In this document: piece after piece, positions 1 to 64,000 of the stretch
How the letters are laid out: every line of letters begins with the position of its first letter
How positions within the stretch are numbered: the first letter of the stretch is position 1
Assembly (NCBI RefSeq): GCF_000374845.1
Contig: NZ_KB895412.1
Span: 629,056 to 693,055, forward strand
DNA length: 64,000 nt
DNA from: Paenibacillus terrigena DSM 21567
GTDB taxonomy: Bacteria > Bacillota > Bacilli > Paenibacillales > Paenibacillaceae
Reading direction: 5' to 3'
Program-made: the position numbers and the translations under genes
Notes under the pieces: model-generated
Database searches by the model: none
What the model was told of the DNA's origin: nothing
Seen by the model: the letters and a program-made list of their open reading frames with translations, nothing else

Positions 1-708
1 CTGATCTGTGCGCCGACGAATATAACTTCGGTTGAACAGAAGGCGATTCGTCAGGCGGCAGAGCGGTGCGGTGCGAAGGAAGTTTTTATGGAAGAAGAAC
101 CGAAGGCAGCAGCAATCGGGGCTGGAATGGATATATTCCAGCCTAGCGGGAACATGGTTGTTGATATCGGCGGCGGGACAACGGACGTAGCTGTGCTCTC
201 CATGGGCGACGTCGTTACCGCCTCTTCTATTAAAGTCGCAGGGGACAAGTTCGATGCTGCGATCATGAAATATATTAAGAATAAATATAAATTGTTAATT
301 GGAGAACGGACTTCCGAAGATATCAAGATCAATATCGGAACAGTCTATCCGCATGGACGCCAATCCGAGATGGACATTCGTGGGCGTGATATGGTATCTG
401 GACTTCCGTTTACGGTGACGATTAATTCGAATGAAATACGGGAAGCGCTCTGGGAATCGGTAACGAGCATTGTCGTAGCAGCGAAGTCGGTATTGGAACG
501 GACACCGCCGGAATTGTCTGCCGATATCATCGATCGCGGGGTTATCCTAACAGGCGGCGGCGCATTATTGGACGGATTGGACGAGCTGCTCGCCGAAGAG
601 TTGAAAGTGCCGGTGCTTGTTGCTGAGGACCCGATGCATTGCGTAGTTAAAGGTACGGGAATTATGCTCGATAATTTGGACAAGGTCGTAAAGAAAAACT
701 TCAGATAA
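1..708 (+). CDS. mbl: MreB-like cell-shape protein Mbl, 5' truncated by window start
   Basis: Actin-like ATPase that polymerises under the membrane and guides lateral wall synthesis. The open frame is entered mid-gene at base 1 and 235 codons remain of a family of about 330. Actin-fold motifs are visible: the phosphate-2 loop VVDIGGGTTDVAVLS near codons 47-61 and the adenosine loop ILTGGGALLDGL near codons 182-193. MreB, Mbl and MreBH are hard to separate from this portion. The choice of Mbl rests on flhO and flhP following, an order known from Bacillus subtilis (spoIIID-mbl-flhO-flhP). Its stop codon overlaps a putative sigma-D promoter for flhO. Confidence 0.9.
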   Translation: MICAPTNITSVEQKAIRQAAERCGAKEVFMEEEPKAAAIGAGMDIFQPSGNMVVDIGGGTTDVAVLSMGDVVTASSIKVAGDKFDAAIMKYIKNKYKLLIGERTSEDIKINIGTVYPHGRQSEMDIRGRDMVSGLPFTVTINSNEIREALWESVTSIVVAAKSVLERTPPELSADIIDRGVILTGGGALLDGLDELLAEELKVPVLVAEDPMHCVVKGTGIMLDNLDKVVKKNFR

Positions 709-716
709 ACCGATAT
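689..716 (+). promoter_or_regulatory. putative sigma-D (flagellar) promoter of flhO-flhP
   Basis: TAAA at 689-692, a 16-base spacer, and ACCGATAT at 709-716 (7 of 8 to the Bacillus sigma-D -10 GCCGATAT). It lies over the end of mbl and 63 bases before flhO. The flhO operon of Bacillus subtilis is known to be sigma-D dependent. Confidence 0.7.
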
Positions 717-778
717 ATGCTTTATACGTAGATTTGAGTGTGTATAGCATCAATCGATTTAGATGAGGGGGATCCACG

Positions 779-1690
779 ATGCTTCGAGGTTTATATACGG
801 CTGCCGCAGGGATGATTAGTCAGCAGCGTAGACATGATACAGTAACTAATAATATCGCCAATATTAATACACCGGGGTACAAACAAGTCAATGCTGTGGA
901 ACGGTCTTTTCCAGAGATGCTCGTCTCGTTAATGGGGGGCGATCATAACCCGCGCGGCTCCTTAGGGAAGCTGAACACAGGTGTGTTCGCGGAGGAGAGT
1001 CTGCCGCAGTATACGCAAGGCGATGTAACGGAGACAGGAAATGGTTCGGATTTTGCTCTGCTTGCGGATCTTGAAGCAATTGATCCGAGTACCAATGAGC
1101 CGATTGTCTTTGATGCGAATGGCCGGAAAGTCCTAGATAACGGCGAAGTGAAGTACAAGCCTCAGGCGTTCTTTGCAGTGCAGAATGCAAATGGCGAGAC
1201 GCGCTATACCCGAGACGGAAGATTCAAGGTTGATAAGGATGACAATCTGCTTAGCAGTACAGGGTCACTAGTCCTCGGTGCAAACGGTCAGCCGATTAAG
1301 TTAAAAGATCAATTGGGGAATTCAGTCCCAATCTCGAACCTCCGTGTAAATGCGAAGGGCGAGTGGCTGGATAATGCAACAGGACAGCCTGTGGTGGGGA
1401 TGAATGCGATTGGGATTACCCGGATAGAGAACCCGAATTTGCTGATTCGCGAAGGCGATGGCAATTATAAATTCACGACCGAAGAAGATGCTGCGAATAA
1501 TGCAGGACCACTTGGGCTGAGAGATGCTGTGGAAGTGCGCCAAGGATCGGTGGAACGATCGAACGTTGATTCCGCGCAATCCATGGTTGACATGATGGCT
1601 GCAGCACGTGCTTATGAAGCGAACCAGAAGATCATTCAGTATTACGATCGCAGCTTAGATAAAGCCGTAAATGAAGTGGGACGTGTCTAG
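779..1690 (+). CDS. flhO: flagellar hook/basal-body (distal rod) protein FlhO
   Basis: FlgF/FlgG-family rod protein of the flagellar basal body, 303 residues. The N-terminus MLRGLYTAAAGMISQQ with VTNNIANINTPGYKQ is the conserved flagellar rod/hook motif. The C-terminal QGSVERSNVD...MMAAARAYEANQKIIQ is the matching C-terminal helix, and both ends form the coiled coil of axial proteins. The ATG follows GAGGGGGATC. It is paired with the related flhP, and a sigma-D-like promoter lies at 689-716. FlhO and FlhP differ mainly in order and length; the name follows synteny with mbl. Confidence 0.93.
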   Translation: MLRGLYTAAAGMISQQRRHDTVTNNIANINTPGYKQVNAVERSFPEMLVSLMGGDHNPRGSLGKLNTGVFAEESLPQYTQGDVTETGNGSDFALLADLEAIDPSTNEPIVFDANGRKVLDNGEVKYKPQAFFAVQNANGETRYTRDGRFKVDKDDNLLSSTGSLVLGANGQPIKLKDQLGNSVPISNLRVNAKGEWLDNATGQPVVGMNAIGITRIENPNLLIREGDGNYKFTTEEDAANNAGPLGLRDAVEVRQGSVERSNVDSAQSMVDMMAAARAYEANQKIIQYYDRSLDKAVNEVGRV

Positions 1691-1750
1691 AAGTAGATCA
1701 TTCTTTGGTATCGCGGAGACTTCCGCTTCACGTGAAAGGGGTACATATCA

Positions 1751-2599
1751 ATGAATAACTCAATGATTTCCGCTATGGTATCGATGACAGGCATTCAGCA
1801 GAAGCTCGATATCATTTCCGATAATATGGCGAATTCGAATACGACGGGATACAAGGCGAAGAAAGCTTCGTTCGAAGACGTACTGACGAATATCCAGCAG
1901 CATGACTCGAAGATGAAGCAACCGGGACGTTCGACACCACTTGGGTTTACGCAGTCTTGGGGAACACGGATGACCGCACTATCGGAAGATGCGACACAAG
2001 GATCACTAAAGGTAACGGACGTTCCGACAGACCTTGCGGTGGAGGGCAAAGCGATGTTCGAGATTGAGTTGGACGCGCAAGGTAATAAGGCTTGGACCCG
2101 TGACGGATCCTTCAAACTTAGCATGGTTGATGGTGATCTGGAGAATGCTTACTTGACGACTGATCATGGATATATGGTTATGGATACCAACGATGATCCG
2201 ATTCGTATTCCGAATGGCTATGTGATGCAAGTGGACCCCAAAGGACATATTACGGCTCTGAAGCCGGGTTCTTCGGATATTCAAGATATCGGGTTTTTGA
2301 AAGTAGTTGAACCAACGCAGCCGAATCTGCTCCAACAGACCGAACAGAATTTATATGTGCTCCCCGTTGGGGCGCAGAATACGATTATGCAGACTGTAGA
2401 CCTAGCCAATATGGATCCTTCTGATCCATTTACGCGGAAAGACATTGCGATTCGGCAAGGTGCTCTAGAGCAATCGAATGTCAATCTTGCGAATGAAATG
2501 GTTGATCTCATGCAAGTACAACGCGCGTATCAATTGACAGCAAGAGCCTTAACATCCAGTGATACGATGATGGGACTCGCGAATAATCTGCGCGGCTAG
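1751..2599 (+). CDS. flhP: flagellar hook/basal-body (distal rod) protein FlhP
   Basis: Second FlgF/FlgG-type rod protein, 282 residues. MISAMVSMTGIQQKLDIISDNMANSNTTGYK motif region at residues 4-34, and C-terminal QGALEQSNVNLANEMVDLM plus QRAYQLTARA. The ATG is preceded by GAAAGGGG. It lies 60 bases after flhO, so the two are probably cotranscribed and assemble the distal rod together. The sequence shows no signal peptide, consistent with export by the flagellar type III apparatus. Confidence 0.93.
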   Translation: MNNSMISAMVSMTGIQQKLDIISDNMANSNTTGYKAKKASFEDVLTNIQQHDSKMKQPGRSTPLGFTQSWGTRMTALSEDATQGSLKVTDVPTDLAVEGKAMFEIELDAQGNKAWTRDGSFKLSMVDGDLENAYLTTDHGYMVMDTNDDPIRIPNGYVMQVDPKGHITALKPGSSDIQDIGFLKVVEPTQPNLLQQTEQNLYVLPVGAQNTIMQTVDLANMDPSDPFTRKDIAIRQGALEQSNVNLANEMVDLMQVQRAYQLTARALTSSDTMMGLANNLRG

Positions 2600-2623
2600 C
2601 GCAGTTGAAGTGGGGATAGTCCA

Positions 2624-2872
2624 ATGAATGAAGCTAGTAATGAAATGAGACAGGATGCTCGTGTGAATAAACCAAAACAGACGACGGTGAAGAAACGTAA
2701 GCGTAAGCCCGCATGGCGAGCTTGGCGTATTCTGATCTTTATTGCGGTATGGGTTATTGTGATTTATGCCGGGTTATCCGTCGGTTATGTGATCGTTGGC
2801 AAACGACCGCTTGGAGATGTATTTCAATGGGCAACATGGCAACATGTATTCGATCTCATCTTTGCCAAATAG
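2624..2872 (+). CDS. small EpuA-like membrane protein (annotated in relatives as DNA-directed RNA polymerase subunit beta family)
   Basis: An 82-residue protein with a basic N-terminus (KKRKRKPAWRAWR, residues 24-36), one transmembrane segment (about 37-58, ILIFIAVWVIVIYAGL) and a conserved tail VGKRPLGDVFQWATW. This is the pattern of the EpuA family, often mislabelled as an RNA polymerase beta subunit. The function is not established. It begins 24 bases after flhP and ends before a terminator, so it is likely the last gene of the flhO-flhP unit. Confidence 0.75.
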   Translation: MNEASNEMRQDARVNKPKQTTVKKRKRKPAWRAWRILIFIAVWVIVIYAGLSVGYVIVGKRPLGDVFQWATWQHVFDLIFAK

Positions 2873-2897
2873 AGCATAGGCCATTTTGGCCAGTATG

Positions 2898-2930
2898 AAA
2901 CTCCTCCTACCGGGGAGTTTTATTTTTATT
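2898..2930 (+). terminator. rho-independent terminator after the flhO operon
   Basis: AAACTCC (2898-2904) pairs with GGAGTTT (2914-2920), followed by a T-rich run. Confidence 0.75.
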
Positions 2931-2982
2931 ACCAGAGTTGTATAATGATTGGGAGAACTGAGACAATGGAGGGGACCCTAGT

Positions 2983-3528
2983 TTGAATGTGCCCAATTTA
3001 ATGACGTTGGCCCGCTTTATGCTAATCCCCATTTATATCTTGGTCTTCGCTTATGGGGCTAGATATATCGCATTTCTCATCATTCTGGTAGCGGGACTAA
3101 CGGATATTGTAGATGGCTATATTGCGCGTAGAACGAATCAAATTACCAAAGTAGGTGTCATGTTAGATCCCCTCGCAGATAAGTCCATGATGCTCGCCGT
3201 GATGGTTTCCTTGCTATGGTCAGGAGATCTCTCTTGGAGTGCAGCGGCGGCGATGGCCGTTCGTGATTTGGGTATGATTGTTGGGTCTGCCTTTTTTCAT
3301 TTTAGGGGACTTCAGACCGTTCCAGCGAATTGGATGGGGAAGCTGACTACGGTATTGCTATACGTCGCAATCATGTGGATTTTCTTCCAGTTCCCATATG
3401 CTGAAATGCTGCTATGGGGCGTGATCATCTTTTCATTTGTAACTTCCATCATGTATATCATACAATTTAGAGGGTTAAATCAAGTGGAAGCCCCGATCTC
3501 ATCCGTCAATAAGGGTGAACGTCTTTAA
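2983..3528 (+). CDS. CDP-alcohol phosphatidyltransferase (PgsA/cardiolipin-synthase-like)
   Basis: Membrane enzyme of the CDP-alcohol phosphatidyltransferase family, 181 residues. The motif D-G-x2-A-R-x(n)-G-x3-D-x3-D is visible as DGYIARR...GVMLDPLADK at about residues 44-67, with four or five hydrophobic helices. The likely reaction is transfer of a phosphatidyl group from CDP-diacylglycerol to glycerol-3-phosphate or a related alcohol. Phosphatidylglycerophosphate synthase is plausible, but the substrate cannot be told from sequence, so no symbol is given. TTG start at 2983 after GGAGGGG (2968-2974). A TATAAT at 2941-2946 may be its -10 box. Confidence 0.85.
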   Translation: MNVPNLMTLARFMLIPIYILVFAYGARYIAFLIILVAGLTDIVDGYIARRTNQITKVGVMLDPLADKSMMLAVMVSLLWSGDLSWSAAAAMAVRDLGMIVGSAFFHFRGLQTVPANWMGKLTTVLLYVAIMWIFFQFPYAEMLLWGVIIFSFVTSIMYIIQFRGLNQVEAPISSVNKGERL

Positions 3529-3566
3529 GTGCTTCTACATTCATGAGCATCTTTACAGGTCAAAAA

Positions 3567-3606
3567 GAGCTTATTCAGAGGCTAGTTATGCACTCGAAAT
3601 AAGCTC
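3567..3606 (+). terminator. hairpin, probable terminator of the phosphatidyltransferase gene
   Basis: Perfect 9-base inverted repeat GAGCTTATT (3567-3575) / AATAAGCTC (3598-3606), followed by a modest T-containing stretch (CTTATCTT). A weak terminator or structured spacer. Confidence 0.5.
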
Positions 3607-3719
3607 CTTATCTTAACCTTCACATTCTGCAGCACATGAAGGACGATGGTAGCTTTTGCATCGCATGGGGTTTTTATTCATACGCTGATCGGGCGTGAAT
3701 TTCGAAAGGGGCAAAAATC

Positions 3720-4142
3720 GTGTTAAATACGCAACAAATTCAAGAAATTATTCCTCACCGTTACCCATTCCTACTCGTAGATCGCATTATCGAAGTGGAA
3801 GAAGGCAAACGTGCAGTAGGGATTAAGAATGTAACGATGAACGAGCCGCATTTTGCAGGCCATTTTCCTGGACATCCTGTCATGCCGGGCGTGCTTATTG
3901 TTGAAGCTCTTGCTCAAGTGGGTGCAGCAGCAATCCTAATGAAAGAAGAGAATAAAGGTAAAATTGGATTCTTGGCTGGGCTGGATGGATTCCGTTTCCG
4001 CGATCAAGTCACGCCTGGCGATACACTGCGTCTTGAAGTGGAGATCATCCGCTTGAAGGGGCCAATCGGTAAAGGAAAAGCTGTCGCGACCGTTGGCGAT
4101 AAAGTGGTATGTGAGGGAGAAATCATGTTTGCCCTTGCTTAA
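3720..4142 (+). CDS. fabZ: 3-hydroxyacyl-[acyl-carrier-protein] dehydratase FabZ
   Basis: Dehydrates 3-hydroxyacyl-ACP in type II fatty-acid synthesis; cytosolic hot-dog fold, 140 residues, the normal length. [11 protein letters not shown] (residues 13-23) and [15 protein letters not shown] (about 43-57), which carries the catalytic His, are clear, as is the catalytic Glu in EALAQ. GTG start at 3720 after GAAAGGGG. In Bacillus subtilis fabZ also lies near flhOP-mbl, so the synteny supports the call. Confidence 0.97.
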
Positions 4143-4205
4143 TGGCAAAGGTGAGTATGTACTCAATAGAGATAAAACCTAAAATACGGAAGGAGCTTAT
4201 TTCTA

Positions 4206-5924
4206 ATGACAACTGAAACACTTACTGCGCAAGAAATATATGAAAGCTGGCTTCAAGATACACTCATTGATGAAGTGACCAAGCAAGAATTACATGCAAT
4301 TGCTGATCAACCAGGTGAAATTGAAGAACGATTCTATAAAGAATTAGAGTTTGGTACGGGCGGCTTGCGCGGCATTATGGGTGCGGGAACGAACCGGATG
4401 AATAAATATACCATTGGACGTGCGACCCAAGGCTTTGCGTCATTCATTCTGGGGCAACAGGCAGGGGCATCCGAGCAACCTTCCGTTGTTATTGCTTACG
4501 ATTCGCGTAATCATTCGCCAGAGTTCGCGCTCGAGGCGGCGCTCGTGTTAGCAGGGAATGGGATTGTAGCTAAAGTGTTCAAATCGCTGCGCCCAACACC
4601 ACAGCTATCGTATGCGGTTCGCGCACTGCGTGCAACGGGTGGGATTGTCATTACAGCAAGCCATAACCCGCCAGAATATAATGGCTACAAAGTCTATAAC
4701 CGAGAAGGCGGCCAGCTTGTCCCTCATGAAGCGGAGCAAGTTATCGCTGAAATTGGGTCTGTACCTTCTTTTGCAGCCATTCGCAGCATTTCAAGAGAAG
4801 AAGCAGAAGCGAAAGGCTTGCTCGTATGGTTAGGGGATGCGGAAGATCAAGATTACATCCAGACGGTTGCCGCTGAGAGCCGTAATCGTGCATTGATTGC
4901 TGGAGAAGGCGGACTCGGGGAGAATTTCCGTATCGTCTATACGCCATTGCATGGATCAGGGAATATGCCTGTACGCCGTGTGCTCGAGGAGATTGGATTC
5001 CAGCATATTCATGTTGTAGCCGAGCAGGAGCAGCCGGATGGTAACTTCTCAACTGTGAAATCGCCGAACCCGGAAGAGCGTGAAGCCTTTACGCTTGCAA
5101 TGAAGCTTGCGGAAGAAGTGGATGCTGACATTATTGTAGGTACGGATCCCGATGCTGACCGGATGGGTGCTGTTGTGAAGAATGCAGATGGCGAGTATGT
5201 TGTCCTTTCAGGCAATCAATCGGGTGCGATCATGGTCAATTATTTGCTTAGCCAACTCCAAGCGGCGGGGCAATTGCCGGCGAATGGTGCTGTAGTGAAG
5301 ACGATCGTAACGAGTGAGATGGGTGCGGCGATTGCACGTCACTATGGTGCGACCGTGATGAATACGTTGACAGGCTTCAAATATATTGGCGAGAAAATGT
5401 CCGAGTTCGAGCAATCAGGAAATTATACATATTTATTTGGTTACGAAGAGAGCTACGGCTATCTTGCAGGAAACTATGCGCGAGATAAAGATGCGGTCAT
5501 TGCCGCAATGTTGATCTGTGAAGCGGCTGCTTATTATAAGAGCCAAGGGAAGACGTTGTACGACGTGCTGCATGAATTGTACGAATCCTTTGGATATTTT
5601 ATGGAGAAGCTAGAGTCACGTACGCTGAAGGGAATTGACGGTGTTGCGCAGATTCAAGCGATCATGACAACATGGCGCGAGCAAGCACCGAAATCGATTG
5701 CAGGTGTGAACATCAACGAATGCATCGATTATTCTGCTGGCGTTGACGGCTTACCGCCTGAGAATGTACTCAAGTTCATTCTAGAGGATGGGTCGTGGTT
5801 CTGCCTTCGCCCATCGGGCACAGAGCCTAAGATCAAGATCTATTTTGCGGTTCAGGACGAGTCCTATAGCGAGTCTGAAGCGGCGCTAAACCGTCTTGTC
5901 GAGGCTGTTGTAGAGCGCTTGTAG
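4206..5924 (+). CDS. pgcA: alpha-phosphoglucomutase (phosphoglucomutase/phosphomannomutase family)
   Basis: Interconverts glucose-6-phosphate and glucose-1-phosphate, feeding UDP-glucose and hence wall polymers and glycans. 572 residues, like the Bacillus PgcA group. Active-site phosphoserine loop TASHNPPEYNGYK near residues 148-160, metal loop GTDPDADRMG near 315-324, sugar loop GYEESYGYL near 414-422, and phosphate loop RPSGTEPK near 539-546. ATG start after GGAGCT. It stands alone between fabZ and the surface-polymer genes, and a terminator follows at 5958. Confidence 0.93.
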   Translation: MTTETLTAQEIYESWLQDTLIDEVTKQELHAIADQPGEIEERFYKELEFGTGGLRGIMGAGTNRMNKYTIGRATQGFASFILGQQAGASEQPSVVIAYDSRNHSPEFALEAALVLAGNGIVAKVFKSLRPTPQLSYAVRALRATGGIVITASHNPPEYNGYKVYNREGGQLVPHEAEQVIAEIGSVPSFAAIRSISREEAEAKGLLVWLGDAEDQDYIQTVAAESRNRALIAGEGGLGENFRIVYTPLHGSGNMPVRRVLEEIGFQHIHVVAEQEQPDGNFSTVKSPNPEEREAFTLAMKLAEEVDADIIVGTDPDADRMGAVVKNADGEYVVLSGNQSGAIMVNYLLSQLQAAGQLPANGAVVKTIVTSEMGAAIARHYGATVMNTLTGFKYIGEKMSEFEQSGNYTYLFGYEESYGYLAGNYARDKDAVIAAMLICEAAAYYKSQGKTLYDVLHELYESFGYFMEKLESRTLKGIDGVAQIQAIMTTWREQAPKSIAGVNINECIDYSAGVDGLPPENVLKFILEDGSWFCLRPSGTEPKIKIYFAVQDESYSESEAALNRLVEAVVERL

Positions 5925-5957
5925 CCCTAAGTACCATTTAAACGCATCAAACTTACG

Positions 5958-5993
5958 ACCTCTCCGGAAAATCTTCGATTTTTCTGGAGAGGT
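5958..5993 (+). terminator. terminator hairpin after pgcA
   Basis: ACCTCTCC (5958-5965) pairs with GGAGAGGT (5986-5993), and A-rich and T-rich inner arms extend the stem. No long T run follows; it ends just before the next gene's ribosome site. Confidence 0.6.
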
Positions 5994-6030
5994 ATTGAAA
6001 TTTTATGTACATCATTTAGGAGGTTTTTCT

Positions 6031-8046
6031 GTGCTTCAACGTTTGCATCCTTGGAATACACGTGTTCGCTCATGGTTATGGTGGATTGTTATTGTGGCCA
6101 TCATCGCTGCGATGCCTGTTGTCTATGACCGTATCCAGACGGAGAATACTTCGAAAAAAGTTGAGATTGTTTTTGATTATCGCGATTTATTAGATGTCGC
6201 TGCGGTTCAGCCGAACCCGGACGCTTTTGTTCAAGAATGGCTTGGTAAATTGAAAGATGCTGGCGTTCAATCCATGTCAATGTACGAGAGTACACTATCT
6301 GAATTCAAGTCCAGCCGCAAGATTCAGCTCTTTAATGCGAATGAGTTGGCTTTATTAACAGGACAGCCTGTCAATTTGCAGCAGAACTATACGAACTTGT
6401 TGTTTACAAGTGCAGAGAATGAGAAAGCTTTGGCGCCGATCATTCGGGATACGTTTACCCGTCTAGGTTACGAAGTAAGATCATGGTCCTTCAAGGATCA
6501 GAATGGGCTTGTGATTGAAGCTTCACCAGATCAGGCTCTGATCAAACCGATGCCACAAGATCCTATGACGATGAAAATGCTCCACGATCGTGGATTTCAT
6601 ATCGTACCGCGTCTGACGGATGCTCTTCCGTACGATTCGCAGAAGACAGAACAATTGCTATCGACCTATTCCGATTTGGGCGTTAGCCGGATTATTTTCG
6701 ATGGGGAGTCGGTTACAGGATTTACGGATGAAGCGGACAAAGGCACGCTCACGGATTTTGCGAACCGATTGAAGGAACATAATATTGGGATTGCTACAAT
6801 TGAGAATTTGAAGAAGCCGCAGAAGGGCATCCAAAAGCTCTCCTATCTGATCGATTACAATGTAGTTAGACTTTACTCATTGAGTGAACAGGATTCTTCC
6901 TTATCGCCGGCGACCATCTCTGATCGCTTCTCACTTGCGACGAAGGACCGTAATATCCGTATGTTGTATCTGAATACAGCTCCAGCGAAGGATTTGACGA
7001 AGGCGGAATTGACGAATTCCCTCGATAATCTGGTGCGCAGCTTACAAGCACCGGGGCATGCGATCCGTGATATTGAGAAACATGGGTTTACGATGGGACA
7101 AGCTGAGCCTTTCCAAGTAGCAGACTCAAGCTTGCAGCATTATTTGAAGCTTATCGTGGTGCTTGGAGCGGTTGCGTTTATTGCGTTACTAATCTCGTAT
7201 TTCATACCACTTTTGATGACGCCGGCGTTCATTCTTGGGCTGATCGGTGCAGCGGGATTGTACAAATTGAAGCCGGCTATGCTCGAACAAGCATTAGCGC
7301 TTGGCGTCTCGATCAGTGCACCGACGATTGCGATTATTCTCGTTATTCGTAAGACGCAAAGCCTTCGGGAGGGCAACAGCAACTTATCAAGTGGGACACG
7401 TCTTGTTCATACCCTTATTCAGTATGTGAAGACAGCGATTATCTCTTTGATGGCTGTTCCATTTATGATTGCGCTGCTCAACAATATCAGCTACAGCTTG
7501 GTATTGAACCAATTCCGCGGCGTAAGTCTGCTGCACTTGGCTCCGATCGGGCTCGTGGCATTGTATGTATTCTTGTATTGCGGGGATTCCGTGGTCAAAG
7601 AAATACGCAGATGGCTTCGTATGCCGATTACGGTTATTATGGTCGTTGCATTCGTATTCGCAGCTGCAGCAGGGTACTACTATTTAACGAGAACAGGAAA
7701 TAGCGGTAATGTATCTTCATTAGAACTGACTTTCCGCTCGCTGCTTGAGAATTTGATGGGCGTTCGTCCACGGAATAAAGAATTTTTGCTTGCGCATCCG
7801 TTATTTATGGCGGGACTCTTCATTTCACTTCGTTATGCGTGGGGACGTTTCTTCTTTATTATTGCAGTGATGGGGCAATTATCGATGGTCGATACCTTCG
7901 CGCATATTCACTCGCCAGTCATTATTTCGTTCATTCGTGGATTATTAGGTCTTGGTCTTGGCTTAATTATCGGGTTGGTCGCAATTCTGGTCTGGCAAAT
8001 CGTTGAAAGGTGTTGGAAAAAATGGTCGCCACTCCTCGAAGAATAG
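6031..8046 (+). CDS. polytopic membrane protein of the DUF5693 type, csaB neighbour
   Basis: A 671-residue membrane protein. One N-terminal transmembrane helix (about residues 12-30) is followed by a large outward-facing domain (about 30-370) and some eight or nine hydrophobic helices from about 371 to the end. The start is GTG 6031 because AGGAGG lies at 6018-6023; an upstream in-frame TTG (5995) has no ribosome site. No catalytic motif is recognised. The family is usually found directly upstream of csaB in Paenibacillus-type genomes. The 25-base overlap with csaB suggests a shared operon, and its topology and neighbours suggest a role in export or assembly of the wall polymer. That role is inference only. 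Confidence 0.7.
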   Translation: MLQRLHPWNTRVRSWLWWIVIVAIIAAMPVVYDRIQTENTSKKVEIVFDYRDLLDVAAVQPNPDAFVQEWLGKLKDAGVQSMSMYESTLSEFKSSRKIQLFNANELALLTGQPVNLQQNYTNLLFTSAENEKALAPIIRDTFTRLGYEVRSWSFKDQNGLVIEASPDQALIKPMPQDPMTMKMLHDRGFHIVPRLTDALPYDSQKTEQLLSTYSDLGVSRIIFDGESVTGFTDEADKGTLTDFANRLKEHNIGIATIENLKKPQKGIQKLSYLIDYNVVRLYSLSEQDSSLSPATISDRFSLATKDRNIRMLYLNTAPAKDLTKAELTNSLDNLVRSLQAPGHAIRDIEKHGFTMGQAEPFQVADSSLQHYLKLIVVLGAVAFIALLISYFIPLLMTPAFILGLIGAAGLYKLKPAMLEQALALGVSISAPTIAIILVIRKTQSLREGNSNLSSGTRLVHTLIQYVKTAIISLMAVPFMIALLNNISYSLVLNQFRGVSLLHLAPIGLVALYVFLYCGDSVVKEIRRWLRMPITVIMVVAFVFAAAAGYYYLTRTGNSGNVSSLELTFRSLLENLMGVRPRNKEFLLAHPLFMAGLFISLRYAWGRFFFIIAVMGQLSMVDTFAHIHSPVIISFIRGLLGLGLGLIIGLVAILVWQIVERCWKKWSPLLEE

Positions 8047-9149
8047 TCATCTCAGGATATTACGGGTTCAACAATAGCGGGGATGAAGCGGTGCTCAGAT
8101 CCATTTTGACGGCGCTGGAACAAGAATCGAAGGCTCAAGGGGTTCCGATTGTTCCAATTGTGTTATCGATTAATCCGCGGTTAACGAAACGTCTATACCA
8201 GGTTCAAGCGGTACATCGGATGGACTTCCGTAAAGTGTTCCGTGCGATTTGGACGAGCCATGGTCTTATCAGCGGCGGGGGAAGCTTGCTGCAGGATGCG
8301 ACAGGCTCGAAGACGATTCCGTATTATTTGGGTGTCATTAAGCTCGCGCAGTGGCTTCGGAAGCCGACGTTTATTTATTCGCAAGGCGTAGGACCGGTGA
8401 ATCGGAAGGCTTTCTTCCCGTTTATTCGTAACGCCTTCCAGCGCAGCAAATTCGTCTCGGTTCGTGATATCGAATCGGGCGAACTTTTGCAGTCGATGGG
8501 ACTTGCTGAAGAGCGTATTCACGTGGTTCCTGACCCAGTAATGGGTTTGCCGATTTCCATAGATCCTGAAATCCATGCGGAAGAGTTGGATGCGAGTGAG
8601 CTGACGCTGCCTATGGTGGGCGTCTCCGTACGGTTCTGGAAAGAGGATCGTGGCGACATGCATCGAATTGCGGATGCGCTTCGATTGTTATGTGAGGAAC
8701 GTCCTGTCCATTTGCGATTCCTGCCGTTCCATCTGCCAAGTGATGAAGAAGCTTCAAGGTATATCATCGAACGGATGGGGGATCTTACGGAATTAGGGTG
8801 TCAAGTTTCCATCTGTCCGCCGCATGAGCAACCGCAAGCGATGTTAGCGGAAGTAAGTCGGTGTCAGCTGCTCGTTGGCATGCGATTGCACTCTTTGATC
8901 TATGCGGCTTCGCAGCAAGTCCCGATGGTCGGAATTTCGTATGATCCGAAGATCGATCATTTCTTGCATCGGTTGCAGATGGAGCCAGTAGGTACGACAG
9001 ATGTCTTGAATCCTGACCTGATGTCGGCCGAAGCTTCCTATCTATTAAATAACCGAGCGCAATGGCAAGCTGAGAAACGTGAATCTATCGAAAATTTAAA
9101 ACAACAAGCGAGCGAACCTGCAGAACTAATCGTTGAATATTTCCGTTAA
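8022..9149 (+). CDS. csaB: polysaccharide pyruvyl transferase CsaB
   Basis: Transfers pyruvate from phosphoenolpyruvate to a sugar (typically ManNAc) of the secondary cell-wall polymer, forming the ketal that SLH domains bind. 375 residues. N-terminal ISGYYGFNNSGDEAVL (residues 7-22), SGGGSLLQDATG (about 82-93), and a C-terminal GMRLHSLIYAASQQVPMVGISYDPK region are typical of the family. ATG 8022 is chosen, with GAAAGGTG (8005-8012) upstream; GTG 8010 lies inside that ribosome site. It overlaps the preceding gene and is followed by tagA and tagO. Three SLH-domain proteins encoded downstream are its logical clients. Confidence 0.95.
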   Translation: MVATPRRIVISGYYGFNNSGDEAVLRSILTALEQESKAQGVPIVPIVLSINPRLTKRLYQVQAVHRMDFRKVFRAIWTSHGLISGGGSLLQDATGSKTIPYYLGVIKLAQWLRKPTFIYSQGVGPVNRKAFFPFIRNAFQRSKFVSVRDIESGELLQSMGLAEERIHVVPDPVMGLPISIDPEIHAEELDASELTLPMVGVSVRFWKEDRGDMHRIADALRLLCEERPVHLRFLPFHLPSDEEASRYIIERMGDLTELGCQVSICPPHEQPQAMLAEVSRCQLLVGMRLHSLIYAASQQVPMVGISYDPKIDHFLHRLQMEPVGTTDVLNPDLMSAEASYLLNNRAQWQAEKRESIENLKQQASEPAELIVEYFR

Positions 9150-9203
9150 TAAGGTAGGGAGCCGCTGAGATCATATTATCATGACCCAAAGGATGAGTTA
9201 TTC

Positions 9204-9974
9204 GTGAACATGAGCAGTCAACAGCAAGCAGTAACAGTGGAGAAATTGCCGATCTTCGGCGTACCGTTCTCAACGATGAATATGCAGGATACGGTGCGAT
9301 ATTTAACAGAGGCGATTGAACGGCGTGAATCGAATCACGTTATTACGGCGAATCCGATTATGGTGATGGCTGCAGTGAATGATCCTCAAATGCTGCAAAT
9401 CATGCAACGGGCCGATCTCGTCGTCCCGGATGGTGCTGGCATTGTATGGGCAGCGAATTATGTGAATCGTCCGCTTCCGGAACGTGTTACGGGGTTTGAT
9501 CTCCTGCATCATCTCATGAAGCTCGGGGATGAGCGTGAGTGGCGTGTGTTTCTATTAGGCACTTCGCAGGAGATTATTACCGAAGCTGCGCGTAGACTTG
9601 CTCTGCAATATCCGAATGTGCAGATTGTAGGCGTACGGAATGGATTTTTTGGCGAGGATGAGGATCACGAAGTGGTGTCACAGATTCAAGAGGCTGCGCC
9701 GGATATCCTGTTCGTTGCACGTTCTGCTGCGACACAAGAGCCGTGGATTGCTAAGTATCGGAATGAATTGAATGTTCCGGTTATGATGGGGGTCGGCGGC
9801 AGTTTTGATGTCATTTCCGGTAAGCTCAAACGAGCACCGCGGCTATTCCAAAAAATGCGGCTTGAATGGTTCTACCGTCTCATGAAGGAGCCTTGGCGAT
9901 TCAAAAGAATGCTTGCGCTCCCGGAATTCATGTGGAAAGTGATACGCGAGAAAGAAAACGTCACAAAACCATGA
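9204..9974 (+). CDS. tagA: WecG/TagA/CpsF-family glycosyltransferase (ManNAc transferase type)
   Basis: GT26 glycosyltransferase, 256 residues. It probably adds ManNAc from UDP-ManNAc to the undecaprenyl-diphosphate-linked GlcNAc made by TagO, the first committed step of the wall polymer. Family features seen are ITANPIMVMAA (about 45-55), VVPDGAGIVWAANY (about 74-87), RVTGFDLLHHL and FLLGTSQEI, with the C-terminal WFYRLMKEPWRFKRML tail. GTG start at 9204 with AAAGGATGA upstream; ATG 9210 is an alternative. The cluster csaB-tagA-tagO matches wall-polymer loci of S-layer-bearing Paenibacillus. Confidence 0.93.
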   Translation: MNMSSQQQAVTVEKLPIFGVPFSTMNMQDTVRYLTEAIERRESNHVITANPIMVMAAVNDPQMLQIMQRADLVVPDGAGIVWAANYVNRPLPERVTGFDLLHHLMKLGDEREWRVFLLGTSQEIITEAARRLALQYPNVQIVGVRNGFFGEDEDHEVVSQIQEAAPDILFVARSAATQEPWIAKYRNELNVPVMMGVGGSFDVISGKLKRAPRLFQKMRLEWFYRLMKEPWRFKRMLALPEFMWKVIREKENVTKP

Positions 9975-10049
9975 GATTATCGATGAAATCCTCTGAAAAT
10001 CTCTTCGAAATGGATAAAAACAGGGATAGCATTTCGAATATGAACAGAG

Positions 10050-10055
10050 TATAAT
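10050..10055 (+). promoter_or_regulatory. possible -10 box for tagO
   Basis: TATAAT at 10050-10055, about 40 bases upstream of tagO. No convincing -35 at 17 bases, so a separate tagO promoter is only suggested. Confidence 0.35.
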
Positions 10056-10091
10056 TCATTCCGGTAGATAAAATGGGGGTTGAAAAGACCA

Positions 10092-11222
10092 ATGGGAATG
10101 GTTTACGGAATCGGCTTTATATTAGCATTAGGGTTAGCGCTCGTGCTTACGCCGCTAGTGAAGAAATTTGCAGTGAAGGTCGGCGCAATGGATATGCCGA
10201 ATGCTCGTAAAGTGCATACACGCATTATGCCGCGATTAGGCGGACTTGGAATTTTCTTCGCATTTGGAATTGCTTTTCTATTACTGTTGCCTTGGTTGCC
10301 AGACAATATGTTTGCAAGCAGAGAAGGTAATCTCGTAAAAGCGTTGTTCGCAGGTGGATCGATTATTGTATTGATCGGTGCACTCGATGATAGATTTGAA
10401 TTATCCGCTAAAGTAAAATTACTAGGGCAGATTATTGCTGCATGTGTCGTGGTCTTCGGCTTCGGCATTACAGTAGACTTCGTCAATATCCCTTTCGGCC
10501 ATGGTTACTTTTCGATGCCGGACTGGGTCGCGATTCCACTAACAATCGTCTGGATCGTTGGCGTGACGAATGCGATTAACTTGATCGATGGACTGGATGG
10601 TCTTGCAGCAGGTGTATCGGGTATTGCGATTTCTACAATACTCGCGATGGCCTTCATCATGGGCAACACGACCGTTATCCTAATTAGTCTTTTATTACTA
10701 GGAAGTATTGTAGGGTTCCTATTCTTCAACTTCCACCCGGCAAAGATCTTCATGGGTGATTCGGGATCCCTGTTCCTTGGATTCAGCCTTGCGATGCTCT
10801 CGATGCTCGGGTTCAAGCAGGTGGCGGTTGTATCCTTTTTAACACCGCTATTCATTATCGGGGTGCCGCTCTCGGATACATTCTTCGCAATTATCCGTCG
10901 TTGGCGGAACAAGAAACCAATCTTTGCGCCAGACAAAGGACACTTGCATCACTGTCTACGTGAGCTAGGACTAAGTCACCGCAAAACCGTGCTAGTGATC
11001 TACGCGATTGCCACCTTCTTCGGTGTACTCGCGGTAATCCAATCCGTTGCCGCTGCGCATGCAGCGAACTGGGTGACATTCATCGTCGCATTCATCTTAA
11101 TCTTCCTCTTGCAAATCGGCGCCGAAGTCATCGGCATCGTGGACAAGTCGAAGAAACCGGTCATTCACTTCTTCAGCCGAATCTTGATGAAGACCGAGAC
11201 AGAAACGCAATCGAAATCATAA
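10092..11222 (+). CDS. tagO: undecaprenyl-phosphate GlcNAc-1-phosphate transferase (MraY/WecA/TagO family)
   Basis: Polytopic enzyme that loads GlcNAc-1-phosphate on undecaprenyl phosphate, starting wall-polymer (teichoic-acid-like) synthesis. 376 residues with about ten hydrophobic helices. Motifs: KVHTRIMPRLGGLG (about 36-49), NLIDGLDGLAAGVSG (about 162-176) with the catalytic Asp pair, FMGDSGSLFLGF (about 219-230), and DKGHLHHCLRELG (about 280-292). The start is uncertain: ATG 10092 suits GGGGGT at 10075-10080, while TTG 10080 would abut it. Last gene of the polymer cluster; a strong terminator follows. Confidence 0.93.
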   Translation: MGMVYGIGFILALGLALVLTPLVKKFAVKVGAMDMPNARKVHTRIMPRLGGLGIFFAFGIAFLLLLPWLPDNMFASREGNLVKALFAGGSIIVLIGALDDRFELSAKVKLLGQIIAACVVVFGFGITVDFVNIPFGHGYFSMPDWVAIPLTIVWIVGVTNAINLIDGLDGLAAGVSGIAISTILAMAFIMGNTTVILISLLLLGSIVGFLFFNFHPAKIFMGDSGSLFLGFSLAMLSMLGFKQVAVVSFLTPLFIIGVPLSDTFFAIIRRWRNKKPIFAPDKGHLHHCLRELGLSHRKTVLVIYAIATFFGVLAVIQSVAAAHAANWVTFIVAFILIFLLQIGAEVIGIVDKSKKPVIHFFSRILMKTETETQSKS

Positions 11223-11242
11223 TATTATAGAATATTCTTAAG

Positions 11243-11280
11243 AGCCCCTATCGCTTAGCGATTAGGGGCTTTCTGTATTT
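11243..11280 (+). terminator. rho-independent terminator after tagO
   Basis: AGCCCCTATCGC (from 11243) pairs with GCGATTAGGGGCT (to 11270), with a T-rich tail (TTTCTGTATTT). Confidence 0.85.
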
Positions 11281-11340
11281 CCGGGGCCCCCGCAAAGTAC
11301 CTGAACCGGCTTCGAAGCCAAGTCCCCACCTGGTGGGGTT
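11281..11340. repeat. compact block of three near-adjacent palindromes
   Basis: GGGGCCCC (11283-11290), GGCTTCGAAGCC (11308-11319) and CCCCACC-T-GGTGGGG (11324-11338) occur within 60 bases, between the tagO terminator and an S-layer gene. It is much more GC-rich than its flanks. It could be an interspersed repeat unit or a structured leader RNA; I do not recognise it as a known riboswitch class. Confidence 0.5.
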
Positions 11341-11470
11341 ATTTCGTCATCTACTTTTTCCTACCAAATCTCTAAAAATTCGGCACGATGTGACCGATAA
11401 CTACACTACATAGACTAATCCATGGAGGGTATTTGAATTCATCGTTAATCTACTAAAGGAGGACATACTT

Positions 11471-14400
11471 TTGAAGAAGATATTATCAATGATTATGGCG
11501 ATCGCACTATTGGTGACGCTGATTCCGTTCTCGCCGGATAAGGCGGAGGCTGCGGATTCAGCAACGGATTATTTCCAGATCGCGAATTATAGTACGTCAG
11601 CTACTGCTCCAAGTGAAGTGAATACCGAGTCGATTGACTTAACAGGAACTTTTATAGGGGTTGCACCAAGCAGTATTTCGTATGAGGCGGTTACGGTTGT
11701 ACTAGAAGGATCTAACATTGTAGAAGTTTCTAATAAGCGGGGGACGGATGTTAAGCCAGAAATTATTAATAACAATGCATTTCGTTTTGCATCCGTAAAG
11801 TTGGAGCCAGGACTCAATCAGATTACGTTGAAAGGGACCAACTCGGTAGGGAATATCGTAAGCGGGGTCGTATACGTCAGATATACAAATGCACCTATGC
11901 TGTATGATATAAAAGCACCAGATGGCCGTTTACTCCGGGATACGACAGACCCAACGGTCATTGATACTAAATCCATTATTCTGAAGGCTGAGAATGCGAA
12001 GGAAATTTACGTTAATGGTAAGAAAATGTATTCAGGAGATGGGAAAAGTTTCGTGGCTTCTGACCTTCCACTTGAATTTGGAAGAAATACTCTTGTAATT
12101 AGAGCGAATAATGGTACAAAAGAGATTATTGAAACTCGTGACGTTATTTATTATGCAGGCGTTCCAACTGCATTTGATACAAAAATCGGTGGAACAAGTG
12201 TTAATCGTGGAAGTGTCGTGAACAATCCAACGGGGGAAGTTGCCGGTTCAATTGCTTTCCGTCAAGATTCAACGGTTACGGATCAGGTAGATAAACTTAA
12301 AGTCTCATTAACCGACCCGAAAAGTGTTTTGGTAGAGCTAAATGCAACTGTTACATCTGTGAAGAAGGATGGACGGTTTATTGTCTTTAACTATACTACA
12401 GGCGTGGGGAGTAACTTAACAGTAAGTGAACCCGGTTTGCATCAATTGCAAGTTAAAGGCGATTATGGGAAGCAAACATCTGCTTTTGTGATCGATTTTA
12501 ATAATAGAACTACTAATGATGTGTTTATTACAGATGTTAAGCAAATTTTTAATGTCATTGATGATAAGACGAATGTTACTTATGACAAAAGTGCTCCTCT
12601 AACTGATAATACGATGTTTATGAGTTTACCTGTATACATTCTTGTGAAGACGAGTGGAGCTACCAGTTCATTAAAAATGGAATCAGTTATTAATGGATTA
12701 CCATCGGGCGCGTTTATCAAAGATACTCGGAAACTTTTAAATGGTGCAGCGAATGAATATGTATTCAAAATAGAAGGCATGGCTCCGGGACAGCAACGTT
12801 TAGAGATAACTCCAGATAAGGCTGCTGATAAAAAAGTGTTTACAGTAACCTATGTCTCAGCGCCTTACTTAGAAATCATTAATATTCCTAACGGCAAAAC
12901 GATTTATAAGGCGGATCAATTCGATAAAATTGTTGTGAAACATACGAATTTTTCGAGCACGGACTTAGCGAATATTAAATTAACGATTAACGGTAACCAG
13001 AAACCATTTACCTATACAACAGTTAACGGGAATTTAGAGTACACAACAGCACAAGCGGACCGAGATTTAATCGTTCCAGGACAGAATAAAATAACCGTCT
13101 CTGGTGTTGCGAACGGCGTACCTGTATCGACAACAATTTCGTTGTTCCTTTTCGCGAAGTATTCACCTGAGATTACATCCATGTTCCCGATACCTTATAT
13201 TGTAGATCCTTCTGGTGCGCCGATTCCGCAGACAGGAGATCCGAATGGTTTGTTTAAGCTTGTATCGGATCGTAAATATTCAACTTCCGAAAAAGCATAC
13301 GAAATGTTATTCACAGTTCGAAGTGCGGATAGTTTTGAAGTTAAAGTTGATGGAAAATTCTATGCTTCTGCAAAACTTGAGGCAGCTGGATGGAATATTG
13401 ACCCGAAGGTGTTCCAACTTGTTTCATTCGAGCCAGTACTTGGAGATGATGTGAATAAGACACCTGTTACGGATGAGAACGGTAAAACGGTGTATCTGTA
13501 CCATTTCCGATTAATTAAAAAACCAAATGATACGACAGATGCATTGAGCTTACCGAAAACTGGTGAGAAAAGTATTATGATTACAGCTCGTAAAGGCTCA
13601 GCTAATGTCTCACAAACGATAACTATCGTTCGTGAGAGTGGGGCATACATTATCCGTTCTCCGAAGCTTCCTGAAGAGAGTGTAATCAATCAGAACTTTT
13701 TGAAGGTTAGTATTGAGGCGGATGGGGCAACACAAATCTTGCTTGGTAAAGAAGTAATGAAAAAAGATTCTATTTATGATATCTTCCGTGCTGAGGTCAA
13801 GAACTTAAAAGTCGGGAAGAATACGATTAAATTTACAGTAGTCCAAGGAAATCAGAAGACGAATGGTCAATTTACCGTCAATTATGCTGGAGAGAAACTG
13901 GTAGGTGGCCTTTTTAAGACAAATATTCCGACTTCAGGCAAGTTATCTTTGTTTAAAGGCGATGTAGCACTGGAGCTTCCTAAAGGTACTTTGTTGAGAG
14001 AGTCGAATACGACGCCAGGCCAAGCGCCTCCTGAAATCAATATGTTCGATAGTCAACAAATTCTCTTCGGTATTGCAGATCGTAAAGACGGTCGGATTGT
14101 GAAGAAGTATAATGCAGTTGGTGAAGAACTATCGGGTCGCCCGCTTGATGGTACAATGAAAGACATTCCTGCAGATCTAAGTGCGACACAGTATCTAACC
14201 CTTCCAAGCCGTTATAGTTATGCATCAGATTTATACTGGATGGATGCAGGTTATTTGAAGAAGGATAGCCAAGGAAATGTCACGGAGGTCGTAGAAGGTA
14301 GTCTCCCGTACAAAGCAGTTAGCGATCCAATGAGAGAGCCTAATTTCTATGAGCGTGCTAACAGTCAATGGATGGAGCCCACACAACGTGGGACAATTAA

Positions 14401-15184
14401 GTTGAAATATGATCCAAAGATTGTTGATGCGATTTCCAGTAATTTAGCCATTTGGCGCTGGGTAGACCGCGATCAGAAGTGGGTTAACCTAGGGGGAACA
14501 ATCAACGCGAGCAGTAAGACAATCAGCGCCCCATTCGATGGGTTTGGATATTATGCTGTATTTGGAATACGTTACACATTCGATGATGTTATTGGTCATC
14601 CATATGCACGGAATAGTGTAGAGTTAATGCTGGCTAATGGTATTATGAAGCCTGTATCCTCGGATGAGTTCGGTGTTTATAATAACGTGTCACGTGGTGA
14701 GTTCGCAACAATGCTAGTTAAAATGCTGGATATTCCATTAGAGTATGATGTGAATAATCCGACGTTTGAGGATGTACGCGATTTCGGTAATGTTGATTCT
14801 TTATGGGATTTCAGATATGTAGAAACAGCAGTTCGCAAAGGTATCATTCGTGGTGTTGCACCAAGAATATTTGATCCTAATGGGGATCTGACGAGGGAAC
14901 ACGCTGCTACCATGATTGCACGGGCATTGAATCTGAAATTAGCTACACCAGAGAAAGATCTTCCGAAGCTACAAAAGCAATTTACAGATGCTGGAACAAT
15001 TGATTTTTACATGATTACCGCAGTATCTGCGATTACTAAGGCAGGGTATATTGAGGGTGTTCCTAGTCAAGTGGAGGGCCAGAAGAAACCAACCTATCGT
15101 TTCGTGCCTAAATCGAATTTGAAACGTGCGGATGCTGCTGTTATTGCAGAGCGTATTATGAAGAAGTTGAAGAAAATCAAATAG
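11471..15184 (+). CDS. secreted surface protein with three C-terminal SLH domains
   Basis: A 1237-residue exported protein. Signal peptide at residues 1-28 (MKKILSMIMAIALLVTLIP... AEA). A long series of beta-rich Ig-like modules follows, and three SLH modules occupy about 1035-1237 (FDDVIGHPYARNSVELM, FEDVRDFGNVDSLWDF, FTDAGTIDFYMITAVSAI, each with the RxExA-type motif such as SRGEFATMLVKML). TTG start at 11471 after AAAGGAGGACA. The SLH modules should bind the pyruvylated polymer made through csaB. Its position directly after tagO and its C-terminal SLH arrangement resemble SlhA of Paenibacillus alvei, an S-layer-associated protein linked there to swarming; that identity is inference. Confidence 0.88.
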   Translation: MKKILSMIMAIALLVTLIPFSPDKAEAADSATDYFQIANYSTSATAPSEVNTESIDLTGTFIGVAPSSISYEAVTVVLEGSNIVEVSNKRGTDVKPEIINNNAFRFASVKLEPGLNQITLKGTNSVGNIVSGVVYVRYTNAPMLYDIKAPDGRLLRDTTDPTVIDTKSIILKAENAKEIYVNGKKMYSGDGKSFVASDLPLEFGRNTLVIRANNGTKEIIETRDVIYYAGVPTAFDTKIGGTSVNRGSVVNNPTGEVAGSIAFRQDSTVTDQVDKLKVSLTDPKSVLVELNATVTSVKKDGRFIVFNYTTGVGSNLTVSEPGLHQLQVKGDYGKQTSAFVIDFNNRTTNDVFITDVKQIFNVIDDKTNVTYDKSAPLTDNTMFMSLPVYILVKTSGATSSLKMESVINGLPSGAFIKDTRKLLNGAANEYVFKIEGMAPGQQRLEITPDKAADKKVFTVTYVSAPYLEIINIPNGKTIYKADQFDKIVVKHTNFSSTDLANIKLTINGNQKPFTYTTVNGNLEYTTAQADRDLIVPGQNKITVSGVANGVPVSTTISLFLFAKYSPEITSMFPIPYIVDPSGAPIPQTGDPNGLFKLVSDRKYSTSEKAYEMLFTVRSADSFEVKVDGKFYASAKLEAAGWNIDPKVFQLVSFEPVLGDDVNKTPVTDENGKTVYLYHFRLIKKPNDTTDALSLPKTGEKSIMITARKGSANVSQTITIVRESGAYIIRSPKLPEESVINQNFLKVSIEADGATQILLGKEVMKKDSIYDIFRAEVKNLKVGKNTIKFTVVQGNQKTNGQFTVNYAGEKLVGGLFKTNIPTSGKLSLFKGDVALELPKGTLLRESNTTPGQAPPEINMFDSQQILFGIADRKDGRIVKKYNAVGEELSGRPLDGTMKDIPADLSATQYLTLPSRYSYASDLYWMDAGYLKKDSQGNVTEVVEGSLPYKAVSDPMREPNFYERANSQWMEPTQRGTIKLKYDPKIVDAISSNLAIWRWVDRDQKWVNLGGTINASSKTISAPFDGFGYYAVFGIRYTFDDVIGHPYARNSVELMLANGIMKPVSSDEFGVYNNVSRGEFATMLVKMLDIPLEYDVNNPTFEDVRDFGNVDSLWDFRYVETAVRKGIIRGVAPRIFDPNGDLTREHAATMIARALNLKLATPEKDLPKLQKQFTDAGTIDFYMITAVSAITKAGYIEGVPSQVEGQKKPTYRFVPKSNLKRADAAVIAERIMKKLKKIK

Positions 15185-15193
15185 GAATATGTG

Positions 15194-15217
15194 AAGGGAG
15201 CGTTTTTGGCTCCCTTT
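15194..15217 (+). terminator. terminator after the SLH protein gene
   Basis: AAGGGAGC (15194-15201) pairs with GCTCCCTT (15209-15216). The T run lies partly in the loop, and only a short tail follows. Confidence 0.6.
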
Positions 15218-15255
15218 CGCTATTCATGATTTTAATGTTAAATTTTAGGTACACT

Positions 15256-15284
15256 TTGTAATTCTTCTCACTTTGGGATACAAT
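15256..15284 (+). promoter_or_regulatory. sigma-A-type promoter of the 113-residue gene
   Basis: TTGTAA (15256-15261), a 17-base spacer and TACAAT (15279-15284), ending 30 bases before the ATG. Confidence 0.65.
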
Positions 15285-15314
15285 AATTGAAAAACGACTA
15301 AGGGAGTTCGACAT

Positions 15315-15656
15315 ATGAATAAAATTTTGGCCAAACCGCAAGTAGATTATCAAAGAGCGAAAGCTAAATTCGAAGAGAAATCGCAGGTTATGCAGAAACG
15401 TATCGAAGAAACTCGAGTGCTGCGTGAGATTACACAAGAGGTTATGGAAGAGCTCGTTCAGGAAACAGGCTTCCACGATGCGTTTAATGCGCTGACAATA
15501 GCGGAGAATGAATTGATCAGCTGGTCTCATACGACAATCAAACGTGAGAAGACTTACCTTGATAATAAAGATAGCTTTGATCGGATGTATCAGAACCTGG
15601 ATACCAATCCTCAAGCACGCGCTACAATCATTGATCTTGCGATGAGAATTCGATAA
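15315..15656 (+). CDS. uncharacterised cytosolic helical protein
   Basis: 113 residues, not recognised. It is highly charged, predicted helical throughout, with no signal peptide or membrane segment. Residues 14-50 have coiled-coil-like spacing rich in Lys, Glu and Gln. ATG after AAGGGAG. It has its own promoter (15256-15284) and a strong terminator (15688), so it is a monocistronic gene between two SLH genes. Paenibacillus S-layer loci often carry a small hypothetical gene in this place. A DNA-binding or structural role cannot be argued from the sequence. Confidence 0.7.
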   Translation: MNKILAKPQVDYQRAKAKFEEKSQVMQKRIEETRVLREITQEVMEELVQETGFHDAFNALTIAENELISWSHTTIKREKTYLDNKDSFDRMYQNLDTNPQARATIIDLAMRIR

Positions 15657-15687
15657 GATTCACATAACTATTTTATATTTAAATAGC

Positions 15688-15725
15688 AAAAGACACCTTG
15701 ACACCTGCAAGGTGTCTTTTTTATT
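15688..15725 (+). terminator. strong rho-independent terminator
   Basis: AAAAGACACCTT (15688-15699) pairs perfectly with AAGGTGTCTTTT (15709-15720), followed by TTATT. It separates the small gene from the S-layer gene leader. Confidence 0.92.
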
Positions 15726-16219
15726 CCTATATTATTTACAGTTTTTTCATGATGACTGTCGTATAGCAGAATGATATACTAACAACCGTGGCTTTTTTAT
15801 ATGGAAAATGTTGATGTTGAAGCTGATAGCAAGTTCTGATTATCTTTTAAAATTTTTTTTGAGAAACCGCAACTTTTTAGAAACTCAGACGTCTAACATT
15901 ATGTGAATACAACAGAGCAGCGAATAATCGACTCTAGCTTCGCAAAACAGTCATTTTTTGACAAAGTAATAGGTTAAGATTTGAAATTATGCCTTTACGG
16001 CAGTATATCCGCATTGTATAATGTTAGGGTGGGTTACAAATCTACATCTATTTATCATGTTAATTGTTTACTAGTTTCTGTGACTATCATGTTACAGACA
16101 TGAATTATAGGAATTTTGCTCAACTCGAGGAAGGGGGTGAATCGGCGATGAGTAACAAGAGCTACAATTTATCTAAAAATTATAAAGTGAAAGATATTCA
16201 AGGAGGAGAAATAAAGGTT
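15726..16219 (+). promoter_or_regulatory. long upstream region and leader of the main S-layer gene, with at least two promoter candidates
   Basis: About 490 bases before the signal-peptide ATG. Candidate P1: ATGACT (15752-15757), 17 bases, TATACT (15775-15780) with an extended -10 TGA. Candidate P2: TTTACG (15994-15999), 17 bases, TATAAT (16017-16022). A consensus TTGACA at 15958-15963 has no clear -10 partner. P2 would give an untranslated leader of about 120 bases to ATG 16148 or 190 bases to ATG 16220. No other gene is seen here. Multiple promoters and a long leader are known for highly expressed S-layer genes of Brevibacillus. Confidence 0.6.
16148..16219 (+). other. upstream in-frame translation start of the S-layer gene (24-codon extension)
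   Basis: ATG 16148 is in frame with the S-layer gene and has a near-perfect ribosome site (AAGGGGGTGA, ending at 16140). It would add 24 hydrophilic residues (starting MSNKSYNLSKNYKVKD) before the signal peptide. A second ribosome site AGGAGG (16201-16206) precedes ATG 16220. Tandem in-frame starts are described for the cell-wall-protein operon of Brevibacillus brevis. Whether both are used here is not shown by sequence alone. Confidence 0.6.
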
Positions 16220-19174
16220 ATGAAGAAATTTTTATCTATCGCATTATCCACAGCAATGGCATTCTCGATGTTCGCATCTGTAGCATTCGGTGCAGACAAC
16301 AAAGAACTTTCTACACAAGACAAATATGATGCACTTACTAAAGCAGGTATCTTCTCTGGCTACCCAGACGGTACTGCAGGTCTTGACAAAAACATGACTC
16401 GCGGTCAATTCGCGAAAGTTGTTGCAAAACTTCTTACTCTTGAAGATGATGCAGCATCCGCTTCCAAGTATGTTGACGTAAAAGCTAACAACTGGGCAGC
16501 TCCATTCATCGGTTCCGTATCCAAAGCTGGATTGATGGAAGGTTCGAAAAACCAAAAAGGTCAATTGGCATTTGATTTCAACGGTAACGTAACTGTTGAA
16601 CAAATGGCTAAAGTCCTTGTAATTGCATTGAAACTTGAAGTTCCTGCAACTGCTGAAAACGGCGCTTCCGTATGGGCTAAAGGTTATGTTGATGCAGCTG
16701 TTAAAGCTGGATTGATCCCTGCAGACGCTAACTTCAAAGCGGCAGCTACTCGTGAACAATTGGTTCTTGCTGCTTACACAGCAAGCGTTGAAATCGAGAA
16801 AGCAAAAGTTTCTTATGAAGTAAAAGTTGTTGATGCTAACAACATCCAAGTAACTTTCTCTGATGCAAAAGACAAACCAGAATCCTTCAAACTTGAAAAA
16901 GCTCTTGAAGCTAACAAAGAGAACACTGTAACAGTTAAACGTGCAAATGGCGAAGAGAAAACTCTTAAGTTCACTTGGACTGTAACTGATGCAACTAAAG
17001 TTGAATCTGTTAAAGCAGATAACCTTCGTGAAGTTCAAGTAGCTTTCGACGGTGAAGTTGACTCCATCACTGCAAACGATGAAAGCAACTACTCGCTTAA
17101 AGGTGATGGCAACCCTAAAGTCATCTCCGTATCCTTGTCTGCTGACAAGAAAGTTGCTACATTGACAGTAGAACGTGGCGATGATAAGACTCGTGCTTTG
17201 ACAAACCAAAAAGAATACAAACTATCTGTAGCTAACGTGCGTGCAGGAAGCAAAGTAATTACTGCTAACGATGTTGCGTTCACACCAGTAGACGCTACAT
17301 TGCCTGTAGCAACTAAAACTGAAGCTTTGGGTAACAAAGCAGTTCGTATTACATTCAGCGAACCAATCCGTGTTGCTACTTCCAACAACTTCAAAATTGA
17401 TGGTAAAAATGTAGCAGGTACTGTTGACATCACTGGAAGCACTGTTATCTTCAAACCATTCAACAAAATGGAAAATGCTGAACACACACTAACTGTTAGT
17501 GGTGTAGAAGACTACTCTGGTTTGAAAAACCTATCTACAGATCTTAAGTTTACGGTTGTTGAAGATACAACACCTCCAACAATTTCTTCTGTAGTTAAGG
17601 CTTCTTTCGAGAAAGTTACTTTGAAATTCAGTGAAGCGATCGATAAGTCTACTGTATTGGCTTCTAACGTTTACTGGACACAAGGTGATAGCAAGAAACG
17701 TGCAAGCAAAGTGAACGTTATTGCAGATGATACGTATGAATTCGAATTCAACACATCTGATCGTTTGTTGTACACTACTAACCTGTATGTAACTGGCGTG
17801 AAAGACTACTCCGGTAACGTGATTGCTAACGATGCTAAAATCGAAGTTAACCCTGTAGTAGATACAACTCGTCCAGAAGTAGTTACAACTGAACTTAAAG
17901 ATGATATGAAGACTATCACTGTTAAATTCTCTAAATCACTTGATAAAGATTCAGCTCAAAAAACAGCTAACTTTGTTGTGAAAAATAGCGATGGCAAAGA
18001 AGTATCTGTATTGAAAACAGCTACTCTTGGCACTGATGGTAAAACAGTAACTGTTTACCTTTACCAAAAACTAGAAGGTGGCAAAAAATACACATTAGAA
18101 GTTAGTGGAGTTTCTGACAACACTACTTTGAAAAATGTTATGATGCCATTCACGAAAGCTCTTGATGTTGCTGATAAAGCACAGCCAAAAGTTGATGGAG
18201 TTACTTATGATGGTCAAAAGGTTATCGTAACTTATTCCAAAGCAATGAAACTTGACGGTGAAGGATCGATCACTGAAAAGAAAAACTATCTGTACAAGGA
18301 TAAAGATGGTAAACCACAAAGCCTTCCAAGTGGTGCATACATCGATACTACACCTGATGGTAAATCGGCAATTATCGTGTTCCCATCTGAGTTGAAACCA
18401 GGTGTAGATGTTACAGGAATTAAAGTTCAATTGGTTAAAGATGCAGCAGATAACTTTATCGAGGGCTTCTCTACTGATATGCTGGCAATTACACAAGCTA
18501 GCGCAATTGGATTTGGTACTGACGCACCAAAATCTACTTCAAATGTGAAAATCGAAGTACCATTTAACCAAGTATTGCAATCCGGTAGTGCTTATGCATC
18601 TGACTTTAATGTGAAAACTAAGTCTTATCAACTTGATGTAATCAATGCTGAAGTTGATGGTAAAAATGTTGTGCTCACATTGTCCGATAACACTAAACTT
18701 GATGCAGACGGTCTTTACAAAGGTGAAGCACTAGATGTTACTGTTAAAGCTAATAGCAGCCTTGCTACACCAGCTGGCAAACAAGTAACTGCTGCAATTA
18801 CATCTGCTATCGTTCTTGATGGAATTGCACCATCTGTTGATAGTGTAAGTCTTCAAGCAACTGCATCTGTTACTCAAGGAACTTATGTAGATGTTAAATT
18901 CACTGAAGCTGTTGTTCTTGTACCAAACGCAAAATATGACTTTGAAGTTAAAATTGATGGCGATGTAGTATCCCCTGATGTCTTCAATGTTACTGCAGTT
19001 GATGCTAAGACAGTTCGCGTAACTGTTCCTTACAACGCTAAACAATTGGGTAAAATGTTTGATGTTCGCGTTAAACCGAACGCAATCTTCATTAAAGATG
19101 CTACTCGAGGAAATGTAGTAAGCGGTAGCGATAAGTTCTCGCAAGCGTACATTCCAGAGACAGCAACTAACTAA
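16220..19174 (+). CDS. main S-layer protein with N-terminal SLH domains
   Basis: A 984-residue exported protein, very likely the crystalline S-layer subunit. Signal peptide at residues 1-25 (MKKFLSIALSTAMAFSMFAS...). Three SLH modules follow at about 30-195 (YDALTKAGIFSGYPDG, NMTRGQFAKVVAKLL, YVDVKANNWAAPFIGS, WAKGYVDAAVKAGLI). The rest is a chain of Ig-like (Big_5-type) modules of about 90-100 residues with repeated KVTLKFSEAI-like strands. Codon choice is markedly biased (many AAC, GTA, GCT and CTT codons), like hag, suggesting very high expression. Start 16220 is used here as the mature-precursor start; 16148 is an alternative. Length and N-terminal SLH match Paenibacillus alvei SpaA (about 983 residues). 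It binds the csaB/tagA/tagO polymer by its SLH domains. Confidence 0.93.
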   Translation: MKKFLSIALSTAMAFSMFASVAFGADNKELSTQDKYDALTKAGIFSGYPDGTAGLDKNMTRGQFAKVVAKLLTLEDDAASASKYVDVKANNWAAPFIGSVSKAGLMEGSKNQKGQLAFDFNGNVTVEQMAKVLVIALKLEVPATAENGASVWAKGYVDAAVKAGLIPADANFKAAATREQLVLAAYTASVEIEKAKVSYEVKVVDANNIQVTFSDAKDKPESFKLEKALEANKENTVTVKRANGEEKTLKFTWTVTDATKVESVKADNLREVQVAFDGEVDSITANDESNYSLKGDGNPKVISVSLSADKKVATLTVERGDDKTRALTNQKEYKLSVANVRAGSKVITANDVAFTPVDATLPVATKTEALGNKAVRITFSEPIRVATSNNFKIDGKNVAGTVDITGSTVIFKPFNKMENAEHTLTVSGVEDYSGLKNLSTDLKFTVVEDTTPPTISSVVKASFEKVTLKFSEAIDKSTVLASNVYWTQGDSKKRASKVNVIADDTYEFEFNTSDRLLYTTNLYVTGVKDYSGNVIANDAKIEVNPVVDTTRPEVVTTELKDDMKTITVKFSKSLDKDSAQKTANFVVKNSDGKEVSVLKTATLGTDGKTVTVYLYQKLEGGKKYTLEVSGVSDNTTLKNVMMPFTKALDVADKAQPKVDGVTYDGQKVIVTYSKAMKLDGEGSITEKKNYLYKDKDGKPQSLPSGAYIDTTPDGKSAIIVFPSELKPGVDVTGIKVQLVKDAADNFIEGFSTDMLAITQASAIGFGTDAPKSTSNVKIEVPFNQVLQSGSAYASDFNVKTKSYQLDVINAEVDGKNVVLTLSDNTKLDADGLYKGEALDVTVKANSSLATPAGKQVTAAITSAIVLDGIAPSVDSVSLQATASVTQGTYVDVKFTEAVVLVPNAKYDFEVKIDGDVVSPDVFNVTAVDAKTVRVTVPYNAKQLGKMFDVRVKPNAIFIKDATRGNVVSGSDKFSQAYIPETATN

Positions 19175-19183
19175 TCTTTATTA

Positions 19184-19218
19184 AAAAAGGACCTGCACAA
19201 GCAGGTCCTTTTTTTTGT
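19184..19218 (+). terminator. strong rho-independent terminator after the S-layer gene
   Basis: AAAAAAGGACCTGC pairs with GCAGGTCCTTTTTTT around a four-base loop, leaving a long T run. Confidence 0.95.
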
Positions 19219-19360
19219 CTAACCCTGTTTACGGAATTTAAGTAATCTCATTAAAATTACGAAAAACCATGGTTTATATAACAAAATCGAAACTAATAGC
19301 GTCTATGATGCGTTTATAATATAGATTAGTATATTGCTTTATATTAAGGAGGAAATGCAA

Positions 19361-21877
19361 TTGAATAGACCAAGTAAGATTGCGCTCGTACTTGCAGCTG
19401 CAATTTTTATGGGACAATCCATAGCTGGATTGCCCACGACCAATGCGGCACCTGTTACTAACAATAAAAACACTTCTTTTTCATTAGCCAATTTGAAATC
19501 TGTAAGTCTTTCTGCGAAAAGCTCAGTTCGACTAACGGACATTAATTTATTGACTCAAGATGATGGGAACGTCCTGTCCTATACGTTGACGTATAAGAAT
19601 GGTGATAACAAAGAATTATCACTTATTGATTTTTGGACACGGGTAAAGACAAAAGCAGGTACTTCCTTCTCAAGTAACTTAATGACAAAGGATAAAGATA
19701 AGAAGAAGATTGCACCGCAATCTGAAGTGAGTATTACATATTATTCCAAGGTCGGTAATATCTCTAAGATAAGTGATTTTAATATTGAAATGGTGAAGTG
19801 GGATTTTAGTGCCGCGAACTATGAGAAGAAACTCGGCGTTTTCAATGTCCCTGCAGCTTACAATACGGAAACACCATCCGGTAAGGCAAAGGCAATGAAA
19901 ATAAATGATGTATCTGTTAATGCCATTATCGATCAGTCGTTTATGTATAAGTCTGATAATTATTACTATGTTAATGTATCGTTAAGATTAAAAAATATGG
20001 GGATCAAGGTTCTCGAGGATACTAAGTATAAGTTCGTAGTGAAAACACCGGATGGTGGCAATTATCCATTACAAGCAGATACAACAGGAACTGATTTTAA
20101 AATACAACCCAAAGATAGCAAGACATTAAATCTAATTGCTCTCATTCCCGCGAGTGCAAAAACAGATAAACTGCAATTACAAATTCTTCAAGATGATTCA
20201 ACGGAAAAAGGAGTAAATTCTGCAATTGCTGTAGCAACCTTCCAACTTCCAAGTCAATCGAAGAATACCAACCAAGGTAATGAGGTAGAAAAGAAGATTA
20301 AGATCGGTAACAGTACTGTTGTATCTAAGATTTCTGATGTATGGCTCAATCAGAGCAATTCGGAATCTCAAGCAACGATTAGCCTTAATATTAAGAATTC
20401 GAGTGCTCAAACAGTCACGATTCCAAAATACAACTTTGTTGTCCATACAGGTGAGGGTTACACACTCCCACTGACCACAAAAGCGTTAGATAATGTTATT
20501 CTGAAACCACAAGAAGAAGTGAATATTCGATTAAATGTTAGCCTTCCTTCTTACATGCAGTTCAAGAATTTGAAGTTATTCATGAACCAACCTACAGACC
20601 CTGCTCAGAAGGATGCGATTAGTTATCCGGTAGCGATATTCAGTGTTCCTGAAGTAGAAGCTAATCAAACTTCAGTTGGCTCTAGTTATTACATTCAAAA
20701 CGCTAAAGGCAACTTTAGTCTGAAGTTGAGCTCGATTCAGCGCTTGCCTTGGTCGGATGGCGATATGATTACGGCCAAAATCAAAATTAAAAATGATAGT
20801 CTCATTAAATCTATCGAAATCCCTAAAATTGAAGGCCTATTTAAGATTGATGGCATTCAAAATGCAGATAGCTCCAAAATGGTTCAAAGTAATAGCAGCT
20901 TACTCGTAGGACCAGGGAAAGAATTGGATCTATACCTCTCAACGAAGGTTCCATATGATTTATCCTTTAATCAATTGCAAATTTTGTTGAGTGAGAAACT
21001 TGGAGAGAACTCAAATGATTTAATTCAATTATCTAACACAGGATCAATCAGCAAAATCCCGACGATAGAGAATGGTAAGATCTATACGGTTGATACAGCA
21101 GGGAAGAAATCAGAAATCATTGAGCGTCGTACAGTTATTTACCCTGGAACTGGCTCGAATATTATCTATACGGAGCTAGAAATGAAAAATATCGAAGATA
21201 GACAAGCAGATCTATCTCACATCGTTGGTTTCTATGCAACAGACAACAACCAATACTATAAAGCCTCTGTTAGCCAAGTAGATCATTCTACAAGTCCTGA
21301 TGGTAGAAATATAGTGATGTTGTGGACGAAGTTACCTAGAAGTGTTGATAGTAGCAAGTTGAAGCTAATTATCGGAGAAGGTGTGTCTGACGATAAGATG
21401 ACACCACCAAAAGGCGATGCTACAGGATATGTAAATGCAGTGAAATTTGAATTAAGCCAGACGAAGATTGAATCAAAAATTAACCTTATGGATCTTGATT
21501 TGTTCCCTTACAAGCTATCGATTAAGAATTTGGCAGGTTCATTATCAGGTACATCATCCGTAAGAGTAGATTTCGATTATGACTTGTCTAGAAACCAAGA
21601 TTACGAAATGGGTGAATACGGACATAAAGTCGTGATGGAACTGCAAGACACATCAACTGGTAAGTTGATCAGTAAAGAGCTTACATTGGAATCTGGGGAA
21701 CTAAAAGTAGGAACGAACTTAAGTGGTTCGGCAAGTTTCGATAATGAAGCATTTGCGAACCTGAAGTCTGGATCCTTCAAAATCAACATCTACGATCAAT
21801 TCCAAGGTGAAAAAGTGTTGATAGCATCGCAAGGTTACTACTATAGTACGCAAAACCTGAATCGAAACCATGATTAG
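19361..21877 (+). CDS. secreted modular protein of unknown function (tandem Ig-like modules)
   Basis: 838 residues. Signal peptide at about 1-27 (MNRPSKIALVLAAAIFMGQS...). At least four related modules of about 110-130 residues begin near 50, 185, 320 and 450. Each runs from a Leu/Ile-Thr/Ser-Asp strand through a Y/ISLNIKNxS-type strand to a closing VAxFxxP (for example AVATFQLP, VAIFSVP). No SLH, LPXTG or catalytic motif is seen. TTG 19361 is chosen because AAGGAGG (19346-19352) sits 8 bases upstream; TTG 19334 and ATG 19355 are poorly placed. A TATAAT lies at 19315-19320. It is followed 9 bases later by a second exported protein. Role unknown; the context suggests the cell envelope. Confidence 0.75.
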   Translation: MNRPSKIALVLAAAIFMGQSIAGLPTTNAAPVTNNKNTSFSLANLKSVSLSAKSSVRLTDINLLTQDDGNVLSYTLTYKNGDNKELSLIDFWTRVKTKAGTSFSSNLMTKDKDKKKIAPQSEVSITYYSKVGNISKISDFNIEMVKWDFSAANYEKKLGVFNVPAAYNTETPSGKAKAMKINDVSVNAIIDQSFMYKSDNYYYVNVSLRLKNMGIKVLEDTKYKFVVKTPDGGNYPLQADTTGTDFKIQPKDSKTLNLIALIPASAKTDKLQLQILQDDSTEKGVNSAIAVATFQLPSQSKNTNQGNEVEKKIKIGNSTVVSKISDVWLNQSNSESQATISLNIKNSSAQTVTIPKYNFVVHTGEGYTLPLTTKALDNVILKPQEEVNIRLNVSLPSYMQFKNLKLFMNQPTDPAQKDAISYPVAIFSVPEVEANQTSVGSSYYIQNAKGNFSLKLSSIQRLPWSDGDMITAKIKIKNDSLIKSIEIPKIEGLFKIDGIQNADSSKMVQSNSSLLVGPGKELDLYLSTKVPYDLSFNQLQILLSEKLGENSNDLIQLSNTGSISKIPTIENGKIYTVDTAGKKSEIIERRTVIYPGTGSNIIYTELEMKNIEDRQADLSHIVGFYATDNNQYYKASVSQVDHSTSPDGRNIVMLWTKLPRSVDSSKLKLIIGEGVSDDKMTPPKGDATGYVNAVKFELSQTKIESKINLMDLDLFPYKLSIKNLAGSLSGTSSVRVDFDYDLSRNQDYEMGEYGHKVVMELQDTSTGKLISKELTLESGELKVGTNLSGSASFDNEAFANLKSGSFKINIYDQFQGEKVLIASQGYYYSTQNLNRNHD

Positions 21878-21886
21878 GAGATTCAA

Positions 21887-22402
21887 ATGAACAAACTACA
21901 AAAATATTCATCATTAAGTATTACTGTAATTGCAGGAGTTCTCTTACTAGGCAGTGTCATTTCCACCAGCGCCGACGGAGCCACAGTTAGTGGCTCTCAG
22001 CCGGGCTCTGTGGATGATCCCGTCGTAACCAAGAGTTACGTTGATGAGCAGGTCCAGAAGCTTGTAGCGGCTGAACTAGCGAAGCAGACGGGTGGGGCCG
22101 GAAAAGACACGGATAAGAACGCTGAAAGCAATGAGTTGAAGGTTGTAACAATTAAGAGCGGAGAGAAGCTTATTGCAAAAGCCGGAGCGGAATTTATTGT
22201 ACGCGCTGGTAAAGCTGTGGTATATAGCCCAGATGCGAATGGAATATCTGACCTGACAGATGGTAAAGATATTTCCAATGAGCAAGCCGTTGTGAACAAT
22301 CATTTGCTGCTATTTCCGCGGGATGGACGCGGTGTGATGCCAGATGCGAAGCAGAAAAACGGTCTTACCGTGATGGTGCGTGGCGGATACGATATTAAAT
22401 AA
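21887..22402 (+). CDS. small secreted protein of unknown function
   Basis: 171 residues. Signal peptide at about 1-29 (LSITVIAGVLLLGSVIS...), a short Ala/Lys/Gln-rich helix (about 47-67, SYVDEQVQKLVAAELAK), and a compact C-terminal domain with LKVVTIKSGEKLIAKAG, AVVYSPDANGISDLTDGKD, HLLLFPRDGRG and a terminal VMVRGGYDIK. This C-terminal pattern recurs in Paenibacillus-type genomes, but no function is known to me. It starts 9 bases after the preceding exported protein, so the two are probably one operon and may act together at the surface. Confidence 0.75.
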   Translation: MNKLQKYSSLSITVIAGVLLLGSVISTSADGATVSGSQPGSVDDPVVTKSYVDEQVQKLVAAELAKQTGGAGKDTDKNAESNELKVVTIKSGEKLIAKAGAEFIVRAGKAVVYSPDANGISDLTDGKDISNEQAVVNNHLLLFPRDGRGVMPDAKQKNGLTVMVRGGYDIK

Positions 22403-22452
22403 GTGAGGCATACTAAGGCTGCAACTGAATCCACTACGGAGGTGTAGCTTTC

Positions 22453-22737
22453 ATGTCAAGCCGAAATCGTAAACTGGTACCAGCCAGCCGTGATGCGTTG
22501 TATCAAATGAAGTATGAGATTGCTGCAGAATTAGGATTAAGCGTGGCCAACCCGCAGAGTCGTTCAAGTGATTTCTCTTCGGAATTTGCTGGAGAATTAG
22601 GCGATCAGATGGGTGGCCAAGCTTATGCAACGAAGGATGATTGGGGACACCTGTCGTCGAGGGATGTAGGATTCGTCGGCGGCGGAATTACCCGGAGATT
22701 AATTCAGGAAGCACAGCGCACATTACTTCAAGTATAA
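22453..22737 (+). CDS. alpha/beta-type small acid-soluble spore protein
   Basis: 94 residues. DNA-coating spore protein. The first family signature KYEIAAELGL (residues 19-28) includes the Gpr protease cleavage context, and the second signature VGGGITRRLIQEAQ is at about 75-88. ATG after GGAGGTG. It is longer than typical members (60-75) by an insert between the signatures (about 36-66) rich in Gly and Asp. No sigma-G promoter was identified with confidence. It marks the organism as an endospore former. Confidence 0.9.
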   Translation: MSSRNRKLVPASRDALYQMKYEIAAELGLSVANPQSRSSDFSSEFAGELGDQMGGQAYATKDDWGHLSSRDVGFVGGGITRRLIQEAQRTLLQV

Positions 22738-22774
22738 CCATAGTATACTGGCATGATCTTACATTATTCATTCG

Positions 22775-22803
22775 TTGACATTGTAGTCCAAATGAAGTAA
22801 TAT
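22775..22803 (+). promoter_or_regulatory. sigma-A promoter of metK
   Basis: Consensus TTGACA (22775-22780), a 17-base spacer and TAATAT (22798-22803). The predicted transcript starts near 22810. Confidence 0.8.
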
Positions 22804-22826
22804 TTTTGTCGAAGGATGTAATACAA

Positions 22827-22856
22827 CCTTTTCCAACCGGGAAAGGTCCTTTTTAT
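22827..22856 (+). terminator. promoter-proximal terminator-like hairpin in the metK leader
   Basis: CCTTTTCC (22827-22834) pairs with GGGAAAGG (22839-22846 region), followed by TCCTTTTT. It lies between the metK promoter and the metK ATG, so it could attenuate transcription. No S-box (SAM-I) aptamer fits in the roughly 17 bases upstream of it. Confidence 0.55.
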
Positions 22857-22914
22857 GTGTAGGTATTATAGATTAATGCCATAATAATATTATTGAGTTG
22901 GAGGTTGAAAACTG

Positions 22915-24117
22915 ATGTCTTTAAATGGACGACGCTTATTTACTTCAGAGTCGGTTACCGAGGGACATCCGGACAAAATTTGCGATCAAATTTCGGATGC
23001 GGTACTGGATGCTTTTCTAACAAATGACCCGAACGCTCGGGTAGCGTGTGAAGTTTCTGTTGCAACAGGCCTTGTGCTTGTTATTGGAGAAATCAGCACC
23101 AAATCGGAATATGTGGACATCCCAGCCATCGTACGTAATACGATTAAGGAAATTGGGTATACACGTGCGAAATATGGCTTTGATTATAATACATGTGCCG
23201 TTCTGACTTCCCTAAATGAGCAGTCGGCAGACATCGCTCAAGGCGTTAACGCAGCGCTTGAGGACCGTGACCCCGCTCAAATGGACCAAGAGACGGCAAG
23301 TATCGGTGCAGGTGACCAAGGTTTGATGTTTGGTTTTGCAGCGAACGAGACACCTGAATTGATGCCATTACCAATTGCTTTGTCCCACCGTATCGCTCGT
23401 CGGTTGTCCGAAGTGCGTAAGGATGGTACATTGGACTACCTTCGTCCTGATGGCAAAACGCAAGTTACGATTGAATATGTTGATGGTAAACCTGTACGTG
23501 TAGATACAATCGTTGTATCGACGCAGCACGCAGAAGAAGTCACTTTGGAGCAAATCCAAAAAGACATTAAAGAACAAGTTATTTTGCCTGTCGTTCCAGC
23601 AGAATTGCTCGATGATAAGACAAAATACTTCATTAACCCAACAGGACGCTTCGTTATCGGCGGACCACAAGGGGATGCAGGTCTTACAGGACGTAAAATT
23701 ATCGTGGATACGTACGGCGGTTATGCTCGTCATGGCGGCGGCGCATTCTCCGGTAAGGATCCTACGAAAGTTGACCGTTCTGCAGCTTATGCAGCGCGTT
23801 ACGTGGCGAAGAACTTGGTTGCAGCAGGCCTTGCAGATAAATGTGAAATCCAACTTGCTTACGCGATTGGAGTAGCTACACCGGTATCCATTAATGTTGA
23901 TACGTATGGAACAGGTAAAGTGAGCGAAGAGAAACTGGTTGAACTGATTCAGAACAACTTCGATCTTCGTCCAGCAGGCATTATCAAAATGTTGGATCTT
24001 CGCAAACCGATCTATCGTCAGACTGCAGCATATGGTCACTTCGGCCGTACCGATGTAGATCTTCCGTGGGAACGCGTAGACAAAGCGGAATTGTTGAAAG
24101 AACAAGCGAACGCTTAA
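22915..24117 (+). CDS. metK: S-adenosylmethionine synthetase
   Basis: Makes S-adenosylmethionine from ATP and methionine; cytosolic tetramer. 400 residues, the usual length. Signatures [16 protein letters not shown] (residues 18-33), [12 protein letters not shown] (about 122-133) and [19 protein letters not shown] (about 280-298) are complete. ATG after TTGGAGGTTG. Promoter at 22775-22803 with a terminator-like hairpin before the start; the expected SAM riboswitch is not evident. Confidence 0.98.
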
Positions 24118-24149
24118 TCGAATAAATAAACCTAAGGGTTGAAGAACTG

Positions 24150-24179
24150 CCCCTGTGTGCTTGTCACGCAGGGGTTTTT
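24150..24179 (+). terminator. rho-independent terminator after metK
   Basis: CCCCTGTGT (24150-24158) pairs with ACGCAGGGG (24166-24174), followed by TTTTT. Confidence 0.9.
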
Positions 24180-24363
24180 GCATTTTATCGCCAAGAATGG
24201 GGTGTTCTATCTAAACTTATAGAGTGATTCTACCGAAAATATAATTACGAGTGTCTATTTTATGATATGAAGAACTTTCATCCATAAGAATTAGGCCGTT
24301 TCTACATACAATCACATGCGAATTAGCGTGATCAATGGAACAATACATAGGGGAGCGGATGAA

Positions 24364-27300
24364 ATGAGAAAGAAAGTATCTTTATGGTTGGCTTGTGTGA
24401 TGGTGATACAGTTGGTCATTGGACTGTTACCTGTGTCGGCAGCTGGAAGCCAAGGAAAAGCGGGGAGCAAGTCTGCGGTAAAAGTAGCGAGTGTGACGAA
24501 TGCGGTATATTCGGCTCCTCAAATCTTGAATACGATACCCGCACATAATGCATCAGAAGTTAGTGTAAATACGCGATTGGATATTGTGTTTGATCAGCCT
24601 GTAACGAAAGGATCGGGTTATATTACGATTGTGGATCAATCCGCAAGTAGTGAATATCAGAAGATCGACGTGAATACGAGTGAAGTAAGCATTAGTGGTA
24701 AATTTGTATCTATTTCGAATAAAGCACTCGTCGCTAATAAGAGATATTACGTTACGATCGACCCGGGTGCAATCAAGAACACGACCGATGGTGGAGATTT
24801 GCCATTTGCAGGATTATCGGGGACATCATGGTCGTTTAATACGGTGAGATTGGTAGATACTACAGCGCCAGTCGTAACGAGCTACTATCCAACGAATGGC
24901 ACGAATGTGTCTTCTGCATCCTCGCTAACCCTGACTTTTAATGAAGTCGTTTACCCAGGTAGCGGGAATATTAGAATTTTCAACGCTAGCAACCAGCCTG
25001 TAGATACGATCTCTGCCAATTCATTGCAAGTGACTGGCGGGGGCACAACGGTTATCCGGATTAACCCAACAAGTGGTGCTTTGAACAGCAACACTAGTTA
25101 TTACGTATTAATCGATGCAGGTGCTTTTACGGATCAGGCGTATAACCCGTACGCAGGAATTTCGAGTTCCTCAACTTGGACATTCCGTGTAGCTACGGAT
25201 ACGACGAAGCCGTATGTCATTAGTCAGTCGCCTTCGGACGGATCAAGTAATGTGGCTATTGGAGCAACAATTTCATTAACCTTTAGTGAAGATGTTCAAT
25301 TGAACACCAGTACCATATCGCTGCGTCCAATTAATACGAATGCAAACACAATTACAGGTCGTACATCGCTAAGTTCCGATCGTCGTACGGTGACCATTAT
25401 CCCTCAGTCCAGTATGGGGTTCAGTACGACTTACGCGATTGATATTCCGAGTGATTTTGTGAGGGACTTGGCAGGTAATCCGAATGACGCTAGATGGGGA
25501 ACAAGTTATTGGACATTCACAACGACAATTCAGGATAATACAGCACCAGTGTTACAATCGATAAAAATGTATAACAATAATGCCATCGTCCTACAATATA
25601 ATGAATATTTAGATCAGAACTCAGAGCCTTATACATCAAATTTTACAGTAAGTATAAATGACGAGAGTCGAGGCGTATCCAGCGTTAGTGTAAGTGGAGA
25701 TCGCGTGTATGTATACTTGCAGAGCGGCGTTGCCGTAGGTCAATATGTTAAGGTGACTTATTCACCTGGGGTAAGGCCAATTCAAGATTTAGCAAGAAAT
25801 AAAGCAAGCAGCTTCTATAATCAAGTTGTGCAGAATACAGTCGAGACGACATTACCAAAGGTTACGAGTGGTTACATTTCCGGTCGTACGCTAAGTTTGA
25901 CGTTCAGTGACTCTATAAATAACCTCTCATCTTACGCATATACGCAATTTACAGTAACAGCGAATGGCAGTACGAAAAGTATTAGCAGTAATTCAACATA
26001 TAATAGTTCCAGTATTACTTTAACACTCGATAGTTCGGTAAGTAATGGCGAAGTCATTAAAGTAAGTTATTCACCCGGATCTTATCCATTGATGAGTTAT
26101 TATGGTACACCGATTAGTTCATTCTCGGATTTCTTTATTCGCAACTACAATGATAATGTAGCGCCGAAGCTGGAGTCGACGAGCGTAAATGGTAACAAGC
26201 TAGTCTTGACTTATAATGAAGCCATTGATAGTTCTTTTGTGCCTATGAAGAGTCATTATTCTGTCTTGGTAAACGATAAACCAATATATGTGACAGCCAT
26301 TAGCATTAACCAGAACATTGTTGAATTGACGCTGGCATCGAGTGTAGCGACGAATCAGACAGTCACAGTGTCCTATGCACCTGGGGACCCAAGACTCCGT
26401 GATTTGAATGGTAACTACGCGCCTGCATTCAACCTCGAGAAAGTAGGGTATGGAAACAACACAGGTATTCCTTATGTCAAATCTGCTGTGTTGAATGGAG
26501 ATATTATTACGCTTACCATGTCTGAGAAAGTATCTACAGCATCAACCTTAGGCTCATCACAGTTTTCTGTACGTGCGAATAATGCTGCGGTGACCGTCAA
26601 TGCTGTGACTTTAAATACTTACAATGATACGATAACGATTCGATTAGGGTCGACCATTCCTTCTTCCGGGCAATCTGTAATAGTGAGCTACACTCCAGGT
26701 TATTATCCAATCAAAGACCTTGATGGTAATGAACTAAAAGCTTTTACGAATATGGCAGTGACGGGTCCGTCAGGAACAACAGGGGTTACAGGCTCTGATC
26801 TTCTGAAATCTGAACAGGGTTATAATCCGTATGCAAGTACGCTAAATATACTGAAATCAGATGTTGCACAGATAAGTTCAGATCGTTCTCGCTCAGGTCA
26901 GCCGATTAATCGGTATACATTGGATGGGGCAAAACTCAAAGAAGCATTCTTATATGTAATTAAACAAGACCCGTCGTTAAATAAAGTAGTAACTTTTGAT
27001 GTGTCAACTACTGAGCGTGCTGCTGCAGTTGCTATACCGGTGCAAACTTTGGAAGAGATTCGTTCACAGAATATGAATACATATCTCTCGATTCGATTCG
27101 GAGAAGCGACCTATACGCTACCACTTAAGAGTATGGATGTAGGGCAGCTTACAAGAGGCTTAGGTTCATCGGGTAACAATGTTTTAATTTTGATGCAAAT
27201 TGAGAAACAAAGTTCGGGCAATTCGGCAATTCCAATTGTATCTCAGATCAATAAAGGAAGTATTCAACCCGTATCGGAGCCCTATGACTTTCATATCTCT

Positions 27301-28101
27301 GGTATTATTGCGAACAGCTCATCTCAGCAGTCACAGGACATGAATATTCGTATGGATCACATGCTGAAATTGAGAACAGTTGCAAAAGAAGATCAGTCGG
27401 CTGCGATTCGTTATGATAGTGTTGCGGGACAAATTAGTTATGTACCGACATTATTCGGGAAAGACACCTCAGCGACCTATGCGACCTTCACCGGCCCTAG
27501 CAACGACATGTATCGGATCGTAAGCAATAACGCGTACTACGCTGATGTACAGACCCACTGGGCGAAAGCAGATATTACGCAGCTTGCCTCGAAGTTCGTT
27601 GTAGAAGGACGTTCGAGTACGGCATTTGTGCCGAACGCTTCGATCACACGTGCGGAGTTTGCCGTATTCGTGGCGAGAGCGCTTGGATTGTCTGGCGATA
27701 AAGCATCCGCAGCAAGATTCAAGGATGTATCATCAAACACGATGGAAGGTGCCTATATCGGTGCTGCATCCAAAGCCGGAATTATTCAAGGGAATACGGA
27801 CGGGACATTTAAGCCGAATAACTTAATTACGCGTGAGCAAATGGCGCTGATGGTTGTTCGTGCGATGGACCATGTCGGCAAAGGGGTTGTACTGGATACA
27901 GATTCTAGTACGCTTCTGAAGAAGTTTTCGGACCGCGGCAAGATTAATAAGAGTGCTCAAATCGCCGTTGCGAAGGCACTGCAATCCGAGATTATTGCCG
28001 GGATGACAGCGAACACGTTCAATCCGCAAGGAAATGCAACGCGTGCGCAAGCTGTCGTGATGTTGAAACGAATGATGCAATCGATCCAATATTTAAACTA
28101 G
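24364..28101 (+). CDS. large secreted surface protein with Big_5/SWM-type repeats and C-terminal SLH domains
   Basis: 1245 residues. Signal peptide at 1-27 (MRKKVSLWLACVMVIQ...). Three Big_5-type Ig-like modules (about 43-385, each opening like PxxxSxxPSDGSSNV and closing WTF). Four SwmB/SWM-repeat-like modules (about 390-797, each with LVLTYNEAID-like and VTVSYAPGD-like strands). An unrecognised domain at about 815-1050, then three SLH modules (about 1058-1240, YADVQTHWAKADI, FKDVSSNTMEGAYIG, ITREQMALMVVRAM). ATG 24364 is preceded by GGGGAGCG; an upstream in-frame ATG (24316) lacks a ribosome site and would bury the signal peptide. A wall-polymer-bound adhesin or scaffold is likely. Confidence 0.88.
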   Translation: MRKKVSLWLACVMVIQLVIGLLPVSAAGSQGKAGSKSAVKVASVTNAVYSAPQILNTIPAHNASEVSVNTRLDIVFDQPVTKGSGYITIVDQSASSEYQKIDVNTSEVSISGKFVSISNKALVANKRYYVTIDPGAIKNTTDGGDLPFAGLSGTSWSFNTVRLVDTTAPVVTSYYPTNGTNVSSASSLTLTFNEVVYPGSGNIRIFNASNQPVDTISANSLQVTGGGTTVIRINPTSGALNSNTSYYVLIDAGAFTDQAYNPYAGISSSSTWTFRVATDTTKPYVISQSPSDGSSNVAIGATISLTFSEDVQLNTSTISLRPINTNANTITGRTSLSSDRRTVTIIPQSSMGFSTTYAIDIPSDFVRDLAGNPNDARWGTSYWTFTTTIQDNTAPVLQSIKMYNNNAIVLQYNEYLDQNSEPYTSNFTVSINDESRGVSSVSVSGDRVYVYLQSGVAVGQYVKVTYSPGVRPIQDLARNKASSFYNQVVQNTVETTLPKVTSGYISGRTLSLTFSDSINNLSSYAYTQFTVTANGSTKSISSNSTYNSSSITLTLDSSVSNGEVIKVSYSPGSYPLMSYYGTPISSFSDFFIRNYNDNVAPKLESTSVNGNKLVLTYNEAIDSSFVPMKSHYSVLVNDKPIYVTAISINQNIVELTLASSVATNQTVTVSYAPGDPRLRDLNGNYAPAFNLEKVGYGNNTGIPYVKSAVLNGDIITLTMSEKVSTASTLGSSQFSVRANNAAVTVNAVTLNTYNDTITIRLGSTIPSSGQSVIVSYTPGYYPIKDLDGNELKAFTNMAVTGPSGTTGVTGSDLLKSEQGYNPYASTLNILKSDVAQISSDRSRSGQPINRYTLDGAKLKEAFLYVIKQDPSLNKVVTFDVSTTERAAAVAIPVQTLEEIRSQNMNTYLSIRFGEATYTLPLKSMDVGQLTRGLGSSGNNVLILMQIEKQSSGNSAIPIVSQINKGSIQPVSEPYDFHISGIIANSSSQQSQDMNIRMDHMLKLRTVAKEDQSAAIRYDSVAGQISYVPTLFGKDTSATYATFTGPSNDMYRIVSNNAYYADVQTHWAKADITQLASKFVVEGRSSTAFVPNASITRAEFAVFVARALGLSGDKASAARFKDVSSNTMEGAYIGAASKAGIIQGNTDGTFKPNNLITREQMALMVVRAMDHVGKGVVLDTDSSTLLKKFSDRGKINKSAQIAVAKALQSEIIAGMTANTFNPQGNATRAQAVVMLKRMMQSIQYLN

Positions 28102-28130
28102 CAAAACAATGAAATAGAGCTAGAATGAGA

Positions 28131-28159
28131 ACCGCCGAGAGAGATTTCGGCGGTTTTTT
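28131..28159 (+). terminator. rho-independent terminator after the SLH protein gene
   Basis: ACCGCCGA (28131-28138) pairs with TCGGCGGT (28147-28154), followed by TTTTT. Confidence 0.92.
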
Positions 28160-28308
28160 GGGCTATTTGGCTCATTTCCTAGGAAATGACGTAACTTTTT
28201 GGCGAAAAAAGAGTCTATTATAAGAGAGTAATCTCGAAATAGAAGAATATATCGAATAATGGTAGATGATTTTGACAGACCATGGGATGAATAGGAGAGC
28301 TACGAAAC

Positions 28309-31035
28309 ATGATGCAGAACAGCAATAACACGGTGCGCAGAGGCGTATACGTGATCGGGAAGAAAGTGTTTATATTAACGGTTGCAGGCGTGTTGCTCTT
28401 GCAGCCTATTTGGGCGGATAGCAGCGTATATGGGGCTTCGAGCTCTAGTAGTGGGGTATCAACCACAAGTAAGAAAATAAACGATCATATCGTCCAGGTT
28501 CAATCCGGAATGATCACTTCTGGTGCGAAGATGGTTGAATACCAATGGTCAGGGACACGTTCGAATAAGAACGTAACGGCGAAAGTCAATGTGATCGAAG
28601 TTGATCTTACGAATCCCAATGTCAAGATGGATGTTATGACGGGACAGAATGGTCAGTTTACAACGACACAATCGGTAGGCGGCATGGCAAAAGAGACGGG
28701 GGCAGTCGCTGGGGTGAACGGGGATTATTTCCAGACAGGTTCAGGTGCTGATCGTGCCCCTCTAGGTGCGCAAGTTGCTAACAATGATTTTATGTCGAGT
28801 CCCTCGCAATTGAGCGGAATGTATGCCTTTGCACTAACAGCGAATCGGGAGCCTGTGATCGATCTCTTCACGTTCGAAGGGCAAGTGACAGCACCAGACG
28901 GTACGACTTTCCCTCTTGCAGGTGTAAATAAAGCGAGTTATATGACAGAGCCGAATAACGCCTATAGCCATGCGAATGCCATGTATGTGTACACAAGCGC
29001 TTGGAAGTCGCTGAGTCGCCCGACAGATCCATCGACAACGCCTACCGAAGTGTTGGTGCAGAACGGCGTCGTGATGCAAATCTCAGAAGGCACGCGTCTT
29101 GAAATGCCGGTACCAGGCGATGGATACATTCTGCGTACACATGGACAAGCAGCCAATTTCATTCGTGAGCATGTTCAGATTGGTCAGAAGCTGCAGGTAG
29201 ACTATAACCTCGTGGCGTCATCGAACGGGCAGAAAGTCGATCCAAATTCGCTCCAAATGATGATCGGTGGGCATACGCTGCTCGTCGAGAATGGGAAACC
29301 ATCTGCTTTTACACGGAGTACAAGTTCAATTAGCGGCGGAAGCGCACGTGCGCGTACGGCTGTAGGATATTCCCAAGATAAGAAGACCTCGTATGTCGTG
29401 ACCGTGCAAGACAATGGAACGAGTTCTGGCATGACGCTCAAAGAGCTACAAAACTTCATGAAAGATATCGGCATCTGGAAAGCCGTTAACTTAGACGGTG
29501 GCGGCTCGACGACGATGGTATCTAGACCTCTTGGGGATACAGATACCTCGCTCACGTTCGACACAGAGTATGGTAAAACGCAACGTGGGGTTGTGAACGG
29601 TCTTGGGATCTATACAACAGCGCCTCAGGGTGAGCTGAAGGGTCTCATGGTTAGTGGACAGAATACCCTATTCGTCGGTCAAGAAGCTACGTATGCACTC
29701 AAAGGGTATGACTCGTACTACAATCCTTATGATACATCTAATCTTGCTGTGAACTGGAGTGCTTCATCGGAAGCGATGAAGTGGACAGGTCAGAATTTCA
29801 AAGCGATGAAGTCAGGGAAGACGGAAGTCACTGCGAAATCCCAGAATGCGAAGACCAGCATGAACGTTGAAGTGGTCGGTGGCAACCAACTGGCGGAAAT
29901 GAATCTGAGTAACGCCGTCGGTACACTTGAAGCAGGTACTCAGAATGCAACAGACATTACGGTGAAATTAATCGATGGCCGTACGTTGTCGCTTCCAGCA
30001 GAATCCGTGAAGTGGGAGTTCATTGGGTTCAAAGGCTCTGTGAAAGGGAACACCATTACGGTCGATGAAGTGAATAAAGATGCCCAAATCGGCTATGCGA
30101 TTGCGCGGTATGATGGCTTTAGCGCATTGATGACATTGCAAGCTGGAATGACAAAAATGTGGGAAGATTTCGAGAATGTGAAGTATCCGATTCAGTTCAC
30201 AGGTTCTCCAGCGGAAGTGCAAGGCAGCGCAGCGGTTGTGACTGGTGTGACTGGACGCGAGAAGTCCAAAGTGCTCGATTTGCAATACGATATGACGAAG
30301 GCATCAGGTAAATTGTATGCCTATGCGGAATTGAACGGCAAGAATGGTAAAGCATTAGAAGGCAGCCCAAGCTCGATGAGTATCGATGTGATGGGGGATA
30401 ACAGTCTGAACTGGCTGCGCGCAGAATTCGTTGATGCGAATAATCAATCCATCTATGTGGATCTAGACAAAGCGATTGACTGGTCAGGATGGAAAACGCT
30501 CAATATTGATCTCAGCTCTTCCAAGCTAAACAGCTCTATGAAATTGAAGCGGGTCTATGTCGTGAATGTACCGGAAGGACAGGATGAGCGGCAGTTAACG
30601 GGTGAGGTTGCTTTTGACAATATTCAGTTCAAGTCACCTGCATCTAGCAACTCTCTCGCTTTACCAACTCCAACCGTTGTACTCAAGGTGAGCAATACGA
30701 CGGCAGTCGTGAATGGGAAGAACAAGAAGATTGAAGTTGCACCTCTTGTGAAGGAAAACGTGACTTATGTGCCAGTTAAAGTCATCTTGGATGAGTTTGG
30801 CGGAAGTGCGCGTTGGGAATCTTCGATCAAAAAAGTCATGGTCCTACGCGCTGATCGGATGATGGAACTATGGGTGGGTCAAAAGGATTATATTGCCAAC
30901 GGAAAACGCAATACTTCGGAAGTGTCGCCGATCATCTACAAAAATCGTACCTATGTCCCATTACGTCTCGTGTCGGAGCAAATCGGCCTTAAAGTCGAGT
31001 GGGATGGCAAAAACAAGTCCATTACATTACAATGA
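28309..31035 (+). CDS. secreted phosphodiester glycosidase (NAGPA) domain protein with C-terminal copper-amine-oxidase-like stalk domain
   Basis: 908 residues. A signal peptide or N-terminal anchor covers about 18-43. The phosphodiester-glycosidase (NAGPA, DUF2233) domain spans about 60-445, with AVAGVNGDYF (about 132-141), RTAVGYSQD and NLDGGGSTTMV (about 393-403). A beta-rich linker follows, then two paired copper-amine-oxidase N-terminal-like repeats (about 790-908, VAPLVKENVTYVPVKVI and SPIIYKNRTYVPLRLV). Such stalk repeats are common wall-associated modules in Paenibacillus and are not themselves oxidases. The glycosidase family hydrolyses GlcNAc-phosphodiesters, so a phosphate-bearing wall glycan is a plausible substrate (inference). 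ATG after AGGAGAG. Confidence 0.85.
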   Translation: MMQNSNNTVRRGVYVIGKKVFILTVAGVLLLQPIWADSSVYGASSSSSGVSTTSKKINDHIVQVQSGMITSGAKMVEYQWSGTRSNKNVTAKVNVIEVDLTNPNVKMDVMTGQNGQFTTTQSVGGMAKETGAVAGVNGDYFQTGSGADRAPLGAQVANNDFMSSPSQLSGMYAFALTANREPVIDLFTFEGQVTAPDGTTFPLAGVNKASYMTEPNNAYSHANAMYVYTSAWKSLSRPTDPSTTPTEVLVQNGVVMQISEGTRLEMPVPGDGYILRTHGQAANFIREHVQIGQKLQVDYNLVASSNGQKVDPNSLQMMIGGHTLLVENGKPSAFTRSTSSISGGSARARTAVGYSQDKKTSYVVTVQDNGTSSGMTLKELQNFMKDIGIWKAVNLDGGGSTTMVSRPLGDTDTSLTFDTEYGKTQRGVVNGLGIYTTAPQGELKGLMVSGQNTLFVGQEATYALKGYDSYYNPYDTSNLAVNWSASSEAMKWTGQNFKAMKSGKTEVTAKSQNAKTSMNVEVVGGNQLAEMNLSNAVGTLEAGTQNATDITVKLIDGRTLSLPAESVKWEFIGFKGSVKGNTITVDEVNKDAQIGYAIARYDGFSALMTLQAGMTKMWEDFENVKYPIQFTGSPAEVQGSAAVVTGVTGREKSKVLDLQYDMTKASGKLYAYAELNGKNGKALEGSPSSMSIDVMGDNSLNWLRAEFVDANNQSIYVDLDKAIDWSGWKTLNIDLSSSKLNSSMKLKRVYVVNVPEGQDERQLTGEVAFDNIQFKSPASSNSLALPTPTVVLKVSNTTAVVNGKNKKIEVAPLVKENVTYVPVKVILDEFGGSARWESSIKKVMVLRADRMMELWVGQKDYIANGKRNTSEVSPIIYKNRTYVPLRLVSEQIGLKVEWDGKNKSITLQ

Positions 31036-31092
31036 TGTGGTATGATACTATTAACTTCTTGGACATTGTGATAGAAATGGAGTAGATCTCTT

Positions 31093-32289
31093 GTGGAGCA
31101 AGTTGATGTGATCGATCGTGTCATAAAGAATGCGATTAGCGTGATGGAGAGCAGCAAATATCAAATCTTTGAAATTCTGGATAACGCGCGTTCAGAGATG
31201 CGTTCGCTCAATCAGGAGCTACAACATGTCATGAAGGAAGCGGGGGAGACCGTGGATCGGGTGGATATTCTTGAACGAGATTATCGACTGGCGCGGATTC
31301 GCCTGACTGAAGTTAGCCGTGATTTTGTACGGTACACCGAGGCCGATATTAAAGCTGCATATGAGAAGGCAACACAGATACAACTCGATCTCATGATTTT
31401 TCGTGAAAAAGAAATATATCTCCGTGCTCGCCGCGATGATCTGCAGAAACGGGTACGTAATGTGGAGAAATCGATCGAACGGGCCGAAACTATAGGTTCT
31501 CAAATGAATGTGGTCCTGGAATATTTGTCGGGTGATCTGAATCAGGTCACCCGAATTCTCGAGTCTGCGAAGAACCGTCAGCTCATCGGACTCAAAATTA
31601 TTGTGGCGCAAGAGGAAGAGCGGAAGCGGATTGCTAGAGAAATTCATGATGGCCCTGCGCAGTCGCTGGCAAATCTAGTGCTTAGGACGGAAATTGTCGA
31701 AAGGATGATGCATAAGCAGGATTTTACCCAGGTATTGGACGAAATAATAGATTTGAAATCACAAATCCGTTCCGGTCTGGAAGAAATTCGCAAAGTGATC
31801 TTTAACTTGCGGCCTATGGCCCTGGATGATCTAGGACTTATTCCGACGCTGCGTAAATTTGTGCATGATTTTGAGGAGAAGACTCGCATCCGTACGACCT
31901 TTGAAGTAAGAGGGAAAGAGCTTCGTCTAAATTCAGGAATGGAAGCTGCCATATTCAGATTGGTTCAGGAAGCATTTACGAACACGATGAAACATGCTCA
32001 TGCTTCTTACGTTTCACTTGATATTACATTTCAAGTCCAAATGGTTAAGCTTGTGATCCAAGACAATGGTCAAGGATTTAATAAAGATCTATTGTCGGAG
32101 AAACAGAAAAAGCATACGCATTTTGGTCTGATTGGAATGCAAGAGAGAGTTGAATTATTAGAGGGGAGGATGGATGTCGAATCCACCGAAAATGTGGGAA
32201 CGAAGATCATATTCGTCATCCCTACGAATGCTAACAGTAGAGAGGAGTTGCAGGATGGATACGAAAACAACAGGTACGACAAAAATTAA
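31093..32289 (+). CDS. degS: DegS sensor histidine kinase
   Basis: Cytosolic two-component kinase that phosphorylates DegU. 398 residues. The N-terminal sensory region (about 1-170) is rich in coiled coil with no transmembrane helix. The HisKA_3 phospho-acceptor motif RKRIAREIHDGPAQSLANL lies at about 177-195 (His at about 185), and the HATPase_c domain has NTMKHAHAS, DNGQGF and FGLIGMQERV. GTG 31093 with a weak GGAG about 11 bases upstream. Its 3' end overlaps degU by 35 bases, pointing to coupled translation. In Bacillus this pair controls exoenzymes, competence and motility, and comFA and the flagellar block follow here as there. Confidence 0.96.
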   Translation: MEQVDVIDRVIKNAISVMESSKYQIFEILDNARSEMRSLNQELQHVMKEAGETVDRVDILERDYRLARIRLTEVSRDFVRYTEADIKAAYEKATQIQLDLMIFREKEIYLRARRDDLQKRVRNVEKSIERAETIGSQMNVVLEYLSGDLNQVTRILESAKNRQLIGLKIIVAQEEERKRIAREIHDGPAQSLANLVLRTEIVERMMHKQDFTQVLDEIIDLKSQIRSGLEEIRKVIFNLRPMALDDLGLIPTLRKFVHDFEEKTRIRTTFEVRGKELRLNSGMEAAIFRLVQEAFTNTMKHAHASYVSLDITFQVQMVKLVIQDNGQGFNKDLLSEKQKKHTHFGLIGMQERVELLEGRMDVESTENVGTKIIFVIPTNANSREELQDGYENNRYDKN

Positions 32290-32983
32290 AATTTTATTAG
32301 CTGATGATCATCAGCTTTTTCGTGAAGGTCTCAAAAGAATTCTGAACATGGAAGATGACCTCGAGGTGATCGGTGAGTGTGGGGACGGTATTCAAGTCCT
32401 TGAATTCTGTAATCATACCAAGCCAGAAGTGGTATTAATGGATATTAATATGCCGATCGAGAATGGTGTTGTTGCAACCGAACGATTACGCGAGATGTTC
32501 CCTGATATTAAAGTGTTAATTCTATCGATTCATGATGATGAGAGCTATGTATTTGAGACGCTGCGTAAAGGTGCCTCAGGGTATCTGCTTAAAGATATGG
32601 AAGCTGAGTCATTGATCACAGCGATCCGTTCGGTCATTATCGGCCATGCTTACATTCATCCGAAGGTGACTGGGAAATTGATTCAACAGTTACGTCGGAT
32701 GACGTATTTGGATGAAATCGGCGTCATGAGCGATGGCAATGATGTAGCTCGCGAAGCTGGGGTTAAATTCATGGCATCGGATGATCACCCATTGACACGC
32801 CGTGAGGCCGAGGTGCTTCGTTTGATGGCAGAGGGTAAGAGCAACAAGATGATTGGCGAATATCTCTTTATTAGTGAGAAGACGGTGAAGAACCATGTGA
32901 GCAGTATCCTGCAGAAGATGGAAGTGGATGATCGTACACAAGCGGTTATTAACTCCATTAAACAGGGCTGGGTGACGTTGTAA
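32255..32983 (+). CDS. degU: DegU response regulator
   Basis: NarL/FixJ-type regulator, 242 residues. Receiver domain at 1-~125 with ADDHQLFREGL (acidic pair), phospho-acceptor Asp in VLMDINMP, and Lys in YLLKDMEAE. The LuxR-type HTH is at about 175-238 (PLTRREAEVLRLMAEGKSNK, SEKTVKNHVSSILQKM). ATG 32255 is preceded by AGAGGAG inside degS. An in-frame start upstream (32174) lies wholly inside degS and lacks a ribosome site. Confidence 0.97.
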   Translation: MDTKTTGTTKIKILLADDHQLFREGLKRILNMEDDLEVIGECGDGIQVLEFCNHTKPEVVLMDINMPIENGVVATERLREMFPDIKVLILSIHDDESYVFETLRKGASGYLLKDMEAESLITAIRSVIIGHAYIHPKVTGKLIQQLRRMTYLDEIGVMSDGNDVAREAGVKFMASDDHPLTRREAEVLRLMAEGKSNKMIGEYLFISEKTVKNHVSSILQKMEVDDRTQAVINSIKQGWVTL

Positions 32984-33132
32984 AGCAAGATCTTTCTTCG
33001 AAGAACACTTCGGGTCCCGTTGAGTGATTCGAGGTACATAAGATAACCCCACATGGCATCAAAGATGAGTTCTTGTCCGAAGAACCGGCTTCTTCCATAG
33101 CGCATATAGTGTACTATGGGAGGTGAGCCTCG

Positions 33133-33540
33133 ATGTTACTAACGTTATGTCTGATTATTGTATGTTATGCTGTGGCCGTCGCGGCAGTCCATGTTGCATG
33201 GCATTGGCATAAGAAACGTGGTCTCGATGCTACGGGACGAGAATTGGAGTATGTGCTGGTTACCAAGCAAAATCAATTGCAGATTGAATGGGTCATTAGA
33301 GCACTCATGATGTATGCAGGACTGCGGGGCGGAAGGTTACGGTTGACGATTATTGATGATCAATCGACCGATTTAACGATTCCGATCGTGAAGCGATTAA
33401 CGATGCATCGAAGTGTCGATGTGTTGATTATAGATGCATCGGATTGGGATTCGAACGCTGTTATGCAGCATATGCGCCAGCCTATTCGTATTCGGTTGAA
33501 TGAAGCGGAGGATTGGGCAAAAATACCCTTTGCTGGATGA
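33133..33540 (+). CDS. small membrane-anchored protein with a glycosyltransferase-A-like core, function unknown
   Basis: 135 residues. One N-terminal membrane helix (about 3-24) is followed by a short cytosolic domain with a Rossmann-like beta strand and acidic motif (LTIIDDQSTDLTIPIV, about 73-88). That resembles the nucleotide-binding part of family 2 glycosyltransferases but is far too short for a full enzyme. ATG after GGGAGGTGAG. It occupies the place between degU and comFA where Bacillus carries unrelated yviA. No function can be assigned. Confidence 0.65.
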   Translation: MLLTLCLIIVCYAVAVAAVHVAWHWHKKRGLDATGRELEYVLVTKQNQLQIEWVIRALMMYAGLRGGRLRLTIIDDQSTDLTIPIVKRLTMHRSVDVLIIDASDWDSNAVMQHMRQPIRIRLNEAEDWAKIPFAG

Positions 33541-33614
33541 GTGTAGTAACCGGTTACAATGAATAAGGTTTTATGTTGTTGATGATTAAGGCGGTAAAAT
33601 AGTAAATGAGTGTG

Positions 33615-33657
33615 AAGCACACCTCATTCAGCGAAAGCTGAGGGGGTGTGCTTTTTT
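33615..33657 (+). terminator. rho-independent terminator before comFA
   Basis: AAGCACACCTC pairs with AGGGGGTGTGCTT, with an inner CAGC-GAAA-GCTG tetraloop stem and a TTTTTT tail. Confidence 0.9.
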
Positions 33658-33710
33658 GCGTTTAAAGCTCCACGAAGATATGAAGTTCAGTTGGACAGGG
33701 GGGGTACGAA

Positions 33711-35828
33711 ATGCGAGCTTATGTATATACCGTACGGGTTGGAGACAAGTGGGTGTGTCGATTGTCGCTGGATTGGCGTGTAGATTTGAGGTTTTGGTAC
33801 GGGAAGAAGGCTGGACAGGCAGGAGGAATTGAGGGGAGAAATGGAGGTGAAGATGCGAGGCTAGGCGAGAATAGAGCTTATGAAGGGCGGGGTGTGGAGG
33901 TATGGATGACTGTGTCGTCAATTCCTCTTGGCCTGGCAGTATATGTTACGGAGCAATGGGAGATGGGGCCATTGGAACCAAAGCGTCTAATTCGATTATT
34001 GCAAGAAGCGGATCCCCAGGTGATGGAGTGGGTTTCTCAGGGGGATTTGCAGATTAAGCAGGTTAAAAGGGAGGATGTCTGTCGGAGTGCGCAGAGGTTG
34101 CAGGAAGTGGCGTGTTTGGGAGTTAGCGATTGGGGTGTTGGGAGTAAGAGCTGGAACGGGAATGGAAATGGAAATGAAGGGATGATTATGGAGGGGGTTT
34201 GGAATGGAGACCTGTGGGATGATATCGACTGGGGTAGTCTGAAGCGGGTTGCGTTGCGATTGGCTGTAGGGATACAGGGGCGCTCGCTGTTGGCGCATGA
34301 ATTGCAGGACTATCTTACAACCCACGGGATGGAGGATGCTGCGCTGTATTGGCGTACGCTTGCGCAGCTCGCGTACGTACAGGGTCTAGTGGAGCTGCGG
34401 AGCGGACTAGTCGTCCGCGAAGCGCCGCGTCGCTTCCCGCTGCTGCGTCGCCAGCGGGAGCTCCGCTGCCTGCGCTGCGGTAGCCGCGCAGGCTCGCACC
34501 GCCGCACGGCATGCGCCACGTGCGGCAGCCCTGGCTGCGCCTACTGCGAGGCCTGCCTCGCAATGGGGCGCAGCCGGGCTTGCGTGCTGCTGCTGCATGG
34601 CACCGCAGCAGCGCGCCTTGCGGCGCACGGCGCCGCCGGCACGGTCGCGGCGGGCTGTGCCCGCGCCGCTGGCCGCGCGCACGCGCACGCCACCGAGCCC
34701 GGGGCGCGGTGGCGGCTTAGTGAAGCGCAGCACGACGCTTCGTGTGCTGCGCTTCACTTCCTGCAGCAGCCGTGCGCCGCTGCAGGGAACACGCCCGCCG
34801 CCCGTGGCGGGGCGGGCGTGCCGTCTTTCCTGCTGTGGGCCGTAACCGGCGCAGGAAAGACCGAAATGATTTTCCCGCTCATCGCTCATGCGCTTGAGCG
34901 GGATCAACGCGTGCTCATCGCGACGCCGCGGCGCGATGTTGTGCTAGAGCTCGCGCCAAGGCTCGCGCAAGCCTTCCCAGACAGCCGCCTAGCGACGCTC
35001 TACGGCGGTAGCTCGGATCGCTGGATGTCAGCGGAGATCACGCTCTCCACAACGCATCAATTGATGCGGTTCTATCACATGTTCGATCTAGTGATCATCG
35101 ATGAGCTCGATGCCTTTCCGTATCACAACAATGAGCAGCTGCAATATGCAGCGAAGAAGGCATGCAAACCGGATGGACGCTTCATACTTCTCTCTGCTAC
35201 TCCGCCAGATCGAATGCAACGGGACGTACGTCAAGGACGGCTGCCTCATGCCAAAGTTCCAGTACGATTCCATCGACATCCGCTACCTGTACCGAAACGC
35301 CTTACCTTAAAACCGCTTAGATTGTATTTGGAGCGGAGGGCATTACCTATCCCACTCATCAAAGCGTTAACCACCTCCATTACACGAGGGGCACAGGTCT
35401 TTATTTTTATTACAAGAATTAAGCAGGTCGATCCCTTAGTAGACTTGCTTCGTCGCCATTTCCCGAATCTGCCGATTGAAGGCACATCCTCTGAGGATAC
35501 GGAGCGCGCTGAGAAGGTAATACGATTCCGTCAAGGTGTCAGCCGAATGCTCGTGACGACTACGATCTTGGAACGTGGCGTAACCATTCCGAAGAGCGAT
35601 GTTTTTATTTTGGATGCAGATAGTGCACTCTTCGACGCTGCTTCTTTAGTCCAAATGGCAGGAAGAGCAGGTAGATCGTTGGAGGATCCAGCTGGAAATG
35701 TCATGTTCTGTGCATCGTCATGGAACAGGGCCCAGCAACATGCGGTTCGCCAAATTACGTCGATGAACCGAATCGCCCGGCGGCAAGGGTATCTGAACAC
35801 TACATCGCAGAGGAGAAAGGGAATATGA
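33711..35828 (+). CDS. comFA: competence helicase ComFA, long form
   Basis: DEAD/DEAH-type ATPase that helps pull single-stranded DNA across the membrane during transformation. 705 residues, against about 460 in Bacillus subtilis; the extra length is N-terminal. A four-Cys zinc knuckle (CLRCG...CATCG..GCAYCEAC) lies at about 252-285. Walker A VTGAGKTEM is at about 378-386, Walker B IIDELDAF at about 461-468, SATPP at about 496-500 and motif VI QMAGRAGRS at about 648-656. Bases 34380-34980 are extremely GC-rich (row 34441-34500 has only 14 A/T in 60), giving an Ala/Arg/His-rich linker between zinc knuckle and helicase. ATG after GGGGGGT. Its stop overlaps the comFC start (ATGA). Confidence 0.93.
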   Translation: MRAYVYTVRVGDKWVCRLSLDWRVDLRFWYGKKAGQAGGIEGRNGGEDARLGENRAYEGRGVEVWMTVSSIPLGLAVYVTEQWEMGPLEPKRLIRLLQEADPQVMEWVSQGDLQIKQVKREDVCRSAQRLQEVACLGVSDWGVGSKSWNGNGNGNEGMIMEGVWNGDLWDDIDWGSLKRVALRLAVGIQGRSLLAHELQDYLTTHGMEDAALYWRTLAQLAYVQGLVELRSGLVVREAPRRFPLLRRQRELRCLRCGSRAGSHRRTACATCGSPGCAYCEACLAMGRSRACVLLLHGTAAARLAAHGAAGTVAAGCARAAGRAHAHATEPGARWRLSEAQHDASCAALHFLQQPCAAAGNTPAARGGAGVPSFLLWAVTGAGKTEMIFPLIAHALERDQRVLIATPRRDVVLELAPRLAQAFPDSRLATLYGGSSDRWMSAEITLSTTHQLMRFYHMFDLVIIDELDAFPYHNNEQLQYAAKKACKPDGRFILLSATPPDRMQRDVRQGRLPHAKVPVRFHRHPLPVPKRLTLKPLRLYLERRALPIPLIKALTTSITRGAQVFIFITRIKQVDPLVDLLRRHFPNLPIEGTSSEDTERAEKVIRFRQGVSRMLVTTTILERGVTIPKSDVFILDADSALFDAASLVQMAGRAGRSLEDPAGNVMFCASSWNRAQQHAVRQITSMNRIARRQGYLNTTSQRRKGI

Positions 35829-36700
35829 AATTATTCAAAAATTTATTCCGGTCTCTTCCAACCTTGCTTGCTCCGAAAATCCAAAATTGTCTATCCTGTC
35901 ATCGCGCGATTCATCGTTCAAACAACCATAACGCAGTCCTAGGTATTCCTCATACAGACGCAATGGTACGAGCGCTGCGACGATCAACCAATCCGTTCCA
36001 CGACCTGTGTGACACATGCTTGCATTCCATGCCATGGATCCGCTCTATTCGATGCCCTGTCTGTGGCCGAGCAACCGGATGTCCGGATTGCAGTCGTCGT
36101 GGTAAGGATCATACCTATTTTCAACAAAATCGAAGTGCTGTTGCCTACAGTCCTCAAATGCGGGATTGGTTAGCTGCTTATAAATACCGGGGCGATGAGA
36201 GGTACCTCCCTTTGCTTGGTTCGATGCTGTTAACGGCTTACTATCAACTGTGTGGCGAACAAACGAGAGATAACATGCCAGTCAAGTATGACTGTATCAC
36301 TTATGTCCCAGTCAGCCCATCTCGCTTGCAAGAACGCGGCTTTAATCAGGCTGAGCAATTCGCTAGAACCCTTCACGCGTATACCGGAATCCCTGTCATT
36401 GCATTGCTTCAGAGGAATCGTCATACCGTCAAACAAAGTATGAAATCCCGCGGAGACCGGATTGAAGATATGAAGGATGTATTTTCGCTACATATCGACT
36501 CTAGACAGCAGCTCTTCTCAAAGCTCAATCTGAATCATATGACAGCCCAAACCCAATTGAGGCCAATTAGAATCTTGCTCATTGATGATGTATACACAAC
36601 AGGAAGCACGGTAAATGCCTGTGCCAAGTCCCTATCGGAGCTATCGAACGATTTGAATACAAGCATACTAATTTCAAGTCTTACATGGGCGCGATCTTAG
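35825..36700 (+). CDS. comFC: ComFC (ComF-family phosphoribosyltransferase-like competence protein)
   Basis: 291 residues. The N-terminal zinc-binding part has CLSCHRA and LCDTCLHS...CPVCGRATGCPDC (about 19-85). The phosphoribosyltransferase fold follows with PVSPSRLQERGFNQAE (about 161-176) and the PRPP loop ILLIDDVYTTGSTV (about 250-263). It works with ComFA in DNA uptake. ATG 35825 overlaps the comFA stop; an upstream in-frame start (35720) lies inside comFA. The comFB gene that separates comFA and comFC in Bacillus subtilis is absent. Confidence 0.93.
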   Translation: MKLFKNLFRSLPTLLAPKIQNCLSCHRAIHRSNNHNAVLGIPHTDAMVRALRRSTNPFHDLCDTCLHSMPWIRSIRCPVCGRATGCPDCSRRGKDHTYFQQNRSAVAYSPQMRDWLAAYKYRGDERYLPLLGSMLLTAYYQLCGEQTRDNMPVKYDCITYVPVSPSRLQERGFNQAEQFARTLHAYTGIPVIALLQRNRHTVKQSMKSRGDRIEDMKDVFSLHIDSRQQLFSKLNLNHMTAQTQLRPIRILLIDDVYTTGSTVNACAKSLSELSNDLNTSILISSLTWARS

Positions 36701-36765
36701 GAATCTATAAAGGTTTGACGGGAGAATGACGATAATATTAGTAATAGAAAAACTGCCCAATACTT

Positions 36766-36774
36766 TGATAAAAT
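36766..36774 (+). promoter_or_regulatory. possible extended -10 promoter of yvyF
   Basis: TGATAAAAT at 36766-36774 fits an extended -10; the matching -35 is poor. It would give a short leader to yvyF. Confidence 0.35.
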
Positions 36775-36817
36775 AGACATATTATAGGTAGTATTGCAAT
36801 GAAGGGAAGGTTCACCC

Positions 36818-37240
36818 ATGAATGTAGAAAATTGCCCGCGCTGCGGTAGAATTTTTGCCAAAGGGATTCGTGATATTTGCCCGAACTGTTATCGGGATAT
36901 TGAAGAAGAATACGAGATTTGCGTGAAGTATTTGCGCGAGCATAAAGAAGCGACCATGCAGGTACTCTCGGAAGAGACAGGAGTGTCGATTAGGCAGATT
37001 ACGAAGTTCCTTCGCGAGGGTCGGATCTCTATGAAAAATTCGCCGAATATGTCCTATCCCTGTGAGTCATGTAATACGCCAATTCGTGAAGGGCATCTAT
37101 GTGATGCATGCCGGAGCCGACTTACACGTGATATCACCCATCTATCCGAAGATGAGCGTAGAAGGGAACTTCAGCAACAGCAGCAAAATAAGGACGCGCA
37201 TGCATATCGCGTAGTCGATCGTTTTAGAGATCGCGAATAG
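36818..37240 (+). CDS. yvyF: YvyF-type flagellar operon protein
   Basis: 140 residues. An N-terminal zinc knuckle CPRCGRIF...CPNCYRD (residues 6-26), a helix-turn-helix-like middle (SEETGVSIRQITKFLREGRI, about 51-70) and a second knuckle CESCNTPI...CDACRSRL (about 86-106), then a charged tail. The same gene sits between comFC and flgM in Bacillus subtilis. It may regulate flagellar genes, but its role is not settled. A terminator follows before flgM. Confidence 0.9.
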   Translation: MNVENCPRCGRIFAKGIRDICPNCYRDIEEEYEICVKYLREHKEATMQVLSEETGVSIRQITKFLREGRISMKNSPNMSYPCESCNTPIREGHLCDACRSRLTRDITHLSEDERRRELQQQQQNKDAHAYRVVDRFRDRE

Positions 37241-37264
37241 ACGTAGGAATGGATATCAACGAAG

Positions 37265-37297
37265 AGCCGCGGAAGGGGAGTTGCCGCTGCTTTTTTT
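37265..37297 (+). terminator. rho-independent terminator between yvyF and flgM
   Basis: AGCCGCGG (37265-37272) pairs with CCGCTGCT (37284-37291) with one mismatch, followed by a run of T. Confidence 0.75.
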
Positions 37298-37387
37298 ACT
37301 TAAATGGTAAGCTTTCTGGAACATGGAACGATAGTCATACTGAAGCATTTTACAATGATGTCTTTCATGTTATTGGCGATTTTTCTA

Positions 37388-37415
37388 TAAAATAATGTAA
37401 ACCAATGACCGATAA
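37388..37415 (+). promoter_or_regulatory. putative sigma-D promoter of flgM
   Basis: TAAA (37388-37391), a 16-base spacer and ACCGATAA (37408-37415; 6 of 8 to GCCGATAT). It lies 46 bases before flgM. FlgM inhibits sigma-D, so this would be the expected feedback. Confidence 0.6.
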
Positions 37416-37461
37416 ATAGTATAACAAGAGAACGGTTGGACGATGAAGGAGGGAAGCAATC

Positions 37462-37731
37462 ATGAAAATTAATGAATCCCAAAGAATTAGTGCGATGAAT
37501 CAATATCAGCGCAATACGGAAGCGCGAGGCCACGTGAATAAGAAAGCACGCCAATTGGATGAGGTATCGATATCCCCTGAAGCAAAGGAAATGCTCGATG
37601 CGCAGTCCCGTGTATCAGATCCTGAGCATGCCAAGCGCATAGAACAGTTGAAGCAATCCGTTGCGACAGGTACTTACCATGTCGATGCGAATAAGATTGC
37701 GGAGAAGCTGTTGCCTTATTTCCGCAAATAG
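37462..37731 (+). CDS. flgM: anti-sigma-D factor FlgM
   Basis: Binds and holds sigma-D (sigma-28) until the hook is complete. 89 residues. MKINESQRI at the start and the C-terminal sigma-binding helices (VSISPEAKEMLDAQ, HAKRIEQLKQSVATGTYHVD, KIAEKLLPYF) are the family pattern. ATG after GAAGGAGGG. First gene of the unit flgM-flgN-flgK-flgL-yviE. Confidence 0.96.
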   Translation: MKINESQRISAMNQYQRNTEARGHVNKKARQLDEVSISPEAKEMLDAQSRVSDPEHAKRIEQLKQSVATGTYHVDANKIAEKLLPYFRK

Positions 37732-37770
37732 TGAAGTAACAAGAATGAAGAAGGAATGTGGTGAACGAAC

Positions 37771-38271
37771 TTGGCGATTCAGACATTGATCGATATCTTA
37801 GAAGAGATGAATGCGCAGCATACACTGATGCTGGAGCTTGGAGAACGGAAGAAACAAGCGATTATCCAGGATGATGTGGAAGAACTGACGCGAATCGTCA
37901 ATAAAGAAACGAAGTTCATTAAACAGATTGTTGAACTGGATGCAGCTCGCCAGCAGGCAGTATATGAATTTCTACAGGAAAAAGGGATTAAATCGAATCT
38001 CAATCTGAATGTAACGGAGCTGCTTCGGATGGTGTTCCACCCGGAAGAGAAGCGTAGACTGATGGATGCGCAGCAGAAGCTGACGAATACATTGAATGCG
38101 CTCAAACAGCTCAATACATTGAACCAACAATTGATAGAACAATCATTGACGATCGTGAACTATACGCTCGATTTGGTAACAGGAGGCCCGGAAGACGAAG
38201 TTGTCTATCAACATCCGGGTCATCCGGGTTACTCTCCGAAGCGTAAAGGCATTTTCGACTCAAGGATTTAA
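37771..38271 (+). CDS. flgN: FlgN-type export chaperone for FlgK/FlgL
   Basis: 166 residues, helical. Leu/Gln-rich coiled coil at about 1-45 and 85-135 (LNALKQLNTLNQQLIEQSL), typical of FlgN/YvyG chaperones for hook-filament junction proteins. TTG 37771 start after TGGTGA. Placed between flgM and its clients flgK and flgL. Confidence 0.9.
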   Translation: MAIQTLIDILEEMNAQHTLMLELGERKKQAIIQDDVEELTRIVNKETKFIKQIVELDAARQQAVYEFLQEKGIKSNLNLNVTELLRMVFHPEEKRRLMDAQQKLTNTLNALKQLNTLNQQLIEQSLTIVNYTLDLVTGGPEDEVVYQHPGHPGYSPKRKGIFDSRI

Positions 38272-38301
38272 CCATATAGGAAGATACGAAGGAGGGAATT
38301 T

Positions 38302-39855
38302 ATGGCTTCAACATTTCATGGGATCGAGACGAGTAGACGTGCTTTGTCCACACAGATGGCATTTATGCAGACGATGGGTCATAACGTAGCGAATGCGAAC
38401 ACGGAAGGGTATTCTAGACAACGGGTGAATGCTTCTGCTTCGCGTCCGATTGAGGCACTTGGATTTACGAAGAGTAATGCAGCTGGCCAATTGGGTACTG
38501 GGGTTCAATATGACAGCATTACGCGCGTCCGCGACAAATTTCTAGATGATCAGTTCCGCAATGAGAGCAAAGACTTCGGCAATTGGAACGTGCAGTCCGA
38601 TACACTGGGCAAGCTTGAAGCCATTATTAACGAGCCGTCCGATACCGGTATTCGTACCGTATTGGATAACTTCTGGAAATCTTGGTCGGATCTGAGTCAG
38701 AACCCTGAGAATGTGACGGGACGCAAAGTTGTTCGTGAGAACGCTATGGCGTTAGCGGACGCTTTTAATTATACGAGTAAGAAGTTAAGCGATTTGAGTG
38801 CCGATCTATCGAATAACATTGAAGTGAAATCGAATCAGATCAATTCGATCACATCAACGATCGGGAAATTGAATGATGAGATTCATCGTCTTGAAGGACT
38901 GGGCGATCATGCGAATGACCTCCGAGATCAACGTGATTTGTTGACGGATCAGTTGTCACAAATTGTGAATATTCAGGTAACGGAAATGCCAGATGGCTAT
39001 ACCATTAACATGGGTGGCATTAATCTTGTTACATTTGATACAGCAACACCGACGACAGCTGCTTCCCTGGCGGATGCGGTTGGCTCTGGCGATTTGAATA
39101 GTGGGGAGGTCTTCGGGACCATTACGGCACGTGACCGTTATGTGGCCGACTATCAGAACCAGTTAAATACGCTCGCGAATACCATTGCGAACGGAGATGT
39201 GCAGATCACGATTCCTAAAGGATCTGTTCTCCCACAAGGTACGGTATTGAATGGGACAACCTATACCGGACCATTAGCTTCGGATATTACCGTAACGGTG
39301 CAAGGTCTGAATGGACTTCAGAAGCTTGGTTATACCTTGAACAGCCCGTTACAGCAGGGAGTCGACTTCTTTACTTCTAAGGATGGTTCACCGATTACGG
39401 CCGCGAACTTTCAGTTGAACAAGATCATCGCTGATGATCCTGGACGGATAGCGACATCCATGCGTTCTGAGACTACAGCATCAGGTGAAGTTGTTGTCAA
39501 AGGGAACAACGTTCTCGCTTTATTAACTTCGCAGTTGAAAGATTCTTCTTTTACCTTCGGTGCTGTAGGTTCAGGTACTGTCGTCTCGAATGGTACGGTT
39601 GATGACTTCTTCCGTTCCATCGTGGGTCAACTGGGTGTTCAGGCAAGTGAAGCGAACCGCAACACAACGAACCAGAAAGCATTGGTAGATCAGATCGCTT
39701 CTCACAAAATGTCGGTGAGCGGCGTATCCATAGATGAAGAGATGTCCAATATGATCATGTACCAACATGCCTATTCTGCAGCAGCTAGAGCGATGACGAC
39801 TTTTGACCAAGTATTGGACAAAGTAATTAACAACATGGGAATCGTTGGTCGGTAA
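38302..39855 (+). CDS. flgK: hook-filament junction protein FlgK (HAP1)
   Basis: 517 residues, normal for FlgK. N-terminal STFHGIETSRRALSTQ and MGHNVANANTEGYSRQRV (about 2-40); C-terminal SIDEEMSNMIMYQHAYSAAAR and VLDKVINNMGIVGR. The two ends form the axial coiled coil, and the variable middle is exposed. ATG after GAAGGAGGGA. Confidence 0.97.
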   Translation: MASTFHGIETSRRALSTQMAFMQTMGHNVANANTEGYSRQRVNASASRPIEALGFTKSNAAGQLGTGVQYDSITRVRDKFLDDQFRNESKDFGNWNVQSDTLGKLEAIINEPSDTGIRTVLDNFWKSWSDLSQNPENVTGRKVVRENAMALADAFNYTSKKLSDLSADLSNNIEVKSNQINSITSTIGKLNDEIHRLEGLGDHANDLRDQRDLLTDQLSQIVNIQVTEMPDGYTINMGGINLVTFDTATPTTAASLADAVGSGDLNSGEVFGTITARDRYVADYQNQLNTLANTIANGDVQITIPKGSVLPQGTVLNGTTYTGPLASDITVTVQGLNGLQKLGYTLNSPLQQGVDFFTSKDGSPITAANFQLNKIIADDPGRIATSMRSETTASGEVVVKGNNVLALLTSQLKDSSFTFGAVGSGTVVSNGTVDDFFRSIVGQLGVQASEANRNTTNQKALVDQIASHKMSVSGVSIDEEMSNMIMYQHAYSAAARAMTTFDQVLDKVINNMGIVGR

Positions 39856-39896
39856 TCACTGAGCACGGGCCATGAATCACGATAGGGGGAGAAAGA

Positions 39897-40784
39897 ATGT
39901 CTATACGTGTAACACAAGGTATGATGACGAATCAGTTATTGCGTAACATTACGAGTAACTATAACAATATGAACAAGTATCAAGAACATATGTCAACAGG
40001 CCGCAAAATCAATAAGCCGTCTGACGATGCAGTTGGCATTACCTATGCTTTACGATACCGTAGTGAGCTTGCAATGAACGAGCAGTATCAGAAGAATATG
40101 GATGCTGCGAAATCTTATGTGGAGCATACGGATACCGTCATGGGGCAGATTAATGATCTTATGCAGCGTGCCAGTGAATTGACGGTCCGCGGCGTAAGTG
40201 GCTCGAACCCGCAATCCGCGCTGGACGCCATTAGTGCGGAACTCGGTGGGCTTTATGATACATTACTTACCCTTGGAAATGATCAGATGAACGGCAAATA
40301 TATTTTTAATGGACAAATGACGGATGTTGAACCTTATCAGGCAGGCGGTGAATCTACAGATACTCAGAAGATTAACTTCCAGTCCGCAGCGGGAGTTTTG
40401 ATTCCGATCAATGTATCAGGAAATGAAGTGTTTGGTGAGGGTACAGACCCTGACAACATGTTCACAGTGATTAAATCTATTCAGACCGCATTTAAGAACG
40501 GAGATCAGACCACAGCGCGTGGGCTTATGAGCCAACTGCAGGGGAGATTTGATAAGTTCCTAGATGTTCGCTCTGAAGTAGGGGCACGTTCGAACCGTAT
40601 TGATCTCATGGATAACCGCCTCAAAGATTTAAATACGAACCTGACAGAGCTGCAATCCAAGACGGAAGATGCAGATATGGCCGAGACGATCATTAAATTA
40701 CAAACCCAAGAGAGTGTTTATCAAGCTTCTTTGTCTAGCGGCGCGAAAATTATCCAACCGAGCTTGCTCGACTATCTGAGATAA
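39897..40784 (+). CDS. flgL: hook-filament junction protein FlgL (HAP3)
   Basis: 295 residues. Flagellin-like N-terminus (RVTQGMMTNQLLRNIT, HMSTGRKINKPSDDAVGITYA) and C-terminus (ETIIKLQTQESVYQASLSSGAKIIQPSLLDYL). Links FlgK to the filament. ATG after AGGGGGAG, 42 bases after flgK. Confidence 0.97.
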   Translation: MSIRVTQGMMTNQLLRNITSNYNNMNKYQEHMSTGRKINKPSDDAVGITYALRYRSELAMNEQYQKNMDAAKSYVEHTDTVMGQINDLMQRASELTVRGVSGSNPQSALDAISAELGGLYDTLLTLGNDQMNGKYIFNGQMTDVEPYQAGGESTDTQKINFQSAAGVLIPINVSGNEVFGEGTDPDNMFTVIKSIQTAFKNGDQTTARGLMSQLQGRFDKFLDVRSEVGARSNRIDLMDNRLKDLNTNLTELQSKTEDADMAETIIKLQTQESVYQASLSSGAKIIQPSLLDYLR

Positions 40785-40804
40785 GTTAGATAAGGGGGAG
40801 CATT

Positions 40805-41380
40805 ATGGAGCTTCAACGCTTATCGATTCGCCAGACTTACGGCAGATTAGGGATGGACACGGAGAATGCTCAGCAGACGATTGAGTCCCCTCGCGGTGAA
40901 TTATCGATCGAGACGAAGCAGCCTGTGATTCAGGCGAACTATGAACCAGGTACCTTGACCATTGATTCATCTGCGGCGTGGGATGCCCTGGGTAAGGGAT
41001 CGCACATGCAGTGGTTGAATCGGATTTATAGCCAGATGGATCAAATCGCTCTGCAAGCGATCGCAAAGCAGGTTGAGGACGGTCATCGTATGGGCATGAT
41101 TACGAATAAGAAGAACGCTTTTGCGGATATCGGTAAGAGTGCATCGCAAGAGAAGTTAGGGCCGATTCAGTATGTAGGAGAAGCATCGTTCTTAAATGTG
41201 AAAATGAACTATGAGCCGCATCCCTATCAGCCGGATGTGCAGCCTGCAGGATTTAACATGAGCTACACGCCGCAGAAGGTGCAAGCGCAGTACCAAGCAG
41301 GGAAAGTGAATATCCATGTCGAACAACCTTATACCATCAATATCCGCGTATCGGATTATTCATGGGACTGGGAATCATGA
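40805..41380 (+). CDS. yviE: YviE-type (DUF6470) flagellar operon protein
   Basis: 191 residues. MELQRLSIRQTYGRLGMDT opening, repeated Pro-rich segments (TKQPVIQANYEPG, KMNYEPHPYQPDVQPAG) and a C-terminal beta segment ending YSWDWES. It occupies the position of Bacillus yviE, between flgL and fliW. The role is unknown. A hairpin follows at 41390. Confidence 0.85.
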   Translation: MELQRLSIRQTYGRLGMDTENAQQTIESPRGELSIETKQPVIQANYEPGTLTIDSSAAWDALGKGSHMQWLNRIYSQMDQIALQAIAKQVEDGHRMGMITNKKNAFADIGKSASQEKLGPIQYVGEASFLNVKMNYEPHPYQPDVQPAGFNMSYTPQKVQAQYQAGKVNIHVEQPYTINIRVSDYSWDWES

Positions 41381-41389
41381 TACCTACGA

Positions 41390-41410
41390 GACTATAGCAC
41401 TGCTATAGTC
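41390..41410 (+). terminator. hairpin between yviE and fliW
   Basis: Perfect GACTATAGC (41390-41398) / GCTATAGTC (41402-41410) stem with a 3-base loop, followed by TTGTGTTTATTTT. A partial terminator or processing site that may lower fliW-csrA expression relative to flgM-yviE. Confidence 0.65.
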
Positions 41411-41438
41411 TTGTGTTTATTTTCAAGGAGGAGACAAC

Positions 41439-41864
41439 ATGCTGCAAGAATTAGACGGGAAGATCATACAACTGGATGGGACGCTGCTTGGATTCGAATC
41501 ATTGAATCAATTTACCATCCGTACTATCGAGGGAAATCCGCTGTTTGCCCTGCTTCAATCGGAAGAGGAGGAAGGGGTTGGACTTGTTGTCGCTTCGCCA
41601 TTTAACTTCTTTAAGGAGTTCACGTTTGAGATCCCTGAACAAGAAAAGGAACAATTACAACTAGAACAGCATGAGGATGCGCTTGTCCTTGGTATTTTGA
41701 CCCTTCGTAATCCATTTAAAAGCTCTACGATGAACCTCATGGCACCGATTGTCGTGAATATCGCGAATATGAGAGGTATGCAGCTTGTCCTGCCTCCAAA
41801 GTACGACTACAGTGCAAGAACTCCTATCTCTGAAAAGATCGCGGCAGAAGGCGGTGGCCAATAG
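41439..41864 (+). CDS. fliW: flagellar assembly factor FliW
   Basis: 141 residues. FliW binds free flagellin or, when flagellin is exported, binds CsrA and blocks it. Family features: EGNPLFALLQSEEEEGVGLVVASPF region (about 36-58), LVLGILTLRN and a TMNLMAPIVVN strand near 95. ATG after AAGGAGGAGA. Its stop abuts the csrA start. Confidence 0.95.
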   Translation: MLQELDGKIIQLDGTLLGFESLNQFTIRTIEGNPLFALLQSEEEEGVGLVVASPFNFFKEFTFEIPEQEKEQLQLEQHEDALVLGILTLRNPFKSSTMNLMAPIVVNIANMRGMQLVLPPKYDYSARTPISEKIAAEGGGQ

Positions 41865-42092
41865 ATGCTCATTTTAACTCGGAAGAAAGGCCAGTCGATC
41901 ATTATCAATGATGATATCGAGATCATTATCTCTTCTGTCGATGGCGATCAAGTTAAAGTCGGAATAAATGCCCCGAAGCATATGAAGATTTACCGCAAGG
42001 AAGTCGTTGAAGCCATCGAACAGAGCAATAAGGAAGCCATCTCTTCCACTATGACTATGGACCTATTGAGAAATTTGATAAAAAACGAATAA
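41865..42092 (+). CDS. csrA: RNA-binding regulator CsrA
   Basis: 75 residues. MLILTRKKGQSIIINDDIEI start and DQVKVGINAPKHMKIYRKEV core, complete. It represses hag translation by binding GGA motifs in the leader; two such motifs are seen at 42177-42190 and 42205-42212. ATG directly after the fliW stop, so translation is likely coupled. Confidence 0.97.
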   Translation: MLILTRKKGQSIIINDDIEIIISSVDGDQVKVGINAPKHMKIYRKEVVEAIEQSNKEAISSTMTMDLLRNLIKNE

Positions 42093-42118
42093 TTTTTTGG
42101 ATTTTCGACGAAATCCTC

Positions 42119-42146
42119 TAAACAAACCTAAATCACCATCCGATAT
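42119..42146 (+). promoter_or_regulatory. putative sigma-D promoter of hag
   Basis: TAAA (42119-42122), a 16-base spacer and TCCGATAT (42139-42146; 7 of 8). It predicts a leader of about 70 bases. Confidence 0.8.
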
Positions 42147-42176
42147 ATGTATCATGAGGCTTAAAGCACTCACAAT

Positions 42177-42212
42177 CCACATGGAAGTGGAATATCACAA
42201 TTTCAGGGAGGA
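42177..42212 (+). promoter_or_regulatory. CsrA-binding sites in the hag leader
   Basis: Site 1: CCAC-ATGGAA-GTGG (42177-42190), a 4-base-pair hairpin showing GGA in the loop, matching the CsrA consensus ACANGGANGT. Site 2: AGGGAGGA (42205-42212) is the ribosome site itself. The spacing and arrangement match the known two-site CsrA control of hag in Bacillus subtilis. Confidence 0.75.
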
Positions 42213-42220
42213 AATATCCA

Positions 42221-43033
42221 ATGATTATCAATCACAATCTTAACGCAATGAACGCACACCGCAACTTGCAAGGCAGCAACATCGCTCAAGGTAAATCCAG
42301 CGAGAAATTGTCTTCCGGTTACAAAGTAAACCGTGCAGCTGACGATGCAGCAGGTCTTTCGATCTCCGAAAAAATGCGTACACAAATCCGCTCTTTGAAC
42401 CAAGCACAAACTAACGTTCAAGATGGTATCTCTCTTGTACAAACAGCTGAGGGTGCAATGAACGAAGTATCCGATATGCTTTCTCGTATGAAAGAACTTT
42501 CTGTTAAAGCGGCAAACGGAACTTACAATGGTTCTGACTTGAATGCTATCGATGCAGAGTACAAAGCTTTGAGTTCTGCAATCGATAACGTTGCTACAAA
42601 GACAGAATTTAACGGAATTAAGTTGTTAAATAGCAGCAGTGCAAAAGTTCAAATCCAAATGGGAGATAAAAATATTGATACTATCAATTTCTCTCTACAA
42701 GACATTCAAATGACTGCACTTGGTATTAATGGTACAGATTTGAAATCCGCTTCAACTGCAAGTGCTGCGATGACTAAACTTGATGGAGCAATTGGCAAAA
42801 TTAACACTGCTCGTTCTGCATTTGGTGCGGTTCAAAACCAAATGGAACACACATTCAACAACTTAGGTGCAACAACAGAGAACTTGCAAGCAGCTGAATC
42901 CCGTATCCGTGACACTGATATGGCTAAAGAAATGATGAACTATACTAAATTGAACATTTTGCAACAAGCTTCCACTTCGATGCTTGCGCAAGCTAACCAA
43001 GCTCCACAAGGCGTTCTTCAATTGCTTCGTTAA
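42221..43033 (+). CDS. hag: flagellin
   Basis: Filament subunit, 270 residues; a short flagellin with little variable region. Conserved N-terminal domain (MIINHNLNAMNAHRNLQ, KLSSGYKVNRAADDAAGLSI) and C-terminal domain (AESRIRDTDMAKEMMNY, ASTSMLAQANQAPQGVLQLL). The central part (about 115-175) is Ser/Thr/Asn-rich, offering O-glycosylation sites. Codon bias resembles the S-layer gene, indicating high expression. Controlled by sigma-D promoter and CsrA sites upstream; strong terminator downstream. Confidence 0.98.
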   Translation: MIINHNLNAMNAHRNLQGSNIAQGKSSEKLSSGYKVNRAADDAAGLSISEKMRTQIRSLNQAQTNVQDGISLVQTAEGAMNEVSDMLSRMKELSVKAANGTYNGSDLNAIDAEYKALSSAIDNVATKTEFNGIKLLNSSSAKVQIQMGDKNIDTINFSLQDIQMTALGINGTDLKSASTASAAMTKLDGAIGKINTARSAFGAVQNQMEHTFNNLGATTENLQAAESRIRDTDMAKEMMNYTKLNILQQASTSMLAQANQAPQGVLQLLR

Positions 43034-43054
43034 TTTAAACATTAACGCTAAGTC

Positions 43055-43088
43055 AGAAGCCCATTACTTTGTAATGGGCTTCTATTTC
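43055..43088 (+). terminator. rho-independent terminator after hag
   Basis: AGAAGCCCATTAC (43055-43067) and GTAATGGGCTTCT (43071-43083) form a perfect 13-base stem with a TTT loop, then ATTTCAT. Confidence 0.9.
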
Positions 43089-43105
43089 ATAATTAGGAGG
43101 ATCTT

Positions 43106-44158
43106 ATGCTTGTTAGCGTATGTATGATTGTAAAAGATGAAGCATCCAATATTGTTAGAGCACTAAGTAGTATTCCGAGTTCCTACGAAAAAATTGTCCT
43201 AGATACAGGGTCAACAGATGATACAGTTTCTCTGGCAAAAAGCCAGGGTGCGAAAGTGTTTTTTCATCCATGGAATGATGATTTCGCAGAAGCTCGAAAT
43301 GTTGCTTGTTCTTATTGCACGGGGAAATATATTCTTGTTATGGATGCTGATGAGAAATTACCTGTTTATGTGGATAGAAATATTCAAGAATTCATCCAAG
43401 CTCATCCTAACCATCCAGGAGCTGTAGTCCTTGAAAATATGATTGATCAAGAAATTAATCGACATCGTATGGTGCGTTTTTTTCCTAATCATTCGAAGTA
43501 TCAATTCAAAGGTGCAGTACATGAGGGGCTTTTTCAAAATGAAGAGCCGGCTGATTATCTTCCTATGGATCTGACGATACAGCACTTTGGATACGAATCA
43601 ATCTATTATCTAGACAAAGGGAAAGCTGAGCGATATCTGCATCTCTATCAAAAGCATCTTGATCAATATCCCGACGATGGATATATGTTATATCAAACAG
43701 GGAAGCTATATTATAGTATGAAGCAGATAGAGACGGCAGAATATTATTTACAACGTGGATTGATGCAACATGAGCGTAATCGACTTTATTTTCCTGTCAT
43801 GCTAGTCATGTTAGGCTACGTGCTAAAAGAACAAGGGAAGTCACTAGAAGCAGAGCAATTATTGAATCCATATCTGACGTTATATCCCGAGTTTCCTGAT
43901 CTCCCCTTCTTGCTAGGCTTGCTTGCTATGGATACAGGAAAAATTGATTGTATCGAACGATTTTTCCTTTTGGCCCTAACAATTGGTGATTCCACTAAAT
44001 ACAGTTCTGTTTTGGGTACAGGTTCATTCAAGGCCTCATTTAATTTGGGCTTATTTAATGAACTGACAGGACAGAAGAGCAAGGCTAAGCAATATTATGA
44101 ATATAGCGCCAAACAAGGGTTTAAACCCGCACGAGATAGGCTAGTATTTTTAGGATAG
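43106..44158 (+). CDS. family 2 glycosyltransferase with TPR repeats, candidate flagellin glycosyltransferase
   Basis: 350 residues. GT-A domain at about 1-125 with SVCMIVKDEASNIVRAL, VLDTGSTDDT and the metal-binding LVMDADEKLP (DxD, about 76-85). TPR-like helices at about 170-345. It inverts or transfers a nucleotide sugar to an acceptor held by the TPR part. Inserted between hag and fliD, where Bacillus subtilis has no such gene; TPR-glycosyltransferases next to flagellin genes often glycosylate flagellin. ATG after TTAGGAGGAT, just past the hag terminator, so it may rely on readthrough. The target is inferred from position. Confidence 0.85.
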   Translation: MLVSVCMIVKDEASNIVRALSSIPSSYEKIVLDTGSTDDTVSLAKSQGAKVFFHPWNDDFAEARNVACSYCTGKYILVMDADEKLPVYVDRNIQEFIQAHPNHPGAVVLENMIDQEINRHRMVRFFPNHSKYQFKGAVHEGLFQNEEPADYLPMDLTIQHFGYESIYYLDKGKAERYLHLYQKHLDQYPDDGYMLYQTGKLYYSMKQIETAEYYLQRGLMQHERNRLYFPVMLVMLGYVLKEQGKSLEAEQLLNPYLTLYPEFPDLPFLLGLLAMDTGKIDCIERFFLLALTIGDSTKYSSVLGTGSFKASFNLGLFNELTGQKSKAKQYYEYSAKQGFKPARDRLVFLG

Positions 44159-44162
44159 GTCT

Positions 44163-44189
44163 TTAATTCCTAGTCAAATATTTCGATAT
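44163..44189 (+). promoter_or_regulatory. weak sigma-D-like promoter before fliD
   Basis: TTCGATAT (44182-44189; 6 of 8) with TTAA 15 bases upstream (44163-44166). It fits less well than the other flagellar promoters here, but the Bacillus fliD operon is sigma-D dependent. Confidence 0.4.
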
Positions 44190-44227
44190 ATAGTATAAGG
44201 AATAACTAGACACGGGAGGTTATTATC

Positions 44228-45688
44228 ATGCCAATACGTATTACGGGAATGGGTTCTGGGCTAGATATTGATAAACTTGTTACGGACCTTATGAAAGCTG
44301 AGCGCATCCCATTAGATAAGTTGAAACAGAAGAAAACATTAGTCGGTTGGACAAGTGATTTGTATCGTGAGGTTAATACGAAATTAACATCATTAAGAAA
44401 AGCTGCAAACAATATCAGATTAACCGGTGATTGGCAAAACAGTAAAGCATCATCATCTAATGATAATGCTGTTAGTGCTACTGCCCAAGCAGGTGTCCCA
44501 CTTACAAGTCATAGTGTATTTGTCGAAAAGTTAGCTACAGGAGCAATGATTACAGGGGCTAAGCAGGCAGATAACTTCGATCCTTCAAAGGTAGTTATAG
44601 GTGGTAATGGTACGGAAAATTTAATTATTAACGGAAAACCCATAGAATATAAAGCATCAGACACACTTAAGAGTGTAATGGATAAAGTGAATGCATCAGA
44701 TGCCGGGGCGCGGATGTATTATGACGAAATAACAAAGCAAGTATCAATCGTTTCGAAAGATACAGGAGATTTGGCGAAGCTCGATTTAGCTGGCTCGACT
44801 GGTCCAATATTAGGGGTTGTAGGGATTTCTACTACTTTAGCAAATGGTCAGAATGCAAAAGTGATCTTTGACAAGGGCAAAAATAGCCCAACAGATCCAG
44901 GGATTACAATTTCTTCAGCTTCTAACACATTTACGGCTAATGGAATTACTTATAGTTTTAAAGAAGTGACCACAGAAGCAATAAAAATAAATGTTTCAGG
45001 CAACGATGATGGAATGATTAATCAGATTAAGGAGTTTGTAGATCAATATAATGCAACGATTGACTTATTAAATGAACGAACCAAAGAAAAAAAATCTAAG
45101 GGTTTTAATCCATTAACAGAAGATCAAAAGTCTGATATGAAAGAAACAGACATAAAAAACTGGGAGGAACAAGCAAAGAAAGGGCTATTAAGCAATGATG
45201 AGATTATTAAATCAACACTTAGAGATTTAAGATCAATAATAAATGGTGTTGTTTCCTCAAACCCAAAAGATTTTAAAACGCTGTCTGATATTGGAATTGA
45301 TACGATGCCATATAATGCAGCTTCGCCGAAGGATTCAGGTAAGTTAGTTATTGACGAATCGAAACTGCGCAAAAAAATATCAGAAGATGCCGGAAGTATT
45401 GTTGCGTTATTTACTGATCAAAACAATGGGATTGCTAGTAAAACTTATGATCAGGTAAATAAGTCCATTTCTGGATTGGTTGAAAAGGCTGGAGGGGTAG
45501 GATCTCCAGCTGAAAATCTTACAACATTTTTAGGAAAACAACTTACAGATATTAATAAACAAATTACTTCATTCGACGCAAAATTGGCGAGGAAAGAGGA
45601 ATATTATTATAAGATGTTCGCCGCAATGGATTCAGCAGTTTCGAAAAATAATTCACAATTAAATTGGCTCATGCAAAATGGTAGATAA
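44228..45688 (+). CDS. fliD: flagellar cap protein FliD (HAP2)
   Basis: 486 residues. N-terminal GMGSGLDIDKLVTDLMKAER (about 6-25) and C-terminal coiled coil (QLTDINKQITSFDAKLARKEEYYYKMF, about 438-464) are diagnostic of FliD. The middle domains are variable. It caps the filament and folds flagellin into it. ATG after GGGAGGT. Followed by flaG, fliS, fliT. AT-rich compared with flgK and flgL. Confidence 0.95.
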   Translation: MPIRITGMGSGLDIDKLVTDLMKAERIPLDKLKQKKTLVGWTSDLYREVNTKLTSLRKAANNIRLTGDWQNSKASSSNDNAVSATAQAGVPLTSHSVFVEKLATGAMITGAKQADNFDPSKVVIGGNGTENLIINGKPIEYKASDTLKSVMDKVNASDAGARMYYDEITKQVSIVSKDTGDLAKLDLAGSTGPILGVVGISTTLANGQNAKVIFDKGKNSPTDPGITISSASNTFTANGITYSFKEVTTEAIKINVSGNDDGMINQIKEFVDQYNATIDLLNERTKEKKSKGFNPLTEDQKSDMKETDIKNWEEQAKKGLLSNDEIIKSTLRDLRSIINGVVSSNPKDFKTLSDIGIDTMPYNAASPKDSGKLVIDESKLRKKISEDAGSIVALFTDQNNGIASKTYDQVNKSISGLVEKAGGVGSPAENLTTFLGKQLTDINKQITSFDAKLARKEEYYYKMFAAMDSAVSKNNSQLNWLMQNGR

Positions 45689-45700
45689 AAAGAGAGGATC

Positions 45701-46084
45701 GTGAATCAGTTGTTGGATAAATCGGTAATGAATTCTATGTCGGGCATCCGAGTTCAGTCAACCGTAGATATTAGCAACAATACTGAGGGCAAATCAAGTG
45801 TTGATAAAGTCATTACATCGACAGAATTATTACATAAGAAAGCAAATGAACTATCCATATCGGATGCAGCACTTCAAAAAGCCTTAGAAAAAGTTAATAA
45901 AGTACTTAAGGGAATCGAAACCCGTCTAGAATATAGTGTACACAAAACCACTGGCGATATTATGGTAAAAGTTATCAACGAAGATACGAAAGAGGTTATT
46001 CGAGAAGTTCCACCTGAAAAGATCATCGATCTTGTCGTGAAGTTACAGGAATTATCCGGGTTAATTATAGACGAAAAGAGGTAA
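45701..46084 (+). CDS. flaG: FlaG protein
   Basis: 127 residues. A disordered N-terminus and the conserved C-terminal FlaG domain (LEYSVHKTTGDIMVKVINED, VIREVPPEKIIDLVVKL, about 79-118). Its role is in filament length control in other bacteria. GTG 45701 after AGAGAGGA. In Bacillus subtilis the homologue yvyC precedes fliD; here it follows. Confidence 0.9.
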   Translation: MNQLLDKSVMNSMSGIRVQSTVDISNNTEGKSSVDKVITSTELLHKKANELSISDAALQKALEKVNKVLKGIETRLEYSVHKTTGDIMVKVINEDTKEVIREVPPEKIIDLVVKLQELSGLIIDEKR

Positions 46085-46090
46085 TGACCC

Positions 46091-46480
46091 TTGATCAATC
46101 ATCAAGCGCAAGAAACGTATTTACGTATGCAAGTTCAGACAGCTGCACCATGGGAGTTAACAACTCTTTTGTTTAGCGGGTGTATAAAGTTCATGAAGCA
46201 AGCAATGGATGCGATTAATCGCAAAGATTATGAAGCGAAAAATCTATATATTAAGAAATCCGTTGATATTATTGATGAGCTTACGATTACACTAAATCGA
46301 GATTATGATATTGCTCATCAATTGGCCTCATTATATACGTATATGAAGGATCAGTTATTTCAAGCCAATATTAAGAATCATGTAGATTTCATCCAAGAAT
46401 GTGTTGTAATGCTCACAGAATTAAGAGATACATGGGTCCAAGCGATGAAGACACTGCATACATCAAGGGTGAATGCATGA
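46091..46480 (+). CDS. fliS: flagellin export chaperone FliS
   Basis: 129 residues. NHQAQETYLRMQVQTAAPWELTTLLFSG opening region and helical body (MKQAMDAINRKDYEAKN, ADIIDELTITLNRDYDIA-like stretch) are typical FliS. Binds the flagellin C-terminus in the cytosol. TTG 46091; ribosome site AGAGGTAATGA overlaps the flaG end. Confidence 0.93.
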   Translation: MINHQAQETYLRMQVQTAAPWELTTLLFSGCIKFMKQAMDAINRKDYEAKNLYIKKSVDIIDELTITLNRDYDIAHQLASLYTYMKDQLFQANIKNHVDFIQECVVMLTELRDTWVQAMKTLHTSRVNA

Positions 46481-46836
46481 GTGTAGTAATCGATCAAGAA
46501 AAAATATTTCGTTTGAAGGATATCTCCATTGAGTTATATTCACTCGATTTAGAAGATGGAGAAAATCTGGAAATGCTCTCTCTTCTGCAGGAAGAGCAAG
46601 AGAAGTTGAGAGAAGAATTAACGGATTGGATGCCGAGATTCATGAAAGATGAAAATTTAAAAGAGGTTATTCAAGAATGCATTTTCCTTGAACAGCGCCT
46701 AGGCGAAAAGTTGATAAACCAGCGAGCGCAGGCACAAGACCAGATACTACGCATGCAAGCTGGTACACGCTCTAAAAATGCATACAGTAGCGTATTTCAT
46801 CAAACGGAAGGTTATTTTGTCGATAAGAAGAAATAG
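46477..46836 (+). CDS. fliT: FliT-like flagellar chaperone
   Basis: 119 residues, helical (LEMLSLLQEEQEKLREELTDW, about 32-52; VIQECIFLEQRLGEKL, about 64-79). Size, helicity and position after fliS match FliT, the FliD chaperone, although the family is weakly conserved. ATG 46477 overlaps the fliS stop (ATGA) after AAGGGTGA. Confidence 0.75.
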   Translation: MSVVIDQEKIFRLKDISIELYSLDLEDGENLEMLSLLQEEQEKLREELTDWMPRFMKDENLKEVIQECIFLEQRLGEKLINQRAQAQDQILRMQAGTRSKNAYSSVFHQTEGYFVDKKK

Positions 46837-46840
46837 AGAG

Positions 46841-46890
46841 AAAGGCAATTCAATGTGACCAATGCTCGGTCGCAAGAATTGCCTTTTTTT
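46841..46890 (+). terminator. terminator between convergent fliT and minus-strand glycosyltransferase
   Basis: AAAGGCAATTC (46841-46851) pairs with GAATTGCCTTT (from 46876), with TTTTTTT following on the + strand. It overlaps the end of the minus-strand gene and may work in both directions. Confidence 0.85.
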
Positions 46891-48835
46891 ATGCAAGCAA
46901 GTGGCGAATGATCGGGACACCTTTATGCTCAGGTAAGTGATCCATGAATAGCCGTTTATATATTTGTTTTTCGGAAGGATCATCCAGGAGAGAGAGTGTT
47001 TGAATGTACAATGGGATATTCTTCGGTGACAACTCGATAGCTTTTTTTAGAAATTCTAACGCTCCGGTTGAGTCACCCTGATTTAAATATAATTGAGCAA
47101 TATTTTCATACCCTTGTGCAGATAATTCATCTTTTTGTATTAGAGTATCATAGTAATCTAGGGCTAGCTCCAAATGACCTTGACTATAGAAATAATTACC
47201 TAGTGAATTTGCCAATACTTTAAACTGATCCGGGAGTAGCTGAATGATATAATCATATGCTTCGTAATAGCCATATTTAAATAGATCCGCCAGTAATTCC
47301 CCGATCTGCTGAAGATCTTCTTGGGAATTAAATTTGATTTGATCGCTGTTTCCATCGATCATTTTGCGGCATGCATCTATTAGGGATGAATCTACAGATT
47401 TTGACGAATCTAAGAGATGCTTATCATGCCATGCCATTGATGCAAGTGCCACAAGATGATTATTATACTTTGATGATATATCACTCAGACTATTGCTGGA
47501 CATTAATTCAATAAAGCCTTTTTTATTATTGGTTAGGATCGCATATTGAATGTGATATGTCGATTCATTGAGGATGCCCGATGCCATGCACTTCTCATAA
47601 TAGTATTTACTTAACGCGGAATGAGCAGCCAATAACGACGCCTGAAACAATCTTAGTTGATTGGCTGGTTCATTCTCAGGCAGTAGCTTGTCGAGAAATC
47701 CTATGATGGTTTCCGGACCATCCGTTTTTGAAAGTAGTTGAATTAATAAGTAGAGGTGCGTAAGTTCATCACATTTTAACTCTATTAATTTGATGAGATC
47801 AGAAACTGTTTCTTGGTAATTATGCATACGTATATGAAGAGATAACATTTTTTTGTACGGTTTGATGCTCCCGTAGGCTGGAGTAAGCAGCCAGTAGTTA
47901 TTGCCGTCCTTAGAGTTTTGATTGGCAAGAGAAATACAATGCTTATAGGTCTGCAGTGCATTTTCATACATACCAAAATGTTCGTAAAAGTTTCCTTTTA
48001 AATAATGAAAATCTACGTATTGTGGCCAACGTGTAAGGCATTCTTCGTTCATTTGGATAGCTTCTTTAAAATAACCTAGTAGTGCAGAAATAGATATGAT
48101 TTTAAATTTACAATGAATGATAAAAGCTTGATTGTAGGTCCTTTTCGTATCGGCTCGTTTGTAATAATAGAGCGCTTTTTTATAATCCTGTAGACCATCG
48201 TATTCATTTCCAAGTGTGTAGTAATCATATTCCTCAAATTTTTTCTGCTTCCCCATTGCAGTGAAGATAGACAGATTTCGTTCTGATTTATTTTTGGCTT
48301 CTTTCGTCTCTTTGGTATATCCCGTATGAAAAATACTGAATGAGTATCGAGGTGTAGGGATCTCGCCATGCGCGTAAATGACCTGCTCATGAATCGGGCG
48401 GTAGAAGTACACATCTGGATGATTATTAATGATTCTGGCTGCAAAGGATTCTACATAATTCCCTGATTTGGACTGATTCAAAATATTGAAGATCGGTAAA
48501 ATGAATGATTTCGGTTTAGTGTGATCTTCCGACATTAACATTTCCCGTAATTCTTCGTGTTTGTCAGGCTGCACGTATTCGTCAGCATCTAAAATAAGAA
48601 TCCATTTACTCGTTGCTTTTCTAATCGCCTCGTTTTTTGCTGCAGAAAAGTCATTAACCCACGTGAAATCAAAGACCTTATCCGTAAATTCTAAAGCAAT
48701 TTCCTTTGTCGAATCCATTGATCCTGTATCTACAACGATGATTTCATCGACCAATCCTTGTACACTCTCTAAACAACGACGAATAACTTTTTCTTCGTCT
48801 CTTGCAATCATACATAGTGATAGTAGTTTATTCAT
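46889..48835 (-). CDS. family 2 glycosyltransferase with long TPR array
   Basis: 648 residues, the only clear minus-strand gene. GT-A domain at about 1-190 with LSLCMIARDEEKVIRRCLES, VDTGSMDSTKE and LILDADEYVQ (DxD, about 80-89). About 205-648 is a long series of TPR-like helix pairs (for example LGNEYDGLQDYKKALYYYKRA and LYLNQGDSTGALEFLKKAIEL). Ribosome site AGGAGGAAGG precedes the ATG. A perfect sigma-D -10 (GCCGATAT) with TAAT 16 bases upstream lies before it on the minus strand. Related in build to the protein encoded at 43106. Flagellin or another surface protein is the likely acceptor (inference). Confidence 0.85.
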   Translation of the reverse strand: MNKLLSLCMIARDEEKVIRRCLESVQGLVDEIIVVDTGSMDSTKEIALEFTDKVFDFTWVNDFSAAKNEAIRKATSKWILILDADEYVQPDKHEELREMLMSEDHTKPKSFILPIFNILNQSKSGNYVESFAARIINNHPDVYFYRPIHEQVIYAHGEIPTPRYSFSIFHTGYTKETKEAKNKSERNLSIFTAMGKQKKFEEYDYYTLGNEYDGLQDYKKALYYYKRADTKRTYNQAFIIHCKFKIISISALLGYFKEAIQMNEECLTRWPQYVDFHYLKGNFYEHFGMYENALQTYKHCISLANQNSKDGNNYWLLTPAYGSIKPYKKMLSLHIRMHNYQETVSDLIKLIELKCDELTHLYLLIQLLSKTDGPETIIGFLDKLLPENEPANQLRLFQASLLAAHSALSKYYYEKCMASGILNESTYHIQYAILTNNKKGFIELMSSNSLSDISSKYNNHLVALASMAWHDKHLLDSSKSVDSSLIDACRKMIDGNSDQIKFNSQEDLQQIGELLADLFKYGYYEAYDYIIQLLPDQFKVLANSLGNYFYSQGHLELALDYYDTLIQKDELSAQGYENIAQLYLNQGDSTGALEFLKKAIELSPKNIPLYIQTLSLLDDPSEKQIYKRLFMDHLPEHKGVPIIRHLLA

Positions 48836-48871
48836 GCCTTCCTCCTGTTGAAAAACATTTACTTATACAGT

Positions 48872-48899
48872 ATATCGGCCGTTATCGCTTGGCAAATTA
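48872..48899 (-). promoter_or_regulatory. putative sigma-D promoter of the minus-strand glycosyltransferase
   Basis: Read on the minus strand: TAAT (48899-48896), a 16-base spacer and a perfect GCCGATAT (48879-48872). It lies 36 bases before the ATG. Confidence 0.7.
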
Positions 48900-48943
48900 A
48901 TAAATTTTAATAGCTTATCTATGAATTTAGGGTATGAAATGGC

Positions 48944-48971
48944 TAAGTTTTATGTAGAATTATGTCGATAT
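48944..48971 (+). promoter_or_regulatory. putative sigma-D promoter of the glycan gene pair at 49013
   Basis: TAAG (48944-48947), a 16-base spacer and GTCGATAT (48964-48971; 7 of 8), 41 bases before the ATG. Confidence 0.6.
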
Positions 48972-49012
48972 AACTACTATATTATCTTCACCATGAATTT
49001 GGGGGAATCATT

Positions 49013-51115
49013 ATGAAGACTAGCATCGTCATTGCTACGTTTAATAAACTGGAATACAACCAGCTTTGTATTGAAAGCATTCGTAAGTATACGAGCCATC
49101 TCGATTACGAGATTATTGTTGTTGATAATAATTCCACGGATGGAACCGTGGGTTGGCTAAGAGAACAAGAAGATATTGTCACTGTATATAACACAGAGAA
49201 TATGGGTTTCCCTAGAGCATGTAATCAAGGAATAGAATTGTCTAGTGGAGATGCTATATTACTTCTTAATAACGACACCATCGTTACAACTAATTGGCTT
49301 GATAATATGATTATTGCGCTTACAAGTGACGAATTGATTGGAGCAGTGGGTACTGTTACGAATAATTGCTCTAATCTGCAGGATATAGCAGTCAATTATG
49401 ATAATCTTGAACAAATGCAAGATTTTGCACAAAAGTTCAACAACTCTAGCTCCTCATTATGGGAGGAACGCCCTAGATTAATTGGGTATAATCTTTTAAT
49501 TAAGAAATCAGTTCTTGAGATAATTGGAGATTTAGATGAACGATTTTCACCGGGTAATTATGAGGATGATGATCTCTGTCTAAGAATCAGATTAGCAGGA
49601 TATCGATTGATGCTTTGTAAGGATACATTTATCCATCATTTTGGTAGTACATCTTTTAAAGAAAATGCCGATAAATATGATGCTTTACTCAGTACGAATC
49701 AACAGAAATTTGAAGATAAGTGGGGTTTTTCACCGTTATTCCTAGCCAATTTAAACTTGAATGCGATTAATCAGTTGCAGTTAGACCCAAATCGACATAT
49801 ACGAATATTAGAAGTTGGGTGTAAACTGGGGACTAATTTAATGGAGATGCGTAATCGCTATCCAAAAGCTGAGTTATATGGCATAGAGCTAGATGAAACT
49901 GCTGCATCAGTTTCATCAATGATTGCTAAGATAAATGATTTTTCTTTGGATGGAATTCTATTTGATGTGATATTAATTAGTGAAAACGTACTTTCCTGGG
50001 TAAATGTAGAGGATGGCTTGATATTATATTCCGAATATTTAACTAATGATGGACAACTGGTCGTTTCGATACCCAATGTATCATCTTATTCAGTAGTACA
50101 TGATTTATTACGAGGTCACATTAATCGTGATTGGATCAAAACAATTCAATTGGCAGAGATTGAACCTCTTTTTAAGCGCATAGGATTTAAACAGACGAAA
50201 ATGACAGGAATAATAGACTCGCTGGATAATGTTGGGCGGAAGACCATTGATCAAATTGCAGAGATTCATGGTAAACAAAGTTCAATTCTATTAGAAACGT
50301 CGTGCTATCTTATTAAGGCATCGAAAAAAAGTATAGAAGAAGAGATAAAGTCGACGATTAATGCACTTATACTAAAAGAGTCTTTACCATACTATACCAA
50401 GAAGCTTGTTGAATATGATTCAGATCAAGTAATTGAGATTATCCAGTCATCTAATAATGATCAGATCATTGAAATACTCAATTATTTATCGGCATATATC
50501 ATTGAATACGCTACTGTAAAAGATTCATTACCCTACTTGAATTATGCATTTGAATTAAAACCAAATGTACATTCTACTTTGATGAACCTGGGATCAGCTA
50601 TGCATTTACTTGGTAACAACAATTTAGCGCTCGAATGGCTAAGTTTGATAGAGAATAAAGATCAGTATGTCTTGAACTGGATCGAGAAGATTCAACAGGA
50701 AGAGAAGATTTTATCGTATGGGAAATATAGATTAAAGTTCTTACTGCGTCGGATTGAGAATGATATGCTTGAAACAGAATCGATGCAAGAGATCATTCAG
50801 ATTATGACAAACAATACAATAACATTAGATCAAATTTACCAAGTAATAGATAACGATATTATTGAAAAGGTAATATTACTCAATAAACTGGCAGCGTTTT
50901 GCTATGAAAATCAGTTAGTCCAATGGACAATCCCGTTATTAGAAAAAGCCTTTGAGATAGATCAAACGCATCAGGTGACATTGACTAATTTGGGTGTAGT
51001 CATGTTTAATATAGGGGATTTTGAAATGGCTTTCCATTTGCTTATGCAATTGGATGAGAAAACTGATGATATTCTTCAGATGATTGCGTGTGCTAAGGAG
51101 GAGACCCATTGTTAG
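49013..51115 (+). CDS. glycosyltransferase-methyltransferase-TPR fusion protein
   Basis: 700 residues with three parts. Family 2 glycosyltransferase at about 1-235 (SIVIATFNKLEYNQLCIESI, VVDNNSTDGTV, LLLNNDTIV and a late YEDDDLCLRIRLAG acidic motif). A SAM-dependent-methyltransferase-like domain at about 255-425 (RILEVGCKLGTNLMEM, then LYGIELDE). TPR-like helices at about 450-700 (NLGVVMFNIGDFEMAFHLL). It could add and methylate a sugar on one acceptor. ATG after GGGGGA, preceded by a sigma-D-like promoter. The next gene starts inside its last 7 bases. Strongly AT-rich. Confidence 0.82.
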   Translation: MKTSIVIATFNKLEYNQLCIESIRKYTSHLDYEIIVVDNNSTDGTVGWLREQEDIVTVYNTENMGFPRACNQGIELSSGDAILLLNNDTIVTTNWLDNMIIALTSDELIGAVGTVTNNCSNLQDIAVNYDNLEQMQDFAQKFNNSSSSLWEERPRLIGYNLLIKKSVLEIIGDLDERFSPGNYEDDDLCLRIRLAGYRLMLCKDTFIHHFGSTSFKENADKYDALLSTNQQKFEDKWGFSPLFLANLNLNAINQLQLDPNRHIRILEVGCKLGTNLMEMRNRYPKAELYGIELDETAASVSSMIAKINDFSLDGILFDVILISENVLSWVNVEDGLILYSEYLTNDGQLVVSIPNVSSYSVVHDLLRGHINRDWIKTIQLAEIEPLFKRIGFKQTKMTGIIDSLDNVGRKTIDQIAEIHGKQSSILLETSCYLIKASKKSIEEEIKSTINALILKESLPYYTKKLVEYDSDQVIEIIQSSNNDQIIEILNYLSAYIIEYATVKDSLPYLNYAFELKPNVHSTLMNLGSAMHLLGNNNLALEWLSLIENKDQYVLNWIEKIQQEEKILSYGKYRLKFLLRRIENDMLETESMQEIIQIMTNNTITLDQIYQVIDNDIIEKVILLNKLAAFCYENQLVQWTIPLLEKAFEIDQTHQVTLTNLGVVMFNIGDFEMAFHLLMQLDEKTDDILQMIACAKEETHC

Positions 51116-53208
51116 ACGAACATAAGGTATGTTTTATCACGTGTGTCAACGATTTTTCGTTATATGAAGAGTCGACTTGTTATATTCAGGGATTAAATGT
51201 CCCAGAGGGAATGACTGTTGAGATTCTATCTGTTACTGATGCTAAGAGTATGACATCAGGGTATAACGAGGCTATACGAAAAACCGATGCAAAATATAAA
51301 GTTTACTTGCATCAAGACGTATTTATTATTAATAAAAATTTTATTAGTGATATTCTTGAGGTGTTTAGTAAAAATATTAATTTAGGTTTATTAGGGGTTG
51401 TAGGTTCTAAGACGATGCCCTCTAACGGTATTTGGTGGGACTCGTCACAGAAAGTGGGATCTGTGTTTGATAGTCACACAGGATCGATTGAAAAGTTGGA
51501 GTTTGAAACTCCTATTAATGAATACGAAAAAGTTATCGCATTAGATGGGTTGATTTTAATTACACAGTATGATGTAGCATGGAGAGAAGATCTATTTGAT
51601 GGCTGGCATTGTTATGATGTATCTCAGTGCATAGAATTTATTAGAGTTGGCTATGAAAACGGAGTAATAAGGCAAGAAAAGCCATGGTGTATTCATGATT
51701 GCGGTTATGTAAGTGTAAAGAACTATGAAAATGATAGAAAAAAATACTTAGAAGAGTATACTGATATTGAGGAATCATACATTGAGAATATACATTCAAT
51801 AGATGCTGTTTTAGCGCGTTTATACACAAACCATCAATATGATTCTATCGTAAAAATAACAAGTAATATATTAGATACATCTGGAGCGACTCCTGGGATT
51901 TTTATTTATCGGGCTAATTCGATGAATAATATGGGAAGATTTGATGAAGCCGTTCTATGCTTGGAACAATCTTTGATAATTTATCCTAATCATTACGAAC
52001 TAACCTTAGCTTTAGCTAATGTGCTTGAAATGAATCATAATTCTAAAAGAGCAATTTACTATTTAAGGAAACTAATAGCGGTGGGATATACCCAATTAGC
52101 TAATAGAGTAAAAATGTTGCAAAAAGAAGCAGGTTATCCAAAATTATTACTTTGGAGTAAACATACTACATCCGGATGTAATGTAAGAGCATTATTCAGT
52201 AGATTACCCGACAGAATTAGAGAGCAATGTCAAGTTGATTTCTATGCTGAAGAAGTAGTTCCCCAAAATTATATGGAGTATGATGTAATATTTACTGCAC
52301 ATGGCAATCCATTAGCCAATAATTTGCAATACGCTATTGAATTATGGCATGGTTTTCCAATTAAAGGGTTGGGAAATATGGAAAAAAGACCCCACTTTAG
52401 TCCTTTTTTAATAAGTAATAATTGGAAGAAAGTCGATACAGTAATCTCTTATTCTACTATGTTTAATACGATATTTAATGGTTGCTTAGGATTGTATGAG
52501 CATCAATATTATATCGCAGGTGCCCCAAGAAATGATTATTTGTTTGAATCTAGTGGAAAAAAACATTTAGAAAGAATTTTAGATTCAGATTTATCAAGTT
52601 ATAAAATAATAATGTATGCTCCTACCTTTAGAAAAGCTTCTGTCGATAATATACGAAACGACGGTGAACGGTTAACAGATAATATTTTTGGATTCAATCA
52701 CTTTAATGAAAATCAATTCTCTGATTTTTTAATAGAACATAATATTATTCTATTAATAAAACTACATCCTGTTGAAGAAGAAATGTTGAAAGAAAAAATA
52801 AGTGAGCGAAACATGAAAAACACAATTTTAATGACAGATCAAATACTCAATAACAACGGAATTGATTTTTACGAGTTTATGAACTGTGTAGATGTGTTAA
52901 TTACAGACTATTCATCATTGTATTTTGATTACTTATTATTAAACAGACCTATTATTTTTGTTCCAACTGATATTGAAGAATATACTGATCGACGAGGGTT
53001 TTTAATGGAGCCCTATGAAGAGTGGACACCTGGTGACAAAGTATTTTCACAAGATGACTTAGAATATTCGATTTTAGATGGATTACGGGACAATAAAAGA
53101 TATGAGAGAGAAAGAAATCAGATATGTAATTATATTAATAAATATAATGATGGAGAAAGCTCTAAAAGAGTATGGGATTTTGTTGAGAGAATCTTATGCA
53201 TTGAATGA
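51109..53208 (+). CDS. glycosyltransferase-TPR-glycerophosphotransferase fusion protein
   Basis: 699 residues. About 1-210: GT-A-like domain of the StrF/family-2 type (FITCVNDFSLYEEST, SGYNEAI, YLHQDVFI). About 225-335: TPR helices (RANSMNNMGRFDEAVLCLEQ). About 346-699: CDP-glycerol glycerophosphotransferase domain (TagB/TagF family) with ELWHGFPIKG, YAPTFRK, LIKLHPVEE and ITDYSSLYFDYLLLNRPI. The last domain transfers glycerol-phosphate from CDP-glycerol, and tagD nearby makes that donor. TTG 51109 after AAGGAGG, overlapping the previous stop. Very AT-rich (row 52561-52620 has 11 G/C in 60), suggesting transfer from elsewhere. No membrane helix, unlike some wall teichoic enzymes, which fits a cytosolic protein acceptor. 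Confidence 0.83.
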   Translation: MLDEHKVCFITCVNDFSLYEESTCYIQGLNVPEGMTVEILSVTDAKSMTSGYNEAIRKTDAKYKVYLHQDVFIINKNFISDILEVFSKNINLGLLGVVGSKTMPSNGIWWDSSQKVGSVFDSHTGSIEKLEFETPINEYEKVIALDGLILITQYDVAWREDLFDGWHCYDVSQCIEFIRVGYENGVIRQEKPWCIHDCGYVSVKNYENDRKKYLEEYTDIEESYIENIHSIDAVLARLYTNHQYDSIVKITSNILDTSGATPGIFIYRANSMNNMGRFDEAVLCLEQSLIIYPNHYELTLALANVLEMNHNSKRAIYYLRKLIAVGYTQLANRVKMLQKEAGYPKLLLWSKHTTSGCNVRALFSRLPDRIREQCQVDFYAEEVVPQNYMEYDVIFTAHGNPLANNLQYAIELWHGFPIKGLGNMEKRPHFSPFLISNNWKKVDTVISYSTMFNTIFNGCLGLYEHQYYIAGAPRNDYLFESSGKKHLERILDSDLSSYKIIMYAPTFRKASVDNIRNDGERLTDNIFGFNHFNENQFSDFLIEHNIILLIKLHPVEEEMLKEKISERNMKNTILMTDQILNNNGIDFYEFMNCVDVLITDYSSLYFDYLLLNRPIIFVPTDIEEYTDRRGFLMEPYEEWTPGDKVFSQDDLEYSILDGLRDNKRYERERNQICNYINKYNDGESSKRVWDFVERILCIE

Positions 53209-53254
53209 CTAACGTATGAAAAAAATTTTGTATTTTAGAAAGTAGTGAATATTT

Positions 53255-53633
53255 ATGTGTGGTATTTTATTCTCGGGCACAGGAAATAAAGGGAAAGAAA
53301 ACTTTTTGAATGCATTAAAATTAATAGTACATAGGGGACCTGATGCACCACTTGGATTTTATCAACATGAGGATTATATGCTAGGACATAATAGGTTAAG
53401 TATAATAGATATAAATGAACGATCTAATCAGCCATTTTTCTCAAAGGACAGAAGATACATTATTGTATATAATGGTGAGATTTATAATTTTAGAGAGCTA
53501 GCGAAACAACATTCAATTAATATGGTTACTGAATCCGATACTGAACTTTTGCTTGAGATGTATATTAAGTTTGGATCGCGGATGTTAAACTGGTTGAATG
53601 GGATGTTTAGTTTTGTGATTTTAGATACATATA
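53255..53633 (+). pseudogene. 5' remnant of an asparagine-synthase (glutamine-hydrolysing) gene
   Basis: About 126 residues of the class II glutamine amidotransferase domain: the catalytic MCGILFSG start, IVHRGPDAP, GHNRLSIIDI, FVIVYNGEIYN-like YIIVYNGEIYNF and DTELLLEMY. It then breaks off after GMFSFVILDTYK. Full enzymes run to about 600 residues with an ATP-binding synthetase domain, which is missing. The open frame continues for 22 unrelated codons to 53701 because it reads out of phase into the next fragment. AsnB-like amidotransferases occur in surface-glycan loci, where they amidate sugars or acids. The truncated protein could at most hydrolyse glutamine. Confidence 0.85.
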
Positions 53634-53879
53634 AAAGTTGGAGGATTAGGAGCATGCACTCTTATCTCAAGATATGCATTAGAAAAAGGTGTTTCTTTTA
53701 AAGAAATTCCGAACCTATCCTTCTGGGGAGAAGATAGACATTTCTGTATTAGAGCTGCTGCTATAGGGTTTAAAATGTACGTAGATACACATTTGCCTGC
53801 TCTTCATTTATATAGAATGGAAGATTTGGCGAAAGTAACGGAATATAAGATTAAGGGGAAAGAATTGAAAGGAATTTAA
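53634..53879 (+). pseudogene. 3' remnant of a family 2 glycosyltransferase gene
   Basis: Read in a frame different from the asnB remnant, 53634-53879 encodes about 81 residues: KVGGLGACTLISRYALEKGV, FKEIPNLSFWGEDRHFCIRA, then FKMYVDTHLPALHLYR. This WGEDRHFCIRA/VDTH pattern is the C-terminal end of bacterial family 2 glycosyltransferases. A stop codon lies just upstream in this frame and there is no start with a ribosome site. It is fused directly to the asnB remnant, so a deletion has removed the end of asnB and the start of this gene. Confidence 0.75.
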
Positions 53880-54290
53880 GTGATGAAGAAAATAATAACT
53901 TACGGTACCTTCGATTTATTGCATTACGGTCATATTCAGTTACTGAAACGTGCAAAAGCATTAGGGGATTACTTAATAGTTGGGTTATCATCTGATGAAT
54001 TCAACAAATTAAAAGGAAAGAAGTCAGTTCTATCGTATCAAGAAAGAGTGGATCTATTATCTGCCATTAAATATATTGATGAGATCATTCCAGAAAATAA
54101 TTGGGAGCAAAAATCAAGAGATGTTATTAATAACAATGTATCTATTTTTGTAATGGGAGATGATTGGAAAGGGCAGTTTGATGATTTGAGTGAATACTGT
54201 GATGTTCTGTACTTAGAAAGAACTCCAGAAATATCATCATCTAGTATTAAGCAAAATATCTTAAATAAAGAAAAGTTAATAAAAATGTAG
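53880..54290 (+). CDS. tagD: glycerol-3-phosphate cytidylyltransferase
   Basis: Makes CDP-glycerol from CTP and glycerol-3-phosphate. 136 residues, close to the 129 of TagD. TYGTFDLLHYGH (residues 7-18) holds the HxGH nucleotidyltransferase motif; RVDLLSAIKYIDEII and ERTPEISSSSIK match the family signature. Start at GTG 53880 or ATG 53883 after AAAGGA; the choice is open. It sits at the end of the island, after the glycerophosphotransferase fusion that would use its product. AT-rich like that gene. Confidence 0.93.
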   Translation: MMKKIITYGTFDLLHYGHIQLLKRAKALGDYLIVGLSSDEFNKLKGKKSVLSYQERVDLLSAIKYIDEIIPENNWEQKSRDVINNNVSIFVMGDDWKGQFDDLSEYCDVLYLERTPEISSSSIKQNILNKEKLIKM

Positions 54291-54314
54291 AATCTAAATA
54301 ATTAATCGAATGAT

Positions 54315-54354
54315 TTAGGGCTGTTACTTTGCATCTATAAGAGAACAGCCCTAA
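54315..54354. repeat. inverted repeat after tagD
   Basis: TTAGGGCTGTT (54315-54325) and AACAGCCCTAA (54344-54354) form a perfect 11-base stem. No T run follows, so it may be a weak terminator for the island. Confidence 0.5.
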
Positions 54355-54402
54355 ATAAGCTGGGCACAAATGTAAACCCTTACAAAATATCTCCCAAAAT
54401 CA

Positions 54403-54431
54403 TTGACACCGCTTCCATACGGTGGTATATT
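54403..54431 (+). promoter_or_regulatory. strong sigma-A promoter of the cold-shock gene
   Basis: TTGACA (54403-54408), a 17-base spacer and TATATT (54426-54431) with an extended -10 TGG. A GTGGA-CGTAC-TCCAC hairpin (54439-54453) would lie at the very 5' end of the RNA. Confidence 0.85.
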
Positions 54432-54484
54432 CAACCTTGTGGACGTACTCCACTTTCATTTGAAGACGAAGGGAATGTATTTGA

Positions 54485-54682
54485 ATGCAAGGTAAAGTGA
54501 AATGGTTTAACGCAGAAAAAGGTTATGGTTTTATCGAAACTGCTGACGGTGGGGACGTATTCGTACATTTCTCCGCGATCCAATCTGAAGGCTTCAAAAC
54601 TTTAGAAGAAGGTCAATCCGTTGAGTTCGACATCGTTGAAGGTGCTCGCGGACCACAAGCAGCTAACGTAATTAAATTATAA
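54485..54682 (+). CDS. cold-shock protein (CspA/CspB family)
   Basis: 65-residue single cold-shock domain that binds RNA and single-stranded DNA. KGYGFIE (RNP1, about 13-19) and DVFVHFSAI (RNP2, about 25-33) are intact. ATG after GAAGGGA. Monocistronic, with a strong promoter and a terminator. It lies between the glycan island and hpf. Confidence 0.96.
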
Positions 54683-54747
54683 TCATACCGGCAGTGATGC
54701 CGAGCTACATAAGGTTCGATGGTTAAATCGATAGTTTAGCTAGAGAA

Positions 54748-54777
54748 AGCCCTAGACAAGTTCTAGGGTTTTTTGTT
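54748..54777 (+). terminator. rho-independent terminator after the cold-shock gene
   Basis: CCCTAGA (54750-54756) pairs with TCTAGGG (54762-54768), followed by TTTTTTG. Confidence 0.9.
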
Positions 54778-54877
54778 GCTTCTAGAACTTTTGCAACACT
54801 TCTGTAATAGTTCTGAACAGTCTTTGACAAGCACCCATCAAAGGAAACAACTACGCCACTTTCATTGTAAAGGAATT

Positions 54878-54906
54878 TTGAAGTATGCCCAGAGCTGTGT
54901 TATAAT
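54878..54906 (+). promoter_or_regulatory. sigma-A promoter of hpf
   Basis: TTGAAG (54878-54883), a 17-base spacer and TATAAT (54901-54906) with extended -10 TGT, 27 bases before the ATG. Confidence 0.8.
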
Positions 54907-54932
54907 AGAGCTAAGCAAAGGAGGAGTGCCCT

Positions 54933-55481
54933 ATGAAATACAGCATTCGAGGCCAACATATCCAAGTGACAGATGCTTTAAGAGAGTATGTAGAGAAAAA
55001 GCTAAGTAGATTGGAAAAGTATTTTGAAGTGCCGCCTACCTCTGAGGTACATGTTACATTGAGCGTAATCAAGGACAAACATAGCATTGAGGTTTCGATT
55101 CCTCTACCAGGCTTGATGCTCCGCGCCGAAGATAAGACAGATGACATGTATGCTTCGATTGACGCTGTGATCGATAAGTTAGAGCGTCAAATTCGTAAAC
55201 ACAAAACTAAATTAAACCGCAGATTCCGTCAAGAGGGCAGCTTGAAGTCCCTAATCGTTGATGGAGGCTCCACAGCAGTTGCACTAGAGGATGAAGAGGA
55301 TACTCTCGAGCTGGTGCGTACGAAGCGTTTTACATTGAAACCGATGGATGTGGAAGAAGCGATCTTGCAAATGAACATGGTGGGACATAACTTCTTCGTC
55401 TTCTCCAATATGGACACGAATCAAGTGAATGTCGTGTACCGTCGCAATGATGGCAAATACGGCTTGATCGAGCAGGATTAA
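54933..55481 (+). CDS. hpf: long-form ribosome hibernation promoting factor
   Basis: 182 residues. The N-terminal HPF/RaiA domain (YSIRGQHIQVTDALREYVEKK, SIDAVIDKLERQIRKHK) blocks the ribosomal decoding site. The C-terminal dimer domain (about 125-182, KRFTLKPMDVEEAILQM, VVYRRNDGKYGLIE) pairs ribosomes into 100S particles. ATG after AAAGGAGGAG. Its position before secA and prfB matches Bacillus subtilis. Confidence 0.97.
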   Translation: MKYSIRGQHIQVTDALREYVEKKLSRLEKYFEVPPTSEVHVTLSVIKDKHSIEVSIPLPGLMLRAEDKTDDMYASIDAVIDKLERQIRKHKTKLNRRFRQEGSLKSLIVDGGSTAVALEDEEDTLELVRTKRFTLKPMDVEEAILQMNMVGHNFFVFSNMDTNQVNVVYRRNDGKYGLIEQD

Positions 55482-55530
55482 TCATAGTTTCAACAAACAT
55501 TGAAATGAATATACATTGAAGTGAATTACA

Positions 55531-55565
55531 AAGCTTGACTCCTTCCGGGGAGTCAAGCTTTTTCT
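55531..55565 (+). terminator. rho-independent terminator after hpf
   Basis: AAGCTTGACTCC (55531-55542) and GGAGTCAAGCTT (55549-55560) form a perfect 12-base stem, followed by TTTCT. Confidence 0.9.
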
Positions 55566-55767
55566 AGCTTTAGGACCCATAGGAATTACAATTTTAAGAT
55601 ATACACAGAATGGAAATATTTTTGATGGAAAGTTTTCGAAACAATCCGGCCTGTTAGCGCGTAAGTATATACGTAATGTCCATACTCGATTGTTGCGACA
55701 ATACCCACAAACTGTTACAATTTATTGCAAACCATCTGTTTGTACGAAATACGAAAGGGGTCTACCC

Positions 55768-58275
55768 ATGCTAGGACTTGTTAAAAAGATATTTGGCGAC
55801 CAGAACGAGCGCGAAGTGAAACGCCTCATGAAGACGGTTGACCAAATCAACGAAATGGAACCGACGTACAAGGCGCTTTCGGATGAAGAGTTGAGAGCGA
55901 AAACGGAGGAATTTAAAGCGCGTCTTGAAAAAGGCGAAACGCTAGATGACATATTGCCAGAAGCTTTTTGCGTGGTGCGTGAAGCTTCGATTCGGACGCT
56001 CAGTATGCGCCACTTTGATGTACAGTTGCTCGGCGGTATGGTCCTTCACGAAGGCAAGATCGCAGAGATGAAGACAGGGGAAGGGAAGACGCTCGTAGGT
56101 ACTTTGCCAGTCTACCTGAATGCATTGCTCGGTAAAGGCGTACACGTCATCACCGTCAATGATTACCTCGCACAGCGGGATAGTGCATTGATGGCTCAAA
56201 TTTATGAATTCCTTGGCTTGACGGTTGGGGTTAACCTGAACGGGTTGAGTCATGAAGATAAGCAAGCTGCCTATGCTTGCGATATTACGTACGGAACGAA
56301 CAATGAGTTCGGATTTGACTACTTGCGGGACAACATGGTGCTCTATAGCGAGCAAATGGTTCAACGCCCATTATACTTCTGTATTATTGACGAAGTGGAC
56401 TCCATCCTCGTCGATGAGGCGAGAACACCGCTCATTATCTCAGGACAAGCCGCGAAATCGACGGAGCTGTATTTTGCTGCGGATCGATTTGTTCGTCGTT
56501 TAACGGCAGAAGAGGATTACACGGTTGATATTAAAGTGAAATCCGTTGCGTTGACGGATGTCGGTGTTGGGAAGGCAGAGAAAGCGTTTGGCGTCGAGAA
56601 CTTGTTCGATCAAAGCCATGTGACATTAAATCATCACGTGTTACAAGCGTTAAAAGCGAACGTGATCATGCGTCGTGACGTTGACTACGTCGTTCAAGAT
56701 GGCGAAGTCTTGATCGTCGATGAATTTACGGGCCGGATCATGCAAGGACGTCGTTACAGCGATGGTCTTCACCAAGCGATTGAAGCGAAGGAAGATCTCG
56801 ATGTTCAGAACGAGAGCATGACGCTTGCGACGATTACATTCCAGAACTACTTCCGGATGTATCGCAAATTGGCGGGGATGACGGGTACGGCGAAGACGGA
56901 GGAAGAAGAATTCAAGAAGATTTATGGTCTTGAAGTTATTCAAATTCCGACGAACCGTCCGAATGTACGTAAAGATATGCCGGATGTCGTCTATAAGACG
57001 GAAATGGGTAAATTTAAAGCGGTTGTCGATGAAATCGTGGAACGTCATAAGAATAAGCAACCGGTGCTTGTCGGTACCATTTCGATCGAGAACTCTGAGC
57101 TTCTCTCAGAAATGCTGAAGCGCAAAGGTGTACAGCATAAAGTCTTGAATGCGAAATACCATGCGGAAGAGGCGGAGATCATCTCGGATGCAGGGATTGC
57201 GAACTCCGTTACGATTGCGACGAATATGGCAGGCCGTGGTACGGATATTTTATTAGGTGAAGGTGTCTCCGATTTTGGAGGTCTGCATATTATTGGTACA
57301 GAGCGCCATGAGAGCCGTCGGATCGATAACCAACTCCGGGGTCGTGCGGGACGTCAAGGGGACCCAGGTTCCTCGCAATTCTACTTGTCGATGGAAGATG
57401 AGCTCATGAGACGTTTTGGTGCAGAGAACATCTCTGGTATGATGGATCGTCTGGGATTCGATGAGGAATCACCGATTGAGAGCCGTCTTATTACACGTGC
57501 GGTTGAGTCCGCTCAGAAACGTGTTGAAGGCAGCAACTTCGACGTTCGTAAAATTGTCCTTCAGTATGATGATGTGATGAACCAGCAGCGTGAGATTATT
57601 TACAAGCAGCGCCGCGAGATTCTGTTCTCCGATAATATTCGTGAAATTGTGCTCGATATGATCAAGCCGACCATCGAACGTATTGTCGAAGCACACTGTT
57701 CGGAAGATATTCCAGAGAACTGGGAACTGGATGAAGTTGTAGAATGGGCGAACAACACGCTCCTCGAAGCCGACCAAATTTCGAAAGACGACATTTGGGG
57801 CAAGGAAAAAGAAGAGATCGTGGAATTCATCATGGGTCTTGTTGTAGAGCGCTATACAGCACGTGAGGAAATCATGGGCGAAGAAATGATGCGTGAGTTC
57901 GAGAAGGTTATCGTGCTTCGCGCCGTGGATAGCAAATGGATGGATCACATTGATGCGATGGATCATCTGCGTCAAGGGATTCACTTGCGTGCATATGGTG
58001 GTACGGATCCGCTTCGCGAGTACCAATTTGAAGGCTTCGAAATGTTCCATGAGATGATTAGCCAAATCCAGCAGGATGTGGCGACGTATATCATGAAAGC
58101 ACAAGTAGAACGCAACCAAGAGCGTCAGGCTGTCGTGGAAGAGAGCCAAATTTCGACGAACAGCAGCAGCGAACCTGCGACGAAGCAACCAGTGCATAAC
58201 GAGCCGCAAATCGGACGCAACGATCCATGCCCATGCGGTAGCGGTAAGAAATATAAGCAATGCCACGGGAAGTAA
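55768..58275 (+). CDS. secA: preprotein translocase ATPase SecA
   Basis: Motor of the Sec export pathway, needed for all the signal-peptide proteins in this window. 835 residues. [17 protein letters not shown] start, Walker A MKTGEGKT (about 100-107), [19 protein letters not shown] (about 206-224), SecA signature region and helicase motif [14 protein letters not shown] (about 517-530), and the C-terminal zinc tail [17 protein letters not shown] 55768 after GAAAGGGG; upstream in-frame codons lack a ribosome site. A hairpin (58265-58284) covers its stop codon. Confidence 0.98.
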
Positions 58276-58284
58276 TCTTCCCGT
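58265..58284 (+). other. hairpin across the secA stop codon
   Basis: ACGGGAAG (58265-58272) / CTTCCCGT (58277-58284) with loop TAAT. No T run, so more likely an RNA processing or stability element between secA and prfB than a terminator. Confidence 0.5.
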
Positions 58285-58320
58285 CTAACGACGAATGTGA
58301 AGCCAGATGAGGTGGATGGA

Positions 58321-59428
58321 ATGATCGAACCAAGCGTGAAACAGGATTTACGCGAAATTGCAAAGAGATTATCTGACCTTAGGGGGTCTCTTTGACTTAG
58401 ATATGAAGCAAGAGATGATTGAAAATTTCGAGGTTAAGATGGCTGCACCCGATTTCTGGGACGACAATGAGCGTGCTCAAGGCATTATTGCTGAGCTCAA
58501 TGTGGTCAAATCGGCCGTCGATCAATATCAATCATTGAATCAAGAGTATGAAGATACGACGATGATGCTCGAGCTTGCGGCAGAAGAGCAGGATGAAGAT
58601 TTGGCGAAAGAGCTATATGTTAATGTGGCAGGGCTGATGAGTAAGCTGGAGAATTTCGAGCTTCAGCTGCTGCTGAACCAGCCGTATGATAAGTTCAACG
58701 CGATTCTTGAGCTGCATCCGGGAGCGGGTGGTACAGAGTCCCAAGATTGGGGCCAAATGCTGCTGCGGATGTATACTCGCTGGGCCGAGAAGCGGAACTT
58801 CAAAGTCGAAGTGCTCGATTATCTTCCGGGTGATGAGGCAGGGATCAAGAGCGTAACGCTCTTGATCAAGGGCTTCAACGCATACGGCTACCTCAAAGCA
58901 GAGAAGGGCGTACACCGTCTCGTACGGATCTCACCATTCGATGCATCGGGTCGCCGTCACACCTCTTTCGTATCCTGCGATGTTGTGCCAGAGATTTCAG
59001 ATGATGTCGTAGTTGATATTCGGACAGAGGATTTGAAGATCGATACGTACCGTGCGAGTGGTGCGGGCGGTCAGCACATTAATACGACGGATTCCGCTGT
59101 TCGGATTACGCATATCCCGACAGGCGTCGTCGTAACGTGTCAGACCGAGCGTTCACAGATTAAGAACCGTGAGCGGGCAATGACCGTACTTCGTTCCAAG
59201 TTATATGAGCGTAAGATCGAGGAGCAACGGAAGCAGCTTGATGAAATTCGTGGAGAACAGTCGGATATCGCTTGGGGAAGCCAGATTCGTTCCTATGTAT
59301 TCCATCCTTACAGCATGGTGAAGGATCATCGCACATCTGTGGAGACAGGTAATGTCGGCGCAGTGATGGACGGCGATCTGGATGCCTTTATTGATGGATA
59401 CTTGCGCAGTCAGATTCGGCACGAATAA
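58321..59428 (+). CDS. prfB: peptide chain release factor 2, made by programmed +1 frameshift
   Basis: Recognises UGA and UAA stops. The first frame starts at ATG 58321 (GAGGTGG upstream), runs 24 codons ([20 protein letters not shown]...) and meets an in-frame TGA at 58393-58395. The slip site CTT-TGA-C is preceded by the internal ribosome-site-like AGGGGG (58381-58386), the classic arrangement. After the +1 shift, translation continues DLDMKQEM to the end, 368 residues in total, the usual RF2 length. SPF tripeptide (RISPFDASG) and GGQ motif ([11 protein letters not shown]) are intact. Confidence 0.97.
58381..58395 (+). promoter_or_regulatory. programmed +1 frameshift site in prfB
   Basis: AGGGGG, three bases, then CTT TGA. 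It autoregulates RF2: low RF2 slows UGA reading and favours the shift. Confidence 0.95.
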
Positions 59429-59439
59429 AGATAGCCAGA

Positions 59440-59475
59440 AATTCCTACACTTCTGTATAGTGTGGGAATTTTTTG
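59440..59475 (+). terminator. rho-independent terminator after prfB
   Basis: AATTCCTACAC (59440-59450) pairs with GTGTGGGAATT (59460-59470), one G-T pair, followed by TTTTT. Confidence 0.88.
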
Positions 59476-59515
59476 CGCTCGAGTAATGAAGGAATACGAA
59501 ATAGGAGCGAACAGC

Positions 59516-60406
59516 ATGAATGTGAGGAAAGTAGACAAAAGGAACGAACGGATTGTAAAGCCGTTGCATCCGGTATTACTCGGCATTATTGAATATACGC
59601 TTGTCATTATCGGAAGCTTTAGTATTGCTGTGAGTTTTAACATATTCATGCTGGCGCATCAAATCGCCTCTGGCGGGGTATCAGGGATCTCCATCCTGGT
59701 GCAGCACTTTACAGGAATTCAGCCGGCTTATACGCAGTGGATCATTAATATCCCGTTATTTATTATTGGCGTCATGCTTGTAGGCAAAAATTTTGGTCTC
59801 AAGGTGCTCGTCGGGACGTTCATCCTTCCATTATTCATCCTCTTAACGAAAGATTGGCCAACGCCTACGGATAATCCACTGCTCGCATCCATCTATGGGG
59901 GACTCGGAATCGGACTTGGTCTAGGGCTCGTATATCGAGCGAGAGGGTCAACGGGTGGCTTGGATTTGGTCGCGCAGTTGATCAACCGGTTTACAGGGCT
60001 AAGTTACCACCTCGCTGTACCAATGTTGGACGGCATTGTTATTTTAAGCGCTGGAATCTTCTTATCGCCAGAGAAGGCGCTCTATGCACTAATTGGTCTA
60101 TTCGTAACGAGTAAGACGATCGACGCCATCCAGACCGGGTTCAACGTCTCCAAGGTTGCCTTTATCATCTCCAATGAGGCAGAGAAGCTGCAGCAAGCGA
60201 TTCTAAATGATTTGGACCGCGGATTAACCGAGCTGGACGGGCGAGGCGGCTTCACGGGGGAAGAGCGCAAGATCTTAATGGTCGTTCTATCGCAGACGGA
60301 AGTGAGTAAGCTGAAAGTGCTAGTGAAGATGGTCGATCCATCCGCATTCGTTATTATTAGTGATACGAAGGAAGTCTTAGGTGAAGGGTTCAAACTTCAT
60401 ACATAA
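59516..60406 (+). CDS. YitT-family membrane protein
   Basis: 296 residues. Five or six transmembrane helices at about 22-210 (LGIIEYTLVIIGSFSIAVSF, IASGGVSGISILVQHF, STGGLDLVAQLINRFTG) and a cytosolic C-terminal DUF2179-type domain (about 220-296, LTELDGRGGFTGEERKILMV). Paralogues are common in Firmicutes; the function is not settled. ATG 59516 after TAGGAGCG; the upstream in-frame start (59462) falls in the prfB terminator. Confidence 0.88.
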   Translation: MNVRKVDKRNERIVKPLHPVLLGIIEYTLVIIGSFSIAVSFNIFMLAHQIASGGVSGISILVQHFTGIQPAYTQWIINIPLFIIGVMLVGKNFGLKVLVGTFILPLFILLTKDWPTPTDNPLLASIYGGLGIGLGLGLVYRARGSTGGLDLVAQLINRFTGLSYHLAVPMLDGIVILSAGIFLSPEKALYALIGLFVTSKTIDAIQTGFNVSKVAFIISNEAEKLQQAILNDLDRGLTELDGRGGFTGEERKILMVVLSQTEVSKLKVLVKMVDPSAFVIISDTKEVLGEGFKLHT

Positions 60407-60421
60407 TTCATATTTTATCAG

Positions 60422-60472
60422 AGTCGTAAAATCTGTTCGTGCCTTGCCACGATTGGGTTTTGCGGCTTTTTT
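60422..60472 (+). terminator. terminator after the YitT-family gene
   Basis: AGTCGTAAAATC (60422-60433) pairs with GGTTTTGCGGCT (60456-60467), including G-T pairs, then TTTTTTG. Confidence 0.75.
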
Positions 60473-60501
60473 GTGTTGGTCGAAGCTATCGAAAATAACC
60501 G

Positions 60502-60530
60502 TTGTATAAATATAAATAGAGGTGTATAAT
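60502..60530 (+). promoter_or_regulatory. promoter of the arginine operon with a possible ArgR operator
   Basis: TTGTAT (60502-60507), a 17-base spacer and TATAAT (60525-60530). The spacer begins an AT-rich TGTATAAATATAAA (from 60503) that matches the ARG box TGAATAAAAATTCA at about 10 of 14 places. A second TATAAT with TTTCCA 17 bases upstream lies at 60558-60586. Confidence 0.5.
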
Positions 60531-60635
60531 GATACGTAATTTCAAATTCGGATAGCATTTCCAAGCAAGTCTACGAGATGTATAATGGAAAATATTGCAC
60601 ATGACATATAGTAGTATATCGGGGAGGAATGAACC

Positions 60636-61685
60636 ATGAATACAACATTACGCGCAGCGATAGTCGGTTCGACGGGGTATGGCGGCGTAGAGCTGATCCG
60701 TTTCTTGATCGGACATCCGAAGGTACAGATTACATCTGTTATTTCATCATCTAGCAGCGGAGAGCGCCTATCGGACGGCTTTCCACATTTGACAGAGATT
60801 ATTACAGATTCACTGGATGCGGTGGATATCCCGCTTATTGCGGACAAAGCCGATGTTGTATTCACAGCGACGCCGCATGGGGTGAGTGCGAAGCTTGTAC
60901 CGCAATTACTTGAAGCTGGTCTGAAGGTCATTGATTTATCGGGTGATTTCCGGTTAAAAGATGGCGCAGTCTACGAGAAATGGTATAAACACGCGCCAGC
61001 GGATGAAGCGTTGTTGGCGCAAGCCGTCTATGGGCTCAGCGAAGTGTTCGGAGATCAGGTCGAGGGTATTGATTTCGTATCGAATCCAGGGTGCTATCCA
61101 ACAGCAACGTTGCTTGGTTTGATCCCTGCTGTAGCGGCAGGGTGGATCGATCCGAAGAGCATCATTATTGATGCCAAATCGGGCGTATCGGGTGCAGGAC
61201 GAGGAATAAGCCTAATGGCGCACTACGCAGAGATTAATGAGAACTTCAAAGCGTACAAAGTGAACAAACATCAACATACACCAGAAATTGAGCAGGTATT
61301 GAGTGTGCTGGCTGGGGAACCTGTGACCGTGACGTTCACGACGCATATGGTACCGATGACGCGCGGCATTATGTCGACGATGTATGCCACATTGAACGGA
61401 ACGCATACCGAAGCGGAACTGGTCGAGTTGTATAGGCAGTATTACGAAGGACGACGGTTTGTCCGTGTTCGTGAAGCAGGCGTATGGCCGGCGACGAAGG
61501 AAGTTTACGGCTCTAATTATTGCGATATCGGCTTCTCCGTCGATGAGCGTACGGGACGCGTGACGATCATTTCGGTCATTGATAACATTGTCAAAGGCGC
61601 TGCAGGGCAAGCAATACAGAATTTAAACATCATGATGGGCTGGGATGAGACGTTAGGACTTTCCCTCACGCCTGTCTATCCATAA
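60636..61685 (+). CDS. argC: N-acetyl-gamma-glutamyl-phosphate reductase
   Basis: NADPH-dependent third step of arginine synthesis. 349 residues. Rossmann AIVGSTGYGGVELIRFL (about 8-24), catalytic Cys in SNPGCYPTA (about 149-157), and KHQHTPEIEQ. ATG after GGGGAGGAATG. First gene of argC-argJ-argB-argD. Confidence 0.97.
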   Translation: MNTTLRAAIVGSTGYGGVELIRFLIGHPKVQITSVISSSSSGERLSDGFPHLTEIITDSLDAVDIPLIADKADVVFTATPHGVSAKLVPQLLEAGLKVIDLSGDFRLKDGAVYEKWYKHAPADEALLAQAVYGLSEVFGDQVEGIDFVSNPGCYPTATLLGLIPAVAAGWIDPKSIIIDAKSGVSGAGRGISLMAHYAEINENFKAYKVNKHQHTPEIEQVLSVLAGEPVTVTFTTHMVPMTRGIMSTMYATLNGTHTEAELVELYRQYYEGRRFVRVREAGVWPATKEVYGSNYCDIGFSVDERTGRVTIISVIDNIVKGAAGQAIQNLNIMMGWDETLGLSLTPVYP

Positions 61686-61709
61686 GTAGAAGGAATGGGG
61701 AGAAGAGAC

Positions 61710-62939
61710 ATGGGCGTACAGCATTTTACGGTGGTGGAGCATGGTTCGGTTACCATCCCGAAGGGATTCAGAGCAGGGGGCCTGCATTGCGGATTGAAGA
61801 AGACGGAACGGAATGATCTAGGGGCTATCCTCTGTGAGGTGCCAGCGACGGCAGCGGCGGTCTATACGACGAACGTATTCCAAGCGGCACCGCTCAAGGT
61901 AACGCGTGAGAGTATTGCGTTAGAAGGCAAGCTGCAAGCCGTTATCGTGAACAGCGGGAACGCGAATGCGTGCACAGGGCAGCAGGGCGAGCAGGATGCA
62001 TATCAAATGCGTAATGAAATTGCTGAACAGCTCGGCGTTCCGAACCATTATGTCGCGGTTGCTTCGACTGGCGTTATTGGCGAATTGCTTAAGATGGACC
62101 GTGTGAGTGCGGGGATTGCACAACTACCAGTGCGTCTATCCAGTGATGCGAAGGGTGCGGAAGATTTCAGCCAAGCGATTCTTACAACGGATCTGGTGAA
62201 AAAAGAAATCTGCGTTGCCGTGCAAGTTGGCGGACAGACCGTCCATATTGCCGGTGCAGCCAAAGGTTCAGGCATGATTCATCCGAATATGGCGACGATG
62301 CTGGCTTTTATGACGACAGACGCGGTGATTGATCAGGCTGCATTGCAGCAGCTGCTCGGTCAGACGACGGATGTCACATTCAATATGATTACAGTAGATG
62401 GCGATACAAGTACGAATGATATGCTCGTGGCAATGGCAAGCGGTCTTGCGTGTAATGAGACACTTCAGCAGAATCACCCGGATTGGGAAGCTTATGCGGC
62501 AGCGTTCCGCCATGTGTGCGAACACTTGGCTCAAGCGATTGCGAGAGATGGCGAAGGAGCGACGAAGCTGGTTGAGGTGAACGTGAGCGGCGCTGTATCG
62601 GATCAATCCGCACGGGCGATTGCGAAGACCGTCATTGGTTCGAGCTTGGTGAAATCGGCGGTATTCGGTGCAGATGCGAACTGGGGACGCATTATAGCGG
62701 CAGTGGGCCGTGCAGGCGAACCTGTCAATCCAGAGACCGTTGATATTCGCCTCGGCGACATTACGGTACTAACGCAATCAAGACCGGTTCCTTTCGATGA
62801 GGATATCGCGCTTGAATATTTGAAAGGCAGCACGGTAACGATCCATGTTGCACTTAACAACGGCGAAGGTGTCGCGACAGCATGGGGCTGTGATTTAACG
62901 TATGATTATGTTCGCATTAATGCGGCATATCGGACGTAG
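61710..62939 (+). CDS. argJ: bifunctional ornithine acetyltransferase / N-acetylglutamate synthase
   Basis: 409 residues. Recycles acetyl groups in arginine synthesis. The self-cleavage motif KGSGMIHPNMATML is at about 185-198; cleavage falls before the Thr of ATML to give two chains. VNSGNANACTG is also conserved. ATG 61710 is chosen with GGGGAGAAGAG upstream; ATG 61695 would be too close to its ribosome site. Confidence 0.96.
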   Translation: MGVQHFTVVEHGSVTIPKGFRAGGLHCGLKKTERNDLGAILCEVPATAAAVYTTNVFQAAPLKVTRESIALEGKLQAVIVNSGNANACTGQQGEQDAYQMRNEIAEQLGVPNHYVAVASTGVIGELLKMDRVSAGIAQLPVRLSSDAKGAEDFSQAILTTDLVKKEICVAVQVGGQTVHIAGAAKGSGMIHPNMATMLAFMTTDAVIDQAALQQLLGQTTDVTFNMITVDGDTSTNDMLVAMASGLACNETLQQNHPDWEAYAAAFRHVCEHLAQAIARDGEGATKLVEVNVSGAVSDQSARAIAKTVIGSSLVKSAVFGADANWGRIIAAVGRAGEPVNPETVDIRLGDITVLTQSRPVPFDEDIALEYLKGSTVTIHVALNNGEGVATAWGCDLTYDYVRINAAYRT

Positions 62940-62959
62940 GCACGGAGGACAGAAGAGCG

Positions 62960-63763
62960 ATGACGAAACAGATGAATACACGATTTGTTATGAAATGCGG
63001 AGGCAGCACACTGGCTGCGTTGCCGGATGCATTCTTTGAGGACTTACGCAGGCTGCAGGCGGACGGCATGATTCCGGTCATTGTGCATGGCGGCGGTCCG
63101 GCGATATCAGAGACACTGACGAAGCTCGGAATTGAGACGGAATTCGTAGGCGGACTGCGCAAGACGAATGATGCGGTGCTGGATGTCGTCGAGATGGTGC
63201 TTGCAGGGCAGATTAATAAAGAAATTGTTCGCAAAATCGGAAAGAGCGGCGCGAAAGCGTTAGGGCTCTCCGGTGTGGATGGCGGCCTGATGCAGACGGT
63301 GCCCGTATCGAATGCGGCTGAGGTTGGGTTCGTAGGGGATGTCGTTGGTATCCGAGCAGAAATCATCGAAGGCATTATTGGTATGGGCTATATGCCGGTA
63401 ATCGCTCCGATCGGGATTTCGGCAGATGGTACGCAGCGCTTCAATATCAATGCCGATACGGCTGCTGGGGCTGTCGCTTCACATCTTGGTGTGGCACAGA
63501 TGATCGTCGTGACGGACGTCCCTGGGATTATGAAGAAAATCAATGGTGAACTCGAGGTCCTGCCGAAGATTACGGTAGCTGAGATTGAAGAGATGATTAC
63601 AACCGGTGAAATATATGGCGGAATGATTCCGAAAGTCCGCGCTGCGATGCAATGTATCCAAGGCGATGTGAAGGAAGTTGTTATTGTGAATGGCACAGAG
63701 CCGAACGTACTAAGCCGAACATTGCACGGTGAAGCGATTGGAACGCGAATTGTGACCGCATAA
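62960..63763 (+). CDS. argB: acetylglutamate kinase
   Basis: 267 residues. Phosphorylates N-acetylglutamate. VMKCGGSTL (about 10-18), VHGGGPAISETL (about 42-53), NINADTAAGAVASHL (about 156-170) and the GGMIPKV tail are typical. ATG 62960 after GGAGGA; ATG 62972 is possible but has no ribosome site. Slightly separated from argJ by 20 bases. Confidence 0.97.
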   Translation: MTKQMNTRFVMKCGGSTLAALPDAFFEDLRRLQADGMIPVIVHGGGPAISETLTKLGIETEFVGGLRKTNDAVLDVVEMVLAGQINKEIVRKIGKSGAKALGLSGVDGGLMQTVPVSNAAEVGFVGDVVGIRAEIIEGIIGMGYMPVIAPIGISADGTQRFNINADTAAGAVASHLGVAQMIVVTDVPGIMKKINGELEVLPKITVAEIEEMITTGEIYGGMIPKVRAAMQCIQGDVKEVVIVNGTEPNVLSRTLHGEAIGTRIVTA

Positions 63764-63812
63764 ATAGATGATGCTAGGAATAGGCAAGGCGATTTGAGAG
63801 GAGGAATTCACG

Positions 63813-64000
63813 ATGAGTGGAACGCAGGAACAAGGTCAAGGTCAGGTACAGAGCTCTCTATTTCCAACCTATGCAAGATATCCGATTTCCTTGGTCAAGG
63901 GAGAAGGGAGCTATGTTTGGGACCAGGAAGGTCGCAAATATCTTGATTTCACGAGCGGTATTGCTGTCAACGGTCTAGGGCATGCACCGAAGCAAGTGAA
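63813..64000 (+). CDS. argD: acetylornithine aminotransferase, 3' truncated by window end
   Basis: 62 codons visible from ATG 63813, after GAGAGGAGGA. After a Gln/Gly-rich start, [39 protein letters not shown] match the N-terminus of PLP-dependent class III aminotransferases, and the operon position fixes ArgD. Confidence 0.93.

Follow-up and report, generated by a model that had tools for sequence, protein, structure and literature searches.

The window, the 64-kb stretch of one contig analysed here from a genome of 6.36 Mb, carries the gene order flgN, flgK, flgL, fliW, hag, a SunS-like GT2-TPR gene, fliD, flaG, fliS, fliT and a second, minus-strand SunS-like GT2-TPR gene, followed by the cluster under study and by csp, hpf and secA (Table 1). 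The sequence-only reading had placed this cluster between fliT and hpf, correctly, and had described it as a gene for a GT2-methyltransferase-TPR protein, a fusion of a glycosyltransferase (GT), TPR and a glycerophosphotransferase (GPT), and tagD; all three reading frames are indeed open and complete, with methyltransferase and TPR domains that are weak. Glycosyltransferase genes are present within the hag-fliD-fliS locus, as in flagellin glycosylation islands. Two of them, the SunS-like genes on either side of the fliD-fliT block, had been overlooked. The protein encoded between hag and fliD reaches only 76.8 bits against S_glycosyl_SunS, far under the cut-off of 350, and relatives of the divergent GT2-TPR protein come after fliT in many islands. 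Hag contains 44 Ser and Thr residues, 12 of them within residues 130-190. The G+C content of the cluster is 29-36%, compared with 43-50% from hpf onward; the hag-fliT block 5' of the cluster is likewise AT-rich (34-42%), so that base composition marks the downstream cluster edge only. Rfam and tRNA scans of the window yielded no matches.

Table 1 Genes and features of the flagellar island in the window (positions within the 64-kb stretch).
Feature	Position	Strand	Basis or remarks
hag, flagellin, 270 aa, presumed acceptor	42221..43033	+	Flagellin_N 135.3 bits, Flagellin_C 105.3 bits
SunS-like GT2-TPR lying between hag and fliD, candidate for the initiating flagellin glycosyltransferase	43106..44158	+	Glycos_transf_2 67.0 bits, TPR
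fliD, flaG, fliS, fliT, conserved flagellar block 5' of the island	44228..46836	+	FliD and FliS by Pfam/NCBIfam; flaG and fliT by position and sequence
SunS-like GT2-TPR, 648 aa, transcribed away from the cluster, the other candidate for the initiating glycosyltransferase	46889..48835	-	Glycos_transf_2 77.7 bits, TPR_1 59.5 bits
Divergent intergenic region, 177 bases	48836..49012	.	sigma-D-like promoter each way
sigma-D-like site	48899-48872	-	TAAT-16-GCCGATAT
sigma-D-like site	48944-48971	+	TAAG-16-GTCGATAT; distance from -10 box to 49013, 49 bases
700-aa protein with GT2, methyltransferase-like and TPR-like parts, glycosyltransferase that probably extends the glycan	49013..51115	+	open, complete ORF
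Fusion: PF13712 GT (residues 8-217) - TPR (about 266-324) - PF04464 GPT (407-693)	51109..53208	+	699 aa, open, complete
asnB-type gene piece, glutaminase domain only, synthetase domain missing	53255..53701	+	GATase_6 88.7 bits; asn_synth_AEB positions 1-132 of 517
Out-of-frame glycosyltransferase scrap, 78 aa	53643..53876	+	resembles GT half of a Saccharibacillus GT-GPT fusion
tagD, CTP:glycerol-3-phosphate cytidylyltransferase, 136 aa	53880..54290	+	start 53880 or 53883; TIGR01518
csp and hpf, downstream island edge	54485..55481	+	

The first protein of the cluster matches Glycos_transf_2 strongly (85.0 bits, cut-off 23.3) and contains no strongly hydrophobic stretch. Its remaining domains are less clear: Methyltransf_23 scores 25.3 bits, below the Pfam cut-off of 27, and the TPR match is weak (TPR_17, 19.7 bits, cut-off 24.4). 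The SAM motif reads GCKLG, and GxGxG is found at this place in five of six aligned relatives. Methylation as a firm element of the reading was dropped on account of the sub-threshold domain and the altered motif, and we assign low confidence to a predicted methylation of the flagellin glycan. The fusion gene starts with TTG, overlaps the preceding gene by 7 bases and has AAGGAGG just 5' of its start. Its product scores 284.4 bits for PF13712 (Glyco_tranf_2_5, cut-off 27) and 193.0 bits for PF04464 (Glyphos_transf, cut-off 22.1), joined by a weak TPR region (TPR_2, 23.0 bits, cut-off 27), with no strongly hydrophobic 19-residue stretch (maximum 1.18). Residues 406-693 match the structures of TagF and TarL. 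WHG and KLHP of the fusion align in the 3l7i alignment with TagF His444 and His584, which we take to be the active-site histidines, and the histidines of both motifs are invariant across 13 aligned flagellar GPTs; WHG is absent from TarL chain 8va1 in the same structural alignment as 3l7i.

Between the fusion and tagD lie an asnB piece and a glycosyltransferase scrap that had also escaped the sequence-only reading. The scrap shares 64% identity with L128, which is the GT half of an 886-aa fusion in the flagellar island of genome G336, and 69% over 62 aa with L095; this resemblance to part of a flagellar GT-GPT fusion points to a module reshuffled in the window. TagD itself carries the motifs HYGH and RTPEISSSSIK and scores 172.9 bits against TIGR01518, over the equivalog cut-off of 165.4, and the prediction that the island TagD makes CDP-glycerol is held with high confidence.

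The cluster had been called inserted, which holds for only part of it. In both same-genus genomes analysed, G001 and G002, the slot is occupied by GT2-TPR and GT-methyltransferase genes, the GT part of the latter being 75% and 71% identical to that of the window, and the fusion and tagD, or any other GPT, were not found there at the thresholds used. The fusion as a whole was found in no other genome among 147 relatives (E 1e-20) or 392 genomes of the order (E 1e-40), its halves matching separately in 24 of the former and 66 of the latter.

sigma-D-like promoters were part of the sequence-only reading, and the divergent intergenic region holds one such site in each direction. By score alone these are not significant, 7-11 sites as good as that at 48944 occurring per strand of simulated 64-kb sequence; the best sigma-D-like site of its strand is that at 42119, before hag. 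A similar -10 box nevertheless precedes the GT-methyltransferase orthologue in G001 and G002, and is thereby found in all three species of the genus. Among relatives, a sigma-D -10 box (CCGATA(A/T) or GTCGATAT, a pattern chosen after the hag promoter sites had been inspected) lies upstream of all 11 stand-alone GPT-tagD operons, at a distance of 28-64 bases, and of 13 of 14 hag genes, against a background of 148 in 4000 random stretches (3.7%) and 21 in 149 other genes of the same loci (14%). This comparison covers 160 nt of upstream sequence and stand-alone GPT operons, the fused GPTs L127, L128 and L144 being excluded; -35 matches are poor in several of these operons. No good sigma-D site of their own was seen for the three fused GPTs, and for the divergent GT2-TPR gene of relatives 14 of 16 sigma-D scores are 8.5 or less, which gives no support there. 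A sigma-70 scan of the window gave promoter-like sites no more often than in shuffles, and the 12 terminator-like sites of the window, where 6.3 are expected (sd 2.3), were not used as evidence.

To place the cluster in its order, TagD was searched with a general family model that was not built from flagellar loci, leaving the count unbiased in this respect. Twenty TagD genes over the cut-off were found in 18 of the 392 genomes, and 14 of them, from 14 genomes and five genera, lie 0.7-23.3 kb from hpf, where about 0.16 of 20 would be expected at random within 25 kb; the nominal binomial value of 1e-25 is far too small owing to shared descent. Each of these 14 has hag, fliD, fliS or flaG and a GPT nearby, the GPT adjoining tagD in 13 and standing one scrap away in the window. 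The other six TagD genes (G000:C5, G007, G122, G236, G323 and G313:6280307) are separated from hpf by tens of kb or more, or lie on a different contig. In 11 of the 14 island genomes TagD is single and all PF04464 hits (E 1e-5) fall inside the flagellar island; the exceptions are the window genome (G000) and G313, with a second pair elsewhere, and G384, where a different contig gives a weak PF04464 hit of 34 bits. PF04464 is rare, with 17 genes in 10 of the 147 relatives, four of which (in G000, G009, G054 and G025) are within 14 kb of hpf. The islands of G054 and G025 contain PF04464, with TagD not found there, and the same applies to one fusion, in G320. The second GPT and tagD pair of the window genome belongs to a polysaccharide cluster of Wzx/Wzy type that also encodes EpsG, CpsB/CapC, a sugar-phosphate transferase and a flippase-like protein, and none of the lipid-linked and export families of that cluster was detected among the 10 flagellar-island proteins scanned. 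Nor did these 10 proteins include the lipid-linked priming and export functions that accompany TagB/TagF in wall teichoic acid synthesis. The window genome accordingly offers an internal comparison between a lipid-linked system that has membrane genes and a flagellar one that lacks them.

A contig search with the fusion sequence alone returned four pattern matches and no relative, and an alignment of GPTs was used instead. The resulting profile of flagellar GPTs recovered 45 loci in named genomes, a count biased by the origin of the profile. In 25 of these loci the retrieved stretch includes a core flagellar gene; L178 qualifies as flagellar only by a 29% flagellin match, and without it 24 of 45 remain. 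TagD is carried by 18 of the 25 flagellar loci (17 without L178) and by 8 of the 20 loci with no flagellar gene nearby, several of which are on short contigs. The system is hence not unique to the window genome, as its GPT and TagD components recur in flagellar loci of other genomes. The layout hag-GT-fusion-TagD-flaG-fliD-fliS is found in Paenibacillus sp. OK003 and P. rhizosphaerae, and hag-GT-GPT-TagD-GT-flaG-fliD-fliS in Anoxybacillus tengchongensis, and P. phytohabitans also possesses the module; in Sporolactobacillus, hag is followed by a single protein with GT2, TPR and PF04464 (Pfam matches for L156). Further GT-GPT fusions near hag involve GT2 in Bacillus sp. FJAT-49711 and GT1 in two Paenibacillus. 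Pfam matches for nine GPT proteins comprise PF04464 in all nine, GT2 in two, a group-1 GT in two and a sub-cut-off Anp1-like domain in four. In a tree of 69 GPT domains the flagellar label is clustered, with 9 changes versus 23.3 after shuffling, and does not form one clade. The window GPT is placed together with three flagellar fusions (SH-aLRT 87), and the window TagD falls into an all-flagellar set of 18, apart from the polysaccharide TagD of the same genome (SH-aLRT 86). Support in these trees is moderate, and 14 (GPT) and 12 (TagD) loci repeating other loci, together with short or identical pieces, were omitted from them.

In Paenibacillus alvei, which belongs to the same family as the window strain, two glycosyltransferase genes 3' of hag are reportedly required for flagella, and the flagellin glycan is said to be a trisaccharide of one hexose and two HexNAc, with no phosphate reported. 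No report of glycerol phosphate on flagellin was found in the portions of the open PMC literature that were accessible, and published systems are compared here as they appear in such portions of the cited articles. The claim that no described system shows this combination was nonetheless too strong. In C. difficile Type A, genes CD0240-CD0244 adjoin the flagellin gene, a glycosyltransferase puts the core sugar on flagellin, and a transferase resembling TagF attaches a group through a phosphodiester link, its donor being a proposed CDP compound; the pathway also has a methyltransferase (PMC10714395). The window shares with it a TagF-like transferase and a glycosyltransferase at the flagellin locus. 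The Type A group is N-methylthreonine, made with CD0241 (phosphatase-like) and CD0242 (nucleotidyltransferase) (PMC10714395), whereas the 10 island proteins scanned contain neither of these Pfam families and the window TagD points to CDP-glycerol; glycosyltransferase and transferase are, moreover, one protein in the window, unlike in Type A. P. aeruginosa FgtA (PA1091) likewise joins a glycosyltransferase and a CD0244-like phosphotransferase in one protein of a flagellin glycosylation locus (PMC10714395), a likeness to the window fusion by description; FgtA comes without TagD, and its phosphodiester-linked group is of unknown nature, whereas TagD is present in the window.

CDP-glycerol enzymes have also been noted in flagellar loci. 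Variable region 1 of the Enterobacterales flag-2 locus encodes TagD in 235 strains, the CDP-glycerol phosphotransferase TagB in 65 strains, and LtaS, and TagD with TagB was proposed to build the flagellin glycan (PMC6993521). As in flag-2, TagD and a CDP-glycerol transferase occur together in the flagellar locus of the window. The flag-2 genes specify secondary flagella of Gram-negative bacteria, whereas the window has the flgN-flgK-flgL-fliW-hag-fliD block and not a flag-2-type secondary system; in the accessible portion of PMC6993521 neither a GT-TPR-GPT fusion nor a sigma-D link is described, and the proposal is made without chemistry. In the Gram-positive Geobacillus thermoglucosidans DSM 2542, tagD lies within a flagellin glycosylation island, where it is paired with pgs and interpreted as serving phospholipid modification, the GPT reading offered here not being given in the text available (PMC5109656). 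Soluble flagellin glycosyltransferases with a flagellin-binding TPR part are exemplified by Caulobacter FlmG (PMC7591256) and by Maf-1 (as cited in PMC13317340); both transfer nonulosonic acids and have no phosphotransferase, whereas the window fusion has PF04464. The window system is best read as one that operates in the manner of C. difficile Type A and P. aeruginosa FgtA.

Taken together, the genes and their domains, the kept active-site histidines, the flagellar association across genera and the promoter boxes are observed, and on this basis the island probably encodes a cytoplasmic flagellin glycosylation system whose glycan bears glycerol phosphate from CDP-glycerol; that the group is transferred to a flagellar protein of some kind is very probable. 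The sequence-only reading, a methylated glycan bearing glycerol phosphate on flagellin, is thereby well supported by genomic association as regards a CDP-glycerol-dependent flagellar modification, and weakened as regards methylation. In the proposed scheme, transcription of the island by sigma-D along with hag would be followed by addition of a first sugar to Ser/Thr of Hag by one or both SunS-like GT2-TPR proteins, and by extension with one or more further sugars through the GT2-methyltransferase-like protein and the PF13712 domain of the fusion. TagD would convert CTP and glycerol 3-phosphate to CDP-glycerol, from which the PF04464 domain would place glycerol 3-phosphate on the glycan (+154 Da per group), with the TPR of the fusion helping to hold flagellin. 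The finished subunit would then be exported by the flagellar apparatus, so that a lipid carrier or flippase would not be needed. The acceptor, the identity of the sugars, the order of the steps and activity in the window strain are what we infer from these observations, as is a single glycerol phosphate, which appears likelier than a chain because a primase and a polymerase as two separate proteins are missing from most islands. Some decay of the local system may have taken place, given the asnB and GT scrap in the operon and the altered methyltransferase motif.

Several other explanations were weighed. PF04464 and TagD are classically teichoic-acid enzymes, and the window genome does maintain a polysaccharide cluster with its own GPT and tagD, both of which would fit a glycerol phosphate destined for a wall or capsule polymer, its flagellar position being accidental. 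That second pair, however, already serves the polymer; the sigma-D boxes and the lack of lipid-linked and export functions from the island proteins scanned speak against such a role, and the siting of 14 of 20 TagD genes of the order by hpf, with 11 of these 14 genomes showing no TagD or PF04464 elsewhere, does so too. The exclusivity and the contrast between the two systems of the window genome are the main evidence here, and make the polymer explanation quite improbable. Decay poses a different question, namely whether the CDP-glycerol part works on flagellin in relatives and is wholly or partly dead in the window strain, as an eroding cassette in a fast-changing island. The asnB and GT scraps, the altered SAM motif and the long terminal branch of the window GPT (0.94, median 0.4) would be expected in that case, but fusion and TagD are full-length, open, over their cut-offs and intact in their active-site motifs, and we regard loss of function as unlikely.

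The remaining doubts concern donor and acceptor. CD0244 of C. difficile Type A is TagF-like and a proposed CDP-threonine user, in the accessible text of PMC10714395, and the transferase of the window could similarly use another CDP-linked alcohol or phospho-amino acid, TagD being a substrate-changed relative. With TagD over its equivalog cut-off, and with no CD0242-like nucleotidyltransferase or CD0241-like phosphatase among the 10 island proteins scanned, such a donor is very improbable. The acceptor might be a secreted flagellar or surface protein other than flagellin, such as FliD, FlaG or a hook or S-layer protein, and several relatives do have trios of GT2-TPR, GT-methyltransferase and PF13712 GT genes at sites apart from flagellar genes. 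Yet TagD-GPT pairs adjoin hag, fliD or fliS, hag is an abundant sigma-D product, and the TPR part of Caulobacter FlmG binds flagellin (PMC7591256, accessible text), so that we give another acceptor little chance.

Beyond the window, we lean, with some reserve, towards a sigma-D-controlled, CDP-glycerol-fed glycerophosphorylation of flagellin that is widespread in Bacillota and is the sole CDP-glycerol user in most Paenibacillales with an island copy; teichoic-type chemistry would have been transferred from cell wall to flagellum, and shuffling would have joined GPT domains to many different flagellin glycosyltransferases. A modification of this kind had already been proposed and is chemically unproven; what is added here are the order-wide TagD statistic, its exclusivity, the sigma-D link and the fusions. 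The idea of teichoic-like groups on flagellin, as put forward in the accessible part of PMC6993521, becomes a sharp mass prediction of +154 Da for named strains, and the fused enzymes suggest an order of steps. If true, glycerophosphorylation of flagellin would explain the retention of tagD in bacteria without other recognisable PF04464 genes, and the filaments of many Bacillota would be densely coated with negatively charged glycerol phosphate, which would affect filament bundling, adhesion, phage attachment and host recognition.

Within the window, the operon of the flagellar island contains a degenerate join, in which a glutaminase-only piece of asnB leads into an out-of-frame glycosyltransferase scrap; the asnB piece had no relatives among the loci compared with it. 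In the related genome G078, a TagD-like stretch interrupted by two stops lies ~0.7 kb from hpf and is probably the leftover of a lost module.

In G144 the same island slot includes a carbamoyltransferase. In G054 the PF04464 glycerophosphotransferase of the flagellar island adjoins a Maf-like protein as well as a polysaccharide dehydratase. No TagD was found in the G054 stretches read around this glycerophosphotransferase (locus L069). A second cluster with TagD-like and PF04464 proteins is conserved in Paenibacillus (loci L139-L143 and L191), and only for genome G370 was a copy seen to adjoin hpf.

Features of the window operon, of loci in relatives and of the second Paenibacillus cluster
Feature	Location	Description
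Degenerate join	window 53255-53876	
TagD-like stretch	G078:C24:83041-83334	
Carbamoyltransferase	L067 8147-10111 (G144)	flanked by PF13712 glycosyltransferase and GT-methyltransferase gene
Glycerophosphotransferase and neighbors	L069 16364-19251 (G054)	
Second cluster	L139 3067-19900 (G370)	
Second cluster, protein		445-453 aa, TagD-like domain at N-terminal end
Second cluster, TagD-like protein		261-279 aa
Second cluster, GT2-like genes		
Second cluster, PF04464 protein		~455 aa

In several relatives (L040-L044 and other loci), two or three of the GT2-TPR, GT-methyltransferase and PF13712 glycosyltransferase genes also stand together at a distance from flagellar genes, where they perhaps serve another surface protein.
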